Shown here piece after piece: positions 1 through 64,000 of a DNA stretch of 64,000 bases. The first letter of the stretch is position 1. Each line of letters begins with the position of its first letter. The notes under the pieces were generated by a model that was given only the letters and a program-made list of their open reading frames with translations, was not told the DNA's origin and did not search any database. Both the position numbers and the translations under genes were made by a program. This DNA comes from an uncultured Flammeovirgaceae bacterium (lineage in GTDB: Bacteria > Bacteroidota > Bacteroidia > Cytophagales > Cyclobacteriaceae). The stretch spans positions 1 through 64,000 of the forward strand of contig CAKZYA010000048.1 of the NCBI GenBank assembly GCA_937883755.1. The letters run 5' to 3'.

Positions 1-1
1 A

Positions 2-112
2 CATCTTCTGCATTCACGTTTGGATCAAGCAACTAGTAAAACTTTAAATCGCTTCATTGAGTATTCCTTAACTAAGTGTTTATGTCTTCACCTTCTCCTC
101 ACTATATTTTAG
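2..112 (+). CDS. Possible 3' end of an upstream gene
   Basis: Reading frame 2 is open from the window edge to a TAG and gives a plausible amphipathic tail (begins HLLHSRLDQATSKTLNRFIEYS). It would overlap the start of the next gene by about 30 bases. The other two plus frames stop at 36 and 47. The stretch is too short to name, and it may be chance; sequence to the left of the window would decide. Confidence 0.2.
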   Translation, partial: HLLHSRLDQATSKTLNRFIEYSLTKCLCLHLLLTIF

Positions 113-813
113 CCCACGGTCTGAATGTGCAGCCAACTGTAATGCAGTCGTTAGCTGACGAATTGGGGTGGCTCCAAGACCATAGATCGGTCATTCAACT
201 ACCTGGTCATGATGAAGGAGAAGAGCTATCGCGAGATGCGGCTAATCGTTGGCTAGAGAGTTTTCGCGAACAGTACCAAGCGGCGCAACAGCATCATGCT
301 GAAGTCATTTATCTGGGTTATTCACTAGGAGGTTTACTGATGACGTATTTATTGGGAAAAGGGGAAGTAGTAGCACCGCGCAAACAGATACTACTAGCAC
401 CCGCTCTGGCATTCCAGCAGTGGACAAGAATCCCTACGATGATTCCGAAAGAAACCTTTGATCAAGTGACGATTCCTTCGTTTACCCCTAAAAACTATAA
501 AGCCCAACTTGGGGTATCGCTAGGGGCGTATAAAGTCTTATTTTCCATTAGTCGCGAGTTAGATAGTATGGAAACCTCTCGCTTTAATGTACCTACATTG
601 GTTATTTGCGATCGATGGGATGAGTTGGTGCAACCCCAAGGTCTGCGTAAGTTTATAGAAGTAAAAGAACTTAACAATTGGGAGCTATTGATAGTAGCAT
701 CGGGTTTTTGGCAGCGGTGGGGCAAAAAGCATCTACTAATAGCTAAAGAATATCGCTCTACTAATCAGTGGCAACAAATTCGTCAGCAAATACAGACATT
801 CGCTAATGGGTGA
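82..813 (+). CDS. Alpha/beta hydrolase
   Basis: A 243-residue protein with the alpha/beta-hydrolase layout. It has an N-terminal strand ending in AHG (oxyanion region, residues 11-13), a nucleophile elbow GYSLGG with the serine near residue 81, a CDRWDE segment giving a likely catalytic Asp near 180, and a late His near 217 (GKKHL). No signal peptide is seen, so it is probably cytoplasmic. The ORF track begins at GTG 76; the ATG at 82 is the better start. Its end overlaps the next gene by 8 bases, so the two are probably co-translated. The substrate is not evident; family membership is strong, specific function unknown. Confidence 0.8.
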   Translation: MSSPSPHYILAHGLNVQPTVMQSLADELGWLQDHRSVIQLPGHDEGEELSRDAANRWLESFREQYQAAQQHHAEVIYLGYSLGGLLMTYLLGKGEVVAPRKQILLAPALAFQQWTRIPTMIPKETFDQVTIPSFTPKNYKAQLGVSLGAYKVLFSISRELDSMETSRFNVPTLVICDRWDELVQPQGLRKFIEVKELNNWELLIVASGFWQRWGKKHLLIAKEYRSTNQWQQIRQQIQTFANG

Positions 814-1855
814 GCTACCAAACTACCCTGCTGATTATGGTGCTGCCCGCACTCGTTTTCGGGAGTTAGCTACTGAGAAAGGTTGGAAGCTTTATACATT
901 ACCAGTGGATGAAGCTAGTGATTTGTTTATTGATATTGCGCTTTGGCGAGGAAGTAGTGAGAAATTGGTCATTCACAGCTCGGGAGTACACGGAGTAGAA
1001 GCCTTTCCTGGATCGGCAGTACAGTGTACTTTTTTGGATACTTGGGTAGTATCACCCAACTTACCTAGTATTGCCTTAATCCATTGCGTAAACCCATTTG
1101 GAATGCGCCATTTGCGTCGCTGGAATGCTCAAAACATCGACCTTAACCGAAACTTTTTAGCTTCTTTTGACAACCTACCTACTCATCCTTTATACGATCA
1201 GTTATCTCCTTTTTTAAACCCTGGTACTTCTAAGAAATTGGCTTTTTTTAAACTACGTGCACTCAAACTAATTATTAAGTACGGCTTCTCCCAGTTGCAG
1301 CAAGCCATTGCCCAAGGGCAGTACTACGATCTTAGAGGACTGTTTTTCGGTGGTGAGCAGCAGGCTGCCGAAACTAGCTTACTATGCTCTTTTTTTCAGC
1401 AATACTTAGGTGAATATCAGATAATTCGTGGAATTGACTTTCATACAGGGCTGGGTAAATTTGGTCAGTCTTCCTTCTATCTAGAGTCTACTTCTGAAGA
1501 ACAAAAGTATCTGGCTGAGTCATTACTAGGACAGTTAGTAATCTTGACTCAGGCAAATAAAGCGCTAAGTTATCAAACCCAGGGTAGTTTGGTAGCCTAC
1601 TTAAAGCAGTTTTATGCGTCTCATGATTGCTTGATTCTAACGCAGGAAATAGGTACAATGGGCTCAGTGAAAATCTTGCAATATTTACGGGAAGAAAATT
1701 ACTATTACCAGTATCAAGCCGATAAACGACGAGCATCCGCTATTCGTTTGAGAGATGCGTTTAGTCCCGAAGATGATCAGTGGAAAAGTAAGGCAATACA
1801 GGCCGGAATAGAGAGTCTAAGTAGACTTATTGATCACTGTTGCGGATTAAGTTAG
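806..1855 (+). CDS. DUF2817 family, M14-like zinc carboxypeptidase
   Basis: A 349-residue protein that resembles the DUF2817 family, a branch of the M14 (carboxypeptidase A/succinylglutamate desuccinylase) fold. Visible marks are HGVE (an HxxE zinc motif, residues 62-65), NIDLNRNF near 110-117 and DFHTGLG near 211-217 with a third candidate zinc ligand at His213. TQEIGT further on may supply the general-base Glu. No signal peptide, so action on cytoplasmic peptides or amidated amino acids is likely. It overlaps the preceding hydrolase gene by 8 bases, so the pair is a two-gene operon. A hairpin terminator follows 15 bases after the stop. Confidence 0.8.
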   Translation: MGELPNYPADYGAARTRFRELATEKGWKLYTLPVDEASDLFIDIALWRGSSEKLVIHSSGVHGVEAFPGSAVQCTFLDTWVVSPNLPSIALIHCVNPFGMRHLRRWNAQNIDLNRNFLASFDNLPTHPLYDQLSPFLNPGTSKKLAFFKLRALKLIIKYGFSQLQQAIAQGQYYDLRGLFFGGEQQAAETSLLCSFFQQYLGEYQIIRGIDFHTGLGKFGQSSFYLESTSEEQKYLAESLLGQLVILTQANKALSYQTQGSLVAYLKQFYASHDCLILTQEIGTMGSVKILQYLREENYYYQYQADKRRASAIRLRDAFSPEDDQWKSKAIQAGIESLSRLIDHCCGLS

Positions 1856-1870
1856 GAAGAAACAAAAAAA

Positions 1871-1890
1871 GCGATACTTTGGTGTATCGC
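1871..1890 (+). terminator. Rho-independent terminator after the hydrolase/DUF2817 pair
   Basis: A perfect 7-bp stem GCGATAC/GTATCGC with a 6-base loop, preceded by seven A and followed by CTTTTC. It lies 15 bases past the stop of the DUF2817 gene. Confidence 0.7.
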
Positions 1891-1912
1891 CTTTTCAATG
1901 TTGTGTATGTAG

Positions 1913-1987
1913 CTTAGTGTGGGTCTCAAAGAGAGACCAGAGACTAAAAAATCTAAACTACATGTGCCCTCACTTACTTACACTAAG
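1913..1987. other. Intergenic region with nested inverted repeats; possible structured RNA
   Basis: An 8-bp pair CTTAGTGT (1913-1920) and ACACTAAG (1980-1987) encloses a perfect inner hairpin GGTCTC-AAAGA-GAGACC (1922-1938) and a weaker AGA/TCT hairpin. The closed span is 75 nt, the size of a tRNA, but there is no T-arm (no GTTCRANNC) and no 3' CCA, so a tRNA is not supported. The rest of 1891-2206 shows no convincing gene. This may be a small structured RNA or chance pairing. Confidence 0.25.
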
Positions 1988-2206
1988 GCAATTACGCTGC
2001 CAACGCTGAAAAATGAGTTTTTTGAAGGTAAAGGATAGTGAAGTGAGAAAAAAAATCCTCAGTTAGTAATGAAGCGTGGGCAATAAGTTACCCAATTCCT
2101 GATTCTAATTCCTGCAGCTACTATACACCCAATAATGCTTTTTTTGTGAATAAATTCTTTTTTTAAGAATATTTGCTTATATTGAGAGCAACAAACTGAT
2201 ATAGTC

Positions 2207-2326
2207 ATGAATAAGCACAACAAGTCAAACTCTTTAGAAGAAGTGCGGACTAATCGTACTGAAACAATTGGTACAATTGCCTTTCAATACCTTCACTCAA
2301 TTAGAGCTAAGAATATATCTCGCTAA
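2207..2326 (+). CDS. Possible small protein of 39 residues
   Basis: An ATG-started frame MNKHNKSNSLEEV...AKNISR of 39 residues, too short for the ORF track. It follows a long AT-rich stretch that could hold a promoter, and its stop overlaps the convergent YrdC-like gene by 4 bases. There is no recognisable domain. Composition is protein-like, but without homologues this remains weak. Confidence 0.3.
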   Translation: MNKHNKSNSLEEVRTNRTETIGTIAFQYLHSIRAKNISR

Positions 2327-2817
2327 GGTATAAAAGAGAACTCGCCATTATCATAGACTCGCATTATCTTGATTGCACGATGTGGCATTGCTTTATTTTT
2401 GATATTTATCTCCTTCTTCACCTTATCGGTGATAGAAATTTCTTGAGAAAGCACATCTAGTGCAATGTTTAGCCAAGCATATCTATTTGATAATACTTTT
2501 TGCAGTGGCGGTTCATTAATCAATCGTATGCATACCTCCGCTGGAGCAGGTTCTTCAGAAAGAAATGGTTTAACGTGAGAATATACCAACGACAGAGGTT
2601 CAGTGGCGTAGTCCATTAGCTCCCATGCCAAATCAGGGATACGATAGACGAACTGATGAATTTGCTCAATCTGGGTGAGCCAGATAGTGTAAGACGGACG
2701 GTCAGCAGAGACCTTAGCATATGAAAAAAGTTTTTGACAAGCTTGGTCATTTAAAAAAGGAGTAGCAACGACGTCCTCAGGAGTATTTCTAAGTAATAGC
2801 CAAGAAGGAGTGGGCAT
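2323..2817 (-). CDS. Degenerate YrdC/Sua5-like protein
   Basis: A 164-residue protein whose middle resembles the YrdC/Sua5 (threonylcarbamoyl-AMP synthase) fold. QACQKLFSYAKVSADRP resembles the family's K-x-R region, IPDLAWELMDYATEPLSLVY matches the usual IPDIAWDLIE...KPLTIIY stretch, and EVCIRLINE matches the GIRxP strand. The N-terminal PTDTVYGL loop and the STSAN segment that complete the active site are missing, so catalysis of tRNA t6A synthesis looks unlikely. It is the last gene of a minus-strand operon, 6 bases after the histidine kinase, which suggests a regulatory or nucleotide-sensing use. Homology is inferred by eye; a structure comparison would settle it. Confidence 0.55.
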   Translation of the reverse strand: MPTPSWLLLRNTPEDVVATPFLNDQACQKLFSYAKVSADRPSYTIWLTQIEQIHQFVYRIPDLAWELMDYATEPLSLVYSHVKPFLSEEPAPAEVCIRLINEPPLQKVLSNRYAWLNIALDVLSQEISITDKVKKEINIKNKAMPHRAIKIMRVYDNGEFSFIP

Positions 2818-2823
2818 TCCAAA

Positions 2824-4047
2824 TCAAAATTTATCAAGGGAAGGTAGGTAAAGTTTTACTTCAGTGCCCTGGTTGGGCTTACTTTTAATTTTTAACTCTC
2901 CTCCCAACTTCTCAATATTGGACTTTACTATAAACAGTCCTAAACCACTTCCCGAAGAAGTATGGTTACCTCGATAAAACATGTCAAACGCCCGATCCAA
3001 CACTGCTTTATTCATTCCTGCTCCATTATCCTTTACCATAATGTCAATGCCACCTCGCCATGGTTTAGCATTTATTTTAATATATGGTGTATTATTTCTA
3101 TATCTATGGTACTTAATGCTATTTTCTACCAAGTTTTGAAAAATTGATCGGAATAATTTCTCGCTGCTGGTGAATCTTACAGATGTATTGGCTTCCAGAG
3201 TAATCTCTACTTTTTCGCGATTTGGATAGTTTGATAAGCTATTAATTACATCATAAATACAATCAGCTACATCAAATTTCTGTACATCTAATTTGGTGCG
3301 ATCGGCAATTCCAATTTCTAGAAGGCCCATCAGGGTAGAGTGAAGCTTGTCGGCACTTTGCTTAATGAGAGAGATATAGTAGTTCAGCGTAGGTAAGTCA
3401 GTTTCAGTTTGCTCAATTACCTGAAGAAGCCCTTGCATACTAGCTAATGGCCCCTTTAAGTCGTGCGATACTCGATACACTAGCGTCTTTAACTCATCAT
3501 TTTTTTGACGTAGTGCATCAGAAGTAAGTTGTATTTGCTTTAGGTCTTTGGCAATGAGTACGTAGCCAATACATTCGCGGTTATTCCGGAGAGTAGATAA
3601 AGAAACAGTAACTGGAAGACGACCGGAGCCAGCGGTTTTGAACCTGGTTTCTAGGTTATACACTTGCTCTTTTTTCAATAGAGAATCCTTGAGAGTTTTA
3701 ATAAACTTTGCTTTTCTTCCATCAAAAAGAGTATCAAGTGGTTGGTTTAGAAAGTGGGACTCAGGTTGAGCTAATAACTCACATACTTTTTGATTTACTT
3801 GCTTAATACGCAGATCAGTATCAAAAATAATGAGCATATCAACAATACCCCGCAAAATAGAATTGAGATAGTTACGAGAGATGACAGTGTCCCGCAACTC
3901 TTCGCTCAACATATTAACCCCAGAAGCAATAGCATCTATATCATCGAAATTATCTGATACAGGTGCTAAGTGCCGGAAGTTCCCCTCAGCAATTTCCAGT
4001 AGTGCCCGATTAATAGCGTCAATGCGTTTATCTCGTTGTTTGGGCAT
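2824..4047 (-). CDS. Soluble PAS-domain histidine kinase
   Basis: A 407-residue sensor kinase without membrane segments. After a short HAMP-like N-terminal helix region it has a PAS domain (about residues 60-170), a HisKA dimerisation helix with the phospho-acceptor in VSHDLKGP (His near 195), and a HATPase domain with N box NLVENSIKYH, G1 DNGAG and G2 GSGLGLFIVK. The ORF-track start at 4077 is a TTG inside the upstream gene. The ATG at 4047 lies 14 bases past that gene's stop and is preferred. No receiver domain and no response regulator gene is adjacent, so the partner is elsewhere or is one of the operon's small proteins. The input is probably cytoplasmic. Confidence 0.9.
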   Translation of the reverse strand: MPKQRDKRIDAINRALLEIAEGNFRHLAPVSDNFDDIDAIASGVNMLSEELRDTVISRNYLNSILRGIVDMLIIFDTDLRIKQVNQKVCELLAQPESHFLNQPLDTLFDGRKAKFIKTLKDSLLKKEQVYNLETRFKTAGSGRLPVTVSLSTLRNNRECIGYVLIAKDLKQIQLTSDALRQKNDELKTLVYRVSHDLKGPLASMQGLLQVIEQTETDLPTLNYYISLIKQSADKLHSTLMGLLEIGIADRTKLDVQKFDVADCIYDVINSLSNYPNREKVEITLEANTSVRFTSSEKLFRSIFQNLVENSIKYHRYRNNTPYIKINAKPWRGGIDIMVKDNGAGMNKAVLDRAFDMFYRGNHTSSGSGLGLFIVKSNIEKLGGELKIKSKPNQGTEVKLYLPSLDKF

Positions 4048-4060
4048 ATATTTGAATCTT

Positions 4061-4435
4061 TTATCGGTGTTGGGCAAGCCAAACTAAGGCTTTAGCTTCA
4101 GACTGAAAAGAGTTATGTGGTATAGACGGAGTATATTGATGAAAAATCATTTTTAGGATCATCCGGTCTACTTTATTCGACTCAATAAAAGCAATTGCAT
4201 TAATATTTTTCAAGCCAAGTTGAGTATCAAATAAAAAATGTCGGGCTGCCTTATCAATACTTTTAATTTTCGCCTCTTTTATAAGCACGGGAAATCGTAA
4301 ATCTTTAAAAAATCGGATACGATCTTCTACAATAAATTGGGCATCTTCTAGGGTAATATGCAAGAAGGGTCTGTACTGAACGTGAACAATACCGTCAGTG
4401 AGGGTCGCCGTACAATATCGATTGATTAACTGCAT
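4061..4435 (-). CDS. STAS/DUF7793-like small protein (second copy)
   Basis: A 124-residue protein with alternating strands and helices. It is paralogous to the gene just upstream: both share the order 'IxxIDKAARHFLF ... INAIAFIxxNKVxRMILxxxFxxYxP ... F.SEAKALVWL'. This pattern is like the SpoIIAA/STAS-type DUF7793 proteins of Bacteroidota, which I recall only in outline. It lies 2 bases after the first copy and 13 before the kinase ATG, so all four genes form one transcript. A role as a phosphorylatable or partner-switching module for the kinase is inference from context. Confidence 0.6.
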   Translation of the reverse strand: MQLINRYCTATLTDGIVHVQYRPFLHITLEDAQFIVEDRIRFFKDLRFPVLIKEAKIKSIDKAARHFLFDTQLGLKNINAIAFIESNKVDRMILKMIFHQYTPSIPHNSFQSEAKALVWLAQHR

Positions 4436-4437
4436 AG

Positions 4438-4818
4438 CTAGTCAGCAAACTCTTCAATCCACTCGGTTGCTTCTGTTAAGTTAGTAAAAAACTTAAAAGG
4501 GTACTCAGGGCGGTAGAATTTAACGAAAAAATTACCCATCATACGAGTGACTGGATTGTTAAGAATGACAGCTAAAGCTGTTAAGTCACCACCTGCTTCA
4601 GAAGAAGAAAAGAATGTTCGCGTGGCTTTATCGACGTGCTTTACAGAAGAGATATCAGCAATGGCTGGAATCTTTTTTCCTCTAGTGATTTCCCTTCTAA
4701 AATCTGTAGCACTTTTAGCAATATCTAATGTGATGGTAGGAGTCTTATATTTTCCGTGTAGTACACCATTGTGAAACTGAAAAGTGATATACTCATTTTC
4801 GTAAATTTGTTCTTTCAT
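4438..4818 (-). CDS. STAS/DUF7793-like small protein (first copy)
   Basis: A 126-residue protein, the first gene of the four-gene minus-strand operon. It begins with a short beta hairpin (YITFQFHNGVLHGKY), followed by a segment ending KIPAIADISSVKHVDKATRTFF and a LTALAVILNNPVTRMMGNFF stretch. The last two align with the next gene's KFPVLIKEAKIKSIDKAARHFL-type segments. Such proteins look like STAS-domain antagonists with a central Asp/Ser face. No enzyme motif is visible. It is divergent from the alpha-oxoamine synthase gene across a 149-base AT-rich gap that must hold both promoters. Confidence 0.6.
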   Translation of the reverse strand: MKEQIYENEYITFQFHNGVLHGKYKTPTITLDIAKSATDFRREITRGKKIPAIADISSVKHVDKATRTFFSSSEAGGDLTALAVILNNPVTRMMGNFFVKFYRPEYPFKFFTNLTEATEWIEEFAD

Positions 4819-4967
4819 ACATCAATAGTACATGAGTACTTCATTAAAAAGAATAATTATTGGGAAAATACTTACGCATGTGAGAGTAGATGTTTTTGCG
4901 CTTATTTACCCAAAGCTAATTTGCATAATCTTGTTGAACCACTAACAAGTAAAAAAAACTATCAACA

Positions 4968-7400
4968 ATGGCAAAATCGAAGCATAATCATCTGCTGGAT
5001 ACTATCGGTGATCTAATCCTAAATGCCAAAAAAGAGGGTTTAGTTCACTTATACACAGAGGGGAGCTACTTTAATGGTAGATACATTCAGGTAAAAGGCA
5101 AGAAGCTATTTCACTTCGGTACTACTGGTTATCTAGGGTTAGGGCAAGACCAGCGGTTGAAAGATGCAGCCATTGATGCGATTCAGCGGTACGGTACCCA
5201 GTTCCCTCTCTCTAAAACCTACGTTTCGTTTGTCATCTATAAAGAGCTAGAAGAAGCAGTACAAAAGATATACAATCGCCCCATTGTAATTACCAAAAAT
5301 AGCACATTGGCTCATATTGGAGTGATTCCTACGATTGTGCGCGATGAAGATGTGCTCATTCTCGATCAGCAAGTACACGCTAGTGTGCAAAACGCTAGCC
5401 AGTTACTAAAAGCGCGGGGTATTCCGGTACAGTTAGTTAAGCATAATGACGTTAACATGCTGGAAGATATGCTGAAGCGGTTGAGGAATAAACACCAGAA
5501 AATCTGGTACGCTGCTGACGGGGTATACTCTATGTTTGGTGATGTAGTGCCACTTGATCAGCTGTTGCCTCTAATGGATCGTTACCCTCAGCTTCATTTG
5601 TATATTGATGACGTACACGGTATGAGTTGGGCAGGTGAACACGGAGCTGGTTATGTCATGAGTAAGCTTGGAAAGCTCCGGGAGCGTATTGTATTAGTTG
5701 GAACACTTAGCAAATCATTTGGAGCCAGCGGTGGCATAGTAGCTTTCGGTGATGATGATCTGTACGAAGCATTTAAAATCTTTGGTGGCCCCCAAACCTT
5801 TTCAGCTCAACTAGAGCCACCCAGTGTGGCGGCAGCGCTAGCCTCTGCGAAAATCCATTTGTCTGATGAGATTTATGACCTTCAGCGTGATTTATCGCAA
5901 AAAGTAGCATTATGTAATCAGCTCATCCGCCAAACAGATTTACCACTGATTCAGGAAAATGTATGTCCGGTGCATTTTATCGGAGCGGCTCTTCCGGCGG
6001 TTTCTTATGAATTTGCCAAACGTTTAATGAACGATGGTTTTTACACAAACGTGGCTACTTTTCCGGTAGTACCCGTAAAAAATACTGGAATTCGGTTTAC
6101 TATTTCTCGTCATAACCAGCCTGATGAAATTAAGGCACTAGTAGAGGCGATGGAATACCACTATCCTAAAGCGCTGGAAAAAGAAGGGTATTCACTAAAT
6201 CAGGTGCGGAAGGCATTCAAATTGGCAATTCCAGAAGAGAGTGAAGCCAAGGTACACTCCATTGCTCAGGAAAACCTGAAGCTACAATTATCAAATACCA
6301 TTAAAGATATCGACCCTGAAGAATGGAATAGTTTGCTAGGTGAGCAAGGGGCTTTTGATTGGAATGCACTTAGTTTCTACGAAGATGTGTTTTCTGACCA
6401 TGCTGACTCTAAGAATAATTGGGATTTTGTGTATTTACGCATAAAAGACAGTAAAGGTCAGACTGTATTAGCTACGTTTTTCACTGCGGCTCTCTGGAAC
6501 GATGATGTGTTGGCTGACTCTTCGGTTTCCGAGCAGGCTGAACAAGTGAGAAAGGTAAATCCTGATTACTTAACATCGCGAGTATTATCTATGGGGTCGC
6601 TAATCACAGATGGTGAGCATATGTATTTGGATAAAAATCATCCTCAGTACGGTGATGCGCTCAAAATGATGAGTTTAGAGTTAGAATCACTTAAAGAAAA
6701 ATATCAGTGCAGCACCGTGATTGTCCGGGATATAATGGCAGACGACAAAGAACTAAACCGTTTATTTCATACCCAGGGATATTTACAGGTAGCATTGCCA
6801 GAGAGTGCGGTTGTTCAACAGCTTGATTGGAACAGCGAAGAAGAATACCTCGGTCGGCTTTCTCGTAAATCTCGGGCGCACGTGCGAAAAGATGTGCTTA
6901 AAACACAATCTTGCTTTGATGTTGAGATAAAAGAAACATTAGAGGCGGAAGAGCTATTTCGTTCTTATCAACTTTACCAGGGAGTGAGTCAGAATAACCT
7001 GGCTTTCAATAATGTGGAGTTTCCATTCCGTTTATTCGAGAGTATGAACCACGATCCGAATTGGGAGTTTATCTTATTTCGCCTGAAAGGCAGTTTGCTT
7101 GACTCTGAAGACGAATCATTGGTTGGAGTGGCATTTACGTATAAGACCCAACAAAGCTACTGCGGCGTACTGCTAGGCATGGACTATCGGTACTCGCGGG
7201 AATACAAGCTCTACAAACATATCTTATATCAGGCTACCATGCGGGCGTGGGCTTTGAATAAGCAACGGATTTACCTGGGAGTGACGGCCGGACAGGAGAA
7301 GAAAAAGTACGGTGCAACACTAATACCTAAAGTTGGTTATCTACAAGCACAAGATAATTACAAACTAGAATTGGTGGAATCTATGGTTGGTGTAGCCTAG
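4968..7400 (+). CDS. Alpha-oxoamine synthase / GNAT acyltransferase fusion
   Basis: An 810-residue two-domain protein. Residues 20-400 are an alpha-oxoamine synthase (AONS/serine palmitoyltransferase/cysteate acyltransferase type) with IDDVHG (214-218 region) and the PLP lysine in TLSKSFGASGG (Lys249). Such enzymes join an acyl-CoA to an amino acid. Residues 450-800 look like a peptidogalycan/GNAT-type acetyltransferase, including SRKSRAHVRKDVLK and a terminal VTAGQEKKKYGA segment. Biotin synthesis neighbours are absent, so a lipid-base role (sphingoid or capnine-type sulfonolipid, typical of Bacteroidota) is more likely than biotin synthesis. ATG 4968 gives the natural N-terminus. It stands alone, divergent from the kinase operon. 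Confidence 0.8.
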   Translation: MAKSKHNHLLDTIGDLILNAKKEGLVHLYTEGSYFNGRYIQVKGKKLFHFGTTGYLGLGQDQRLKDAAIDAIQRYGTQFPLSKTYVSFVIYKELEEAVQKIYNRPIVITKNSTLAHIGVIPTIVRDEDVLILDQQVHASVQNASQLLKARGIPVQLVKHNDVNMLEDMLKRLRNKHQKIWYAADGVYSMFGDVVPLDQLLPLMDRYPQLHLYIDDVHGMSWAGEHGAGYVMSKLGKLRERIVLVGTLSKSFGASGGIVAFGDDDLYEAFKIFGGPQTFSAQLEPPSVAAALASAKIHLSDEIYDLQRDLSQKVALCNQLIRQTDLPLIQENVCPVHFIGAALPAVSYEFAKRLMNDGFYTNVATFPVVPVKNTGIRFTISRHNQPDEIKALVEAMEYHYPKALEKEGYSLNQVRKAFKLAIPEESEAKVHSIAQENLKLQLSNTIKDIDPEEWNSLLGEQGAFDWNALSFYEDVFSDHADSKNNWDFVYLRIKDSKGQTVLATFFTAALWNDDVLADSSVSEQAEQVRKVNPDYLTSRVLSMGSLITDGEHMYLDKNHPQYGDALKMMSLELESLKEKYQCSTVIVRDIMADDKELNRLFHTQGYLQVALPESAVVQQLDWNSEEEYLGRLSRKSRAHVRKDVLKTQSCFDVEIKETLEAEELFRSYQLYQGVSQNNLAFNNVEFPFRLFESMNHDPNWEFILFRLKGSLLDSEDESLVGVAFTYKTQQSYCGVLLGMDYRYSREYKLYKHILYQATMRAWALNKQRIYLGVTAGQEKKKYGATLIPKVGYLQAQDNYKLELVESMVGVA

Positions 7401-7429
7401 CAAGGGGTGAGAAAAAGTGACTGGGGTAA

Positions 7430-9412
7430 TTAGCGAAGCAAAATTTTGTGGGAGCTGATCACCCCATTTTTGTTTGCTTTCAGGATGTATATCCCTGGTG
7501 GTAATCCTGATAAATCCAGAGAAGTTTTATTTACCAAATTAGTGTATTCTCTTAGCCTCTGTCCGTAGAGATTGAGTACCAGTAGGTAATTCACTTCCCC
7601 TTCTATCCAAATTAGCCCATTTGTAGGATTAGGGTAGATTTTTAGTGAAGGCTCAGTAGGTTTAGGCTCCACCGGAATTTGGGGAAGGCTAAGAATAAAA
7701 TCGGCCTGAGCCCGGTCAAAGCGAGGGTGTATCATAAGGCTGCCTCTCAGATCAGGATTTTGCTCCCAATTACCATTAACGTTAAAGAACATTTTCTCGC
7801 TAGTATCGGTGTTTTTATCAAAACCAACGGCAACGAACTGATCACTTTGCTGTTCATAGCCGATATAGAAAGTATCTTGCACTGAAACATAAAAAGGAGT
7901 GCCGTCTACGGCTAATTCGTAGGCGGTAAACCCATTGTACGTTGAGGCTGGAATTGAAGAGGCATTTACGGATCGAAGGAGTACTTCATTACCTACTGAA
8001 TCAGCTAAGCTGCGCCAGACCAGTAACTGAATAGGGGTGCGCTGGTTTTGATCTAAATTAGGAAAATGGATATCAATATGGGTTAGCAAGGCTTCTTGTG
8101 GAGCTACAAACTGATAAGCTACTTTTCCGCCTTGCTGATTAATTTCTACTCCGAATTCGGCTTCACCATCATCGTAAGCAAACCAGTCGTCTAGCGCAAA
8201 AACTGCTCGGGCAGTATCGTTTATCCGATAATCAATAATATTTTCAAAAATAGTATCGCCCGCTGCAAGAGCAACCTCAGTTTCCAGATATAATGAATCA
8301 GCACTAAGGTCGAACTGGCTAATGTCCAGAGGGTTCGCGGTAATGGTACGTCTTTCTAAACCAGTAGGTACAGGGCTAATGGCCGTGGAGTCATTCACGA
8401 TAACTTGTGTATTACTTACTGTGTCTCTTATAGTTGTAGTGTAACGAATGGGCTGTAACTCTACTCCTAAGTTGAAAAACTCAATTGCGGAAACTCCTAA
8501 ATACCGATTAGGGTCGGCTCGGAATTGCTCAATTGGAATGGCAGTATATTCCCCAAATAGCGAGGTAGGCGGCTTAGTCAACGCCCGATCGAGATAAGCA
8601 GTATTACGTTCAGATCGATTTTGATTGAGATACACGTAGTCAACATTCCAGGTATCAAAAGCTCCAGTAAGGCGGCTAAAAGCCTGAAAGCGAAACTGAA
8701 ACCGCTCGTGAAAGTAGGCTGGATTGAACACCGGAAAAATTTCTTGAGCAAATTCTCTCGTAGTTAGCGAATCACCCCCATCCTCAATCCAGACCGTACG
8801 CCAGGTATTATCATTCTGAAGAAACTGAAGTCGAAGCGAATCGCCAGGGTCAGGAAATTCACCATTGCCCCGTCGCTGCCAATAGAAGCTAAAGAAGACC
8901 GAGTTCCGTGCTCCTTCTGGCACCGCCGCCATATTAATAGGGCGAGAAACCAGGCTATCACTAGCATCATCTTCTTCGCCAGTAGTGTAGGGGGTACCAT
9001 TCAGTTGTACCCCGTCGAAAGAAGCAACGCCAATAGTAGGAGGGTTGATAGCCAAACCAGAATTAATTCGGGTATTTTGGCTACTGGGAAACCACTTTAA
9101 TGTATCTGGAATGGGAAAGCCCAGACCGGTAAAAATAGGCTGAGAAAAATCGTCCCAGAAAGGTAAGTTAAGCACAGTATCTAAAGCGTTAGCCCGTTCT
9201 ACACGTGCGGTTGCTTGGGTGGATGTGGGGTTTGAAGAAGGTAGAGGTACTAGACGTAACCCCTTTTGCTGAGCTTCAGCGATCAAGCAGCTTAACAGAA
9301 GAAAAACAATGAAGAAAAATGCAAGAATCTGATTCAAAAGAAGGCGAGTAGTTTGAGATAGAACGTAGCTGATTGGTTTAAAGTATCTCCGGTGAGGTAT
9401 CCTCTTCCTCAT
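7430..9412 (-). CDS. Secreted T9SS cargo protein, function unknown
   Basis: A 660-residue protein. A hydrophobic N-terminal segment (ILAFFFIVFLLLSCLIAEA) is preceded by an unusually long basic region, so the real start may be an internal TTG nearer the signal peptide. Residues 80-260 look like a jelly-roll (MAM/concanavalin-like) module. The last 75 residues are a T9SS type A sorting domain, starting LKIYPNPTNGLIWIEG and ending GIYILKANKNG...KILLR, so the protein should be exported by the Por system. Its start overlaps the PASTA gene by 35 bases, so the genes are likely co-transcribed. No catalytic motif is visible. Confidence 0.8.
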   Translation of the reverse strand: MRKRIPHRRYFKPISYVLSQTTRLLLNQILAFFFIVFLLLSCLIAEAQQKGLRLVPLPSSNPTSTQATARVERANALDTVLNLPFWDDFSQPIFTGLGFPIPDTLKWFPSSQNTRINSGLAINPPTIGVASFDGVQLNGTPYTTGEEDDASDSLVSRPINMAAVPEGARNSVFFSFYWQRRGNGEFPDPGDSLRLQFLQNDNTWRTVWIEDGGDSLTTREFAQEIFPVFNPAYFHERFQFRFQAFSRLTGAFDTWNVDYVYLNQNRSERNTAYLDRALTKPPTSLFGEYTAIPIEQFRADPNRYLGVSAIEFFNLGVELQPIRYTTTIRDTVSNTQVIVNDSTAISPVPTGLERRTITANPLDISQFDLSADSLYLETEVALAAGDTIFENIIDYRINDTARAVFALDDWFAYDDGEAEFGVEINQQGGKVAYQFVAPQEALLTHIDIHFPNLDQNQRTPIQLLVWRSLADSVGNEVLLRSVNASSIPASTYNGFTAYELAVDGTPFYVSVQDTFYIGYEQQSDQFVAVGFDKNTDTSEKMFFNVNGNWEQNPDLRGSLMIHPRFDRAQADFILSLPQIPVEPKPTEPSLKIYPNPTNGLIWIEGEVNYLLVLNLYGQRLREYTNLVNKTSLDLSGLPPGIYILKANKNGVISSHKILLR

Positions 9413-10229
9413 CTAAAATACTATTTTCTTGTTCTTCCTGACGGTCTAACCAAATATCTACTTCTTCGCCAATCCGTATTTTTCGTCCGGCTACGGGTCT
9501 TTGCTGTACAATAACCAGTCGGTCTTGCGACTGCTGCATTTCATCTTTCGGGTCTCGATCCTCTAGGGTAGGGTCGCGGAATAAGATATTTCCTACTTTT
9601 AGTCCAGAGCCTAAAACTACTACTTCGGCTTCTTCTAGCACCAGCCCTTCTAATTCGGGTACTTCCAAAGTTGTGTTACCTAGCCCATCGCCTACCACTA
9701 AATCGATTTGAGCACCTTTTGAAATGAATGTTCCAGGTTCGATAGATTCACCATTGTAGTTCTGCTCTATCACTGCATTTTGCGCTAGGTCAGGAACGTA
9801 CTTGATTTTTCCAATCTCTAAGCCATAACTTTCTAAGAGCAGTGACGCATTTTTTACTGACCCATCAATTAGGCGGGGCATTTTTACCTGGGGAGGATTA
9901 ACTGCGTTGAGGCTGAGAAATATCTTGCGATTCTCTTTCACTTTTGCTCCCGGAAGCGGATACTGAGTGAGTACCGACATCGGTTGGTATTCTTCGGTAT
10001 AACCTGAATCGGGAGTTACTTCGTACTTTAAGTTTCGCTTAGTCAGAAATTCGTTGATCTCATCGATATGCAACCCTTCAAGGTCAGGTACAGTTACCGT
10101 TTCCCCGTGATTAGTAGTAGAAGGAAGGTAGCTGTTAAAGAATATCAGCACCGCCGCAATAGTAAGTCCGGCCATAATTCCCAAGTGAATGAGTAGACCT
10201 TGCCATGAACGAATGGTTAATAGTTTCAT
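9378..10229 (-). CDS. PASTA-domain membrane protein
   Basis: A 283-residue protein with one N-terminal membrane segment (LLIHLGIMAGLTIAAVLIFF) and three PASTA repeats in the periplasm, beginning TVPDLEGL, KMPRLIDGS and EVPELEGL. It ends in an acidic tail. PASTA domains bind peptidoglycan stem peptides or beta-lactam-like ligands, but here no kinase or penicillin-binding domain is attached. It lies 21 bases downstream of D-Ala-D-Ala ligase, which supports a role in cell-wall sensing or assembly. Confidence 0.85.
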   Translation of the reverse strand: MKLLTIRSWQGLLIHLGIMAGLTIAAVLIFFNSYLPSTTNHGETVTVPDLEGLHIDEINEFLTKRNLKYEVTPDSGYTEEYQPMSVLTQYPLPGAKVKENRKIFLSLNAVNPPQVKMPRLIDGSVKNASLLLESYGLEIGKIKYVPDLAQNAVIEQNYNGESIEPGTFISKGAQIDLVVGDGLGNTTLEVPELEGLVLEEAEVVVLGSGLKVGNILFRDPTLEDRDPKDEMQQSQDRLVIVQQRPVAGRKIRIGEEVDIWLDRQEEQENSILDEEEDTSPEIL

Positions 10230-10250
10230 GAATTATCAGTGGTTTGAGTA

Positions 10251-11213
10251 TTAATCGATCAGTTGGTCGTTAATAATTTTTTTAATGTCTAGTCCAGCTG
10301 CCCTAATTTGCTGCGGAATAATACTTTCGGGTGAACAACCTGGTGTAGTATTCGCTTCAATGAAGTATAGTTCGCTTTCCCGCAAAATATAATCGATCCG
10401 GGCTAAACCTCGACACCCAAGCACGGTATAAACCCGTTCGGTTAACCTCTGGCATTTCTGAGTTGTTTCTTCATCCACTCGAGCTGGGGTAATTTCTTCA
10501 GATGCGCCCTCATATTTGGCTTGAAAGTCAAAGAAAGCATTTTTGGTCACTATTTCGGTAATGGGCAAAGCGTGTGCCATTTCACCGTCCCAGTAAACAC
10601 CACAGGTGAGTTCAGTACCAAGAATATATTCTTCAATTAGTACTTCGTGATCGTGCTCAAAGGCTTTTGTAATGGCATTAGCCAAATCGGTGGGTTGGTC
10701 TACCTTGCTTGCTCCAAAACTTGAGCCGCCGTTGTTGGGTTTCACAAAGCAGGGAAATTGTAGTTCTTTCGTTAATTCATCAACTGAGTAAGGCAGGTGT
10801 TGCCGAAGTACTACGGATTGGGGAGTCGTGATACCGTGGCTCCTCACCAATTGTTTACAGATACTTTTGTTAAAAGTGATAGCACTGGTTACTACATCGC
10901 AGCCAGTGTACGGAATGCTTAGTAAGTCAAAGTACCCTTGCACTTTCCCATCTTCGCCGGGTGTGCCGTGAATAATATTGTACACCTGATTAAAGTGGAT
11001 AGTCTGACCATCCCTCTCCCAGGAAAAGTCAGCGCGGTTAACCGGGTAAGAGTGATTATCATGCTTTACGTACCACTGGTCTTTTTCCATCACCACTAAG
11101 TAAGGATTGAACCGACTGGCATCAATACAGTCCATAATCAGCCCGGCGCTTTTCATGGAGATGACGTATTCGCTGGAACTACCTCCGGCTACTACGGCAA
11201 TATTCTTCTTCAT
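10251..11213 (-). CDS. ddl: D-alanine--D-alanine ligase
   Basis: A 320-residue ATP-grasp ligase that makes D-Ala-D-Ala for peptidoglycan. It has the N-terminal AVVAGGSSSEYVISMKSA loop, FVKPNNGGSSFGASKV (ATP-grasp glycine loop), LIEEYILGTELTCGV and the C-terminal IEANTTPGCSPESIIPQQ with metal-binding Glu and Asn. The ORF track starts 17 codons earlier at a non-conserved extension; ATG 11213 gives MKKNIAVVAGG, the usual family start. It is the first gene of a minus-strand operon with the PASTA and T9SS genes. Confidence 0.95.
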   Translation of the reverse strand: MKKNIAVVAGGSSSEYVISMKSAGLIMDCIDASRFNPYLVVMEKDQWYVKHDNHSYPVNRADFSWERDGQTIHFNQVYNIIHGTPGEDGKVQGYFDLLSIPYTGCDVVTSAITFNKSICKQLVRSHGITTPQSVVLRQHLPYSVDELTKELQFPCFVKPNNGGSSFGASKVDQPTDLANAITKAFEHDHEVLIEEYILGTELTCGVYWDGEMAHALPITEIVTKNAFFDFQAKYEGASEEITPARVDEETTQKCQRLTERVYTVLGCRGLARIDYILRESELYFIEANTTPGCSPESIIPQQIRAAGLDIKKIINDQLID

Positions 11214-11409
11214 GCTTAGAAAATTTGGCGCAAAGTTACTCCTTTTAGCGAAAGTAAAACGCAAAAATAGGGCTAGGGGTATTGGGTTTAGGTTGAAATG
11301 TAATATTCCGTTGCGATTTGTGTTTATGTGTTCGTGTATTCATGTGTGCGCGTAATTTTGAATACCGTGCGACGGTCGCTTTAACACTCTGCACCACAAT
11401 ACTAAAACA

Positions 11410-12258
11410 CTAACCAATAATCTCCATCGCAATTTGTTCTGCTTGCTCAAAAGCAGATTGGTTCAGGTTACCTAGTGCTTCTTTTTTCTCGAAGTAATCG
11501 AGTAAGTGGCGGGTGTGGATGTTACCAACTAAATCGGGGCCGGCCATAGGACAACCACCCAGTCCGCTAAGAACCCCATCGTAGTAATGGCAACCGCTTT
11601 GGTAAGCGGCATCTATCTTCTCTCGCCAGTCAGTAGATTTGGTATGCAAGTGTAGTCCAAAATCAACTTCCTGATACGCTGGAATAGCGATAGATAGAGC
11701 AGTGCTGATGTGCGTGGCCTGACCGATTCCTACTGTATCGGCTAGAGTAATTCGGCGTACTCCAATTAGGTGCAATTGGTCAACCCAGTGCAGCAGCAAC
11801 TCAGTGTCCCAATTGTCTCCGTAAGGGTTTCCGAAAGCCATGGAAATGTAAGTCACCAACTGCTTATTATGCTTACTACAGATGTTCAGTAATTCTTTTA
11901 CCAAATCAAAGGAGCGTTCTACAGTAGAATTAATATTCCGTTTTAGAAAGGTGGGGGAAATGGAAAATGGAAAACCTAAATAAGTTATCTCATCGTGCTG
12001 GGCAGCATCATTAGCTCCTCGCTGATTGCCAATAATGGCTAATAATTTAGAACTAGAAGGGCTCAGCTCGAGCTGGCTGAGTACCTCGGCTGTATCTCGC
12101 ATTTGCGGAATGGCTTTGGGTGAGACAAAGCTACCGAAGTCTACTGTATCAAACCCAACTTTCAGGATGGCGTTGATATAGCGCACTTTATCTTCGGTAG
12201 GAATAAACGTCTCAATTCCCTGCATCGCATCGCGGGGGCATTCCGTGATTTTGACCAT
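11410..12258 (-). CDS. mvaB: Hydroxymethylglutaryl-CoA lyase
   Basis: A 282-residue TIM-barrel lyase that splits HMG-CoA into acetyl-CoA and acetoacetate, the last step of leucine breakdown. It shows the N-terminal ITECPRDAMQGIETFIPT, the metal-binding HLHTK motif near residue 204 and the conserved GLGGCPMA loop with the catalytic Cys. It sits at the end of a minus-strand cluster with methylcrotonyl-CoA carboxylase and methylglutaconyl-CoA hydratase, which fixes its pathway. The first motif reads TECPRD where many family members have EVGPRDG, a mild deviation. Confidence 0.9.
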   Translation of the reverse strand: MVKITECPRDAMQGIETFIPTEDKVRYINAILKVGFDTVDFGSFVSPKAIPQMRDTAEVLSQLELSPSSSKLLAIIGNQRGANDAAQHDEITYLGFPFSISPTFLKRNINSTVERSFDLVKELLNICSKHNKQLVTYISMAFGNPYGDNWDTELLLHWVDQLHLIGVRRITLADTVGIGQATHISTALSIAIPAYQEVDFGLHLHTKSTDWREKIDAAYQSGCHYYDGVLSGLGGCPMAGPDLVGNIHTRHLLDYFEKKEALGNLNQSAFEQAEQIAMEIIG

Positions 12259-12280
12259 ATTTTAAGTTTCTTGAATAGAG

Positions 12281-12319
12281 GAATGAGTGAATAGTATAAT
12301 ACTATCTAATCACTCATTC
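12281..12319. repeat. Perfect intergenic palindrome
   Basis: A 10-bp inverted repeat GAATGAGTGA/TCACTCATTC encloses a second palindrome ATAGTAT-A-ATACTAT, with only CTAA unpaired on one side. It sits between HMG-CoA lyase and the acyl-CoA dehydrogenase. As RNA it would form a 17-bp stem. There is no T-tract, so it is more likely a dispersed palindromic element or a processing/stability hairpin than a terminator. Confidence 0.65.
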
Positions 12320-12334
12320 TAACGTTCTGTATTG

Positions 12335-13474
12335 CTAACAACCAATATATCTTGAAATCACCAATCGTTGAATCTCGGAAGTGCCTTCGCCGATTTGCAG
12401 GATGCGCTGGTCGCGGTAAAAACGCTCTACATCATACTCACCCATCAAACCGTAGCCTCCGTGAATCTGGACGGCATCGTCCGCTACTTCTTTGGCAATT
12501 TCTGAGCAATAGAGTTTTGCCATTGCCGCTTCTTTCCCAAATGGTTTCTGATTGTCCTTCAGCCAGCAGGCTTTATACAGTAGGTTTCTGGCTAGTTCTA
12601 CCTTGGTAGCCATATCCGCCAACTTAAATGAGATTGCCTGAAACTGAGTAAGTGATCTACCAAACTGTTTGCGTTCTTTAGCGTAGCGCATGGCCATTTC
12701 GTAGGCTCCCTGTGCTAACCCTAATCCCATTGCAGCAATAGAAAGTCGCCCAGCATCCAGCGTTTTCAGCATAATTTTAGAGCCTTGTCCGCGTTCACCC
12801 AGTAAATTACCTTCGGGTACTTGGCAATTGTCAAAAAATAGTTGAGAGGTGTTGCTAGCTCGCCAGCAAAGCTTATCGTGCATCACCATAGCGTCGAATC
12901 CCGGAGTATCACCCTCTACAATAATGGTGGAATATTCTTTCTTACCATCCTTTTCTCCACTTACGGCTTGTACAGTTACGCCAATAGTAATATCGGTTGC
13001 TCCGTTAGTAATGAATATTTTAGAGCCATTGATCGTCCAATGTCCGCTTTCTAGTTTTGCAATGGTTTTAGTACCTCGGGAGTCAGAGCCAGCTTCAGCC
13101 TCAGTAAGCCCGAAGGCCCAGAGAGCCTCTCCGGTACAAAGTCGGGGTAGGTACTTTTTCTTCTGCTCTTCCGTACCAAAATTATACAGTGGTCCAATGC
13201 CTAGGGAGTTATGAGCTGCTAACGTAGCTCCCTGAGAACTATCGACCCGTGCTAGTTCTTCTACGGCAATAATGTAGGATAGGTAATCCATTCCCTGACC
13301 GCCATACTCTTCGGATATCATCATCCCGAATAATCCTAGTTCGCCTAGTTTTTTGGTAAGCTCGTAGGAGAATAACTCTTTTTTGTCTAGTTCTCGGGCA
13401 ACCGGAATAATTTCCTGTTCAGCAAATTCGCGCACGCTCTGGCGAATTAAATCGTGTTGTTCATTGGTGTACAT
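12335..13474 (-). CDS. Acyl-CoA dehydrogenase
   Basis: A 379-residue FAD-dependent acyl-CoA dehydrogenase, full length for the family. Visible are WAFGLTEAEAGSD (signature 1), ITNGATD, the KERKQFGRSLTQFQ segment and the C-terminal QIHGGYGLMGEYDVERFYRD...QIGEGTSEIQR. By position in a leucine cluster it would be isovaleryl-CoA dehydrogenase. However, the catalytic Glu is in EGTSEI, as in short- and medium-chain enzymes, while isovaleryl-CoA dehydrogenases carry it elsewhere. A short-chain or 2-methyl-branched acyl-CoA specificity is therefore equally likely. FAD passes electrons to ETF. Confidence 0.9.
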   Translation of the reverse strand: MYTNEQHDLIRQSVREFAEQEIIPVARELDKKELFSYELTKKLGELGLFGMMISEEYGGQGMDYLSYIIAVEELARVDSSQGATLAAHNSLGIGPLYNFGTEEQKKKYLPRLCTGEALWAFGLTEAEAGSDSRGTKTIAKLESGHWTINGSKIFITNGATDITIGVTVQAVSGEKDGKKEYSTIIVEGDTPGFDAMVMHDKLCWRASNTSQLFFDNCQVPEGNLLGERGQGSKIMLKTLDAGRLSIAAMGLGLAQGAYEMAMRYAKERKQFGRSLTQFQAISFKLADMATKVELARNLLYKACWLKDNQKPFGKEAAMAKLYCSEIAKEVADDAVQIHGGYGLMGEYDVERFYRDQRILQIGEGTSEIQRLVISRYIGC

Positions 13475-13632
13475 GGGCTAATGTGGTTTTTGTTGTTTGG
13501 GGCATTAAATCGTTATTGCGCTTATTTTAATTAAGCTTGAGGTTCAGAGTGTTGAGCTATTTTATTCAGCTTATAGATACAAAACTACGAACTCAGAACT
13601 TTAGTATTTTGCACAATAACACCGTAATACTC

Positions 13633-15603
13633 TCATTCTAGTACTATTAATATTTCGCCTTTATCTACTCGCTCACTGACTTCTACTAAAACTTCCTTTA
13701 CTTCAGCATCACGAGGAGCAACGATCTGATTTTCCATTTTCATAGCTTCTACAATTAGCAGCGTATCACCTCGCTTCACTTTATCACCAGCTGCTATATT
13801 TAATTGTATAACTTTACCGGGCATGGGCGAACTAACGCGATCATCTGAAGCTTCTTGTTCACCTTCTTCACTGCTGAAACCCGCCGGAGACATCAAATCG
13901 TTTCGTTGCCAATGAAACTCGTAAGTTTTCCAGGAAATTTGTTGGCTCAGATCCTGTTGGCTAGAAATATAACAACTATAAGCTGTGTCATCTACCGAAA
14001 AATCTACTTTACCATCTTCCAGGTTCACATTGTGAACTTGGTATGGTGTATCCTGATAATTGACTTCGTATCCACTACCATTACGGCTGAACTCCAACAA
14101 AAACGAATCTTCATCTACTAGAATACTGACAGTAGGAATATGACGCCAGAAACCAATCTCTGCCCATACACTGTTAGCAGGTTCAGCCCGGAGCGTAGCC
14201 AGGTTATACACTAGTCCGGCTACAGCGATTGGAAATTTATCCAAGCTTTGTTTTTCCTCATTCATACGCTCAATGATCTCGGGAGTACGTTGGTCGCAGT
14301 ATTTGGTAGAAATAGTGTTTTGTTGAAAATCATCAGAGCGAAGTAGTGCTCTTAAGTAGGTAATATTGGTCTCGATACCATGAACGACGTAGTTTTCCAG
14401 CGCATCAATGGACTGCCGAATACATTCCTCACGATTTTGACTAAAGACAACCATTTTGCTAATCATAGGATCGTACTGACTTTCAATGACGGTTGGTTTC
14501 GTGATAGCCGTATCTAGCCGAACAGAATCGGGCGCATGGTAATAGGTGATTTCTCCTGGCGAAGGAAGAAAGTTTTGCTGAGGATCTTCCGCATAAATCC
14601 GACACTCAATGGCGTGACCTTGCTGTTGGAGGTCTTCTTGGGTAAATGAAAGCTTTTGCCCGGCAGCTACCTTCAGTTGTTCGGCGACAATATCTACTCC
14701 GGTAGTCATCTCGGTAACCGGGTGTTCTACCTGCACCCGGGTGTTCATCTCCAGAAAATAGAAATCTTGATTGGCATCCAGCAGAAACTCTACCGTTCCG
14801 GCATTATAATAACCGATTGCCTCACCTAATTTCAAAGCAGCCTCAGCCATTTTTGCCCGTAGTTCAGGAGTGAGGGTCGGTGAGGGGGCTTCTTCAATAA
14901 TTTTTTGATAACGTCGTTGCAGAGAGCATTCTCGTTCAAAAAGATGAACTAAGTTACCGTGCTGATCGCCTAGTAACTGAAACTCAATATGGCGGGGTTC
15001 TTCCAGATACTTTTCAATGTATACCGCATCATCGCCGAAATAAGCTTTTGCTTCCCTGCTAGTAGAGATAAGGGATTCTTTAAGTTCTTCTGAAGATCGG
15101 ACAATTCGCATGCCTTTTCCGCCACCGCCTGCAGCAGCTTTGGCCAAAATAGGGTATGGTAGCTCATCTTTCTGGGCTAAAATTTCTTCTTGCGAACCCG
15201 TGATACCTTCAGGAACGGGAACGCCTAGCTTTTTGGCAAATGATCGGGCTTCTAGCTTATTACCCATCATGCGAATAGCTTCTTCGCTAGGGCCTACGAA
15301 GGTGATGTTCGCTGCTTGGCAAGCCTGAATGAAAGCGGCATTTTCAGACAGAAAGCCGTAACCGGGATGAATAGCATCCAATCCGCTTCGTTGAGCAATA
15401 CTAATTATTTGGGGAATATCCAGGTAGGTACTACTGATATCGTCACCTTGCAATAGGTAAGCCTCGTCGGCCATCTCAGTATGTAATGCGCCTTGGTCAG
15501 CTTCTGAATATATGGCTACGGTAGAGATTCCCAAACTATGAGCTGACCGGATAACTCGTACCGCAATTTCTCCCCGATTGGCAATAAGTAGTTTACGAAA
15601 CAT
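13633..15603 (-). CDS. Acyl-CoA carboxylase biotin-containing alpha subunit (methylcrotonyl type)
   Basis: A 656-residue subunit with biotin carboxylase (residues 1-450) and a C-terminal biotinyl domain. Marks are MFRKLLIANRGEIAVRVIRSA, AKAAAGGGGKGMR (ATP loop), FLEMNTRVQVEHPVTE and the biotinylation site VEAMKMEN about 35 residues from the end. Length and layout fit the alpha subunit of methylcrotonyl-CoA or propionyl-CoA carboxylase. The adjacent methylglutaconyl-CoA hydratase and HMG-CoA lyase favour methylcrotonyl-CoA (leucine pathway). The beta subunit lies two genes upstream on the same strand. Confidence 0.9.
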   Translation of the reverse strand: MFRKLLIANRGEIAVRVIRSAHSLGISTVAIYSEADQGALHTEMADEAYLLQGDDISSTYLDIPQIISIAQRSGLDAIHPGYGFLSENAAFIQACQAANITFVGPSEEAIRMMGNKLEARSFAKKLGVPVPEGITGSQEEILAQKDELPYPILAKAAAGGGGKGMRIVRSSEELKESLISTSREAKAYFGDDAVYIEKYLEEPRHIEFQLLGDQHGNLVHLFERECSLQRRYQKIIEEAPSPTLTPELRAKMAEAALKLGEAIGYYNAGTVEFLLDANQDFYFLEMNTRVQVEHPVTEMTTGVDIVAEQLKVAAGQKLSFTQEDLQQQGHAIECRIYAEDPQQNFLPSPGEITYYHAPDSVRLDTAITKPTVIESQYDPMISKMVVFSQNREECIRQSIDALENYVVHGIETNITYLRALLRSDDFQQNTISTKYCDQRTPEIIERMNEEKQSLDKFPIAVAGLVYNLATLRAEPANSVWAEIGFWRHIPTVSILVDEDSFLLEFSRNGSGYEVNYQDTPYQVHNVNLEDGKVDFSVDDTAYSCYISSQQDLSQQISWKTYEFHWQRNDLMSPAGFSSEEGEQEASDDRVSSPMPGKVIQLNIAAGDKVKRGDTLLIVEAMKMENQIVAPRDAEVKEVLVEVSERVDKGEILIVLE

Positions 15604-15685
15604 GACCTAATTGAAAGTGGAAAATGGATAGTTGATAATTTGTATTTTGCTATTCATCAATGATTTACACATTATACGTTAGTTT

Positions 15686-16492
15686 TTAATTTACACCAGC
15701 ACTAGCTACCCAGTTAGGTTGGCGTTTTTCTAGAAAAGCACTCATACCTTCTTGCCCCTCCTCAGAGGCACGAGCATCGGCAATCATACGAGCGGTATAA
15801 TCGATGGTTTCGTTGAAGTTGTTACTTTTCGTGATGTTGAAAATTAATTCCTTACAACTATTCATAGCACCAGGAGCACTGGTTTTAAGTTCTTGAACCA
15901 TTTGCTGTACGTGCTTTTCCAAAGCTTCTGGCAAAAGGAAAGCGGTATTGACCAATCCTCTACGAGCTGCTTCTTCTCCGCTAAAGCGCCTTCCAGTGAG
16001 CATAAGCTCCCGAGCATTAAACTCACCGATGCGTTTTACAATGTAGGGAGAGATAGTGGCGGGAATAATGCCGATCTTCACTTCGCTGAAAGCAAACTTA
16101 GTATCGCTCAGACAGTAGGCCATATCGCAAGCAGCGAGTAGTCCATTAGCTCCGCCGAAAGCCGCTCCATGCACTAGTGCGATCGTAGGTTTAGATAGTG
16201 TGTAAATCATATAAAAGCAGCGTGCTAGATGCATATTCTCCTGAAAGTCTTCCTGATATGAGAGTGAAGAGAAACTCTTCATCCACTGAATGTCAGCTCC
16301 GGCACAAAAAGCTTTGCCCCGCCCTCGAAGAATTACTGCCGTAATTTCCGGTTGATGTTCGATAGACTGAAGGCAATCCATCAGTTCGGCTATCATATGG
16401 TTATTGAAGGCGTTCCGTACTTCCGGACGGTTCAGCCACAGTGTAGCGATGTTGTTATTTATGTCTAGTTCAATAGTTTCGTACGGGTGCAT
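15686..16492 (-). CDS. Methylglutaconyl-CoA hydratase / enoyl-CoA hydratase
   Basis: A 268-residue crotonase-fold enzyme. It has LRGRGKAFCAGADIQWMKSF (oxyanion loop), GAAFGGANGLLAACDMAYC and the FSEVKIGIIPATISPYI stretch typical of the LiuC methylglutaconyl-CoA hydratase branch. It would convert 3-methylglutaconyl-CoA into HMG-CoA, between the carboxylase and the lyase encoded around it. It lies between the two carboxylase subunit genes, 83 bases from the alpha subunit and 93 from the beta subunit. Confidence 0.85.
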   Translation of the reverse strand: MHPYETIELDINNNIATLWLNRPEVRNAFNNHMIAELMDCLQSIEHQPEITAVILRGRGKAFCAGADIQWMKSFSSLSYQEDFQENMHLARCFYMIYTLSKPTIALVHGAAFGGANGLLAACDMAYCLSDTKFAFSEVKIGIIPATISPYIVKRIGEFNARELMLTGRRFSGEEAARRGLVNTAFLLPEALEKHVQQMVQELKTSAPGAMNSCKELIFNITKSNNFNETIDYTARMIADARASEEGQEGMSAFLEKRQPNWVASAGVN

Positions 16493-16585
16493 TTTTTTGT
16501 GTTAATGTATTATAGTGTTCAGGTGTTATTGTTAAATTGTCATTGTTCGGGCGTATTGCTATACGCCCGTTACGGCCTTTGTTTA

Positions 16586-18193
16586 TTACATTCGATAGAT
16601 TCCGGGTCTGGGATCGGGGTATTTTTTATTAAGGGAAGCGGCAATACCCATCGCAATAATACTGCGGGTATTGAGCGGATCAATGATGCCATCGTCCCAG
16701 AGGCGGGCAGTGCTGTAGTAGGGCGAACCTTCCCGTTCGTATTTATCCATAATCTCTGATTTCAAGTGATCAAACTCTTTGGTCGGAATGTCTTTGCCGC
16801 GAGCTTTTAGTTGTGCTTCTTTTACAGTAAGTAAGACGTTAGCAGCTTGTTCGCCGCCCATGACAGAGATGCGGGCGTTGGGCCACATAAACAGCAATCG
16901 AGGATCATAGGCTCTTCCAGCCATTGCGTAGTTTCCCGCTCCAAACGAGCCACCGAACACCACAGTAAATTTTGGTACATTGGCGGTAGCTACGGCATGA
17001 ACCATCTTCGCTCCGTCACGGGCAATACCATTACGTTCGTATTCTTTTCCTACCATAAACCCAGTAATATTCTGTAAAAACAGAATTGGAATTTTACGGT
17101 GACAGCACAGCTCAATGAAGTGGGTGCCTTTCAGCGAAGTATCAGAAAAAATGATTCCATTGTTAGCAATAATCCCAACTGGGTAGCCGTGAATATGAGC
17201 GAATCCAGTAACTAGTGTAGTACCGTAGCGTGCTTTGAACTCGTGGAATTTGCTGCCGTCCACCAATCGCATGATGATTTCGCGAGAATCTACGGGCTTC
17301 TTAAAGTTAATTGGGGCAATACCGTAAAGTTCCTCCGGATCATAAATCGGCTCTTTGGTAGGTTGGCGATCTAAAAATTGCTTTTTGGGCTTGGGCAGAG
17401 TTTCAAAAATATTGCGGCAGATTTGTAGGGCATGACGGTCATTTTCCGCCATATGGTCGGCTACGCCCGAAATGGATGTGTGTACATCAGCTCCACCTAG
17501 TTCTTCGGGGGTAACTTCTTCACCAGTGGCAGCTTTTACTAGTGGGGGGCCACCGAGAAAGATCGTACCCTGATTTTTAACGATAATTACTTCATCGCTC
17601 ATCGCCGGGACATAAGCGCCCCCAGCGGTACTTGAACCCATCACCACCGCAATCTGTGGCACACCTTGGGCGGAAAGGTTGGCCTGATTGTAGAAAAAGC
17701 GGCCAAAATCGAAACGATCGGGAAAGACATTAGCCTGTTCAGGTAAAAATACCCCTCCCGAATCTACTAGGTACACGCAGGGTAAATGATTTTCCCGAGC
17801 AATTTCCTGCGCTCGAATGTGTTTTTTAATAGACTCAGCTACGTACGTTCCTCCTTTTACCGTAGCATCATTGGCGGAGATGATAGCTTCCCGCCCGTGG
17901 ATGATACCGATACCGGAAACCACTCCCGCGGAAGGAAATTCGTCGTTATACATACCGTTAGCCGCTAGCGATGATAACTCCAGAAACGGAGTATTTGGGT
18001 CGACCAGCAGATTGATTCGTTCTCGGGCTAGTAATTTTCCACGTTCCTGGTGCTTGACTCGAGCTTTTTCACTACCTCCTTGTAGGGCTTGGCGGAGCTT
18101 ATCTCGGTATTCGCCGATCAGTTCTTGGTAGACTTGTTGCTGCGCTCTAAACTCGGCCGAGTTAGTATTGATTTTGGTTTCTAGTACGTACAA
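16586..18193 (-). CDS. Methylcrotonyl-CoA carboxylase beta (carboxyltransferase) subunit
   Basis: A 535-residue carboxyltransferase subunit that moves CO2 from biotin to methylcrotonyl-CoA. It has the crotonase-like halves with [30 protein letters not shown] and [15 protein letters not shown]. The C-terminal [15 protein letters not shown] is usual in the methylcrotonyl branch. The best start is an unusual TTG at 18193 (gives [15 protein letters not shown], matching the family N-terminus); no ATG is available near it. It is the first gene of the leucine cluster. The upstream gap of 109 bases is AT-rich and should hold the promoter. Confidence 0.9.
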
Positions 18194-18302
18194 GACAAAT
18201 TGAGTTTACTTCAAAGTAATGTCAAAAAAATTACTTATCAGCGAAAATCATCGATTAAAATTCACTGATTTTACGAATATTTCAGAAAAGCTGTGTAGAG
18301 GC

Positions 18303-21300
18303 CTACTGTAGTATAAACTGCTTACTGTCCGTTAAGGTTGAGCTAAAAACTCGAAATATATACACTCCTCGAGGAAATGTGCTGAGGTCAACATCAAAGG
18401 TTTGGTTGAGGGTGTTAGGGTAAGCCCCTTCCCAGACGGCCATTCCTTGGGAGTTATAAATAACGGCTTGAATAGTTTCCCGGCTGCGGAGGTTAAATAC
18501 CGAATTCAGGATGTCGGAAGTTGGATTAGGATAGAGTTTATAAGAATTCTCAGCAGTTGCCACCGGCTCATCATCACTGGACAGAAAGAATTCAATATCA
18601 TCTAGAAAAATGTTGTTTCCATAGCCATTGATGGATTCAAAAGCTATCCGCACTTCGGTTTCTCCGGTAAAACGGCTCAAATCAACAAATACTTCGTGCC
18701 AGTCACTTTCTTGCTGGGGTTGCCATTCCGAGTCAAACACTACACCTGCCGATAGGGTAGTGCCTTCTAGTTGGAGCACTTGTTCATACGTTTCCCCGCC
18801 ATCCGTAGAAACCAGTATGTTTAGTGTGTCTACATAATTCTCACTAAACTGAGCATAAGAGACTTGAAAGAACATACTAGCTTCAAATGTATTGCTGAAG
18901 TCTAGGGTAGGACTCACCAGGTGGTCTACTGCACCCACCTCAGAATAGGCATTATTACGAATGCTTACGGCCTGGTTGTTAAAGCCATTACCAGCAGCTT
19001 CTACAGTTTCCCAGGTAATGCTGCTGTCGGGATTCACTACCTGCCAAGCTTCTGAGGCATCAGCTGATTCACCTTGAAGAATATTAGGCACATCGTACTC
19101 CTGAAATTCGTTGATCAATGGGATGATATCCTGCTTATTGTCCACCACGAAATTAATACGTTGGTAATTATTATCAGGAGTATCATCTACCCGAAGGTTT
19201 GGATTGATAATTCGTACTGAAAAGCTATGCAAACCTATCGATAGATCAGGTGAGTCAAATTCTAACAAAGTTTCTTCACCAGGGGCTAATCGGAGTGCAC
19301 TGCGTGAGAACGCCGTGGCGGGTTGATTATCAAACTGGTAGATTACATCGAAAGATTCAACCAGAGAAGTGCCTATATTTTCGATCCGAACTTTTGGGTT
19401 TGGACTCGTCTCATTGGAAAGGTACTCTGGGGAAATAACTTCTTGAATGGATAAGTCAACATCACGTATCGGCGTAGCATCAATGGCAATATCGTCAATA
19501 TATAAGTTATTGCCGAAACCATTATAGCCAATAAAGGCGATTTGTAAGTTTTCATTACCCAAATAATCATCTAGGGGAAGGTCGAGTAAGCGCCACTCAA
19601 TACGAGAAGTCGGAGTGAAGGCCGAACCATTAAAATCGGTAGTAGCCAACTCCTCATCAAATGCCTCAAATAGAAAAGTATCGAAAGTTGCCCCGCAGTC
19701 AGTAGAAATACCAACGGCAAACCCATCGGGGCTGATTTCACCATCTTCATCTCGGTAAGGGGCGTAAGCATAGCGTAGGGTAAGGCGAGCATCCCGCACA
19801 TTGGTCAGACTAAAAACGGGAGTATAAAGAATATCTTGGGCACCAACATTACTGGAGTATTCAAAGAAGTCAAGTTTGAGCGCTTGATTATCATTACTAA
19901 AAAAGCCAGGAGCGGTGGCAACCTCCCAGGTAATGGCGTTATCAGCATTACTAATGTAGCCCACGTTTAATAACGTACTTTCATTGGGCTGCTCAAAATT
20001 ATCAACGATAGGTACATCAGTACGTTGAGGAATGACGAAATTGACTGACTCTACATTGTTGGTAGCGTTCTCATCGGGTGCTCCATTGGCTTCTGTGATG
20101 AAAAAGGTAAAATTATATTCAGTATTAGAGGTATTTCCCTGTAGTGTAATAGGGCTAAGAGATACTTCAGCGGACTCACCGGGTGCGAGATTAGTATTAA
20201 ATGAAGTTTCCTCGCGAAAGTTTCCTTGTACATTAAGTGCTATTGTAAATGAAGTAAGGGGCTCCTGACCAGTATTGGTCACAGAGACAGTGGGTACAAT
20301 GTCACCATTGCACTCGCTGCGCTGAGGGCTGACGATCGTCGCGATACCAGCATCATCATCTAGCGCAATGGGCGCCGCTAACCCCGGTGAAGTAAGCAGT
20401 GTACGACGGCGGGGACTATTCTCTAATACAATCCGCATCCGTTCTTTTTGTCCCAGCGTAAATAAATTCATGCAACGGTCAGTGGTATAGTCCATGTAAT
20501 TCTGGAACATATCAGCAGATCCGCAACTGATTTGAGGGTGCACTGGGCAGCTTTCAGAATCAGCTTCTTGTAGTGGGGTATCTTCTACAAAATCATCAGC
20601 ACCGCAATCACCGTCTCCCCAAATATGACGTAGACCGAGGTAATGCCCAACTTCATGAGTAGTAGTACGCCCAAGCGAACGATTTACCACATTGCCTACA
20701 CTACCAAAGAAATTAAAGTCAATCACCACCCCGTCAGTTTCTGCCCCTCCTGGTGAGCCTTCTAAACCCGGTAGGTCTGAATCAGGAAACTGAGCGTAAC
20801 CCAATAAGCCATTCCGTAGCGGGGCTACCCACATGTTCATATAAAGCTCAGGGTTCCATAAGCTGAGATCCGAAAGAATATCGCCGTCGAAGATACCGTA
20901 ATCATCGCGACTACCTTCAACTCGTACTACCCCATTAGTAGCAAAACCCTCAGGAGATTGGCGAGCAAGTATAAACTCAATGCGGGAGTCACTAGCAACC
21001 GGCTGAAACTCAGGGGGAGTGTCCACAGTGTCGGCATTGAGCCGACGAAAATCTTCGTTAAGAGTACGGATTTGATCTTCAATTTGCTCGAACGGAATAT
21101 TACTTCCAACCCCCTCAGCCTCACCCCGATGAATCACGTGTACTACCACCGGAATACGATAGACAGGTTCGGCATCTTCGTTTTGAAATTTCGCTTGGGG
21201 GCTGTTCTTTTGTTGGATACGAATATCTTTCATCCATTTTTCAAAACGCCCACTATTTTTATTTTGATTTAGAAGCACGGTACCACACTGCTCATGCTGA

Positions 21301-21371
21301 GCAAGTGCTTTAGAAAAGATACCAGAGAGAGCAATTGCTAGACTACCCAAATACAGGAAAAATTTATTCAT
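18303..21371 (-). CDS. Secreted M43 (pappalysin-like) metalloprotease with T9SS domain
   Basis: A 1022-residue protein. ATG 21371 gives a clean signal peptide (KFFLYLGSLAIALSGIFSKALAQ), so the 9-residue extension in the ORF track is dropped. The catalytic domain has TTHEVGHYLGLRHIWGD, the HExxHxxGxxH zinc motif of M43 cytophagalysin proteases, with further Cys and MDYTTDRCMNLFT (Met-turn). CARDB-like and two MAM/jelly-roll-like modules follow, each with a ...GYNGFGNNLYIDDI or ...INGYGNNIFLDDI end, so they are duplicated. The last 75 residues are a T9SS type A sorting domain (YKLYPNPTSDIL...FILQ). It is probably a cell-surface or secreted gelatinase-like enzyme. Confidence 0.92.
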   Translation of the reverse strand: MNKFFLYLGSLAIALSGIFSKALAQHEQCGTVLLNQNKNSGRFEKWMKDIRIQQKNSPQAKFQNEDAEPVYRIPVVVHVIHRGEAEGVGSNIPFEQIEDQIRTLNEDFRRLNADTVDTPPEFQPVASDSRIEFILARQSPEGFATNGVVRVEGSRDDYGIFDGDILSDLSLWNPELYMNMWVAPLRNGLLGYAQFPDSDLPGLEGSPGGAETDGVVIDFNFFGSVGNVVNRSLGRTTTHEVGHYLGLRHIWGDGDCGADDFVEDTPLQEADSESCPVHPQISCGSADMFQNYMDYTTDRCMNLFTLGQKERMRIVLENSPRRRTLLTSPGLAAPIALDDDAGIATIVSPQRSECNGDIVPTVSVTNTGQEPLTSFTIALNVQGNFREETSFNTNLAPGESAEVSLSPITLQGNTSNTEYNFTFFITEANGAPDENATNNVESVNFVIPQRTDVPIVDNFEQPNESTLLNVGYISNADNAITWEVATAPGFFSNDNQALKLDFFEYSSNVGAQDILYTPVFSLTNVRDARLTLRYAYAPYRDEDGEISPDGFAVGISTDCGATFDTFLFEAFDEELATTDFNGSAFTPTSRIEWRLLDLPLDDYLGNENLQIAFIGYNGFGNNLYIDDIAIDATPIRDVDLSIQEVISPEYLSNETSPNPKVRIENIGTSLVESFDVIYQFDNQPATAFSRSALRLAPGEETLLEFDSPDLSIGLHSFSVRIINPNLRVDDTPDNNYQRINFVVDNKQDIIPLINEFQEYDVPNILQGESADASEAWQVVNPDSSITWETVEAAGNGFNNQAVSIRNNAYSEVGAVDHLVSPTLDFSNTFEASMFFQVSYAQFSENYVDTLNILVSTDGGETYEQVLQLEGTTLSAGVVFDSEWQPQQESDWHEVFVDLSRFTGETEVRIAFESINGYGNNIFLDDIEFFLSSDDEPVATAENSYKLYPNPTSDILNSVFNLRSRETIQAVIYNSQGMAVWEGAYPNTLNQTFDVDLSTFPRGVYIFRVFSSTLTDSKQFILQ

Positions 21372-21539
21372 GAATTTGTGGTTCAATAGTGAGCGCAAGA
21401 CAATCGTTTTTTAAAGAATGAGCTAACCAAATAAGGTAACGATAAAAGTACAGTCAGAATATGTCTTACGACTGACTATTTATAAGGTTGACTGATAAAA
21501 ATAACTTCAAGAGTAAGGTTTGGTTGCAAGATGCAGTAA

Positions 21540-24500
21540 TTATGTTACTGAAATTGAGCGTTTTTTCCGCATAACCAGCACGATGAGCGCAATAAGTAGT
21601 AAAGACCCCAGTCCGATAGCAAGCCACCAGAAAGTAGAAAAAGCAGAAGTTTCCAGGGGTTGATCATCGCCAATGAGTACTAATGATGCCCAGTAGTACG
21701 GATGAGCTAAAGGCCCTTTTGCTTTTTCCAGAAAAGATAATTTGGCTTGCTGAAGGGCTACGTCTTTATCTGATCCATCCGCAAGCTCTTCAAAAAAGTT
21801 CTGTACAATTTGTTGGGTGGTGCGGTCATTTACCTTCCATAAACTCATGGCTACGTTGGGGCAACCCGCGTACTTGAATGCTCGCCCCAAACTCATAATT
21901 CCTTCCCCTCGAGCTAGTTGCCCTACCCCAGTTTCACAGGCACTTAGCACGGTAAGATCAGCCTGAAGCTGTAAATTGTACAGTTCGTGAGCATACAGAA
22001 AATTATCTTCATTGGTAGTATTATTCGTTTGAGAAAAAACCAATCCAGAGTACATGGGGTCTTCATCATGGGCAAAGGCGTGCATAGAGAGGTGAAGGAG
22101 GTTACTCTGAGGGGCAAAATCCCGAAAGGCACTCTCAGTAGCTCTATCATCCATAAATACCTGACTATCAAATAATTGGGAAGCTTGCTGCACTTCTTCT
22201 CTGTTGTATAGAAGATCATAAAAAGCTTCAGGGGCATCCCCACTGCGGGTAGCGTTTTCGGCCAACAGTGGCGCGCTTTTGTACTTTGGGGCAAACCCAG
22301 CGTAAGCGTATTTTTCAGTTACTGTATTAGCAGCAGGCTGCTGTCGGATATACAAAGACGATGAGTATTCGTAATGAAGCGGTAACTCCTTAATCAGGTA
22401 AGGGAGTGAGCCAAAGTTTGCTGATTTAGTTTCCGTAATCTCCTGGGTGAGTAATACCTCAAAAGGAAGATAGCCGAGTTGACCATCGGGAATAATAACG
22501 AGCTTTTCTGGTTGCACATCCAACGAATCTAGTAAGTTTCCTGCTAGCTGTTGGTAAAGCGTATGTCCGCTTTGTGCCCACTTTAATCTGGCTTCTGGGG
22601 AGCGGGTAGCATCTAGGTTATACTGCCGAACAAGCGGGAGAAAATTATCTAGGTTTTGTTCGAAATCACGAAAACTAGCAACAGAATCAATGATAGTCTC
22701 ATTAGTGCTAATACCTATTGCAAATAGGGATCTATCGCCCATAAAATACGATAGTAGCATGGTGTTAGGCGGGAGGCTAGCTTGAACATCAGAGAGAGAA
22801 GCCACTTCAGTATCATGGCGTAAAGCGTAGTAATCAGGATAGTTTTGTTCAAACTGTTGAAGTAAGTCTTGGCGAGCCCGCTGAGCTACTAATAGCTGCT
22901 GCTGAACCTGGTTTGCTTGTGAGCTAGTAGCATCGGAAAAGTCATTGAGTTGTTGCTCCAATATTGATACCTTCCGAGCGTATGTGTGCTCTTGCTCCAG
23001 CAGTGAATCTGGAACTCCCCCAAAACTCTGTGCTTGTATTTTCTGGGTAGCTTCCAGTAGGATAAAGCTTTTACTTTTTTCCACAAAGTAAAATGCTTCA
23101 GCTAAAAACTGATCGGTAGTGGGCTGGCGTTGGTGCATTTCGTAAGCTACCCGAATAGCTTGCTCGTATATCTCAAAAAAGTGAGAAGCTACAAACTGTC
23201 GGTATTCTACCGAAGGAAATCCCTGGCGCATTTCATCCAGTATATCACCAATGAGGTGATAAATTTCTAGAGCACTTGTTAAGGGAGCTGTACTTTCGGG
23301 TTGTTGCTGATAAAGCCCCCACAATGCTTCTGCCTTGTAGGCAAGAACTTCTAGAAGTTCTTTCTTAGCTCCCGCATCTTGGTACAGTGGGTTTTCCAGC
23401 ACGTCAGCTTCGGCGGTAAACTCAGTTACCAGTTGACCTAAGGCTTGTTGGTATCTTTCTAGCCCACCTCGCCAATCATTCTGAGTAGCCAGTAACTGTC
23501 CTTGGTGTAGGTACACGCTAGCCCGTTGGTAGTGCTTGGCAGGAAGTAACTCGTTAGCCAACTGTAAGCTTCGGTCGTAAGCCTGCTGAGCCTCAGAGTA
23601 ACGCTGCATGAGAGCGTAAGTAGTTCCCATCTCTTGGTAGGTAGTGATAAGTAAATCACTGCTCTTTCTTTGAGTAGAGAGGGCTAAAGATAGATAGTGA
23701 AGAGTGCTATCGTACTGTTGCTGAGCCTGATAGATAGAGGCAAGCATATTAGCCGAGGAACGTATAGGGTTTTGTACTCTAGCATTAGTTTTTTGAGTAA
23801 GAAAATAAGATAAAGCGTTTTTAGCTAATGCTATTCCCTTATCATAACCGTCCAACTGCTGGTTGTAGTAGGCTGAAGCGAAATATGACTGAGCTTGATA
23901 AAGATCATTTAGTGCTTGTAGGTAGTTCCAGTCATAATCTGGAGCGTCATTTGTTTTTGGTAACCATTCTGAAGAAACTCTGAAATAGTATAATGACTGT
24001 TGATAGTTCTGTAAGCGATAGTAGGCATTGCCAAGGTAAACAAAAACATCATTCACTAATAGGGAGTCAGTCATTTCAAATAATGACTGAGGTTCCACAA
24101 TTTTCTTGAATGCATCAATAGCAGCTGCAAAATCACCGACAGTGTAGTAAAACGAACCTCTGGTGTAAGCCACATCTTGACTAAGTGTTCCGAGAGAGTC
24201 GAGGGTATCTAAGGCCTCAGCATGTTGACGTAGGAGTTGTTCTACTCGATTGAGATAATACTGAAGTGTATCAGTCTTAGTGTGGTACTGGGCGCACCAA
24301 GCTGCCTGTAAAAGAGTCGAGATCTGAGCATCCCAAAGGCGTTGATATTCCGCTTGATGAGCGGCTTTTTCTAATGCTTTAAAGGCGCTATCCGGCTGGC
24401 TATAGAAATAGTTCTCATATACGGATAAGATAGTCTCTTCAATATCTTGAGTTGTAGTATTCGTGCTATTGTCAGACTGGGCTAAACATAAAAAACACTG

Positions 24501-24623
24501 CACATTTAGTAGTAAACATGCAGTGATTAGAGTAATTAAGCGACACCTTAAAATATCAATACATATCAATAGGGACGTTTTCGCTATGAATTTCTTCAGA
24601 AACAACTTCTCCGTTAATTTCAT
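21540..24623 (-). CDS. TPR-CHAT protease with C-terminal membrane anchor
   Basis: A 1027-residue protein. The N-terminal hydrophobic segment (LITLITACLLLNVQCFLCLAQ) acts as a signal peptide. About ten TPR-like helix pairs follow (residues 60-500), then a coiled linker and a CHAT caspase-like domain (about 650-980). The domain carries the catalytic pair His in LHLSMHAFAHDEDP (near 848) and Cys in LSACETGVGQLARGEG (near 896). A single transmembrane helix (WWLAIGLGSLLLIALIVLVM) and a basic tail RKKRS end the protein. The CHAT domain is therefore predicted to lie in the periplasm, inner-membrane anchored. The ATG gives a 68-base overlap with the upstream lipoprotein gene; a TTG at 24569 with a 14-base overlap is an alternative start. 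Confidence 0.88.
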   Translation of the reverse strand: MKLTEKLFLKKFIAKTSLLICIDILRCRLITLITACLLLNVQCFLCLAQSDNSTNTTTQDIEETILSVYENYFYSQPDSAFKALEKAAHQAEYQRLWDAQISTLLQAAWCAQYHTKTDTLQYYLNRVEQLLRQHAEALDTLDSLGTLSQDVAYTRGSFYYTVGDFAAAIDAFKKIVEPQSLFEMTDSLLVNDVFVYLGNAYYRLQNYQQSLYYFRVSSEWLPKTNDAPDYDWNYLQALNDLYQAQSYFASAYYNQQLDGYDKGIALAKNALSYFLTQKTNARVQNPIRSSANMLASIYQAQQQYDSTLHYLSLALSTQRKSSDLLITTYQEMGTTYALMQRYSEAQQAYDRSLQLANELLPAKHYQRASVYLHQGQLLATQNDWRGGLERYQQALGQLVTEFTAEADVLENPLYQDAGAKKELLEVLAYKAEALWGLYQQQPESTAPLTSALEIYHLIGDILDEMRQGFPSVEYRQFVASHFFEIYEQAIRVAYEMHQRQPTTDQFLAEAFYFVEKSKSFILLEATQKIQAQSFGGVPDSLLEQEHTYARKVSILEQQLNDFSDATSSQANQVQQQLLVAQRARQDLLQQFEQNYPDYYALRHDTEVASLSDVQASLPPNTMLLSYFMGDRSLFAIGISTNETIIDSVASFRDFEQNLDNFLPLVRQYNLDATRSPEARLKWAQSGHTLYQQLAGNLLDSLDVQPEKLVIIPDGQLGYLPFEVLLTQEITETKSANFGSLPYLIKELPLHYEYSSSLYIRQQPAANTVTEKYAYAGFAPKYKSAPLLAENATRSGDAPEAFYDLLYNREEVQQASQLFDSQVFMDDRATESAFRDFAPQSNLLHLSMHAFAHDEDPMYSGLVFSQTNNTTNEDNFLYAHELYNLQLQADLTVLSACETGVGQLARGEGIMSLGRAFKYAGCPNVAMSLWKVNDRTTQQIVQNFFEELADGSDKDVALQQAKLSFLEKAKGPLAHPYYWASLVLIGDDQPLETSAFSTFWWLAIGLGSLLLIALIVLVMRKKRSISVT

Positions 24624-25458
24624 AAGTAATCTGAAGGGCTAAGTTAAGACTTTTTGTTTCTATTTCCGGGTTTACTATAGTGAAAGGGGCTAGTGCCTCT
24701 TCGGCTTCATATTCAATTACTGATCCACACTCTTCACCAGAACATGCATATAGCTCACCACCCTTAGTATAAAGCTGGGCACTTAGCTTCTGGATTGATC
24801 CTTCTGAAACAATTACGTGTAACTCTGGGATAGGAATATTACATCCTGCTAGCACTGGGCAAGGTCTGGGGCGAGGAAAGCGAGGAAAACGAAACATCAC
24901 TGATCCTGCCTCTTCATATTCTGTCAGATATACTGGAACACTTTTTTCAAAAAATTCCTCGACAAACGCTTTGCCATCCACTTCGTACGCTACCTTTACG
25001 CTGAGAGATAGGTTTTCGGATGAGGCTTGGTCATCCACAACGCCCATGGAGACTAAGGCACTACCGCTCTCGTATGCTATATTACCTCCAAATTCTTCAC
25101 TACTGGAGGCGTACAATTCTCCTTTTTCAGTGTAAAGCTCTAAATAAGTTTCTTGAATATTACCACCCTCTACTGGTAGAAGAAGAAATTCTGGCATAGG
25201 TAGGTTGCATCCAGCTAGTCTTGGGCAGGGTCTAGGGCGAGGGAAACGAGGGATTCTGAAAAATAAATGTTCGTTAAGAGGAATAGCTTGATCGAGAGCA
25301 CCGTTTTCTGTCAGAGAGCCCGGAAACTTAGGGTTAAAGGTTGGTAAATCAATATTTGGATTATAAGTAGGCGCTTTGATAGGAGCTTTTTCTTCCTGGC
25401 AAGCACTAAACGAGATAATCAATAAACATAGAGAGAGTAAAGAAGTAAGGCGTCTCAT
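24556..25458 (-). CDS. Lipoprotein with two copies of a Pro/Arg/Cys-rich repeat
   Basis: A 300-residue lipoprotein with lipobox SFSAC (Cys20). It consists of two tandem units of about 110 residues (roughly 66-178 and 188-298). Each unit starts with nearly the same motif, FPRFPRPRPCPxLAGCNxPxPE (first copy RIPRFPRPRPCPRLAGCN). Each then has a beta-rich part with YTxxGELYAxSxEExG and a closing SLxVKVxYEVxG...E. The second unit has two further Cys (YACSGEECG) where the first has Ser and Phe. I do not recognise the family. The gene is upstream of, and overlaps, the CHAT protease gene, so the two are translationally coupled; it is a candidate substrate, activator or tether for the protease. Confidence 0.8.
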   Translation of the reverse strand: MRRLTSLLSLCLLIISFSACQEEKAPIKAPTYNPNIDLPTFNPKFPGSLTENGALDQAIPLNEHLFFRIPRFPRPRPCPRLAGCNLPMPEFLLLPVEGGNIQETYLELYTEKGELYASSSEEFGGNIAYESGSALVSMGVVDDQASSENLSLSVKVAYEVDGKAFVEEFFEKSVPVYLTEYEEAGSVMFRFPRFPRPRPCPVLAGCNIPIPELHVIVSEGSIQKLSAQLYTKGGELYACSGEECGSVIEYEAEEALAPFTIVNPEIETKSLNLALQITYEINGEVVSEEIHSENVPIDMY

Positions 25459-25627
25459 GGTATTTGGTAAAGTTTGGTTATTTAAAGAATATTTTTGCTC
25501 ATTGATACTCTTAGTTCAACAAAAGTAAACAAATGTCACCAAAATTTTGAAAAAAAATTTTGTCGCTATTAAAACTCAAGGGCTTACGTATCTTTGCTAG
25601 CAATAGGAAGAGTTCAGAATCTAGTTT

Positions 25628-26611
25628 ATGCAGTTATCCGTTAGCCAGTATCGAGAGCAAATCAATGAGCTTCTATCAGAATATGATTTTGGGCAGTCGC
25701 CCGATGAGCTTTACGCCCCTATCCGTTACATTCTTTCACTGGGAGGGAAGCGGTTACGCCCGTTACTGGTGCTTTTGGCTTACCAGCTTTTTAGGGATGA
25801 TAAACCTGGTGATGATGTGTTGGTGCCGGCAATGGCGGTAGAAGTTTTTCATAACTTCACCCTCATGCACGATGATATCATGGATCAAGCACCATTGCGT
25901 CGGGGTAAGCCTACAGTACACAAGGAGTGGAACTCCAATGTAGCGATTCTATCCGGCGATGTGATGCTGGTACGTGCTTACGAAATGCTATTAAAAGTGC
26001 CAGCCGAGTATCTTTCCAGAGTTATAGAGGCATTTAATCAGTGTGCTGCTGAAGTCTGTGAAGGTCAGCAGTGGGATATGAACTACGAAGAGGTAGAACA
26101 AGTGAGTGAAGTAGACTACCTAGAAATGATCCGGCAAAAGACAGCAGTTTTGCTGGGATTTAGTTTAAAGTTAGGAACAATACTAGCGGGGGCAGATGAA
26201 GAAGCTCAACAACAAATGTACGAGTTTGGGGAGAAAATTGGTGTAGGGTTTCAATTGATGGATGATTGGCTGGACGTCTACGCCGACCAGGGGAAGTTTG
26301 GGAAGCAAGTGGGTGGCGATATTATCGCTAATAAAAAAACATTTTTACTAATTAAGGCTTTAGAACAAGCAAAGGACAGAGAGTCAGAAACCCTGCATCA
26401 TTGGCTAGCTCAAAAGGAATTTGATAACGAAGAAAAGGTAGTAGCAGTAAAAGAGATATACGAAAAGTTGAGTATCTCGGAGCAAACCCGAAGCAAAATG
26501 AATAGTTACTTTGAAGAGGGTTTTCAAGCACTGCAGGCTCTTTCAGCCAGCGATGAGCGAAAATTGATTCTGCGCAACTTTACCGAAAAGCTTATGAAGC
26601 GGGAAAAATAA
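25628..26611 (+). CDS. Polyprenyl (geranylgeranyl/octaprenyl-type) diphosphate synthase
   Basis: A 327-residue all-helical trans-prenyltransferase that lengthens allylic diphosphates with isopentenyl diphosphate. It shows SLGGKRLRPLLVLL, the first Asp-rich motif in LMHDDIMDQAPLRRGKPT, and the second region FQLMDDWLDVYADQGKFGKQVGGDI. The chain length made (quinone tail, carotenoid or bactoprenol precursor) cannot be fixed from these motifs alone. A -7-like TATCTTTG (25589-25596) lies 31 bases before the ATG without a matching -33 box. Confidence 0.9.
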   Translation: MQLSVSQYREQINELLSEYDFGQSPDELYAPIRYILSLGGKRLRPLLVLLAYQLFRDDKPGDDVLVPAMAVEVFHNFTLMHDDIMDQAPLRRGKPTVHKEWNSNVAILSGDVMLVRAYEMLLKVPAEYLSRVIEAFNQCAAEVCEGQQWDMNYEEVEQVSEVDYLEMIRQKTAVLLGFSLKLGTILAGADEEAQQQMYEFGEKIGVGFQLMDDWLDVYADQGKFGKQVGGDIIANKKTFLLIKALEQAKDRESETLHHWLAQKEFDNEEKVVAVKEIYEKLSISEQTRSKMNSYFEEGFQALQALSASDERKLILRNFTEKLMKREK

Positions 26612-26860
26612 GGAATATGAGGCTAGGTGCAGGGAGCGAGGAAATTAGAAGAGGGAAGTAGGAACAGAGTCTGAAGAGTGAGCCTAGAAATTGATAAAAA
26701 TTGGAGATCAGGAAATTGCCCCATGACCATTCACTTAGGTTCCACTTCGCACTCTGTCAATCCCTCACTTATTCATTCAACAATAATACTAAAACACCAC
26801 AATACTCTAACACTAAAAACAATCAGCAATCGAGCCATTGAATAATCGGGTTAAACACTC
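26612..26860. repeat. Intergenic region with imperfect long palindrome
   Basis: A 249-base gap without a gene. ACAGAGTCTGAAGAGTGAGCCTA (about 26664-26686) and the reverse complement of TTAGGTTCCACTTCGCACTCTGT (about 26737-26759) pair imperfectly over some 22 bases. It also holds AC-rich text AATACTAAAACACCACAATACTCTAACAC that recurs near 11390 (CACCACAATACTAAAACAC). These look like worn dispersed repeats. Confidence 0.4.
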
Positions 26861-27487
26861 ATGAATCTATCTATCACTACTATACTGATTATCATTACCG
26901 TAGCCGCAAGCTTATACGCCTGGAATAAGCCGGATCTACTACAACGCTGGATGTTCAACCCTTACGCAGTGCGTTCTCGGCGGGAGTATCATCGCTTTAT
27001 TACCTCCGGGTTTATTCATCAGGATTATCTGCACCTGTTTTTTAATATGTTTACGCTGTACTTTTTCGGTACCATCATTGAGCAGGTGTATGGTGTTATT
27101 TTTGGTGATCTGGGTGGAGTACTTTATGTAGCAATGTATCTCATTGCCATTGTAGTAGCTGACTTTAGTACCTACACCAAGCATAAGAATCATCCAAACT
27201 ATAATTCGTTGGGAGCATCGGGTGGAGTCGCTGCAATAGTATTTAGTGCGATTTTATATGATCCCACTAACGATATTTTACTGTTTGCTATTATTCCTAT
27301 TCCTGGGTTTATGCTGGGAATATTTTTTCTAATTTATTCTTATCAGCGTTCTAAGCAGACCCGCGACCGTATCAACCATGATGCTCACTTGTGGGGAGCT
27401 CTATTCGGAGTAGCGTTTACTATTTTGCTTAATCCGGCCGTAGTTCCCCGATTTATTCAGGAAATTAGTAACTTCCGACTGTTTTAG
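26861..27487 (+). CDS. Rhomboid family intramembrane serine protease
   Basis: A 208-residue membrane protein with about six transmembrane helices. It carries HQDYLHLFFNMFTLYFFG (rhomboid HxxxN region), the catalytic Ser in SLGASGGVAAIV (GxSG) and the catalytic His in DAHLWGALFGVAF. It would cleave single-pass membrane proteins within the bilayer; the substrate is not identifiable here. It stands alone after a repeat-containing gap. Confidence 0.9.
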   Translation: MNLSITTILIIITVAASLYAWNKPDLLQRWMFNPYAVRSRREYHRFITSGFIHQDYLHLFFNMFTLYFFGTIIEQVYGVIFGDLGGVLYVAMYLIAIVVADFSTYTKHKNHPNYNSLGASGGVAAIVFSAILYDPTNDILLFAIIPIPGFMLGIFFLIYSYQRSKQTRDRINHDAHLWGALFGVAFTILLNPAVVPRFIQEISNFRLF

Positions 27488-27659
27488 GCAAAAAGAAGGG
27501 AGCGTAATAGCGTATTGCACCAGAAAATGGGGCTGCGTTTATCTTTCAAAAATTTCCGATAGGTAAATTCAACTTTTCCTTCTCAGCATTCGTATATCCG
27601 ATGCATTGAAAATGCAATGAAAATTTAGTATCATTTGGGAGTATTAACTATCAATCATT

Positions 27660-27947
27660 ATGGCACAATCCAATAACTTCGAGAATAAAGCACGGGAAGC
27701 CCTCAGCGAAATTTTTGAGAAAATAAAAGAACTAGAAGATCAGGCCAAACAGATACGAGTCGATCTAGATAAAAAGTTCGACGAGCAAATGAGCGACCTA
27801 AAGAACAAAGACTCCAAGGTGTACCAAACCTTGGACGATGCAAAACACGCCAGTACTGCGGCATTTTACGATATTCGGCATGGGATAGAAAAAGCCTCAG
27901 AAGCTTTACGCGAAGCCCTTAAAAAAGCATCGTATCACTTTAAATAG
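27660..27947 (+). CDS. Small helical (apolipoprotein/coiled-coil-like) protein
   Basis: A 95-residue, highly charged, almost wholly helical protein without Cys, signal peptide or membrane segment. Heptad-like text ALSEIFEKIKELEDQAKQIRVDLDKKF and a second amphipathic helix GIEKASEALREALKKASYHF suggest a coiled coil or a membrane-surface binder. No family is recognised. It is followed by a decayed reading frame. Confidence 0.65.
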   Translation: MAQSNNFENKAREALSEIFEKIKELEDQAKQIRVDLDKKFDEQMSDLKNKDSKVYQTLDDAKHASTAAFYDIRHGIEKASEALREALKKASYHFK

Positions 27948-27979
27948 TAGAAACTGCTGTTTCTCAGCCTTCTACCTCA

Positions 27980-28184
27980 TTGTCTACTCCGCAGCAGGTT
28001 TACCAGGGAGTGATAAAACTTAGAGAGGCTCATCTACTACCGCCATTACAACAGTGGTTGGATGAAGAAATGGCCTTTCTCAGGCAAGCAAGACAACAGG
28101 CTGATCATTTTTTTTCAAGAGGTCTTGTCAGATGATGAAACTGCCTTCAGGGCTGGGCTCTACCTGCATCGTTACTCCGGATAG
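27980..28184 (+). pseudogene. Frameshifted small gene
   Basis: From a TTG at 27980 a protein-like frame (STPQQVYQGVIKLREAHL...EEMAFLRQARQQADHF) runs to TGA 28133-28135. At an eight-T run (28108-28115), removal of one T would let it continue FFQEVLSDDETAFRAGLYLHRYSG to TAG 28184. The text on both sides reads like one helical protein, so this looks like a gene broken by a homopolymer indel, or a sequencing error at the T run. No family is recognised, and no ATG start is seen. Confidence 0.35.
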
Positions 28185-28269
28185 CTCATTGGTTTCCATT
28201 CCTAATGGTGAGCTTATGAGTCAGTCAGTAGCGCATTGACGAACAAATTATTACCACTGAGGATTACGG

Positions 28270-29364
28270 ATGAACTACCAGGAAAAATATTCAGCCTTAC
28301 GGCAATGCACCTATCTAAATACGGCTAGCTGTGGTTTGTTATCTACTCAAAATCAGCAAGTAATTCAACAGGCTACGCAGCAGTACGCTCAGCAAGGTAG
28401 TATAGGAAGAGATGCCTGGTTTGATGAGTTAGCTACTATACGCCAAGTTTCAGCGGAGTTTATTGGGGCTAATTCTTCTGAGATAGGGTTGATCAACAAT
28501 TTTACCAGCTGTATCTATCAGGTAGCTCAACTGCTACAAGGTCATCGGCGAGTGTTGGTAGTGGCTGATGATTACCCATCGCTGGTACTGCCTTGGCACT
28601 TACTGGGTTTTGAAGTATTCACCATAACTGCTTTACCAGATGGTAGTATTCCGTTGGAAGCTATTGAGCAAAGTATCCGGCAGCACAATATTGAAATTTT
28701 GGCGGTAAGTCATGTGCAGTACAGTAGTGGATTTCAGCTTCCGTTAGATATGCTGAGTCAGATTCGTCAGGAGCAGGGTACTAAATTAGTGGTAGATGCA
28801 ACGCAATCGCTGGGTGTGCTGCCGATCAACTTGCAAGAAACTCCAGTAGACGTGCTGATTGGCAGTGGCTACAAATGGCTTACGGCTGGGTTAGGTAGTG
28901 GAATTCTGTACATCCGTCAGGATCTACACCCAGAATTGAAGCCCAAATTACTGGGTTTTGGTACTGTGGGAAGCAATTTTTCACCGAAATCAATTGATAA
29001 TATTCCATTCACTCCCGAAACTCTAGAAGCTGGACATTATAATTTTTCTAGCTTATTAGCCTTAAGACAAGCCATAAACGAGCTCCAAGAAGTTGGAATC
29101 AGTAGTATATTTGAGAAAGTTATGCAGTTACGAAGCCGACTCGTAGAGCTCCTACCTACTAACATAAAGCTGGTTTCTGACTACGAAGTTGAGCATGCCT
29201 CCAGTATTGTCGTAATTAGTGCCCCAGAAGATGCTGAACAACAACTAAAAATACGGAATATCGTCACCTCAACCCGTCCGCGAGGACTGCGTATCAGTTT
29301 TCATTTCTACAACAACGAACAGCATATAGAGAAACTATGTGTTGCTCTAGCAAACATGGTGTGA
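28270..29364 (+). CDS. Aminotransferase class V-fold PLP enzyme
   Basis: A 364-residue fold-type I PLP enzyme of the class V (cysteine desulfurase / kynureninase-like) group. It has TYLNTASCGLLS at the start, VVDATQSLGVLPINL (PLP-binding Asp and Gln) and the Schiff-base Lys in GSGYKWLTAGLGSGILYI. There is no conserved Cys loop in a C-terminal position that would mark a NifS/SufS desulfurase with certainty, so the substrate remains open. No sulfur or tryptophan pathway genes are next to it. Confidence 0.8.
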   Translation: MNYQEKYSALRQCTYLNTASCGLLSTQNQQVIQQATQQYAQQGSIGRDAWFDELATIRQVSAEFIGANSSEIGLINNFTSCIYQVAQLLQGHRRVLVVADDYPSLVLPWHLLGFEVFTITALPDGSIPLEAIEQSIRQHNIEILAVSHVQYSSGFQLPLDMLSQIRQEQGTKLVVDATQSLGVLPINLQETPVDVLIGSGYKWLTAGLGSGILYIRQDLHPELKPKLLGFGTVGSNFSPKSIDNIPFTPETLEAGHYNFSSLLALRQAINELQEVGISSIFEKVMQLRSRLVELLPTNIKLVSDYEVEHASSIVVISAPEDAEQQLKIRNIVTSTRPRGLRISFHFYNNEQHIEKLCVALANMV

Positions 29365-29407
29365 AACCAACTAACTTGCTTTGCCTTTCTTTATCTTTAG
29401 TTTCATC

Positions 29408-29602
29408 GTGGAAAACAAATCACTTCTTCTGGTTATCATCATTGCGGTGGCAGCAGCTTCGGCATAGTTGCTATTCCGTGCGGTGCTTCAGAAGAGTGAA
29501 CATCCTATTGCGTTTGAGCTGTTTGTGGTTCTGATTGGGGTGAGCATTACTGTTTTGCTACGCCGACAGACGGTAGGTGAGTTGCGTAAGGAGGAAAATT
29601 AA
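29408..29602 (+). pseudogene. Small two-helix membrane protein with an in-frame TAG
   Basis: From GTG 29408 the frame reads (V)ENKSLLLVIIIAVAAASA, then TAG (29465-29467), then LLFRAVLQKSEHPIAFELFVVLIGVSITVLLRR...KEEN to TAA 29602. The two parts make a convincing 64-codon protein with two membrane helices, broken only by the amber codon inside the first helix. It is either a recently inactivated gene, a sequencing error or, least likely, a read-through product. The ORF track missed it because of the stop. Confidence 0.55.
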
Positions 29603-29660
29603 TTGAGAGTTCATACGGTCATTTTGCAGAGTAATGAGAATTTGGATATTGAATAGCGGG

Positions 29661-29700
29661 GAGTAAGGAGTAGGAAACTGTACTCCAAGCGCCTAAATCC
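29661..29700. repeat. Intergenic nested inverted repeat
   Basis: A perfect GGAGTA-GGAAACTG-TACTCC hairpin (29667-29686) lies inside a GGGGA/TCCCC pair. It falls in the 186-base gap before the small membrane protein gene. It resembles the other palindromic intergenic elements of this window. No T-tract follows. Confidence 0.4.
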
Positions 29701-29788
29701 CCGCACCACGCCAGAAACTTGTAAAATCCCTGAACCAAATGCTTGTACACTCCCTTTTACCTAAGAAATATTTGTAGAGTAAAGTGTT

Positions 29789-29992
29789 ATGGAGAATTCA
29801 ACTGACAAGAAAGATCAAAATAGTTTAAAGGATTATTTTGCATTTGGGGAGGTGTTTGGTTACTTCTTTCGTAAAAAAGACCCGAACCGAAAGACAAATT
29901 TTAACTTGCGAATGATGCACGGTATTAATAAAATATCGATTATTATGTTTTTACTAGGGATTATTTTCCTGATTATCAAAAATGTGTTTTAG
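29789..29992 (+). CDS. Small membrane protein, DUF6728-like
   Basis: A 67-residue protein with a charged N-terminal half containing DYFAFGEVFGYFFRKKDPNR and FNLRMMHGINKISI, then one transmembrane helix (IIMFLLGIIFLIIKNVF). The text matches what I recall of the Bacteroidota-specific DUF6728 family, whose function is unknown. Its TAG overlaps the GTG start of the next gene by one base (TAGTG), so translation is coupled. Confidence 0.75.
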   Translation: MENSTDKKDQNSLKDYFAFGEVFGYFFRKKDPNRKTNFNLRMMHGINKISIIMFLLGIIFLIIKNVF

Positions 29993-30348
29993 TGGATATT
30001 GAAGCCTACCGTCAGTACTGTCTGGCTAAACCTGGGGTTACTGAATCCTTTCCGTTTGATGAAGAAGTACTAGTATTTAAGGTGATGAACAAGATGTTTG
30101 CCCTGACGGATGTCACGCTATTTACTAGTATTAATCTAAAATGTGACCCCGAACGAGCAGTAGAGCTACGGGAGCAGTACCCAGCGGTACAACCGGGTTA
30201 TCATATGAATAAAAAGCACTGGAATACGGTGCTAATAGACGGAACTATAGGCGATAAGTTAATTACTGAGTGGATTGATCACTCATATGATTTGATCGTA
30301 GCCAGTCTACCCAAAAAACTGCGAGAAGAATTAGCTACTCTATCATGA
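29992..30348 (+). CDS. MmcQ/YjbR family protein
   Basis: A 118-residue protein of the YjbR/MmcQ fold (double-wing DNA-binding-like). It begins DIEAYRQYCLAKPGVTESFPF and has ALTDVTLFTSINLKCDPERAVELRE, GYHMNKKHWNTV and a final LITEWIDHSYDLIVASLPKKLREEL, all usual in this family. The start is a GTG overlapping the stop of the previous gene. The molecular function of the family is unsettled. Confidence 0.85.
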   Translation: MDIEAYRQYCLAKPGVTESFPFDEEVLVFKVMNKMFALTDVTLFTSINLKCDPERAVELREQYPAVQPGYHMNKKHWNTVLIDGTIGDKLITEWIDHSYDLIVASLPKKLREELATLS

Positions 30349-30944
30349 GTGAATCAGCATCACCAACTTGGTTGGCTTTAGGCGATTCCTACACCATTGG
30401 CGAAGCAGTTCCCTTGCATTTACGCTGGCCACATCAACTCACTCGACAGCTTAATTTCTCTAATCCACAGTACCTAGCCACCACTGGCTGGACAACTCGC
30501 GATCTGCTCAATGCTATTCCCGAGACCTTCTTTTCGCCACCCTACACTTGGGTCTCTTTACTTATTGGAGTAAATAACCAGTATCAAGGACTAGATATTT
30601 CTCTTTATCCCGAAGAGTTCATGAACCTGTTAAAATTCGCCATCTCCCAAACGACCGATGCCCGGCACGTGCTGATACTTTCCATTCCTGATTACAGTAT
30701 AACTCCTTTTGCCCAAGATAAAGATACAGCAAAGATTCAGCTAGAAATCGAGAAATATAACCAAACTAATCGCCAGATAGCCGAAGAATACGGAGTTCAT
30801 TATTGCAATATCACCTCTATCTCTCAGCAAGTTGCCGAAGATAGCAGCCTAATTGCCGAAGATGGTCTACACCCTTCAGGTAGAATGTATAAGTTGTGGG
30901 TAGAGAAAATTTTGCTAGAAACTCCGTTGGCTAATTTCAGCTAG
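30345..30944 (+). CDS. SGNH/GDSL hydrolase
   Basis: A 199-residue esterase/lipase-like hydrolase. Block I LALGDSYTIGEAV carries the nucleophile Ser, LLIGVNNQYQG gives the GxN block, and EDGLHPSG near the C-terminus gives the Asp/His pair. No signal peptide is present, so it acts in the cytoplasm. It overlaps the MmcQ-like gene by 4 bases (ATGA) as the third gene of a coupled operon. Confidence 0.9.
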   Translation: MSESASPTWLALGDSYTIGEAVPLHLRWPHQLTRQLNFSNPQYLATTGWTTRDLLNAIPETFFSPPYTWVSLLIGVNNQYQGLDISLYPEEFMNLLKFAISQTTDARHVLILSIPDYSITPFAQDKDTAKIQLEIEKYNQTNRQIAEEYGVHYCNITSISQQVAEDSSLIAEDGLHPSGRMYKLWVEKILLETPLANFS

Positions 30945-31106
30945 CTCTTTTACCCTGATGTCTCATTCTATCGCACCAAAGGCGCAAAATCATAATTTAA
31001 AGAACACCAACCAGCGAAAAACCGTTAAGTGAATACTTAGCGATTCTCATTGGATTCGCTCTGGAATATTGATAGCTTTGTCTTTTATCTGCAAAATTTC
31101 TGTGCT

Positions 31107-32174
31107 ATGGTATCAACAATAGAAATCCCCGTAACTCGCGCTTCACAATCCAAAATCAATCAGGTTGATTTTCAGAATATTCAGTTTGGAAAAATCTACT
31201 CCGATCATATGTTTATTGCCGACTACGATGGCAAGCAGTGGGGCGATTTACGTATTGAACCGTTCGAGAACCTCACGATGAGTCCGGCTACCTCAGTGTT
31301 GCACTATGGTCAGTCTATTTTTGAAGGCCTGAAAGCCTACAAGAACGAAGCAGGTGAGGCTATGATTTTTCGCCCTGATCGAAATGCGGCGCGTTTCAAT
31401 AAGTCGGCAGTGAGAATGTGCATGCCCGAAATACCAGAAGATATTTTCTTGAATGGCCTACGTGAACTAATAAAACTTGATCAAGATTGGGTTCCTGATC
31501 GGGTCGGCACATCGCTCTATATTCGTCCGTTCATGATTGCTACCGACGAATATATTGGGGTACGTCCGTCGCAAACCTACCGCTTTATGATCTTCACTGG
31601 TCCAGTAGGTGCTTATTACAGCAAGCCAGTAAAAGTAAAAGTGGAAAAACAGTTTGTTCGGGCAGCTGACGGCGGAACTGGATTTGCCAAAACCGCCGGT
31701 AACTATGCCGGATCATTGTATCCTGCTCAATTGGCAGTTCAGGAAGGCTATGATCAACTGATGTGGACAGATGCCAAAGAAAACAAATACATTGAGGAAG
31801 CAGGTACTATGAACCTGATGCTGGTTATTGATAACACTTTGCTCACCCCACCTACTAGCGGGACTATTCTGGACGGCATCACCCGCGATAGTATTCTGAC
31901 GCTTGCTCGAGATTGGGGTATGAAGGTAGAAGTTCGTAAAGTATCGGTTACTGAAATTGTTCAAGCTATTGAGCAAAACCGCTTACAGGAAGCCTTCGGT
32001 GCCGGAACCGCCGCTACTGTAGCCCACATTCAGACTATCGCTAACGATGGTATCGATTATGAACTACCATCTATTGAGAACCGTGAATTTTCCAATAAGG
32101 TGCTCAAAGCATTGGATGATATAAAGTACGGGCGCGTAGAAGACACTCATAATTGGGTGATGAAGGTAGATTAA
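31107..32174 (+). CDS. ilvE: Branched-chain amino acid aminotransferase
   Basis: A 355-residue class IV PLP aminotransferase that moves amino groups between Leu/Ile/Val and 2-oxoglutarate. Seen are SVLHYGQSIFEGLKAY, YIRPFMIATDEYIGV and the PLP Lys within GTGFAKTAGNYAGSLYPAQ. The late part EEAGTMNLM...DGITRDSIL binds the cofactor phosphate. The ORF-track start at 31050 is a TTG; ATG 31107 fits the family N-terminus. It could feed the leucine catabolic cluster at 11-18 kb, but it is not linked to it. Confidence 0.93.
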   Translation: MVSTIEIPVTRASQSKINQVDFQNIQFGKIYSDHMFIADYDGKQWGDLRIEPFENLTMSPATSVLHYGQSIFEGLKAYKNEAGEAMIFRPDRNAARFNKSAVRMCMPEIPEDIFLNGLRELIKLDQDWVPDRVGTSLYIRPFMIATDEYIGVRPSQTYRFMIFTGPVGAYYSKPVKVKVEKQFVRAADGGTGFAKTAGNYAGSLYPAQLAVQEGYDQLMWTDAKENKYIEEAGTMNLMLVIDNTLLTPPTSGTILDGITRDSILTLARDWGMKVEVRKVSVTEIVQAIEQNRLQEAFGAGTAATVAHIQTIANDGIDYELPSIENREFSNKVLKALDDIKYGRVEDTHNWVMKVD

Positions 32175-32227
32175 TAATGATTAATGAGAATACATTTTAG
32201 TCATTATTCATCAATTACTAATCATTA
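32175..32227. repeat. Intergenic palindromic repeat, related copy near 50.2 kb
   Basis: TAATGATTA (32175-32183) and TAATCATTA (32219-32227) form a 9-bp inverted repeat around ATGAGAATACATTTTAGTCATTATTCATC. A similar text TAATGATTAGTGAGCAATACATT...CATCATTCATTA occurs at about 50184-50224. The two look like copies of one short dispersed element lying between genes. Confidence 0.55.
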
Positions 32228-32235
32228 ATATAAGC

Positions 32236-33313
32236 ATGACCACAGACCAGTTGAAAGACTTGAAAGCCAGAGTAGAGGCTTTAAGGGGGTATCTTTGACT
32301 ACGATCATAAGAAAGCCGAAATAGATGATGAGCAGAAACTAACACTACAACCCGATTTCTGGAACGATCCGCAGGAAGCCGAAAAGGTGATGAAAAGCAT
32401 CCAGACCAAAAAGGTTTGGACTGATAGTTACGAAAAGGCTAAAACCGCTTACGACGATTTAGAAACGCTATACGAATTCTACGAGATGGATGAGGTAAGC
32501 GAAGCAGATATTGAGCAGGAACGACAGAAAGCTGAGAAAGTAATTGAAGATCTGGAGTTCAGAAAAATGCTGAGTGGGGAAGAAGACCAACTTAGTGCAG
32601 TGCTCCAGATTAATCCCGGAGCGGGAGGTACTGAAAGTCAGGATTGGGCGGAGATGCTAATGCGGATGTACATTATGTGGGGTGAAAAAAACGGCTACGC
32701 GGTGAAGCAGGTAGACTTTCAACCTGGCGATACTGCGGGTATAAAATCCGTGACCCTCGAGTTTGGTGGCGACTTTGCATACGGCAACTTAAAATCTGAG
32801 AACGGGGTACACCGACTAGTACGGATTTCTCCATTCAATGCTAACGGAAAACGACAAACTTCTTTTGCCTCAGCCTATGTTTACCCAGTAGTAGATGATT
32901 CTATTGAAATTGAAGTAAACCCCGCCGATATTACCTGGGAAACGTACCGTTCGGGTGGGGCCGGAGGGCAGAATGTAAACAAGGTAGAAACCGCGGTTCG
33001 CTTACGCCACGCACCTTCGGGAATCATTGTAGAGTGCCAGCAGGAGCGTTCTCAGTTGCAGAACAAAGAAAAAGCTATGCAATTGCTTAAATCACGCTTG
33101 TACCAGCAAGAAATTGAACGTCGCAACCAGGAGCGAGATGAGATTGAAAGCAATAAAAGCAATATTGATTTTGGCTCTCAAATTCGTAACTACGTATTAC
33201 ATCCCTATAAGCTGGTAAAAGATGTCCGCACCGGAACCGAGACTTCTGATGTACAAGCAGTCCTGAATGGAGACTTAGATGCGTTCATCAAAGCCTATTT
33301 GATGGAGCAGTAG
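32236..33313 (+). CDS. prfB: Peptide chain release factor 2 (programmed +1 frameshift)
   Basis: Release factor RF2, which ends translation at UGA and UAA. The ORF track gives only the main frame. The real start is ATG 32236 ([20 protein letters not shown]), 20 codons that run into an in-frame TGA. A +1 shift at CTT-TGA-C joins them to the 338-residue main frame for a total of about 358 residues, normal for RF2. The main part has [18 protein letters not shown], the SPF tripeptide in RISPFNANG for stop-codon reading, and the GGQ loop in [17 protein letters not shown] for peptide release. Confidence 0.95.
32284..32299 (+). promoter_or_regulatory. prfB autoregulatory frameshift site
   Basis: The text AGGGGGTATCTTTGAC contains an internal Shine-Dalgarno-like AGGGGG (32284-32289), a 3-base spacer and CTT-TGA-C with the TGA at 32296-32298. 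This is the classic RF2 feedback site: low RF2 lets the ribosome slip +1 at CUU and make more RF2. Confidence 0.95.
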
Positions 33314-33363
33314 GGGAGATGTAGACGCTCTATGTTCTAGTAAGAAGAGATCAAGAGTTAAGA

Positions 33364-35784
33364 TCAAAACTCATAAGTCAGCGATACTAAGTAATTCCGT
33401 CCGATCTCATCAGCAAAGTAGCGAAGACGGTCAGTGTAATTTCGATATGAGGTATTCAATACATTGGTTACCTGTACCCCTAGCGTAAAACGATTGATCT
33501 GTCCTGACCAGCTTAGGTCAAGTAGGAAATATCCGTCGGGTGGAGGCAAAATATCAAATATAGCGTCGTTTTCAGTAAAGAGATCTTGCTCACCTTGTTC
33601 AGCCTCCAGTAAAGCTTGTACCGGAATGACTCTCGGAGCCTGAAACTGTTGAAAAGTGTAACTGGTGTTGATGTTCCAATGGGATTCGTCCAGGATGCCC
33701 CATTTACCTAATTTTTGAGATAGTTGATACTGAATATTTGCTGGTGGCAGGCCAACAAAATATTCGTTACGGGTCAGGTTTTTGGCCCAAATGTAGCTTC
33801 CCTGAAGTTTCGAAGATAATCGGTAAGCATGTTGCAACGTCGTACTAGCATCCAGTCCCATTAGTAGGGCATCATCTTGGTCGTAAATGAAAAAAGGAAA
33901 TGCTCCCCGAATGGTTTGGGTAATTCCTGCGGGCTTATTGTAAATGTAGTTTTGGATGTAGTTGACGTAAACCGTAATCTCAGTTTGTTGGCTTTCGCGA
34001 AGAGATTCATAAGTGCCAATCCACTTGATACCCACTTCGGAAGGAACGGCGCGGTCTTGTTCATTTAAAACATCATCGGTATTGATTGAGCCGTTTTCCT
34101 GATAGTTGTATCTCCACAGCCCATACTCAATAGAAGCCTGATGGCGACCAAAGCTGTACAATTCTGATATATTGGGTGGGCGCCAAGCAGTGCCAATATT
34201 AGATCGAAAAGTTTGATAATCAGAGAGTTGCTTAACTATCCCGAAGGTGGCAGTTACGTTCTGAAAGCTTAGATTATTACGATACACATCATTACGCGAG
34301 TTTCGCCCCCGAATAGACATGGTTTGATAATCGTAACGAATGCCTCCCTCGAGCCAGTCATCCCCGATAGGGCGACGTTCAATTAAGTAAATGCCAATTC
34401 GGTTAGCGTTGTAGTTAGGAATAAATGGAATAGTATTAGTGCCGGGTAAGTTATTATTATCTTGTACTAAGCCCTGCAAACCTACTCGGCCTTCCCACTG
34501 CCTCACCGAAGGGTGCTCCCAGGCAGCATCCAGCGAGTGGGAAACAAGTTCTAAATCAATGGCGGGACGAAGATTGTTAGTGCCCCGCCGCACATCAAAC
34601 TCCTGCCGATTATTTTGCTGAACCGCGTACTGCACTTCTACCGACTGCTTATCGCCAAACCACTGTCCCCGCACTTTTGCAACATTATGCTGTACTCGCT
34701 GGCGGGGATTGCCAATGCCATATGAAAACGGACGGGTCAATGGTGGGGGAGATTGCTCAATCGCGTTGACTAAATCTTCCAAACTGCCAGTAACTGCACT
34801 TCGTAAAATACCCAGCTCCTGATTAAAGTGGCTGAAGTGGGTAACTATATCAAAATTACCGTAGTGGAATCGAGCCGTGAGTGCCCCACTTTGCTCTCGC
34901 TTCCCAGTATTAGTTAGCTGGTAGTCTGGGCTATTTAAATCACCTTGTTGAACTAGTGAAGCTTGTCCCATCAGGGCAATTCGGTGAAACCCTTTTTGCA
35001 GTTGCACTGTACCTTCGCCTGACCGCCCGTTAGATTGTCCCACTGCCTGAATCTCACCCTGAATGGGAGTGAGGAAGTCTAGTTTAGGAGGTTCAATAAG
35101 CAATACTCCACCTAACGCTTCAGGACCATAGCGAACGGTAGCAGCTCCTTTTACTACTTTAACATTTTGTGCCAAGGAAGGATCAATCTCTGGCGCATGT
35201 TCAGTGCCCCAGTTCTGAAATTCGTGGCGTACCCCATTATTTACAATTAGCACTCGGTTGCTGTGCAGACCGTGAATAATAGGTTTTACAATGTTTTGTC
35301 CTGTCTTTAACCCGGATACACCGCTAATTCTACTAGCCAAATCCCCTAATGATTGTGATTGGTACGTATTTAATTCCTGCGCCGACAGTCCACTTATCGA
35401 GCCCGAAAAAAGCTCACCAGTAAGGGCCTCATCTTCTATCACCACACTTTTCAGTGTTAGGCTGTCGGGAGCCAGTAGAATCCTGGGATTTTTATGAAAT
35501 GGGTCATGATGATGGATAGCCGTTTTGTACCCAACGAAGGAGACAATCAGATCAAACTCCCGAGGGCAGATTTGAGTAATCCGAAAATAGCCTTGCTCAT
35601 CGGTTACTGTACCCTGAGATGTTCCATCAATCTGCACAGAGGCAAATGCTAATGGCTGCTCATTACTAAGGTCAAGCACTTGTCCGGCTACCTGATACTG
35701 ACAAGAATCGGGTGGAGTAGCTTCAGACTGGTGGATAGCCAACAAGTTGAGTGCAACAAAAATCCAGTAACCGTATTTTCTCAT
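33364..35784 (-). CDS. TonB-dependent receptor, Fur-linked
   Basis: An 806-residue outer-membrane receptor. It has a signal peptide, then a carboxypeptidase-regulatory-like domain (VAGQVLDLSNEQPLAFASVQI...VSFVGYKT). A plug follows with LIVNNGVRHEFQNWGTEHAPEIDP and VKVVKGAATVRYGPEALGGVL. The rest is a 22-strand barrel ending in the aromatic YLVSLTYEF. The short HHHDPFH stretch after the first domain could bind metal. ATG 35784 overlaps the Fur gene stop by 4 bases (ATGA) and replaces the GTG two codons earlier. Coupling to a Fur/Zur-type repressor points to metal or metal-chelate uptake, zinc or iron. Confidence 0.9.
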   Translation of the reverse strand: MRKYGYWIFVALNLLAIHQSEATPPDSCQYQVAGQVLDLSNEQPLAFASVQIDGTSQGTVTDEQGYFRITQICPREFDLIVSFVGYKTAIHHHDPFHKNPRILLAPDSLTLKSVVIEDEALTGELFSGSISGLSAQELNTYQSQSLGDLASRISGVSGLKTGQNIVKPIIHGLHSNRVLIVNNGVRHEFQNWGTEHAPEIDPSLAQNVKVVKGAATVRYGPEALGGVLLIEPPKLDFLTPIQGEIQAVGQSNGRSGEGTVQLQKGFHRIALMGQASLVQQGDLNSPDYQLTNTGKREQSGALTARFHYGNFDIVTHFSHFNQELGILRSAVTGSLEDLVNAIEQSPPPLTRPFSYGIGNPRQRVQHNVAKVRGQWFGDKQSVEVQYAVQQNNRQEFDVRRGTNNLRPAIDLELVSHSLDAAWEHPSVRQWEGRVGLQGLVQDNNNLPGTNTIPFIPNYNANRIGIYLIERRPIGDDWLEGGIRYDYQTMSIRGRNSRNDVYRNNLSFQNVTATFGIVKQLSDYQTFRSNIGTAWRPPNISELYSFGRHQASIEYGLWRYNYQENGSINTDDVLNEQDRAVPSEVGIKWIGTYESLRESQQTEITVYVNYIQNYIYNKPAGITQTIRGAFPFFIYDQDDALLMGLDASTTLQHAYRLSSKLQGSYIWAKNLTRNEYFVGLPPANIQYQLSQKLGKWGILDESHWNINTSYTFQQFQAPRVIPVQALLEAEQGEQDLFTENDAIFDILPPPDGYFLLDLSWSGQINRFTLGVQVTNVLNTSYRNYTDRLRYFADEIGRNYLVSLTYEF

Positions 35785-36221
35785 TGGCACTCAGGACATT
35801 GTCCTTTTACTAGTAGGGCGACTTCACTAGTCTGATAATTTTCGGGTAACGTAACTTCAGGTACTAAGTTGTCAGGTAGGCACTTGGTGCGCCCGCAAGC
35901 GGTGCAGGTAAAATGGATATGTTCAGCATGGTGAGTTCTCGTTGCAGTTTCCTTATCCGTCAGTAATTGGCGAATCTCGTCGGAAAGCCCAAAGTACGCC
36001 AGCCCACCATCGTGCGGAATCAGGTGTAAAATACCTTTCTCAATAAAAGTATGAAGGGTGCGATAGAGGGTTACCCGATCGTACTGAGGAAGCTGATTTT
36101 CCAGGTCTTTGGCTGATAGCGCGTAGCTTGAGGCAAGAAAAAGCTGAATCACATCGCAGCGTCCTGAAGTTACCCGAAGTTGATGGTGGTGCAGTATCTC
36201 TTTTACAGAAGGAGTATCCAT
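35781..36221 (-). CDS. Fur-family metal-dependent repressor
   Basis: A 146-residue Fur-fold regulator. It has an N-terminal winged helix (LRVTSGRCDVIQLFL, YDRVTLYRTLHTFIEKGILHLI), a His-rich region THHAEHIHF and structural zinc cysteines CTACGRTKC plus the terminal CPEC. The C-x2-C pairs fit Fur or Zur; the sensed metal is not certain. It is the first gene of a two-gene operon with a TonB receptor, and so probably represses its own transcript when the metal is plentiful. The 5' gap to 36398 is AT-rich. Confidence 0.9.
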   Translation of the reverse strand: MDTPSVKEILHHHQLRVTSGRCDVIQLFLASSYALSAKDLENQLPQYDRVTLYRTLHTFIEKGILHLIPHDGGLAYFGLSDEIRQLLTDKETATRTHHAEHIHFTCTACGRTKCLPDNLVPEVTLPENYQTSEVALLVKGQCPECQ

Positions 36222-36397
36222 GTTGTAAAAGTACTAATTATGCAAATAAGTTGCATTAATACCAGCAGCTAGTACACAATTAAGCTGATTTTTGTTTTCT
36301 GGCGAGGCATTTTTAGAAAAATTCTGAATAAGCTAGTGAGGAGAACAAGCTAAAATTGGGATCAGTTGCTACATCAGGTTTGAAGATAGAACCACCA

Positions 36398-36616
36398 ATG
36401 ATCCGATTGAGAAAAATCCTTTCTGCTCTACCTGCCCTAGTGGTGTTTTTGCTGATAAGTGCGGCTTTGCTGGAAATTGCCTGCATTTATGGGATGGTTC
36501 GAGCTGGAATGGGAGGAGCTACCGGAGATGTCAGTATTTATCTCCTAATCATCATAGTACTAGGAGCACTAATTGCCCTGGGGCTTACGGTGGGTAATCA
36601 TCTGGTCAAACCTTGA
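36398..36616 (+). CDS. Small two-helix membrane protein
   Basis: A 72-residue protein with two predicted membrane helices (ALPALVVFLLISAALLEIACIYG and VSIYLLIIIVLGALIALGLTVG). The ORF-track start at 36356 is a TTG; ATG 36398 is better. It ends 26 bases before the ATG of the HiPIP-like gene and is probably in its operon. No family is recognised. Confidence 0.65.
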   Translation: MIRLRKILSALPALVVFLLISAALLEIACIYGMVRAGMGGATGDVSIYLLIIIVLGALIALGLTVGNHLVKP

Positions 36617-36642
36617 ATCTTGACAAGCAAAACCAATACGTT

Positions 36643-37077
36643 ATGAAAGTGAAAAAGCAAACTCGCAAAGAATTTTTGAATGATGTAAGCAAGCTAGGAG
36701 CAGCTACATTAGTAGGGGCTACTTGGCTTAGTGCCTGCTCCAGCCCCTCTGGGCAGTCCGAATCAAGTAGTGCTGAAGCAGTATCAGCGCCACCTACTGA
36801 ACCAGAGCCTGCTGCGGAAGAGGAGCCAGCTCCTACTCAGTTGGCGGCTGATGCCTGTGAAGATTTATCCGGTCTTACCGAACAGGAGCTAGCCATGCGT
36901 GAGCAATTAAAGTACGTAGCTCAAAGTGAAAAGGAAGGGCAAGTATGTACTAATTGTCGTTTTTGGCAAGCACCCGAGACTGAAGGAAGCTGCGGTGGTT
37001 GCCAACTCATCAAAGGGTCAATTCACCCGAACGGATGGTGCGCGTCGTGGGTAGCCATGCCGGCTGATGCTTCATAG
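36643..37077 (+). CDS. High-potential iron-sulfur protein (HiPIP), lipoprotein form
   Basis: A 144-residue protein. The N-terminus has RKEFLNDVSKLGAATLVGATWLSAC, a lipobox-like site that resembles a Tat substrate with a single Arg. A Pro/Glu/Ala linker follows, then a HiPIP domain: CTNCRFWQ, GSCGGC and the typical C-terminal NGWCASW, which together supply the four Cys for a 4Fe-4S cluster. HiPIPs carry electrons in the periplasm, usually between a cytochrome complex and a terminal acceptor. The ORF-track TTG start at 36613 is replaced by ATG 36643. Confidence 0.85.
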   Translation: MKVKKQTRKEFLNDVSKLGAATLVGATWLSACSSPSGQSESSSAEAVSAPPTEPEPAAEEEPAPTQLAADACEDLSGLTEQELAMREQLKYVAQSEKEGQVCTNCRFWQAPETEGSCGGCQLIKGSIHPNGWCASWVAMPADAS

Positions 37078-37091
37078 GCAATCCGAGCCGT

Positions 37092-37475
37092 TCACTGAAT
37101 CCTGATCGGTTTTTTATCATCGCCAATAGCCACCAGGGTAAACTGGCCACTAATAGCCTTTTCCCGTTCTTCGGAATACATCTGCTCAATGTAGATATCT
37201 ACCCGCACTTTCAGGCTGGTATTACCCACATGAATGACAGTGCCAACCAGTTCGATGATGGTACCAGCCGGAATTGATTGGGTAAAGTTGATTTCATCAC
37301 TACTGACAGTAACTATACGTTGCCGACTATAGCGAGTAGCCGTTATGAAGGCTACTTCATCCATGAGTTGCATGGCTGTTCCACCAAACAGCGTATCGTA
37401 GTGATTAGTCGTGTTCGGAAATACTGCTTTAAAGATACGGGTTTCAGATTGTCGGATGCGTTCCTCCTGGCTCAT
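37092..37475 (-). CDS. Acyl-CoA thioesterase, hotdog fold
   Basis: A 127-residue hotdog-fold thioesterase of the YciA/acyl-CoA hydrolase type. It has RIFKAVFPNTTNHYDTLFGGTAMQLMDEVAF, where Asn and Asp shape the active site, and DEINFTQSIPAGTIIELVG. The ORF-track extension is removed because ATG 37475 overlaps the stop of the upstream PAS gene by 4 bases. The two are thus translationally coupled, which is an odd pairing for a housekeeping thioesterase. Confidence 0.85.
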   Translation of the reverse strand: MSQEERIRQSETRIFKAVFPNTTNHYDTLFGGTAMQLMDEVAFITATRYSRQRIVTVSSDEINFTQSIPAGTIIELVGTVIHVGNTSLKVRVDIYIEQMYSEEREKAISGQFTLVAIGDDKKPIRIQ

Positions 37476-37951
37476 GTTACTTCTTTTTCTAGCGCTAAGA
37501 AGTGTTGTAAAGCGCCGCTCGAGTCTTTCATTGGAAAAACATTCAGTTGGCATAAGTACGACTCGCCGTTACGACGGTAGTTGACAATAACCTCCTGAAA
37601 AGGCTCGGTGGCTTTTAGTTTGGCGCGAATGCGAGCTCGAGTGTCGTTTGAGGTAGATTCGCCCTGAAACATAGCTGGCCTTTGGTGGATGACTGCCGAA
37701 GCTGGATAACCTGTCATGCTAGTAAACCCCTCATTTACCCACTGAATGACCTGATATTGATCGGTTAGTACTAGAGCTTCGTAAGGTTGTTCTAGTACTG
37801 AGGCCAGGTTTACTTTCCAACGATAGGTGCGCTGGAATTGGCCTAGAGTATTCCAGTCAGTAGACGAAAATGATTGGGAGGGCCAGGCCCGATACCAAAA
37901 ACATGCATCAGCACAGTGAATAGGAAATTGAACAAAAGGAGATTTTTTCAT
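37472..37951 (-). CDS. LOV-like PAS protein lacking the photoactive Cys
   Basis: A 159-residue single-domain PAS protein. From residue 55 it follows the LOV layout: VLTDQYQVIQWVNEGFTSMTGYPASAVIHQ, RPAMFQGESTSNDTRARIR, VIVNYRRNGESYLCQLNVFPMKDSSG. In true LOV sensors the equivalent of RPAMFQG is GRNCRFLQG, with the flavin-adduct Cys. Here Ala takes its place, so a photocycle of the usual kind is not possible, although flavin or another ligand may still bind. There is no output domain. It overlaps the thioesterase gene by 4 bases. Confidence 0.75.
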   Translation of the reverse strand: MKKSPFVQFPIHCADACFWYRAWPSQSFSSTDWNTLGQFQRTYRWKVNLASVLEQPYEALVLTDQYQVIQWVNEGFTSMTGYPASAVIHQRPAMFQGESTSNDTRARIRAKLKATEPFQEVIVNYRRNGESYLCQLNVFPMKDSSGALQHFLALEKEVT

Positions 37952-37979
37952 AATCGTATTCTTGAAATGATAGGAATAA

Positions 37980-38003
37980 GCCCGGTCAATTTAATGACCG
38001 GGC
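37980..38003 (-). terminator. Strong hairpin downstream of metE
   Basis: A perfect 9-bp stem GCCCGGTCA/TGACCGGGC with a 6-base AT loop lies 8 bases past the metE stop. On the metE strand TTATTCC follows it, a weak T-tract. It separates metE from the PAS/thioesterase pair. Confidence 0.65.
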
Positions 38004-38010
38004 ATAATTA

Positions 38011-40341
38011 TTAAGCGAGCTCACCTACTGACTGACGTAGTTGTCGGGCTGCCGCAACCATCGCTTCCAGCGCAGGCTTAGTTTCTTCCCAACCTCTGGT
38101 CTTCAAGCCACAATCGGGATTTACCCATAACTGACTGGCCGGTAATACCGCTTGGGCTTTTTCTAATAGCTGTACCATTTCTACTTCGGAAGGTACGCGC
38201 GGCGAATGGATGTCGTACACCCCCGGCCCAATATCATTGGGGTACTGAAAGTCAGCGAAGGCATCGAGTAAATCCATCTGTGAGCGCGAGCATTCAATGG
38301 TAATTACATCGGCATCTAGGGCGGCAATACTTTCAATAATATCGTTGAATTCTGAGTAGCACATATGCGTGTGCACCTGAGTTTCATCACGTATACCGCT
38401 AGTCGCCAGCCGAAACGCTCGTACTGCCCAGGTTAGGTAATTCGCCCAGTCAGATTTTCGTGGGGGCAAACCTTCTCGTAGGGCTGGTTCATCTACCTGA
38501 ATCACGCGGATGTTCGCGTTTTCCAAATCAATCACCTCGTCGCGAATAGCCAGAGCAATCTGAGCACAGGTATCGGCTCGGGGTTGGTCATCCCGCACAA
38601 AAGACCACTGTAAGATCGTCACGGGTCCAGTCAGCATTCCTTTCACCGGACGATCAGTCAGCGATTGAGCATAGGCGGTCCAGTCTACCGTCATAGAGGT
38701 AGGGCGCGACACATCGCCATAGATAATAGGCGGCTTTACGCAGCGGGAGCCGTAGCTCTGCACCCAACCCTGCTTGGTAAAAGCAAAGCCTTCCAGTTGC
38801 TCGCCGAAATACTCTACCATATCATTACGCTCAAACTCCCCGTGTACTAACACATCCAAACCAACTTCTTCCTGCCAGCGAATAGCTTGCTCCGTTTCCT
38901 GACGAAGGAAACTGTGATATTTTTCCCGCGTGAGTTCTCCCTTTTTAAATTTGGCTCGTTGCTGTCGAACTTCCTCCGTTTGGGGGAATGAGCCAATGGT
39001 AGTAGTTGGAAACTGAGGTAAATCAAGGCTTTGCTGTTGCACTTTTCGGGTGGCAAATGATGAAGAACGTCGCGTGTCTGATTCGGTGACGGCTTGTACC
39101 CGACTTTGCACTTCAGGGCGGTTAATCAGCACCGATTCCCGACGAGCTTGTATGGCCTGCTGGTTTTCGGAGTACTTCGGCTGCTGAGTGGGATCATCTG
39201 CCTGAGCCAACTGACTAAGATCGGCTATTTCTCGGAGCTTCTGCTTGGCAAAAGCCAGCCAAGGACGGATAGGAGTAATCCGTGATGTTTCGTCTTCTTG
39301 TTCCAGATCGCCAGGTATGTGCAGCAGTGAGCAAGAGGGGGCAATCATGACCCGCTCACTTCCAATACGGTCAGTAGTCTTATGAATGAAGTGCAAGGAT
39401 TGTTGGTAATCATTCTTCCAAATATTTCTACCGTCTACAACTCCTAGCGATAAAGAGGTTTCCTCTGATAGTTTACCCGACTCGAGTATATCATCCAATT
39501 GCGAGGGGCAACGTACTAAATCAAGGTGTAGCATATGCACGGGTAGCGACAGGGCAGTCGTTAGGTTATCACCGTAGCAGTCAAAGTAATTAGCCAGAAT
39601 AATCTTCAACTGCGGAAATCGCTCCCGAAAGCCCCAATAAGCGGTTTGCAAGGCTGCTTGTTCTTGGTCGGATAAATCCGTAGCTAAGCAAGGTTCATCC
39701 AATTGGACGTAGGTTGCGCCCGCTTCCACTAACAATTTTAGAATCTCATGATATACTGGCAATAAACGGTCGAGGAGTTCTATCCGGTGAAAACTATCTT
39801 CTTTTTCCTTACCTAACCATAAGTACGTGACCGGGCCGATGATCACTGGCTTAGTAATCATTCCCAGCTTCTTCGCTTCTTCAAATTCGTCCAGAATTTT
39901 GGTAGAAGTTAAATGAAACGTCTGATCTTGCTGAAATTCCGGAACAATGTAATGATAGTTCGTATCAAACCACTTGGTCATCTCTATCGCAGTAATGTCG
40001 AGACCATCTTGCTGGTAGCCCCGCGCCATCGCGAAGTATAAATCCAGGTCAGAAACTTTAGGATTGACCTGAAGTGGGGCGTATCGGTCGGGGATAGCCC
40101 CTACCGTTAGGCTCATGTCCAGCACTTGGTCGTAGAATGAGAAGTCGTTGCTAGGAATCAGGTCAATACCTGCGTCTTGTTGAAGTTGCCAATGCTGCTG
40201 ACGAAGATCGCGAGCGGTGCTCTGGAGTTCGTCATTAGTAATTTTGCCTACCCAGCTAGGTGTTGCCCAGTATCGTTCGCAGGCGCGTTTGAGTTGACGG
40301 TGACTGCCCATACGGGGGTAGCCCAAATTGTGCGTTTTCAT
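38011..40341 (-). CDS. metE: Cobalamin-independent methionine synthase
   Basis: A 776-residue enzyme that methylates homocysteine from 5-methyl-tetrahydrofolate-triglutamate without B12. It has the N-terminal HNLGYPRMGSHRQLKRA, TTIGSFPQTEEVRQQRA at the start of the second barrel, and zinc ligands in HTHMCYSEF and NPDCGLKTRGW. ATG 40341 gives the family N-terminus. An in-frame ATG at 40371 has a well-placed AGGAG in front of it, but that stretch lies in a hairpin (see separate entry). A cobalamin riboswitch lies upstream, so the gene should be off when B12 is available and a MetH elsewhere can work. Confidence 0.95.
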   Translation of the reverse strand: MKTHNLGYPRMGSHRQLKRACERYWATPSWVGKITNDELQSTARDLRQQHWQLQQDAGIDLIPSNDFSFYDQVLDMSLTVGAIPDRYAPLQVNPKVSDLDLYFAMARGYQQDGLDITAIEMTKWFDTNYHYIVPEFQQDQTFHLTSTKILDEFEEAKKLGMITKPVIIGPVTYLWLGKEKEDSFHRIELLDRLLPVYHEILKLLVEAGATYVQLDEPCLATDLSDQEQAALQTAYWGFRERFPQLKIILANYFDCYGDNLTTALSLPVHMLHLDLVRCPSQLDDILESGKLSEETSLSLGVVDGRNIWKNDYQQSLHFIHKTTDRIGSERVMIAPSCSLLHIPGDLEQEDETSRITPIRPWLAFAKQKLREIADLSQLAQADDPTQQPKYSENQQAIQARRESVLINRPEVQSRVQAVTESDTRRSSSFATRKVQQQSLDLPQFPTTTIGSFPQTEEVRQQRAKFKKGELTREKYHSFLRQETEQAIRWQEEVGLDVLVHGEFERNDMVEYFGEQLEGFAFTKQGWVQSYGSRCVKPPIIYGDVSRPTSMTVDWTAYAQSLTDRPVKGMLTGPVTILQWSFVRDDQPRADTCAQIALAIRDEVIDLENANIRVIQVDEPALREGLPPRKSDWANYLTWAVRAFRLATSGIRDETQVHTHMCYSEFNDIIESIAALDADVITIECSRSQMDLLDAFADFQYPNDIGPGVYDIHSPRVPSEVEMVQLLEKAQAVLPASQLWVNPDCGLKTRGWEETKPALEAMVAAARQLRQSVGELA

Positions 40342-40386
40342 GCTAAAGCTTTTAAGAAATAAAACATTCATTAAAAGCTCCTTAGC
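40342..40386 (-). promoter_or_regulatory. Hairpin covering the Shine-Dalgarno site of metE
   Basis: On the metE strand, GCTAA-GG-AGCTTTT (40386-40373) pairs with AAAAGCTTTAGC (40353-40342) over 12 base pairs with a two-base GG bulge. The AGGAG ribosome site lies inside the 5' arm, ATG 40371 lies in the loop, and the second ATG 40341 follows directly after the 3' arm. This is a good candidate for a translational switch joined to the riboswitch upstream. Confidence 0.6.
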
Positions 40387-40562
40387 TCAACTTCACCGGG
40401 CTTCAAAAGTGGTCAGTAGACAGCCAGACCAATGAAGAAAATTAGGCATATCTCGCCTATGCAGCATTCCGCTGGAGGGTGTGGTTGGCTGATCTTGACG
40501 AAGCTTCGTGGACGCGAAAGCCCGGTCAAATTCCTTTCCGGCACCAAGCCGGGGTTAGGAAC

Positions 40563-40760
40563 GATAGCGGCAGGTCTCCTGGCTGCATCCGACCTCGCTT
40601 CGCCTTCTCATCCACCTTAGGTGGACAATGGCATCATGAAGCTAGTATAACTATCTACTCGTAGTTGAGCAGATCGGACTCACAGTTGCGCGTCAGCTCG
40701 CGATTTACACGCGATTCCCTATTATCCTCGCCTTTCGTTGAGGGCCGTCATCGTTTTGAT
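40563..40760 (-). ncRNA. Cobalamin riboswitch
   Basis: On the minus strand the conserved parts appear in order: AATAGGGAATCGCGTGTAAATCGC, GCGCAACTGTGAGTCCG, then TGCCATTGTCCACCTAAGGTGGA...GAGAAGGC, and finally the B12 box AGCCAGGAGACCTGCC (40569-40584). These match the AdoCbl/cobalamin riboswitch core. It starts about 420 bases before metE and is separated from it by a leader of about 180 bases that may be the expression platform. In that leader TAGGC-GAGATAT-GCCTA-ATTTTCTT (40434-40459) could be a weak terminator, and CCGGC-TTGGT-GCCGG (near 40540) another hairpin. Confidence 0.93.
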
Positions 40761-40836
40761 AAAGAAATTAAGTAAAGAACTTGTTACCTGTGAAGGTAAA
40801 GGATAAAAGACAATTAGAAAACTAATGAGAGATAAT

Positions 40837-42060
40837 TTAGACTTTATACTTCTTTACTAACGTAGCATCGGGATCCATACCCAGTCCTGGTTCGCTTGGC
40901 GCGGTAATGTGCCCATTTTTAATAGGAAATGCAGTAAGAGCTGGGTTGAAGTCACGGGCTTTGGCTGGGTAAGTTTCCAAAATCAGTGCATTAGAAATAG
41001 AGGCCACGGCATGAACATTCATATGAGAAAAACCGTGAGGAGCCACGGGTACGTGGTAAGCCGAGCAAAGTGCTGCGATCTTTCGCATCTCAGTTAAACC
41101 GCCTCCTTTGATGGTATCTATATTTACGATGTCGCAGGAGTGATTTTCCACTAAATCGCGGGCACCCCAGCGAGTATACTCATTTTCTCCGGCTACCACC
41201 GGAATGTCGAGAGCTTCCCGCACTTCTGCGTTGCCCCGCCAGTCGTCAGGAGCTACGGGTTCCTCAAACCAGTATAAGTCCAGGTCTTCCACCATACGTC
41301 CGTAGCGAATAGCTTCGTAAGCGGAAGCGTAGCCATTGTTAGCGTCTACCATCACCCGGGCACTGCTGCCTAGAGCCTTCGCCACTGCGCGGGTTCGTTC
41401 GGCATCAGCTTTGGCATCCAGGTAGCCAATTTTCATCTTAACTACTGGGTATCCTTCCGCTACGTAGCTTTCCATCTCCTTCACTAGCTCGGGGATGCCC
41501 TTATCTTCAGCATAATACCCACCCGCTGCGTATACCGGAATTTGCTCCCGAAAGGTGCCCAACACTTTGTGTACAGGTAACCCAAGTGCTTTTCCCACAA
41601 TATCCCATACGCAAAGGTCAACGCTACCAATGGCGTGAATCTCTTTGCCTTTGGCTACTGGCTTACGGTTGTCAAAAAACATGTGGTGCCACACCTGCTC
41701 GGTATTCATCAGGTTTAGCCCCTTAATTTTCTTTACGAAACTTAGTACATCTTTATCAGACCCCTTGGTAACCGCGTAGCCCGTAATTCCTTCGTTAGTG
41801 GTAATCTTTAGAAACGTAGTGGAAGGATAGTCGCCCCCCGATTCTTTGATGGCATTCCAGGTGCGAGGGGTTTTTTTATCAAATTTTAGACGAATGATTT
41901 CGGCATCCTCAATCTTGATAAACTGTAATGCATCCCGAACAGAAGGTTGTTGACTAGGATCGGTAGATTGTAGCCATCGTTGTCCAGCTAGGGCTGGAGC
42001 AGTAGCTAGGGCTGTTACTCCGGTGGTTGCGGTTTTAATAAAGTTGCGTCGTGCTTTCAT
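40837..42060 (-). CDS. Mandelate racemase/muconate lactonizing enzyme (enolase superfamily)
   Basis: A 407-residue sugar-acid dehydratase or racemase candidate. The N-terminus MKARRNFIKTATTGVTALATAPALAG is a Tat-like signal, so it is probably exported. The barrel shows the K-x-K base in VVKMKIG, metal ligands in MVDANNGY, WFEEP and VAGENEY, and a second base in APHGFSHMN. These fit the mandelate racemase subgroup, not a simple cycloisomerase. The ORF-track start is moved to ATG 42060. Substrate unknown; no sugar transporter is adjacent. Confidence 0.88.
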   Translation of the reverse strand: MKARRNFIKTATTGVTALATAPALAGQRWLQSTDPSQQPSVRDALQFIKIEDAEIIRLKFDKKTPRTWNAIKESGGDYPSTTFLKITTNEGITGYAVTKGSDKDVLSFVKKIKGLNLMNTEQVWHHMFFDNRKPVAKGKEIHAIGSVDLCVWDIVGKALGLPVHKVLGTFREQIPVYAAGGYYAEDKGIPELVKEMESYVAEGYPVVKMKIGYLDAKADAERTRAVAKALGSSARVMVDANNGYASAYEAIRYGRMVEDLDLYWFEEPVAPDDWRGNAEVREALDIPVVAGENEYTRWGARDLVENHSCDIVNIDTIKGGGLTEMRKIAALCSAYHVPVAPHGFSHMNVHAVASISNALILETYPAKARDFNPALTAFPIKNGHITAPSEPGLGMDPDATLVKKYKV

Positions 42061-42113
42061 GGTGGTAAGGTGCAAATATTCAGTGTCAATTTACAAAAAA
42101 TAACGGCTACTGA

Positions 42114-42545
42114 TTGCAGTTCTTCCTGTTGGCTACTACCTTCACAAATAATTTGAAGCGTTGGTTATCTCATATCGCCCTGTTACTTTTTGCTGTGATG
42201 AGCCTGAATATTCTGGCGATTCCTCTGACGTATCTGGATTTCACACTACGGCAAGATTACTACGCTAATGTGCTCTGCGAAAATAAAGATCAGCCGATTG
42301 CCATTTGTGGTGGACGTTGTTTTGTAGATAAGCAAGTAGCTGCGTTGCAGATAGTTACTCAACCCGTTTCTGATCCGGCACCGGCTGCCCCAACTTTAGA
42401 AATTGACTTATCACTTTACGTAGTAACCGAACGGTTACATTTTATTCCGAATGATCATCTGGCTATGTCGGTTGGTTATTCGGATGCCAGTCTCTCATTT
42501 CCTTCTGACTATCCCACGTCAGTTTTTCATCCGCCCCAAGTATAA
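42114..42545 (+). CDS. Small Cys-containing membrane-associated protein at the head of the copper cluster
   Basis: A protein of up to 143 residues with one N-terminal membrane segment (ALLLFAVMSLNILAIPLTYLDF) and VLCENKDQPIAICGGRCFVDKQ. The LCENK...C.GxC pattern recalls a family of short proteins found near copper and TonB genes in Bacteroidota, a link I make from memory. The frame starts at TTG 42114 and no ATG precedes the membrane segment, so the exact start is uncertain. It lies before an MbnP/MbnH pair. A 215-base gap without other features follows. Confidence 0.6.
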   Translation: MQFFLLATTFTNNLKRWLSHIALLLFAVMSLNILAIPLTYLDFTLRQDYYANVLCENKDQPIAICGGRCFVDKQVAALQIVTQPVSDPAPAAPTLEIDLSLYVVTERLHFIPNDHLAMSVGYSDASLSFPSDYPTSVFHPPQV

Positions 42546-42760
42546 GCCTCTTTTTTCTTGTTTTCTGGTAAGCTATTTCAATGGGTTCATTTGAAAATGA
42601 AGGTGTTGTCTCTCTGTCTGTAGGCTAGTAGCTTCACTTATAGTCCTTGTATAGCAGGAAAGCAATACCCCATTACTATTTTCTTATTAATCAGCTTTAC
42701 TGCCTTATCTAAGACTTTGATAATGAGTGTGGTAAAGCGGCTTATACTTAATTCATTATC

Positions 42761-43615
42761 ATGAAACGATATTCATATTTTATTATCAGTTTATTAGTTA
42801 TTATTCTATTTTCTGCTTGTGAGGAAGATGAAGGGGGAACGGCTCCGACGGTATCCGGAGCACTCTCCATTGAATTTGATAACTACGTAGGCACTCAACC
42901 TATGCAGCTTGACCCAGAGGGTTCTACTGACTACCGATATACTACCGGAGCCGGGCAGGAGTTTAACCTATCTACCTTCCGCTATTATATCAGCAACATT
43001 AAACTGGAGGGACCAGATGGTGCTAGCTTTGAGGACGAAATGAACGCTAGTGCCAACGCGGATGAAGTGCAAGGGTACTATCTGGTACAAGAAGGCGATC
43101 CGGATAGCTATTTTATTGACTTGGATGAGGTTCCAGTAGGTCAGTACAACAAGATGACCTTTACGCTGGGCATTGCTGAAGAGGGAGTACAAGAAGGGGC
43201 GGCCGGAGGAATTCTCGACCCGGCAGAAGGAGCCTGGTTCTGGACTTGGAACTCCGGGTACATTAGTTTGGGTATGGAAGGTACTGCGGCTGACTCACCT
43301 CAAGAACGAGTAGAACGAGACGGCTTAGTAACCGAAGCTAATACTTTTCAGCTACATGTAGGCGGCTGGAAAGAATTGGAAGGTAACGACAATATGGTCA
43401 ATAATATCCGTACTATCACCTTAGACTTTGGCGATGTGGTTACCGTAGGTCAGGACGTGAAGCCTAAAGTACACCTAGTATTCGATATGCTAAAGATATT
43501 GGATGGAGCAGCGATAGACTTTTCTCAAACATTCCAAGTACACGCTCCCCGAGCTGCGGTGCCGATGGCTGACGAAATTCCGGGTGCATTTACGGTAGAT
43601 CATGTGCATCAGTAA
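42761..43615 (+). CDS. MbnP-family copper-binding lipoprotein
   Basis: A 284-residue lipoprotein with lipobox LFSAC. The body has the MbnP pattern: LSIEFDNYVGTQPM, FNLSTFRYYISNIKL, the conserved Trp motif WFWTWNSGYI and late VKPKVHLVFDM. In methanobactin systems MbnP holds copper after MbnH converts a Trp to kynurenine; WxWNxGY contains candidate target Trp residues. The next gene encodes the MbnH-like partner and overlaps it by 14 bases, so the pair should work together in the periplasm. No methanobactin synthesis genes are seen. Confidence 0.85.
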   Translation: MKRYSYFIISLLVIILFSACEEDEGGTAPTVSGALSIEFDNYVGTQPMQLDPEGSTDYRYTTGAGQEFNLSTFRYYISNIKLEGPDGASFEDEMNASANADEVQGYYLVQEGDPDSYFIDLDEVPVGQYNKMTFTLGIAEEGVQEGAAGGILDPAEGAWFWTWNSGYISLGMEGTAADSPQERVERDGLVTEANTFQLHVGGWKELEGNDNMVNNIRTITLDFGDVVTVGQDVKPKVHLVFDMLKILDGAAIDFSQTFQVHAPRAAVPMADEIPGAFTVDHVHQ

Positions 43616-44669
43616 GTTGTTGCTCTCAGGCAAGCAAGCTGGTAGCGTTTTATTTGCTGCCAGCTTGCTACTGTTTTCTTGCCAGTCGGAAGGAGATGAA
43701 GGGTTGATGGATATAACGTATCGGTTTGAGAAACCAGCGAACTTTCCTGAACCTACCTACACCTTTGAGAATAATCCGGTTACGCCCGAAGGTTTTCGAC
43801 TGGGACGACGGTTGTTTTTTGATCCACTACTTTCTCGCGATGGTTCGGTTTCTTGTAGTAATTGCCACCAGCAAGGGTTGGCATTTGCTGACGGTCCTCA
43901 GCATCCGTTCAGCGTAGGGGTAGATAATCAACTAGGAATTCGGAATGCTCCGCCACTAGCAAATCTGGCATTTAAGCGGGAGTTTTTCTGGGATGGAGGG
44001 GTGACGCATCTGGATTTTGTGCCAACCAACGCTATCGAGAATGAATTGGAGATGGACGAGAGTTTGGCGAATGTGGTGGATAAATTGAATCAACATCCGG
44101 AGTATCCGGCATTGTTCAAGCAAGCGTTTGGGGTTGATACCATTACCTCACCCTACATGTTGCACGCCTTTTCCCAGTTTATGGTGATGATGATTTCGGC
44201 TAATTCCAAGTATGATAAATACGTTCGGAACGAAGGCGAAACACTAACTGATGAGGAACTGAAAGGAATGCGTTTGTTTGAGGAAAAATGCGGAGCTTGC
44301 CACAGTGGTGAGCTATTCTCCGACTTCAGTTTCCGCAACAATGGCATCAGTACCACCTTTAGCGACGAAGGCCGAGCCCGAATTACCGAACACCCGTCGG
44401 ATATAGGAAAGTTTCGCGTTCCTAGCTTGCGTAATATTGCCCGAACGGCTCCCTACATGCACAACGCCCGGCTTAAAACACTGGAAGAAGTGTTGGCACA
44501 TTATGCCAGCGGAGTACAAGAATCATCTACGTTAGACCCGCTACTTAACGATGGAGCCCAGCTCGGCATTCTGATGACTGATGAAGAACAAGCGCAGATT
44601 ATTACTTTTCTAGAAACACTTACCGATTACGAATTCATCGCTGACGAACGTTTTCAGAATACCCAATAA
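43602..44669 (+). CDS. MbnH-like di-heme cytochrome c peroxidase
   Basis: A 355-residue periplasmic or lipid-anchored protein (LLLFSCQSE) with two haem c sites, CSNCH and CGACH, each followed by MauG/peroxidase text. FRLGRRLFFDPLLSRDGSVSC comes before the first, and KFRVPSLRNIARTAPYMHNARLKTLEEVL after the second. The MbnH/MauG branch forms high-valent haem and oxidises a partner protein's Trp. Linkage to MbnP just upstream supports this over plain H2O2 detoxification. The ATG at 43602 overlaps the MbnP stop by 14 bases. Confidence 0.88.
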   Translation: MCISKLLLSGKQAGSVLFAASLLLFSCQSEGDEGLMDITYRFEKPANFPEPTYTFENNPVTPEGFRLGRRLFFDPLLSRDGSVSCSNCHQQGLAFADGPQHPFSVGVDNQLGIRNAPPLANLAFKREFFWDGGVTHLDFVPTNAIENELEMDESLANVVDKLNQHPEYPALFKQAFGVDTITSPYMLHAFSQFMVMMISANSKYDKYVRNEGETLTDEELKGMRLFEEKCGACHSGELFSDFSFRNNGISTTFSDEGRARITEHPSDIGKFRVPSLRNIARTAPYMHNARLKTLEEVLAHYASGVQESSTLDPLLNDGAQLGILMTDEEQAQIITFLETLTDYEFIADERFQNTQ

Positions 44670-44676
44670 CCCACTT

Positions 44677-45597
44677 ATGAAATCTATTTTTGCCTTATTT
44701 ATATTAATAATTACTACTGTAAGCTCAAGCCACGCCTGCGATGTGTGTGGTTGTTCACTGGGAAGTAACTACTTCGGTATTCTTCCCCAGTTTGATAAGC
44801 ACTTCGTCGGGGTACGTTGGCACCACAGTTCGTTTTTCGCTCAGATGAACCATAATAGCGAACTACTAGAACGAGAATATTCCAACGATTCTTACCATCA
44901 GCTTGAGTTATGGGGGCGGTTTTATCTATCCCCCCGAATTCAACTATTTACTTCCGTACCCTATTCAATCAACTTTATGCGGGGCAGTCATCAGACGGTG
45001 ACCGCCTCGGGCATTGGAGATATTTCGGTACTGGTGAACTATACCCTGGTAAATACGGGTGAAGATGTAGGTAATCCCTGGCGACATATTTGGTTGGCTG
45101 GAGGAGGAGTTAAACTGCCTACTGGAGATTTTCGGCAGGAAGACAATGGCACGTTAGTTAATCCTAACTTTCAATTAGGTACTGGTAGTACTGATTTTGT
45201 GCTTAACACGGTTTACACGGTGCGTTACCAAAACTACGGAATCAATCTGGGAGCTACTAGGCAATTTAATACTGAAAATCCGGAAGCGTACCGCTTTGGT
45301 AATCAGTGGAATACTTCAGCACAACTGTTTTACTGGCGGCAAATGAAAAGTTGGTCACTGCTTCCCAATGTAGGGGTTTATTACGAAACTGCTGAGATGC
45401 ATACCGACGAAGGGTTTCGGCAGCTCAATACTGGTGGCGAAGCCTGGTTCGCTCAGGCAGGACTAGATGTTTACTACCAAGACTTAGCTATCGGGTTCAG
45501 TTTTAAAAATCCAATAAACCAGCGTATGAACAGTGATGCCATTGCCGATATTGAAGCTCAAGAACGCTGGACAGTTAGTGTGATTTATAACTTTTAG
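44677..45597 (+). CDS. Outer-membrane beta-barrel with N-terminal CxxCxC motif
   Basis: A 306-residue protein. The signal peptide ends in SSSHA, directly followed by CDVCGCSLGSNYFGILPQF, a thiol-rich copper-like site. The rest is a run of amphipathic strands (GVRWHHSSFFAQ, LELWGRFYLSPRIQLFTSVPYSI, YGINLGATRQF) ending in WTVSVIYNF, an outer-membrane barrel signature. It follows the MbnH-like gene by 8 bases, so a role in copper passage or capture across the outer membrane is likely by context. Confidence 0.75.
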   Translation: MKSIFALFILIITTVSSSHACDVCGCSLGSNYFGILPQFDKHFVGVRWHHSSFFAQMNHNSELLEREYSNDSYHQLELWGRFYLSPRIQLFTSVPYSINFMRGSHQTVTASGIGDISVLVNYTLVNTGEDVGNPWRHIWLAGGGVKLPTGDFRQEDNGTLVNPNFQLGTGSTDFVLNTVYTVRYQNYGINLGATRQFNTENPEAYRFGNQWNTSAQLFYWRQMKSWSLLPNVGVYYETAEMHTDEGFRQLNTGGEAWFAQAGLDVYYQDLAIGFSFKNPINQRMNSDAIADIEAQERWTVSVIYNF

Positions 45598-45600
45598 GCA

Positions 45601-45687
45601 ACAGAAGACGGAGGAGGAAGGACGGAAAAGGGAAGATGTAAATATATCTCAGCTTTCCTTTTCCTGTGCTCTGTCTTTTGTTATCCA
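45601..45687. repeat. Intergenic imperfect palindrome
   Basis: The left part ACAGAAGACGGAGGAGG...GGAAAAGGGAA pairs imperfectly with the right part TTTCCTTTTCC...GCTCTGTCTTTTGT. The core GGAAAAGG/CCTTTTCC (45624-45631 and 45657-45664) is exact. It lies between the copper barrel and the DJ-1-like gene. Similar purine-rich text is seen at 26635-26670. Confidence 0.45.
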
Positions 45688-45710
45688 ACAATAATAAAAT
45701 CATATAAAGT

Positions 45711-46565
45711 ATGAGAACTTATTCTATTATTCTAGGAATAACCCTATGGGTCGCTATGGTTCAAACCGTAGTTGGGCAAGAGAAGAAACCAATTTCCGAG
45801 GAGGACTCGCTAGAAATACAAAAGTTAGAACGCGACCTGATGGCAGGAAAACACCAGGAGGTGATGGGGAGGGTATTTGGCGCACCTGAGTATAACATTA
45901 AAACTATTGGAATTTTAGTATACGACGGCGTGAATGACTTGGATATGATTGGCCCCCGTTACATTTTGGGGACTATGGGAGCCAAGACCGAACTGATTGC
46001 CGTAGAACCAGGAAACGTAAAAACCATTAAAGGAATAGAAATTATTCCCGACAACATTATTGACTCGGTTGATCAGCTCGATATTCTAGTGATTCCAGGT
46101 GGGTTTCAGGAAACATTGAAAACCGCTTACGATCAACGGGTACTTGAGTGGATACGGAAAATTGATAAGAGTAGTACGTTCACTGCTTCGGTGTGCACGG
46201 GTGGTTGGATACTAGGTGCCACGGGTTTGCTAGATGGAAAAAAGGCTACAACGAACTGGTACCGAGCTGAAGAGATGCTGGCAAAGCATGGGGCTACATT
46301 TACCAATGAACGCTTTACCCGAGATGGTAAGTACTGGACATCGGCTGGAGTTACCGCTGGCATGGATATGTCGTTAGCAATAATGAAAAAAGTTTGGGGA
46401 GAAAACTATACGCAAGGAATAATGCTGGATATGGAATACGATCCTGCTCCGCCGGTGGAGGGAGGCAGTCCAGAAAAAACGGATAATGTAGTTCATTGGA
46501 TGTTAGAAAGTATGTACGATGCTGGCATCACAGCACTTATGGATAGCCTGGAAAGTGACCACTGA
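45711..46565 (+). CDS. Exported DJ-1/PfpI family protein
   Basis: A 284-residue protein with a signal peptide (IILGITLWVAMVQTVVG) and a DJ-1/PfpI domain. IGILVYDGVNDLDMIGPRY carries the conserved acidic region, LVIPGG a core strand, and FTASVCTGGWILGATGLLDGKKATTNW the nucleophile-elbow Cys and following His-equivalent region. Family members include isonitrile hydratase-like and transcription-related enzymes. Export makes a periplasmic stress or detoxifying role more likely. It may be read with the copper genes despite the 113-base gap. Confidence 0.85.
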   Translation: MRTYSIILGITLWVAMVQTVVGQEKKPISEEDSLEIQKLERDLMAGKHQEVMGRVFGAPEYNIKTIGILVYDGVNDLDMIGPRYILGTMGAKTELIAVEPGNVKTIKGIEIIPDNIIDSVDQLDILVIPGGFQETLKTAYDQRVLEWIRKIDKSSTFTASVCTGGWILGATGLLDGKKATTNWYRAEEMLAKHGATFTNERFTRDGKYWTSAGVTAGMDMSLAIMKKVWGENYTQGIMLDMEYDPAPPVEGGSPEKTDNVVHWMLESMYDAGITALMDSLESDH

Positions 46566-46574
46566 ATAGTACCA

Positions 46575-46590
46575 CTAACTATCGAGTTAG
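46575..46590 (+). terminator. Short hairpin after the DJ-1-like gene
   Basis: A perfect 6-bp stem CTAACT-ATCG-AGTTAG lies 10 bases after the stop and is followed by CTTATCTT. It is a weak but well-placed candidate terminator. Confidence 0.4.
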
Positions 46591-46596
46591 CTTATC

Positions 46597-46820
46597 TTAA
46601 AGTAATAGTGTAAAATAGTTTTCCAGGTCTTCAATTTCTGTCCAGTCACAGCCTTCTAAAAGCTTGTAAAGCTTAATAAGATTGTTATTTAGCTTGTATT
46701 CCTCTCAAAAAGGTATAGATTTACAGTACATTTCTGTCGCTGTATCGCTTTTGCAAGCCTGATATCTGGATTTTCTGGTTTCCGAAAAACAGCCTCATCC
46801 AATTGGCTCCTTTCTGACTT
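46597..46820 (-). pseudogene. Remnant of a small gene with frameshifts
   Basis: The 402-base gap 46566-46967 has no intact gene. On the minus strand one frame reads SQLDEAVFRKPENPDIRLAK...NLYLFERNTS then stops. A second frame takes over at the same place with EYKLNNNLIKLYKLLEGCDWTEIEDLENYFTLLL to TAA at 46597. Joined by a shift in the AGAGG stretch, they make a smooth charged helical protein. No start codon or family is recognised, so this is probably a decayed gene. Confidence 0.3.
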
Positions 46821-46967
46821 CTACGTCGCTTTCTAATTACACGTATTTAAGGTTTGGTTGAAATTACAGCCTGCTAATTGTTTCATCATCCCCAAATGGG
46901 CGTCGCTCAAAATATCGGTAGGGTTGTCATAAGTCCGCTACTTATTTTCAACTATCAAACCATATTT

Positions 46968-49508
46968 ATGATGAAAAGAACAACGACTATCTTCTGGTGC
47001 TACTTAATAGTAGCCGCACTGTCGGGACTGACTGTACCTAGTTATGCTCAAACACCTCCCACTTTCGAAGGGCGACATCTAGCGCAGTGGGATGGAGCGA
47101 AGGATCGACCATCAACTCAAGTTTCAGGCACCTCCCATCAGGTGCTGACTGAAGTCATTACCTCCTACGACCTGTATACGCTAGACGCTAGAGCTATCGA
47201 TCGTTACGTAAAGAGTACACCTGAATCAGCCACCTTTCAGTTGGTATTAGGTGAGGAGTATCAATGGGAAATAATGTTAGAAGAGAATAATCTACTATCT
47301 CCCGACTATCAATCGTTCGCTCTCACATCTCAAGGTAAGGTAGAGGTGGCATCAACACCGACCGTAACTTTTCGTGGACAACTCTTATCAGAAGGTGGTG
47401 GTGAAGTTAGGCTACTATTAGATGGAGATCAGCTGCAAGGGTTTGTTACAGTTAACGATAAGAAAATATATCTGGAAAATCTGAGTAATCTGTCTTCTGG
47501 TGCTAGTACCTCGCAGTTCGTGCTGTATTCTGAAGATGCCGTAAAGGAAGAAGGCGAACTACTCTGTTTGGCTAAACAAGAACAGGCGTACGATAAACAA
47601 ATACAGGATCGGGTGACCGACCAGGCCGCCAACGGTTGTGAGGATCAGGCGGAGCTAGAAATTGCTACGCTGGCACTATTTCGACGATTTAACTCGGCGG
47701 GAAGCCAACCCGCAGTCAATAATGAGATTTTGGGGATCCTCAATAATGTGCAAGCCAATTATAACCAATTTAGTATCAAGTTTAATGTAGTAGAGCAAGT
47801 AGTATCCACTTGCTCTAGCTGTGATCCCTGGACGACTACGAATCCTTCTAGTATTCTTCGGGAGTTTACCAACTGGGGATCTTCCGGCTTCAGTCAGCGA
47901 CATGATGCGGGCATTTGTTTCTTCGACGGCGCTGGGTCAGGTACAGTAGGAGTTGCCTGGGTGGGTGCCATTTGTACTTCCAGTCGCTACTCCGTTTGCG
48001 ATAAGTTACGCACCTCAGAAAGTAACCGCGTACTGGTTGCTCATGAAGTAGGACATAACTTCAGTGCCAGACATGATGCCAGTGGTTCACCTTTCATTAT
48101 GGCACCCTCAGTGAATACCTCTTCAAATTGGTCAAGTGCCTCAACGAATGCTATTAATAACCATATTTCTAGCCGTAGCTGTCTGTCTTGCGTTGGTGGC
48201 GGAGGCACACCACCCCCTGTTGCCTGTCCGGTGCCGACGCAACTCAGAGCTCAAAATATTAGTGTTACTACAGTTTCGCTCAATTGGAGAAGTGCAGGAA
48301 GTGGTAATGATTATCGTCTTCAATACCGCCGTCAGGGTACTTCCTCGTGGACTTCTCGTAATGTAGGGTCAAGTAACGCTTCGCTCTCCGGCCTTAGAGC
48401 TAACACCACTTATCAATGGCGGGTACGCACTATTTGTGATAACAGTAACTCTGACTATATCAGTGGACCTAATTTTACTACCCGCCCTGAAGATACCAAC
48501 GGATGCACTGCACCTACTGCTTTAGTGGTGAATAATATTCGTACTAGTACGGCTAGCTTTGATTGGCGTAGTATGAATGGAGCTCGAAACTATACTTTTC
48601 GTATTCGATCTAAAGGGAGCTCTCGGTGGTTTAGTTTCAACGTAAGTCGAAGCAGTATTGGTGTCAGAGGTATGCGAAGTGGTACTACATACCAGTGGCA
48701 AGTACGTACTAATTGCTCCGGTGGCTCATCGAATTACGTGGTTGGTGCTGAGTTTACTACTTCTGCTAATCAAGTCGCTAGTGCTACCAATAATGTGGTA
48801 TGGAGTGAAACTTTCACAATGGCTGATAATAGGGCAGGTAATTCTGCTTGGACTAGCCGAGTAACTGACGCTAATCAGGGCGTAGCTCACGTGGTGGATG
48901 GAAGATTTACGATTAGTAATACATCGGCTGAGTGGCAGTCCGAAAAGATTAATATCAGCGAACTGAAGGAGTTTGAGTTGACTTACGATATTGAGAGTAT
49001 AATTGCTCAAGATGGTGGTGAATTGACTTTTTACTATCGTATGGATGGAGGAGAGTGGGAAGAAGTTGATCAGCAGTCTGAAGCTTTAGAACGTACATCA
49101 GTAATAATTAGTGGACTAGCTACTGGTGAGTGGCTAGAACTCCGCTTTGTTGCCAGCACCAACTCAGCGAAGCAGGTCTATTATCTGGATAACATTGGGG
49201 TAGTATGTGCCAACTGTGAAACTGAAACGCTATCAGCAACATCAGTATTAACCTCCGATGATGAGTTGGTGGACGTAACTGTTTATCCTAACCCTTACTA
49301 CGAAAGTTTCCGTATTGATCTTCCGTCGGAGGTAGAGCAACTTAGCGCCCAAGTATTCGATCTTCAGGGAAAATTGGTACAGCAAGAACAGTATATGTTA
49401 CCCAAACGCAGGCTGGAACTAGGAAAAGGACTTGATCCTGGCCTTTATGTGGTGCGGTTATCTGGTTCTGAATTCCTTCGCGAGCTAAAGATTACTAAGC
49501 AAGAATAG
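46968..49508 (+). CDS. Secreted reprolysin-type (M12B) metalloprotease with fibronectin III and T9SS domains
   Basis: An 847-residue protein. ATG 46968 (or 46971) gives the signal peptide IFWCYLIVAALSGLTVPSYAQ; the ORF-track TTG start is dropped. After a propeptide, the catalytic domain has VAHEVGHNFSARHDASG, the HExxHxxGxxHD motif of metzincins, with Cys pairs and a later APSVNT Met-turn-like stretch. Two fibronectin III modules follow (CPVPTQLRAQNISVTTVSLNW and CTAPTALVVNNIRTSTASFDW), then a jelly-roll-like module. A T9SS type A sorting domain ends it (VTVYPNPYYESFRIDL...ELKITK). It is a surface or secreted protease. Confidence 0.92.
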   Translation: MMKRTTTIFWCYLIVAALSGLTVPSYAQTPPTFEGRHLAQWDGAKDRPSTQVSGTSHQVLTEVITSYDLYTLDARAIDRYVKSTPESATFQLVLGEEYQWEIMLEENNLLSPDYQSFALTSQGKVEVASTPTVTFRGQLLSEGGGEVRLLLDGDQLQGFVTVNDKKIYLENLSNLSSGASTSQFVLYSEDAVKEEGELLCLAKQEQAYDKQIQDRVTDQAANGCEDQAELEIATLALFRRFNSAGSQPAVNNEILGILNNVQANYNQFSIKFNVVEQVVSTCSSCDPWTTTNPSSILREFTNWGSSGFSQRHDAGICFFDGAGSGTVGVAWVGAICTSSRYSVCDKLRTSESNRVLVAHEVGHNFSARHDASGSPFIMAPSVNTSSNWSSASTNAINNHISSRSCLSCVGGGGTPPPVACPVPTQLRAQNISVTTVSLNWRSAGSGNDYRLQYRRQGTSSWTSRNVGSSNASLSGLRANTTYQWRVRTICDNSNSDYISGPNFTTRPEDTNGCTAPTALVVNNIRTSTASFDWRSMNGARNYTFRIRSKGSSRWFSFNVSRSSIGVRGMRSGTTYQWQVRTNCSGGSSNYVVGAEFTTSANQVASATNNVVWSETFTMADNRAGNSAWTSRVTDANQGVAHVVDGRFTISNTSAEWQSEKINISELKEFELTYDIESIIAQDGGELTFYYRMDGGEWEEVDQQSEALERTSVIISGLATGEWLELRFVASTNSAKQVYYLDNIGVVCANCETETLSATSVLTSDDELVDVTVYPNPYYESFRIDLPSEVEQLSAQVFDLQGKLVQQEQYMLPKRRLELGKGLDPGLYVVRLSGSEFLRELKITKQE

Positions 49509-49519
49509 TTACAGTAAAT

Positions 49520-49580
49520 GCTAGGCTGTGTTTGGTGAATATTCTTGAAGAAAAAAGGTGTTTGTCAGGCGCAGCCTAGC
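49520..49580. repeat. 9-bp inverted repeat around a 43-base loop
   Basis: GCTAGGCTG (49520-49528) and CAGCCTAGC (49572-49580) are exact complements. The loop contains a second short hairpin, TTC-TTGA-AGAA-like. It follows the protease gene by 11 bases. No T-tract follows, so it is a transcript-end structure or small RNA candidate, not a standard terminator. Confidence 0.4.
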
Positions 49581-49708
49581 GTTAGAATTACAAGAAAACT
49601 CATGGTCTAAATCTCAAAATTTTCGTGAAAACTAACGTAACTTGCGAGTGAGTCAAATTTCTATTTGACCATCAGATATACTAATTCATGTACTTATCCC
49701 ATAACCCT

Positions 49709-50179
49709 ATGTATCGATTATTTTTTGGATTCTTTTCCTTAATTTTTATCAGCTTAAGTAGTTGTCAATCTTCTACTACCACGGAAGCCGATGCTAATCT
49801 CACTCAGGCTCAGGAAATTTACGATGAGGCCATCGTTGTCCACGATGAAGTGATGCCTCGAATGGATGAAATGATGCGACTACGGAGAACTGTACAGCAG
49901 CAAATGGATTCGCTACAACAAGTAGATTCTGTAGCTTATGCTGACACATTACAGCAGATGCAAACCATCGTGCAAAATCTAAAAGAAGCTGATGATGCTA
50001 TGATGCAGTGGATGCGAAATACAGTGGGAGTTCCTACTCAAGAAGAGTTACAATCCCCTGACCCAGTTGATACTACGAATATTATTCAGGTGCAGCAGCA
50101 GCAAAAAGCGGCTATTGAGCAAGTTAAACAGCAAATGGAAAGTAGTATCGAAGAAGCAAAAGCACTGTTGAATGAATGA
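49709..50179 (+). CDS. Coiled-coil lipoprotein
   Basis: A 156-residue lipoprotein (FFSLIFISLSSC lipobox) that is almost wholly helical after the anchor. It is rich in Gln, Met and Asp (VMPRMDEMMRLRRTVQQQMDSLQQ, NIIQVQQQQKAAIEQVKQQME). Such proteins often act as periplasmic scaffolds or spacers. The ORF-track ATG at 49688 is also possible; 49709 puts the basic N-terminus directly before the hydrophobic stretch. A copy of the 32.2-kb dispersed element follows its stop. Confidence 0.7.
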   Translation: MYRLFFGFFSLIFISLSSCQSSTTTEADANLTQAQEIYDEAIVVHDEVMPRMDEMMRLRRTVQQQMDSLQQVDSVAYADTLQQMQTIVQNLKEADDAMMQWMRNTVGVPTQEELQSPDPVDTTNIIQVQQQQKAAIEQVKQQMESSIEEAKALLNE

Positions 50180-50228
50180 TGATTAATGATTAGTGAGCAA
50201 TACATTCTACCCATCATTCATTAAGAAG

Positions 50229-50936
50229 ATGAGAGCGATTATTCTCTTACTCATGCTGATATTGGGGACAAGTTACTCTGTATTGTTAGCGCAACCGGTT
50301 CAGGTAATTGGGGCAGTGAAGCAGGTAAAAAAGCTGGGGCAACTGGATGGGCAAGTGCAATTGGATACCTTAACTGGACAAAACCTCTACGGACTCGGCC
50401 CAGTGGCTCATTTGCAGGGAGAGATTTTGCTGTGGAACGATACTGCTTACGTATCTGAGGTAATCGGAGGAAAAGGTACCGTTAAAATTGCCCCAACTGT
50501 TCAGGCTCCTTTTTTGGTGTATACTTCAGTGGCAAAGTGGGGAGGTGAACAAATCATCAGTCAACCAATCACTGCCTTAGATCAATTACAACAAATTGTT
50601 GAGCAATTAGCCTTAGCGGCTGGAAGATCATTAGATGAGCCATTTCCGTTTACGCTGAAGGGTAAAGCTCAGAAAATTACCTATCATGTAATGGACAAGC
50701 CGGAAGAGCAGGTTGAGCATAACCCAGGCTTGCACCAGAAAGCCAAACGTTTTTTTACTTTGGCCGATGAGGAAGTGACGCTGCTAGGATTTTACTCTCG
50801 CCATCACCAAGGAGTTTTCACCCACCACGGCTCATTTATTCATGTACACGTAATCAATCAAGCCTATACTAAAATGGGTCATTTAGACAAGTTGGATATT
50901 CAACCTAGCGAATTATCACTGAAACTGCCTCTCTAG
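50229..50936 (+). CDS. Exported acetolactate decarboxylase-like protein
   Basis: A 235-residue protein with a signal peptide (IILLLMLILGTSYSVLLA). The body resembles alpha-acetolactate decarboxylase: GLGPVAHLQGEILLWNDTAYVS, FYSRHHQGVFTHHGSFIHVHVI and MGHLD. The spacing HxH followed by a third His 13 residues after the first is the same as the zinc ligands of the Bacillus enzyme. Acetoin formation is normally cytoplasmic, so an exported version suggests a changed substrate. The ORF-track start is a GTG inside a repeat; ATG 50229 is preferred. Confidence 0.8.
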   Translation: MRAIILLLMLILGTSYSVLLAQPVQVIGAVKQVKKLGQLDGQVQLDTLTGQNLYGLGPVAHLQGEILLWNDTAYVSEVIGGKGTVKIAPTVQAPFLVYTSVAKWGGEQIISQPITALDQLQQIVEQLALAAGRSLDEPFPFTLKGKAQKITYHVMDKPEEQVEHNPGLHQKAKRFFTLADEEVTLLGFYSRHHQGVFTHHGSFIHVHVINQAYTKMGHLDKLDIQPSELSLKLPL

Positions 50937-50993
50937 CTATGGTTATACTTTAAGCCTTATCGGGCGGGCTATACAGATATTTGTGATATTTAA

Positions 50994-51024
50994 TTTGTAA
51001 TCATTCTAAATAGCTGTATTTTTG
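50994..51024 (+). promoter_or_regulatory. Bacteroidota-type promoter of the ferritin operon
   Basis: TTTG (50994-50997), 19 bases, then TATTTTTG (51017-51024): an exact match to the TTTG-N19-TAnnTTTG promoter used by Bacteroidota sigma factors. Transcription should begin near 51029-51032, just before ATG 51033, which implies a leaderless or nearly leaderless message. Confidence 0.75.
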
Positions 51025-51032
51025 TGTTCAGC

Positions 51033-51365
51033 ATGATACAGTTATTCGCTACAGACTACGGTTGTACGTTTCAGTCCGATCAGGATCGTTGTTTTTATCT
51101 GCACTTTCAGGGGCGGAAAATGGCGATGAGTGTGTGTTCCTTAATAGCTTTTAAGAAGAAAGTAGACTCAATTGATTTGGTGAAATTGCTCACCGACGAA
51201 TCAGATTACTCAGATGTGGCGTTGTTATCAACCTGCCAGCGAGAAGCTATTTTTTTGTTGAGTATTCGGGAAATCATTGATCTGAAAGAACTGTTATCAG
51301 GAACGTTAGTAATGTTGGAGCTAAATAGTATTTTGCACCAGCAGTTAAACTGCGGAATTTCTTAA
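51033..51365 (+). CDS. Small protein preceding ferritin, function unknown
   Basis: A 110-residue protein (MIQLFATDYGCTFQSDQDRCFYLHFQGRKMAM...). It has a strand-rich N-terminal part with two Cys and a helical C-terminal part. The ORF-track GTG start lies within the promoter -7 box, so ATG 51033 must be used. It is 29 bases before the ferritin ATG and shares its promoter. The family is not recognised with confidence; it faintly recalls the DUF6686 pattern. Confidence 0.6.
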   Translation: MIQLFATDYGCTFQSDQDRCFYLHFQGRKMAMSVCSLIAFKKKVDSIDLVKLLTDESDYSDVALLSTCQREAIFLLSIREIIDLKELLSGTLVMLELNSILHQQLNCGIS

Positions 51366-51394
51366 TCTTTTTTTGACACTATTACCTTATTCCT

Positions 51395-51952
51395 ATGAAA
51401 GATCTTATGCGACAACGCACCTCTATTAAGCCCGAAATTGTTGATATCCTGAACGAACAGGTTCGTATTGAAGCTACTGCTTCAGCCGCTTATTTGGCGA
51501 TGGCAGCTTGGTGCGATCAGCACGGTTGGGAAAATAGTGCCGATCACTTTTTCACTCAAGCTGATGAAGAGCGGATGCATATGCTAAAACTGTTCCGTTA
51601 CGTGAGCGATATGGGAGCGGCAGCCATCTCCCCGCAGGTTGGCGAAGTGCAGCATGATTTCTCAACGCTAAAGGAAGTATTTGAAACTGCCCTGGATAAT
51701 GAAATCCACGTAACTGAGTCAATTAATAAGATTGTGGCAGCTTGCCGAAACGCGAATGATTTTGCTACTGAAAGCTTTATGCAGTGGTATGTGCAGGAGC
51801 AAGTAGAAGAAGAATACGTAGCTCGACGTGCCGTAGAGTTGTTTGATATCATGGGCGACTCCGGTATGGATCTAATCCTGATTGATGAGCGTATTCCGAA
51901 AATAGTTTACCAAGAGGCAGGTGCCGGAGCTGAAGGTGGGGAAGAAGCGTAA
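51395..51952 (+). CDS. ftn: Ferritin
   Basis: A 185-residue non-haem ferritin that stores iron. It shows the four-helix bundle with ferroxidase ligands: Glu in EATASAAYLAMAAWC, QADEERMHMLKLFRYV, and VQEQVEEEYVARRAVELF. The short GEVQHDFSTL loop and TALDNEIHVTESINKI helix are as in bacterial FtnA. The acidic/glycine tail GAGAEGGEEA is extra. It is the second gene after the promoter at 51.0 kb. Confidence 0.93.
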   Translation: MKDLMRQRTSIKPEIVDILNEQVRIEATASAAYLAMAAWCDQHGWENSADHFFTQADEERMHMLKLFRYVSDMGAAAISPQVGEVQHDFSTLKEVFETALDNEIHVTESINKIVAACRNANDFATESFMQWYVQEQVEEEYVARRAVELFDIMGDSGMDLILIDERIPKIVYQEAGAGAEGGEEA

Positions 51953-51974
51953 AATACTTTGACAGGAAGACGGT

Positions 51975-52133
51975 ATGAACTTAGAATTTCAACGTCAGGT
52001 AGAAGATAGATGCACCATAGGAAGCCTTGAGAAAAAGTCGGGGCTTCTTTCCGAAGAGTGTATTTTTAAGAAATGCTGTAAGAAGTATAAGAAGGTGGGT
52101 AAGCGGCCTTGCCGAAAGTGCCCTAAGTTCTGA
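51975..52133 (+). CDS. 52-residue Cys/Lys-rich small protein
   Basis: Too short for the ORF track. ATG 51975, 22 bases after the ferritin stop, opens MNLEFQRQVEDRCTIGSL and ends CIFKKCCKKYKKVGKRPCRKCPKF to TGA 52133. Five Cys in the last 24 residues, spaced C-x4-CC-x9-C-x2-C, with many Lys, look like a metal-binding or RNA-binding knuckle. I recall similar CCKKYKKKGK..C..CP tails in Bacteroidota small proteins. A hairpin at 52021-52047 lies inside the frame. Confidence 0.7.
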   Translation: MNLEFQRQVEDRCTIGSLEKKSGLLSEECIFKKCCKKYKKVGKRPCRKCPKF

Positions 52134-52160
52134 ATCTCTCTCACCCTCTATAAATCAAAA

Positions 52161-52634
52161 ATGGAGCGGCGATCTGATTACCAAACTCAATCATTATCAC
52201 CAGAAGATATTAAACTTCTTCGAGGTATGCTGAACCTTTTTGGTGAAGTATTCGACGAGCGGGATACATATTGTCACAATCAGCCGGATGATAGTTACCT
52301 ACATGATCTCTTGAGCAAAAACTATTTTATAGCTCTAGTTGCACGGCAAGAAGGTCGAGTTGTCGGTGGATTGGCTGCCTATGAATTGATGAAATTTGAG
52401 CAGCAGCGCAGCGAAATCTATATTTATGATCTTGCAGTTAGTGAATCATTTCGGCGTCGGGGAGTAGCTACCCAGCTGATAAATCATTTGCAGTCAGTAG
52501 CTGCTGAAAGAGGTGCTTATGTCATTTTTGTCCAGGCTGACTATGCAGATGACCCAGCTATCAAATTATACGAAAAGCTAGGTGAAAAGGAAGAGGTCTT
52601 ACACTTTGATATTTCACCTGAAATAAGGTCCTGA
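52161..52634 (+). CDS. AAC(3)-I-like aminoglycoside 3-N-acetyltransferase (GNAT)
   Basis: A 157-residue GNAT protein that follows the AAC(3)-I enzymes closely in order and length. It has MLNLFGEVFDERDTYCHNQPDDSYLHDLLSK, FIALVARQEGRVVGGLAAYELMKFEQQRSEIYIYDLAV, FRRRGVATQLI (acetyl-CoA loop) and VIFVQADYADDPAIKLYEKLG. AAC(3)-I enzymes acetylate gentamicin-type drugs. No integron, cassette site or mobile gene is near, so this is probably an intrinsic chromosomal homologue whose natural substrate may differ. Confidence 0.85.
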   Translation: MERRSDYQTQSLSPEDIKLLRGMLNLFGEVFDERDTYCHNQPDDSYLHDLLSKNYFIALVARQEGRVVGGLAAYELMKFEQQRSEIYIYDLAVSESFRRRGVATQLINHLQSVAAERGAYVIFVQADYADDPAIKLYEKLGEKEEVLHFDISPEIRS

Positions 52635-52703
52635 GTAGGCTCATGGTTATTAGAGATACAAGATACCCATCTATTTTTGGTTACAGATTGTAGCAAGACT
52701 ACT

Positions 52704-55085
52704 TTAAAACCGTTTTTGCCCCGAAAATTCCATTGCTTCTCCTTTACCGAAGCCGTAGCTGATACCTACCGTAATAAAGCGGCCTCTCAGTCGATAGTCG
52801 TACAAATAAAAATCAGGTTGTCGAGAGCTAATGGTCTCTGATTCAAAAATTCGAGATGCGAATACATCGCGGATACTCAGGTTGAGAATGGTTTTTCCGT
52901 TCATAATTTTCTTACGGACTCCTAAATCAGCGAAGAAATAACTGGAAAGGTTCATCTGAAATGTTTCAAGGGCTGAGCGATAGTTGCCAATCACTTCAAA
53001 ATCTATGTCAGCAGGAAGCTTGAATTTATTAGTTAGTCGACCTGTCCACTGATCTGCGGTAAAGTCAAATGAAGTGGTTTCAAAGCTGCCCTCCCGACTA
53101 AAGTAATTGTAGTTAAAATCCCCGTTTAATGTCCACCATTCGGTAGGGTTGTACTTACCGTTTAGTTCCAATCCAGTAGCTCGGTTGATACCGATATTTT
53201 CGGGTCGGGAGAAACTAACATTATCCTCGAACGTGGCTACTTCCTCAATTACATCGGTAGTATAACGGTGGTATATCGCCGCGCTAAAGGAGACCGGACC
53301 CTTATCAAAAATGCTGGTGACTTCGTAAGAATCGGTAAACTCCGGTTGCAGTAGTGGGTTTCCAGCACTGATGCTGAAGTTGTTACGAATATTGGTAAAC
53401 GGATTCAAGTCCCACAAACCCGGACGATAAATACGGCGAGAGTAGCCCGCTTGTAGCGAAAAGTTATCATTGAGTTTATACGATGTGTGAGCAGTAGGGA
53501 AGAGGTTGATAAACTGCTGCCGACTACTTTCGTCGGTAGTAACCAACAGGGTTCTCATATCGGTACTTTCCAGTCGTAACCCTAGTTTCAGCCCAAACTT
53601 ATCACCTTCATAAGCCCCAGTACTGTACACTCCCAGTACTTCTAAGTCAAAGTCAAACACATTGGTTAAGTCCGGATCAACCACCCAAACATTATCATTC
53701 CAATTGCTAACCGAAAAATCATTAGTTACGTCAGTGTAGACGTATTGTGCTCCGCTTTCTAGGGTGAATACTTCATTAAACGGGTGGGTGTAATCCAATT
53801 GAAAGGTATACTCACCCTCCTTAAAATCGGTACGGGTTTGTTGCTGTTGGCTAAAATCTTCTCCGTTCATAACGGGCGTATTGTTAAACTCAGAAGATTG
53901 ATCTTTTCCAAAGAAATTTCCGATGGCACTGAATAGGAGTGTGTGTTCTTCATTATCAGGAAAGTCCTTTTTGTACTGTAGTTCGTACTGATACTTGGGG
54001 TTGGTCGCTTCGGTCTCTTCATCCCGGTTCCACTGCGAAACCAACGTATTAGAGCTATCCAGAAAATCAAAGTCAGTGTCGGAAAACTCGGTTTCCAGCT
54101 CATAAGCAAAGTGCCCAGTCAGGGAAAGTACGTTATTTTCGTTGATATGATAATCAGTACCGAGGATGATATTAAAAAAAGTTTCGTTCTTATCACTCTC
54201 GCCCTGACTTCTCACCGTGTTATTACTTTCTAAATCTCGATTAATGGTTCGGTACTGAGTAGGAAATGTCCGGTGTCCAACACCCAACTGACTGAATAGA
54301 TTAAATTTTTCGGTACGATTGTTTAGACTTAACCCCAGACTGTGATTGTTAGGAGCGCCCGTATTCAGCGTAACCGAGCCGTTCAATCCGCGCTTTTCCT
54401 CTTTCTTGATTACAATGTTGATTATTCCCGAGGTACCTGAGGCTTCGTACTTCGCCGATGGGTTTGTAATCACCTCGATGCGCTCAATCATATCGGCGGT
54501 AATCGTACCTAGTGCATTTCCACCTTCGCTGGTGAGTACCGAAGGCTTTCCGTTGATAAGAATTCGCACTCCTTGGCTGCCCCGCAGGCTGATTTGTCCT
54601 TCAATATTCACCGCTACCGAGGGGACGTTATTGAGTACTTCCAGCGCACTCGCCCCAGTGCTACTCAAATCTTGCCCCACGTTAAATACCCGTTTATCTA
54701 GCTTGAACTCAGTCTGCGACTTTTCGCCTCGCACCACTATTTCATCTAGTGTCTGATTATCTTCACTAATCGTGATAGTACCAACATTAGCTTTGCCACC
54801 ACTGATTTTCACATCAGCAACGATTTGGGTCACAAAGCCGATGAAGCTTACTTCCAGATAAACATCCGGGTTTTGGGTCGTAAGCACAAACGAGCCATCT
54901 TCAGCAGTCGTAGTCCCGTCAAGCATACTATCATCACTCACCGCTTTCACCATCACCGTAGCGTACTCCACGGGTTGTCTCCCCCCACTTTCTACTACTT
55001 TCCCCGTAATTTGAATGGGTTGGTTTTGGGCGCTCAAAGATTGTAAGCCAATGACCAATAAGAAAAAAACAAAGGCGACTTTCAT
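52704..55085 (-). CDS. TonB-type outer-membrane receptor, paralogue A
   Basis: A 793-residue outer-membrane protein. After the signal peptide (FVFFLLVIGLQSLSAQ) a carboxypeptidase-regulatory-like domain (ITGKVVESGGRQPVEYATVMV) leads to a plug with VRGEKSQTEFKLDKRVFNVGQDL. A large barrel ends RFITVGISYGFGKGEA. It is of the outer-membrane-beta-barrel family often misnamed TonB receptor. Paralogue B at 58.4 kb has the same length and the same motifs throughout, so the two arose by duplication. The ligand is unknown. A direct-repeat element lies 73 bases upstream. Confidence 0.88.
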   Translation of the reverse strand: MKVAFVFFLLVIGLQSLSAQNQPIQITGKVVESGGRQPVEYATVMVKAVSDDSMLDGTTTAEDGSFVLTTQNPDVYLEVSFIGFVTQIVADVKISGGKANVGTITISEDNQTLDEIVVRGEKSQTEFKLDKRVFNVGQDLSSTGASALEVLNNVPSVAVNIEGQISLRGSQGVRILINGKPSVLTSEGGNALGTITADMIERIEVITNPSAKYEASGTSGIINIVIKKEEKRGLNGSVTLNTGAPNNHSLGLSLNNRTEKFNLFSQLGVGHRTFPTQYRTINRDLESNNTVRSQGESDKNETFFNIILGTDYHINENNVLSLTGHFAYELETEFSDTDFDFLDSSNTLVSQWNRDEETEATNPKYQYELQYKKDFPDNEEHTLLFSAIGNFFGKDQSSEFNNTPVMNGEDFSQQQQTRTDFKEGEYTFQLDYTHPFNEVFTLESGAQYVYTDVTNDFSVSNWNDNVWVVDPDLTNVFDFDLEVLGVYSTGAYEGDKFGLKLGLRLESTDMRTLLVTTDESSRQQFINLFPTAHTSYKLNDNFSLQAGYSRRIYRPGLWDLNPFTNIRNNFSISAGNPLLQPEFTDSYEVTSIFDKGPVSFSAAIYHRYTTDVIEEVATFEDNVSFSRPENIGINRATGLELNGKYNPTEWWTLNGDFNYNYFSREGSFETTSFDFTADQWTGRLTNKFKLPADIDFEVIGNYRSALETFQMNLSSYFFADLGVRKKIMNGKTILNLSIRDVFASRIFESETISSRQPDFYLYDYRLRGRFITVGISYGFGKGEAMEFSGQKRF

Positions 55086-55157
55086 GCTTGGATTTAGTTA
55101 AGAGAAGTTAGCAGCTATAAAGGTCAGCATCTTTTCTCAGACGAAAAAATAGTTTCC

Positions 55158-55188
55158 GACGAACGACCGAAGTTTGCGGACGAATGAC
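55158..55188. promoter_or_regulatory. Direct-repeat element upstream of paralogue A
   Basis: GACGAACGAC (55158-55167) and GACGAATGAC (55179-55188) repeat with a 21-bp period, two helical turns. The core GAACGACCGAAGTTTGCGGACGAAT recurs upstream of paralogue B at the same distance from its start (76 and 77 bases). On the gene strand the repeats read GTCATTCGTC and GTCGTTCGTC, close to the CGTTNRT core of LytTR/AgrA-type sites, which also have a 21-bp period. Confidence 0.6.
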
Positions 55189-55296
55189 TATTGGTGAGGA
55201 TGCTGATAACCAGAAAACCTTTTGTATCATTCGCTAGACACATCTTGAAACTTACTGTTAGTACCCGATATTGAGACATCTAAGCCGTTTGTCTTC

Positions 55297-56274
55297 ATGA
55301 TGGCAAAACAATCTGCCGTTGGAATAGATTTAAAACTACTGAACAATTGTTTAGCCCCAATGCCCTCAACGACAAGCACTGTGTTTCCTACTTTTCTGAC
55401 CTATCACGACTTTATTGAAGCCCTAAAACTCTCGAGTATTCCGTCTGACTCAGGGATCTTTGTTTTAGATATCTGCGACATTAGTGAGGAATCTATAGAA
55501 ACTTACCAATACTATCGCAATGAGTTTTACGAGATCAATTTGGCTCAGAACCAGCGGGAGTTTGTGTTTACGGTAGATGGAGTGACGTATCGTCCGGATG
55601 GTACTCCTTTTGTCTGTTTTATTTCTCCCTCTCAACTACAATCATATCAGGTGGTAGGCGAAGATGAGCAAGCGACTGGTTATTGTATTTACATAAAAAA
55701 AGAAGTGCTACGTTCGCTGAGGATTGACACTAATGCCTTGCCCTTTTTTAAGCGAAGTTTTGAGAGTTACTACCTACTAACCCCAGAACAGGCACAAGAA
55801 TTAACGACTTTACTAGATCGGATGAAGCTTGAGTTACAACAACTAAGCTCCGTTACCGATGAAATCCTAAAATCATACCTGGAAGTATTTTTACTTAAAT
55901 GCTGGGGTTATTTAGGTGAGGTGGCGAGCGTAGTAACTTCGCGCCCTCAGGAGATCGTTAGCACGTTTATGGAGACCGTACAAGCGGAAGTAACACAGCA
56001 ACGAACCGTTAGTTTTTACGTAGACGAGCTGGCAATTTCACGCCAACACCTCAATCAGCTAACTCAACAGGTGCTGGGTAAAACAGCCTTGCAAGTGATT
56101 CACGAAGTTTTGCTTGAGAAGGCTAAAGCACTACTTGTTCAATCCTCCTACACTTCTTCCGAAATAGCGTATCAGCTCGGCTTTGAGGAACCCGCTCACT
56201 TTAGTCGCTTTTTCAAGCGGCTTACGAGTGCTACTCCCCGGCAGTATCAGTTACAGAGTCAGAGGAATTGCTAG
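55297..56274 (+). CDS. AraC-family transcription regulator
   Basis: A 325-residue regulator. The N-terminal two-thirds form a ligand or effector domain with no clear family. The C-terminal 100 residues are an AraC double helix-turn-helix: FYVDELAISRQHLNQLTQQVLGKTALQVIHE, then ASEIAYQLGFEEPAHFSRFFKRLTSATPRQY-like text. It is divergent from paralogue A and in line with the MFS transporter gene, which it probably controls. Two adjacent ATG codons (MM) start it. Confidence 0.9.
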   Translation: MMAKQSAVGIDLKLLNNCLAPMPSTTSTVFPTFLTYHDFIEALKLSSIPSDSGIFVLDICDISEESIETYQYYRNEFYEINLAQNQREFVFTVDGVTYRPDGTPFVCFISPSQLQSYQVVGEDEQATGYCIYIKKEVLRSLRIDTNALPFFKRSFESYYLLTPEQAQELTTLLDRMKLELQQLSSVTDEILKSYLEVFLLKCWGYLGEVASVVTSRPQEIVSTFMETVQAEVTQQRTVSFYVDELAISRQHLNQLTQQVLGKTALQVIHEVLLEKAKALLVQSSYTSSEIAYQLGFEEPAHFSRFFKRLTSATPRQYQLQSQRNC

Positions 56275-56395
56275 CTGCGAAATTGGTAATCTTTTGTTGA
56301 TTTTTGGTAAGCGTTAGCTAAGAGTATTCCTGCATCTTTGCTTAAGAAATTAGGTTGAGAAAGAGCAGCCTTTTTTTAGTCAAAGCATACTAGTT

Positions 56396-57613
56396 ATGAA
56401 GCAGAGTAAACCACTGGGTTTGGTATATGCCATTGTGCTTATTGATATTATCGCAGGTTCTATCATGTGGCCGGTATGGCCTCAATTTGTAAAAGCGTAT
56501 GCGCATCCCGAACTGCTACTAGCATTAGGCACCGCTATTTTTATTGGAATACAGTTGTTCACCGCACCACTACTCGGGCGACTTTCGGACATTTACGGAC
56601 GTAAGCCCGTTTTCATTGTGTCGGCGGTAGGCACTTTCTTGGCGAACTTACTTTTACTACCTCGTAATGCATTTGCCTATTTCAGTAATCGGGGAGCCGA
56701 TGGGTTGACTAATGGAGTTTACTCCGCAGTACGTTCCGCCATCACCGATATTTCTGAGGAGGAGGACTTGATGAAGAATATGGGGTTGGAGGGTACAGTA
56801 GTGTCTTTAGGGTTTGTATTGGGTCCGCTAGTAGCTTCGGGGGTGTTACTACTGTTTGGAGTACTACCCGAAGAAGCAACCACGGTACTGGTAGCTACAG
56901 GTATTGGCATTTCGTTACTTAATATTGTGCTCAGTATCATACTGCCCGAAACTATTGCCAAGCGAGTCCACCGTGAGCCAGGTGAGTTACGCCAATTAGT
57001 AAACCGCTCTATCAATGTAGCAAGGTACTGGAAGCGGTTGCAAGTATTAGGGCAGAAGCAGGATGGGCTACTACGGGTAGTGATCCTTCAGCTATGTCTT
57101 ACCTTTAGTTTAGGGTATTACAACTATCTAATCACCTATATTAGTTTAGGGAGCTTGCAACTGACACCTCAAGAGATTTCCTACTTCTTTGCCTACTTCG
57201 GTATTGTTTTTTTGGTGGTTAGCTACATTTTTTACTCTTACCTCATTCAGCGGGTGCAGCCCGAACGCTTTCTACGGATCACTGCTGCTTTAGGTATCAT
57301 TACCCACATCAGTTACGCATTTATAGGTCAGGCAGCCTGGGCATTGTATGTGGTAGTAACCATCGACTGTCTGACGATTGGGCTGCTGCCCGGTATTATG
57401 GATGGTTTGCTCGCTCGGTACGCTGAGCAAGATAGCCGAGGTGAGCTATTCGGTATTACGCAAGCCCTGAATGGATTAGCCAGCTTTGGAACCACGCTAG
57501 TGTTTGGTGGCTTGTCGGTCATTTCCCTTACACTACCTTTTTATTGGTTCGCCCTCTGTCTAGTGCCACTACTGTTTCCTAGCATAATCAAGCCTTTGTT
57601 GGCTACTACCTAA
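56396..57613 (+). CDS. Major facilitator (drug-efflux-like) transporter
   Basis: A 405-residue, 12-helix MFS transporter of the TetA/DHA1 type. Motif A is seen as GRLSDIYGRKPVFIVSA between helices 2 and 3. PLGLVYAIVLIDIIAGSIMWPVWPQF begins helix 1, and GFVLGPLVASGVLLL sits in the fifth helix region. It would export a small hydrophobic compound by proton antiport. It follows the AraC gene by 121 bases in the same direction. Confidence 0.88.
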   Translation: MKQSKPLGLVYAIVLIDIIAGSIMWPVWPQFVKAYAHPELLLALGTAIFIGIQLFTAPLLGRLSDIYGRKPVFIVSAVGTFLANLLLLPRNAFAYFSNRGADGLTNGVYSAVRSAITDISEEEDLMKNMGLEGTVVSLGFVLGPLVASGVLLLFGVLPEEATTVLVATGIGISLLNIVLSIILPETIAKRVHREPGELRQLVNRSINVARYWKRLQVLGQKQDGLLRVVILQLCLTFSLGYYNYLITYISLGSLQLTPQEISYFFAYFGIVFLVVSYIFYSYLIQRVQPERFLRITAALGIITHISYAFIGQAAWALYVVVTIDCLTIGLLPGIMDGLLARYAEQDSRGELFGITQALNGLASFGTTLVFGGLSVISLTLPFYWFALCLVPLLFPSIIKPLLATT

Positions 57614-57657
57614 TCGCAAAATATTAGCTTTTACGGATAAACTGAATCAGATAAATT

Positions 57658-58293
57658 ATGAAACGAAGTATCATCATAATCAGCTATTTGCTGATGACAC
57701 TAAAAGTATGTGCTCAGGTACCTGTAGAGGTATTGGTAGGGCACGAACAAATACAGCACGAGTTTTTCTTTTTTAAAGACCTTGATAAGAAACAAAAACT
57801 GAATTTGTTCAGCATGGCGCGTTTTGCGGTGGACTACGAAGATGCGAACCTTAATAGCTCATTTATTAGTTCGCAGGTCACTTACAACCTTACTCCCCGA
57901 TGGGGGATCTCTGCGGGAGCTAATTACGCCGAACAGGATGTAGCCCCGCTGGTGGCTTTGTCTTATACCTACATTAACGAAAAGGGGGACTTTTTTATTA
58001 ATCTTTTTCCTATGGTATTTGTGCAGCAAAGGCCTGACTATGAGTTGTTTGGTATGGCATTTTATGCGCCTCAGCTTAATGAAAAATGGAGTTTTTTCTC
58101 CCAATTATTCTTTGGCACCAATGTAAACCATCAGTTCAATCGCCACCAGTTTAGCTACCAGCAGCTCCGAGTAGGGTTGGGGTTGAAAGATTGGTTTCAG
58201 TTTGGGTTAGGACTGGACCAGAACATGATTGGGAGTGGAGAAGGTTATACGTATTCTAACAACATTGGACTGTTTATTAGGAAGGAACTTTGA
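57658..58293 (+). CDS. Small outer-membrane beta-barrel protein
   Basis: A 211-residue exported protein (signal ending KVCAQ) made of alternating strands: FSMARFAVDYE, SSQVTYNLTPRWGISAGANY, VALSYTYINEKGDFFINLF, QLRVGLGLKDWFQFGLGLDQ. It ends in IGLFIRKEL. This is a typical 8-10 strand barrel. It follows the MFS gene by 44 bases and could serve as an outer-membrane partner. No family name is assigned. Confidence 0.75.
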   Translation: MKRSIIIISYLLMTLKVCAQVPVEVLVGHEQIQHEFFFFKDLDKKQKLNLFSMARFAVDYEDANLNSSFISSQVTYNLTPRWGISAGANYAEQDVAPLVALSYTYINEKGDFFINLFPMVFVQQRPDYELFGMAFYAPQLNEKWSFFSQLFFGTNVNHQFNRHQFSYQQLRVGLGLKDWFQFGLGLDQNMIGSGEGYTYSNNIGLFIRKEL

Positions 58294-58357
58294 CAGGTAA
58301 ATGGTGTGAATCAGGGTTTTTGATAAGCGACTTTGATTCTGAAGAGCGATAAATAGC

Positions 58358-60739
58358 TTACCTTCTTCTCGCTCCTGAGTAGGTCATAGCTTCACCCTTA
58401 CCGAAGCCGTAGCTAAATCCTAGGGTGATGAAGCGGCCGCGTTGTTCAAAGCTGTACAGGTAAAATTCGGGTTGGTCAATAACGCTTTCCCGGATGCGGG
58501 AAGCAAATGCATCGCGTACACTGAAATTGACGACTGCCTTGCCGTCGAGCATCTTCTTTCGTAAGCCTATGTCAGCAAAAGCAAAGCCCGAAACTTCGCT
58601 CTGCACGGTTTGGAAACCCGATTGGTAGTTGCCAATAAGTTCCAAATCAAAGTTAGCGGGTAGGGCAATTTTGGAAGTTATCCGAGATGACCATTGATCA
58701 CCGGTAAAGTCAAATGATTGTTCCTGGAACTCGCCTTCGCGAATAAAGTAGTTGAGGTTGAAATCACCGTTGAGCTTGAGCCAATTGGTGGGACTGTACT
58801 CTCCGTTTACTTCAAATCCAGTAGTTTGGTCAGTACCGATATTCATCGGCATGGTGGTGTTTACGTTATTCTCAAAGGTAGAAACCCGTTCAACCACATC
58901 AGTAGTGTAACGGTGGTAAACGCTAGTATTAATCGAGGCCTTTTTCAGGTTGAAAATACTGGTAATCTCGTAAGAATCCGTGAACTCGGGTAGTAGATCG
59001 GGGTTGCCAACGCGGATATTAAAGTTGTTTCGGATGTTAAAAAACGGGTTCAAATCCCACAAGCGAGGCCGATAGATTCTTCGGGAGTATCCTCCCTGCA
59101 CGGATATGTTTTCTGCCAGTTTGTATGAAGTGTGAAAGGTAGGAAACAGATTAGTGAAGTTCTGATTATTAGATTCGTTGGTATTGGTCAACAGTGTGCT
59201 CAAGTCAGTATTTTCTGCTCTCAAGCCGAATTTTACGCCCCACTTTTCATCCTCGTAGGCTCCGGTGCCGTACACTCCCAATACTTTTTGGTTCCACTCA
59301 AAATTATTAGTCAGCTCGTCAATTGTTACCAAGGTGCCATCCTGAAATTCTCGCACCGTAAAGTCATTGCCTACGTCGTTAATTACGTACTGCGCCCCTG
59401 TTTCAAGAGTGATTTGCTTGGTAAGCGGATTAGTGTAGTCTAACTTGAAGGTATAGTCTGCTTGTTGATACTCAGTTTCGGTTTGTTGGTCGTTATTAAA
59501 ATTCTCACCCGAGACAGCCGTATTTATGAACTCCGAAGCTTGATCTTTGCCAAAAAACCTTCCGGTTGCGCTTAGCAAGAGCTTATGATCCTCGTTGTTC
59601 TTAAACTCTTTAGCGTACTGCAATTCGTACTGCCACTTGGGGTTCGTTGCTTCAGTAGTTTCCTGTCGGTTCCATTCCGATACTACCGAATTATTTCCAT
59701 CCAGCAGCGCAAAATCATACTGCGATGGTTGACTCTCAACCTCGTAGGCAAAATTACCCGACAGCGTGATGACGTTGTAGGGATCAATATGATAATCAGT
59801 GCCGAGGATTATATTGTAAAAAGTTTCGTTGCGGTACTCGGTACCATCGCTGGTAACAGTTGTATTGTTAATCAGATCGCGGTTAATCGTCTCCGAAAAC
59901 TCAGGAATCGAGCGGTAGCCTACTCCCAGTTGAGTAAACAGGTTGAACTTCTCAGTTCTCCGATTTAAGCTAATGCCGACGCTATGGTTATCAGGAACAC
60001 CCGTATTTAGTGAGATTGAGCCATTCAACCCCCTCTTTTCCTCTTTTTTCAGGATAATGTTTAAGATACCAGATGTGCCCTCGGCCTCGTACTTTGCAGA
60101 AGGGTTGGTGATCACTTCAATACTCTCAATCATATCGGCCGTAATGGTACCGAGGGCGTTGCTCTCCTGATCAGCTAGTACCGAAGGTTTACCATCTACC
60201 AGTATCTGAACTCCAGCACTACCACGCAGACTAATCTGCCCCTCAATGCTTACGTTAACTGAGGGCACATTATTGAGAACTTCTAAGGCACTAGCCCCAG
60301 CACTGGTCAGATCCTGCCCTACGTTGAATACCCGCTTGTCTAGTTTGAATTCGGTACGCGATCGTTCACCTCTAACCACTACTTCATCTAACGCCTGACT
60401 GTCTTCGGACAGTTGAATAGTACCTATGTCAATCTTCCCGTTGCTGACGGTCAGATCACGAAAGGTGCGGGGTTTATAGCCGATGAAACTGACCTCTACA
60501 TAGATATTAGTCGACTCAACATTTAGGGTAAACGTACCATCTGACCCGGTGGTGGTACCCGTAAGCGCTTCTCCGCTGTCCTTATTGGCTACCATAATGG
60601 TAGCAAACTCTACGGGTTGTTGGTTTACTTCATTCTGAATGGTTCCGGTGATGGTTACTTCCTTATTTTGAGCAATGGTAGTGCCTATACTCAAAACTAT
60701 AATCATCAGAAAAAGTGCAAACTTGAAACAATTAGTCAT
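58358..60739 (-). CDS. TonB-type outer-membrane receptor, paralogue B
   Basis: The ORF track gives 829 residues, but ATG 60739 (MTNCFKFALFLMIIVLSIGTTIAQ) is the right signal peptide start, which makes it 793 residues, exactly as long as paralogue A. It shares ITGTIQNEVNQQPVEFATIMV, VVRGERSRTEFKLDKRVFNVGQDL, ALEVLNNVPSV and the C-terminal GRFITLGFSYGFGKGEA. It is divergent from the LytS-type kinase gene; the gap between them carries the direct-repeat element also found at paralogue A. Ligand unknown. Confidence 0.88.
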   Translation of the reverse strand: MTNCFKFALFLMIIVLSIGTTIAQNKEVTITGTIQNEVNQQPVEFATIMVANKDSGEALTGTTTGSDGTFTLNVESTNIYVEVSFIGYKPRTFRDLTVSNGKIDIGTIQLSEDSQALDEVVVRGERSRTEFKLDKRVFNVGQDLTSAGASALEVLNNVPSVNVSIEGQISLRGSAGVQILVDGKPSVLADQESNALGTITADMIESIEVITNPSAKYEAEGTSGILNIILKKEEKRGLNGSISLNTGVPDNHSVGISLNRRTEKFNLFTQLGVGYRSIPEFSETINRDLINNTTVTSDGTEYRNETFYNIILGTDYHIDPYNVITLSGNFAYEVESQPSQYDFALLDGNNSVVSEWNRQETTEATNPKWQYELQYAKEFKNNEDHKLLLSATGRFFGKDQASEFINTAVSGENFNNDQQTETEYQQADYTFKLDYTNPLTKQITLETGAQYVINDVGNDFTVREFQDGTLVTIDELTNNFEWNQKVLGVYGTGAYEDEKWGVKFGLRAENTDLSTLLTNTNESNNQNFTNLFPTFHTSYKLAENISVQGGYSRRIYRPRLWDLNPFFNIRNNFNIRVGNPDLLPEFTDSYEITSIFNLKKASINTSVYHRYTTDVVERVSTFENNVNTTMPMNIGTDQTTGFEVNGEYSPTNWLKLNGDFNLNYFIREGEFQEQSFDFTGDQWSSRITSKIALPANFDLELIGNYQSGFQTVQSEVSGFAFADIGLRKKMLDGKAVVNFSVRDAFASRIRESVIDQPEFYLYSFEQRGRFITLGFSYGFGKGEAMTYSGARRR

Positions 60740-60812
60740 AAACGTAAAATCAAATAGTAGCGACGTTATAATATTTAGTACGCAGAAATGTTTAGTATGG
60801 CAGAGTAAAATC

Positions 60813-60843
60813 GGTGAACGACCAAAGTTTTCCGACGAATAGC
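60813..60843. promoter_or_regulatory. Direct-repeat element upstream of paralogue B
   Basis: GGTGAACGAC (60813-60822) and GACGAATAGC (60834-60843) repeat with a 21-bp period. The 25-base core GAACGACCAAAGTTTTCCGACGAAT (60816-60840) matches the paralogue A core at 21 of 25 positions and lies 77 bases from the ATG. It sits in the shared gap with the kinase gene. Confidence 0.6.
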
Positions 60844-60932
60844 ACAACTACCGTTGACCAGCAGAAAATTGGTGTTGATAATGGTAAAAATGTCGTTGGT
60901 CTCTTTATGTCATATTGATCTCGGATAATGAT

Positions 60933-60940
60933 TATCTTTG
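60933..60940 (+). promoter_or_regulatory. -7 promoter box before the LytS-type kinase
   Basis: TATCTTTG fits TAnnTTTG and ends 4 bases before ATG 60945. No clear TTTG lies 19 bases upstream. If used, the message would be leaderless, as at the ferritin operon. Confidence 0.4.
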
Positions 60941-60944
60941 GAAG

Positions 60945-62000
60945 ATGCCGTCTAAAGATTTTGTTTCACCACTGTCGTATAAAGAAATTCTGTTTCAGGT
61001 ACTACTGCACGGAGTAGTGTTTATTTTTTACTCTTATGATCGGCGGAACCCGCAGGTAGAATCCTATCAGATAGTGTTTTTTTTAACCTACGCCGTAGCT
61101 GCCTTAATCATCAATTATCTTTTACTACCCCAGTTCTTATATCAGAAAAAGCATCTGCAATTTGTGGGTTGGACAATTGTGGTTATCGCTGCATTAATAT
61201 TTATAGAAGAAGCAGTGATAGAACAGATTTATTTTCCTGATACCCGTGGGCAACGGTTTCTGGGAGTTTTCTTTAGTTTGTGGGGAGTACTGCCAGTAAT
61301 CACAGTATTGTCGGGGTTTAAGTTTGCCTGGGATGCACTGAGAAAACAGCAGGAGGTTGAGTTATTAAAGAGTACGATTAAAGAAAGTGAGCTAAAGTTT
61401 TTAAAATCTCAGATCAACCCTCACTTTCTATTTAATAACCTTAACAACCTATACTCTTACGCCATAGATTTTTCCCCTAAGACCCCCGAGATTATTCTGA
61501 AGTTGAGTTCGGTACTACGCTACATGCTTTACGAATGCAAAGAAAAGTTAGTGCCTTTGACCAAAGAGGTAAAGCAACTGGAGAATTTTACCCAGCTCAG
61601 TCAGCTTCAAATTGAAGAGCGGGGAGTGGTAAACTTTAGAGCGGAAATTAATCAATCGGGTTACCAAATTGCTCCGCTGATACTGATTGTCTTTATCGAG
61701 AATGCCTTTAAACACAGCCAGGCTAGTCAGTCCGAAAATATTCGGATTGATATTGCTATCCAACTTTCGGAAGAAGGTGAACTGGGATTTAGCTGTAAGA
61801 ACAACTTTCAACCCGTGGCTAATACTGATAATCTGGCTCAGGGTATTGGACTAGACAATGTGAAAAAACGGCTACAACTTCTCTACCCCAATACTCACCA
61901 GTTAACCATTAAGGAAACTGATAGTCAGTACGAAGTGTATCTGTCAATGCAGTTAAAAAGACTGAATAAAGAAAAAATGGTCTACCAGTATACTAATTGA
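60945..62000 (+). CDS. LytS-type sensor histidine kinase
   Basis: A 351-residue membrane kinase. Four transmembrane helices in the first 150 residues are followed by a coiled linker and the His_kinase domain with the phospho-acceptor in KSQINPHFLFNNLNNLYSYA. A compact HATPase follows (IVFIENAFKHSQ, GIGLDNVKKRLQLLYP). The ORF-track TTG start is replaced by ATG 60945. It pairs with the LytTR regulator 116 bases downstream. The sensed signal is unknown; helices without a periplasmic domain suggest a membrane-borne cue. Confidence 0.92.
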   Translation: MPSKDFVSPLSYKEILFQVLLHGVVFIFYSYDRRNPQVESYQIVFFLTYAVAALIINYLLLPQFLYQKKHLQFVGWTIVVIAALIFIEEAVIEQIYFPDTRGQRFLGVFFSLWGVLPVITVLSGFKFAWDALRKQQEVELLKSTIKESELKFLKSQINPHFLFNNLNNLYSYAIDFSPKTPEIILKLSSVLRYMLYECKEKLVPLTKEVKQLENFTQLSQLQIEERGVVNFRAEINQSGYQIAPLILIVFIENAFKHSQASQSENIRIDIAIQLSEEGELGFSCKNNFQPVANTDNLAQGIGLDNVKKRLQLLYPNTHQLTIKETDSQYEVYLSMQLKRLNKEKMVYQYTN

Positions 62001-62115
62001 AAATTGATAGGGGAAAGATATGAGATATGACATGTGAGATACAAAACTTTTAACCTCAGTAACCTACTAAACCTGTAACTTTCAAAACCGCACGACTGTT
62101 GCAATCGAGTCATCC

Positions 62116-62823
62116 ATGAACTGTATTATCATTGAAGATCAGCCCCCCGCTCAGCGAATTCTTAAAAAGTACATTGAAGACATTGGGTCGCTACAACTAA
62201 AAGCTACCCTCTCCGATGCTATTCAGGCGATTAATTACTTGAAGTCAGAGAAAGTTGATTTGATCTTCTTGGATATTCACTTACCGAAGATTTCGGGCAT
62301 TGATCTGCTAAAGACTAGCAACAATTTGCCACCGATTATCTTAACCACCGCCTTTGCTGATTATGCTTTAGAGAGTTACGAGTTTAATGTAGTAGATTAT
62401 CTTCTGAAGCCTTTTTCCTTTCAGCGATTTGTTAAGGCAGTCTCCCGAGTACCTACGTCTGATAGTGTTTCTGAACAGCCATTGGGCGAAGCTAAAGAGA
62501 TACCTCCAATCCGTCGCGAGCTATTTATTAAGTCGGGCTACGAGCATATTAAGGTTTTAGTAGATGATATCATCTACATCAAATCTGATGCGGATTACAC
62601 CGAGATTTTTCTGCCAGAAAAAAAACTTTTATCTTCCGAATCGCTCCGAAACTGGCTAGAAAAACTGGGTGACCAACAGTTTGTTCGGGTGCATAAATCC
62701 TACGTCATCAACGCTGATAAAATTGTCAAAGTGGTAGGTAATCAAATATATATGACCACTGATGCAGTAGTGCCCATTGGTAGAGCTTTCCGGGAGGATT
62801 TCACCGAGAAGTTCCTAAATTAA
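62116..62823 (+). CDS. LytTR response regulator
   Basis: A 235-residue regulator with a receiver domain (acidic IIEDQPPA, phospho-acceptor Asp53 in LIFLDIHLPK, Lys in DYLLKPF). A LytTR DNA-binding domain follows (about 130-232; IYIKSDADYTEIFL, FVRVHKSYVINADKI, VVPIGRAFREDF). LytTR proteins bind direct repeats with a 21-bp period. Such repeats lie upstream of both receptor paralogues nearby, so these are likely targets. Confidence 0.93.
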   Translation: MNCIIIEDQPPAQRILKKYIEDIGSLQLKATLSDAIQAINYLKSEKVDLIFLDIHLPKISGIDLLKTSNNLPPIILTTAFADYALESYEFNVVDYLLKPFSFQRFVKAVSRVPTSDSVSEQPLGEAKEIPPIRRELFIKSGYEHIKVLVDDIIYIKSDADYTEIFLPEKKLLSSESLRNWLEKLGDQQFVRVHKSYVINADKIVKVVGNQIYMTTDAVVPIGRAFREDFTEKFLN

Positions 62824-62871
62824 AAGCAGTAGAACCTTAATAACAGCTATCACACCTAACTTAAACCCAGC

Positions 62872-63762
62872 ATGAAAGAACTCAGAAAAGAGGACATTAG
62901 CCAAGAAGTATTTGACCTCTACGACGACTACGCCCATAACCGCATCGAGCGTCGGCAATTTTTGGATAAACTCTCTACTTATGCGGTAGGTGGTTTAACC
63001 TTGTCTTCATTGCTCAGTTTTATTATGCCCGATTACCAGAATAAAATTCAGGTGCGGCAAGATGATCCCCGACTAAAGTCAGAGTTCATTGAGTATGAAT
63101 CTCCGAAGGGTGGGGGGACGATTAAAGCGTTATTATCCAAGCCTGCCGATGCGTCAGGAAAACTGCCTGGTATTGTAGTGGTGCATGAAAACCGGGGATT
63201 GAATCCCCATATTGAAGATGTAGCCCGTCGAGCCGCGTTAGCCGGGTTTATTTCTCTAGCGCCTGATGCCCTAACTCCATTGGGCGGTTATCCAGGTACC
63301 GACGATGAAGGGCGGACATTACAGCGGCAGCGCGATCGAGACGAGATGTTGGAAGACTTTATCGCGGCCCACGATCATCTGAATAATCACTCTGAATGTA
63401 CCAGAAAAGTAGGCGTAGTTGGCTTTTGCTTCGGCGGTTGGATTTCTAATATGATGGCAGTGCGGGTATCAGAGTTAGATGCGGCGGTGCCATTTTACGG
63501 TGGGCAACCCGATGCTGAAATAGTTCCTCAAATCGAAGCTCCCCTACTACTTCATTTCGGAGAGCTAGATAAGCGGGTAAACGAAGGCTGGCCGGATTAC
63601 GAAGCTACTTTAAAAAAGCATGATAAAGAATATCAGGCTCATACGTACGCTAATGCTAATCATGGCTTTCATAATGATACAACTCCTCGTTACGATGCCG
63701 ACGCTGCTAAGCTGGCTTGGGAACGAACGATTGAGTTCTTTAAGAAACACTTGAAGGCATAA
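62872..63762 (+). CDS. Dienelactone hydrolase family protein
   Basis: A 296-residue alpha/beta hydrolase with the dienelactone hydrolase triad: Cys in VGFCFGGW, Asp in [11 protein letters not shown] and His in NANHGFHND. An N-terminal extension [27 protein letters not shown] looks like a Tat-type or anchor segment, so it may be exported. The substrate is not known. It follows the LytTR gene by 48 bases and may be transcribed with it. Confidence 0.9.
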
Positions 63763-64000
63763 ATTAACTGGATAGTCAGTAATTTGCAGAATACCAATCG
63801 TGAATAGGTAGCTATTTTCTAGCCTGGCAAATTGAACTTGACTCATCAGTAGCTAGGACTAGTATGTTCCCTTACTATCTCTAGTATTTTCTTTCATCTT
63901 CATCTTGCAATCAGCAATTTTTTGATTCCGCCTTTAGGAATAAAATAATTCGTCGTATACCTTTGTCTTAACTAGAATTAATCTAAATTAAAACAGTGGG
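63763..64000. other. Right-edge intergenic region
   Basis: A 238-base stretch without a gene. A -7-like box TACCTTTG (63958-63965) on the plus strand, without a clear -33 box, may belong to a gene beginning past the window edge. No repeat or RNA is recognised. Confidence 0.3.

Follow-up and report, generated by a model that had tools for sequence, protein, structure and literature searches.

Paired direct repeats with a 21-bp period upstream of outer-membrane receptor genes as probable operators of a divergently encoded LytTR response regulator

Introduction

Response regulators of the LytTR family bind direct repeats of 9–11 nt that lie 11–13 nt apart (PMC4847170). The direct repeats bound by YpdB, GGCATTTCAT, are spaced by 11 nt and have a 21-bp period (PMC4847170, PMC5552118), and regulators of the AgrA/SilA/ComE type use direct repeats of 9–10 bp, with 11–12 bp between them, at the promoters that they activate (PMC2766830). 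The AlgR box of Pseudomonas aeruginosa is CCGTTCGTC (PMC4064291). A LytTR–kinase pair of Flavobacterium johnsoniae (FJOH_RS09515/RS09520) was mutated in parallel in antibiotic-producer coevolution lines (PMC10197871). Our full-text search, which was limited to open-access literature as opposed to subscription journals, turned up no LytTR operator of Bacteroidota that had been defined by experiment, and it found neither the gene cassette nor the operator sequence described below.

Here, we analyzed a 64,000-nt stretch of DNA from an uncultured Flammeovirgaceae bacterium (hereafter, the window), in which two receptor paralogues share an upstream element that a preliminary description had read as a likely LytTR site.

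Results

Two receptor paralogues share an upstream element

The window encodes two receptors on the minus strand, receptor A (52704–55085) and receptor B (58358–60739), with the same domain architecture (CarboxypepD_reg, Plug, and OMP_b-brl_3) and 61% identity in protein comparison. Divergent from receptor B, on the plus strand, are its conserved partners, a sensor histidine kinase (60915–62000) and a REC-LytTR response regulator (62116–62823) that is the proposed binder; the regulator gene lies 1.28 kb from the element of receptor B, in agreement with the arrangement described previously. The domain search identified PF00072 (E 4e-19) and PF04397 (E 4e-17) in the regulator, and comparison of the LytTR domain alone with solved structures gave weak matches only (AgrA, E 0.35). 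The same search identified His_kinase (PF06580) in the kinase and no 5TM-5TMR_LYT domain (PF07694), and we therefore classified the two proteins as a PF06580/LytTR pair, not LytS proper (HPK8 class). An AraC-family regulator (55297–56274, plus strand) is divergent from receptor A and is followed downstream by an MFS transporter and then a small protein without a recognized family. A dienelactone hydrolase-family gene (62872–63762) recurs beside the receptor or the kinase cassette at variable positions, being found also at L034, L037, L038, L071, L077, and L086, as well as at L035 and L046 although the kinase is absent from these last two loci.

The 25-mer cores of the two elements, read on the plus strand (A, 55161–55185; B, 60816–60840), agree at 22 of 25 positions rather than the 21 counted initially. 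Their distances from the receptor start codons, 76 and 77 bases, were confirmed against the ATGs at 55085 (A) and 60739 (B). Across 1000 shuffles of both upstream regions, no two 25-mers agreed at more than 19 positions. Once the element was masked, the best 25-mer shared by the two regions matched at 17 of 25 positions, which was not above chance.

The half-sites read better on the receptor (minus) strand, as GTCGTTC(A/G), with the central AAGTTT representing spacer. On this strand, each element resolves into two 9-bp half-sites that repeat with a period of 21 bp, GTCATTCGT-N12-GTCGTTCGT for putative operator A (55159–55188) and GCTATTCGT-N12-GTCGTTCAC for putative operator B (60814–60843). 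The proximal half-sites occupy 55159–55167 (GTCGTTCGT) and 60814–60822 (GTCGTTCAC), and the distal half-sites, both of which read ATT instead of GTT, occupy 55180–55188 (GTCATTCGT) and 60835–60843 (GCTATTCGT). The distal half-site of operator B is degenerate, matching the consensus poorly (4 of 9 positions), and is recognizable only through comparison with relatives. The direct repeat that had been reported for both cores was clear in A (9 of 11 positions) but weak in B when taken alone (5 of 11).

Bacteroidota promoters have the -7/-33 form. Likely -7 boxes are present on the minus strand at 55118–55125 for receptor A (GACCTTTA) and at 60773–60780 for receptor B (TACTAAAT), each 42 nt downstream of the start of the proximal half-site. 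A TTnCTTTG-like box occupies a fixed position 41–42 nt downstream of that point in most orthologues; with this spacing, the proximal half-site lies directly upstream of the predicted -33 region.

The 21-bp spacing is conserved in orthologous loci

When up to three mismatches were allowed, neither the window nor the 7.6-Mb genome contained copies other than the two 25-mers. Nor did the 25-mers occur in any of 296 further genomes sampled from this family. This absence of the exact 25-mer looked like non-conservation, but the half-sites are kept across families and the spacer is not. Because the repeat in operator B was unconvincing from one genome, we turned to orthologues. Scanning both paralogues against 85,462 species genomes returned 79 loci, in approximately 30 of which the receptor is divergent from or adjoins orthologues of the kinase and LytTR regulator. 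A kinase search in 395 members of the class gave 13 more matches beyond the genome of the window, all from other families, with at least one (L129) duplicating a locus already among the 79.

A recurrent pair was found in the upstream regions of orthologues, exemplified by GTCGTTCACCCCCCAACTTCTGCCGTTCAAAG at L086. The best GTCGTTCAC pair in 42 kinase–receptor intergenic regions, with element A and its counterpart in the congener G156 left out, showed a single peak at a spacing of 21, where the receptor-facing score was 12.9 as compared with 10.8 (sd 0.18) across the remaining 28 spacings between 12 and 40 (z 11.3). The 13 loci outside the motif definition gave a receptor-facing z of 9.2 at the same spacing, and 17 homologous receptors without the kinase–LytTR pair alongside showed no peak at 21. 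Consensus-free counting of repeats yielded a weak 21-bp signal (7.1 versus about 6.3), indicating that the half-site consensus is needed. Among 25 aligned sites, the G and TT of the GTT core were nearly invariant.

A second putative operator faces the kinase operon

On the opposite strand, the same spacing test in the 42 regions gave a peak of its own at 21 (z 10.3; z 9.9 in 13 held-out loci), which suggested a separate operator for the divergent kinase–regulator operon. In the window, this putative operator (60850–60900, plus strand) precedes the operon and consists of three half-sites with a period of 21, ACCGTTGAC (60850–60858), GGTGTTGAT (60871–60879), and GTCGTTGGT (60892–60900). All four members of the genus contain such a triple (p ≤ 0.004 for each when compared with shuffles), but it was not general outside the genus. 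In G297, G494, G610, and G616, the receptor-side profile described in the next section also matched sites that face the kinase, on the opposite strand. The kinase-facing operator is an addition to the preliminary description, which had missed it.

Profile searches rank the putative receptor operators first

We built a profile from 22 sites, all outside the genus of the window. Searched against the 7.6-Mb genome, this profile placed operator B first (23.2 bits, E 4e-4) and operator A second (17.4 bits, E 0.03), operator A standing only marginally above the next genomic match (15.9 bits). That third match (C25, E 0.09) falls within a coding ORF and was taken as noise. The operators of receptors A and B were likewise the top two matches in G156, and the operator of receptor B alone was found in G071. 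In G616, the receptor is approximately 3 kb from the kinase operon, and an element is present at each. First ranks in several other genomes arise by construction, since those genomes supplied sites to the profile; the genus of the window supplied none. A separate match in G380 (L181, 1501–1539; E 0.014) precedes another outer-membrane receptor gene and marks a possible further member of the regulon.

The element accompanies the kinase–LytTR pair

The motif might instead be used by an unlinked transcription factor or be a promoter feature common to the receptor family, and three loci (L045, L062, and L066) do carry the element without the pair in the examined flanks. Their genomes, however, encode a kinase orthologue elsewhere (46–55%), whereas 11 genomes without such an orthologue (at most 39% identity) gave no profile match at the receptor. 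Moreover, the motif is not common to the receptors that lack the pair, and it also faces the kinase gene. We consider it very unlikely that either of these alternatives accounts for the element.

Two loci (L050 and L057) belong to genomes that contain a kinase orthologue, yet their receptor homologues have no element. L050 encodes a second receptor, and the kinase-linked receptor of the same genome (L187) has the element. In Flexithrix, the source of L057, the element is located instead between the LytTR gene and an unrelated TonB-type receptor. This Flexithrix locus (L207) clusters the kinase–LytTR pair and the element with two PepSY_TM genes and the different TonB-type receptor, a gene content that hints at iron or siderophore uptake.

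Across 20 kinase loci, a profile match was found near the kinase in four of five orthologous pairs (≥45%) as compared with one of 15 less similar pairs; at the fifth orthologous locus (L190), the kinase gene is truncated by the end of the contig. Higher LytTR identity went with a higher motif score (Spearman 0.57, P 2e-4, uncorrected for phylogeny).

Arrangement of receptor A within the genus

Two arrangements of receptor A were found within the genus. In G071 and G126, receptor A is directly behind receptor B (88–105 bp), and the gap is devoid of the element. In the window, as in G156, the AraC–MFS–small protein module separates the two receptors, and receptor A has its own operator. The operator at receptor A was found exactly where this gene cannot share the promoter of receptor B (two genomes versus two), and the genus represents a natural experiment, with the operator occurring only where the second receptor stands alone. 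Receptor identity makes G156 the outgroup (82% versus 90%), so that either the G071/G126 line may have lost the module together with the operator or the module may have been transferred. The module spans 55297–58293 in the window; the loci compared were L139, L120, and L034. The MFS gene of G156 (L034, 9852–11062) matches as two overlapping segments that lie in different frames, which points to a frameshift or else to an error of assembly.

These arrangements bear on two further explanations of the element. First, direct repeats approximately 21 bp apart are used at AraC-family sites as well, and the AraC-family gene at 55297–56274 is positioned between the two elements and divergent from receptor A, so that the elements might be operators of this regulator. 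The 21-bp period is compatible with such operators. The AraC gene is nevertheless missing from the locus in G071, G126, and nearly all other relatives, although the element of receptor B is conserved there, and the presence of the element follows the kinase–LytTR pair, not AraC. As an AraC homologue stands beside the receptor in one distinct relative only (G156, at L034) and the element occurs in dozens, AraC cannot explain the conserved element at receptor B, and we rejected it as the binder, leaving it little more than a marginal probability.

Second, the elements of two receptors that are 61% identical could be a leftover of the receptor duplication with no regulator involved, and the preliminary description itself had named a duplication lacking conservation in related species as what would speak against its reading. 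The half-sites were, on the contrary, conserved across families, in distant Bacteroidota as well, with a variable spacer, the upstream regions had nothing above chance in common outside the element (17 of 25 at best), and receptor A lacks the element where it directly follows receptor B in G071 and G126. We regard this as the least probable of the explanations considered here, with next to no likelihood. The reading in which the LytTR regulator binds the elements is the one pursued below.

Discussion

We conclude that the elements very probably serve as operators for the LytTR response regulator whose gene lies at 62116–62823. They consist of two 9-bp direct repeats that lie 12 bp apart, within the ranges known for LytTR sites, contain a GTT core (ATT in the distal half-sites), and are located directly upstream of a predicted promoter. 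The LytTR-site reading of the preliminary description holds up, with the 21-bp spacing in orthologues, the co-occurrence with the pair, the top ranks in the genome, and half-sites resembling the AlgR box all agreeing with it. This reading, which predicts protein–DNA binding, is supported in that it passes every computational test applied.

In the mechanism that we propose, the membrane kinase (60915–62000) would sense an envelope or extracellular cue and phosphorylate the regulator. A regulator dimer could then contact both 9-bp half-sites from the same face of the DNA, where they are separated by two helical turns, with a single LytTR domain on each. From this position directly upstream of the -33 region, the regulator would presumably activate transcription of receptor B, and receptor A would be activated via its own copy of the operator. 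Through the second operator, which points in the opposite direction, the regulator may also control its own kinase–regulator operon.

A broader proposal is that kinase, LytTR regulator, and receptor constitute one dedicated signalling unit across Bacteroidota, with the kinase reading the ligand or activity of the receptor, and that this closed receptor–kinase–operator loop takes the place of the sigma/anti-sigma circuits that are common for TonB-type receptors. We consider this speculative and rather improbable; if it were true, the regulon would comprise only the receptor(s) and the kinase–regulator operon. The half-site (GTCGTTCA), spacing, orientation rule, and tiny predicted regulon have been defined from sequence for a cassette present in several families, and the previously unassigned receptor family with OMP_b-brl_3 and CarboxypepD_reg domains thereby becomes directly testable, with one regulator and two or three promoters.

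A LytTR operator with an adjacent two-component pair is a well-known kind of system. The AlgZ/AlgR system also has a LytTR-type regulator, and TCGTTCGTC of element A differs from the AlgR box CCGTTCGTC by a single base. The AlgR boxes at algD, however, are widely separated, with some inverted or at a great distance upstream, and the genes under AlgR control are many and unrelated; the pair described here has a strict 21-bp period, is found at the promoter of one receptor family, and belongs to another phylum. AgrA, SilA, and ComE operate in peptide pheromone circuits of Firmicutes, whereas we recognized no pheromone gene or peptide-sensor kinase here, and their half-site sequence differs from ours outside the GTT core. 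YpdA/YpdB and BtsS/BtsR of Escherichia coli likewise consist of a kinase and a REC-LytTR regulator, and their regulons are very small and centered on one transport protein, as is predicted for the present case. The YpdA and BtsS kinases contain 5TM-5TMR_LYT and GAF domains, whereas the kinase in the window contains PF06580 alone; the targets of YpdB and BtsR are inner-membrane transporters, whereas those proposed here are outer-membrane receptors, and the half-site is also different.
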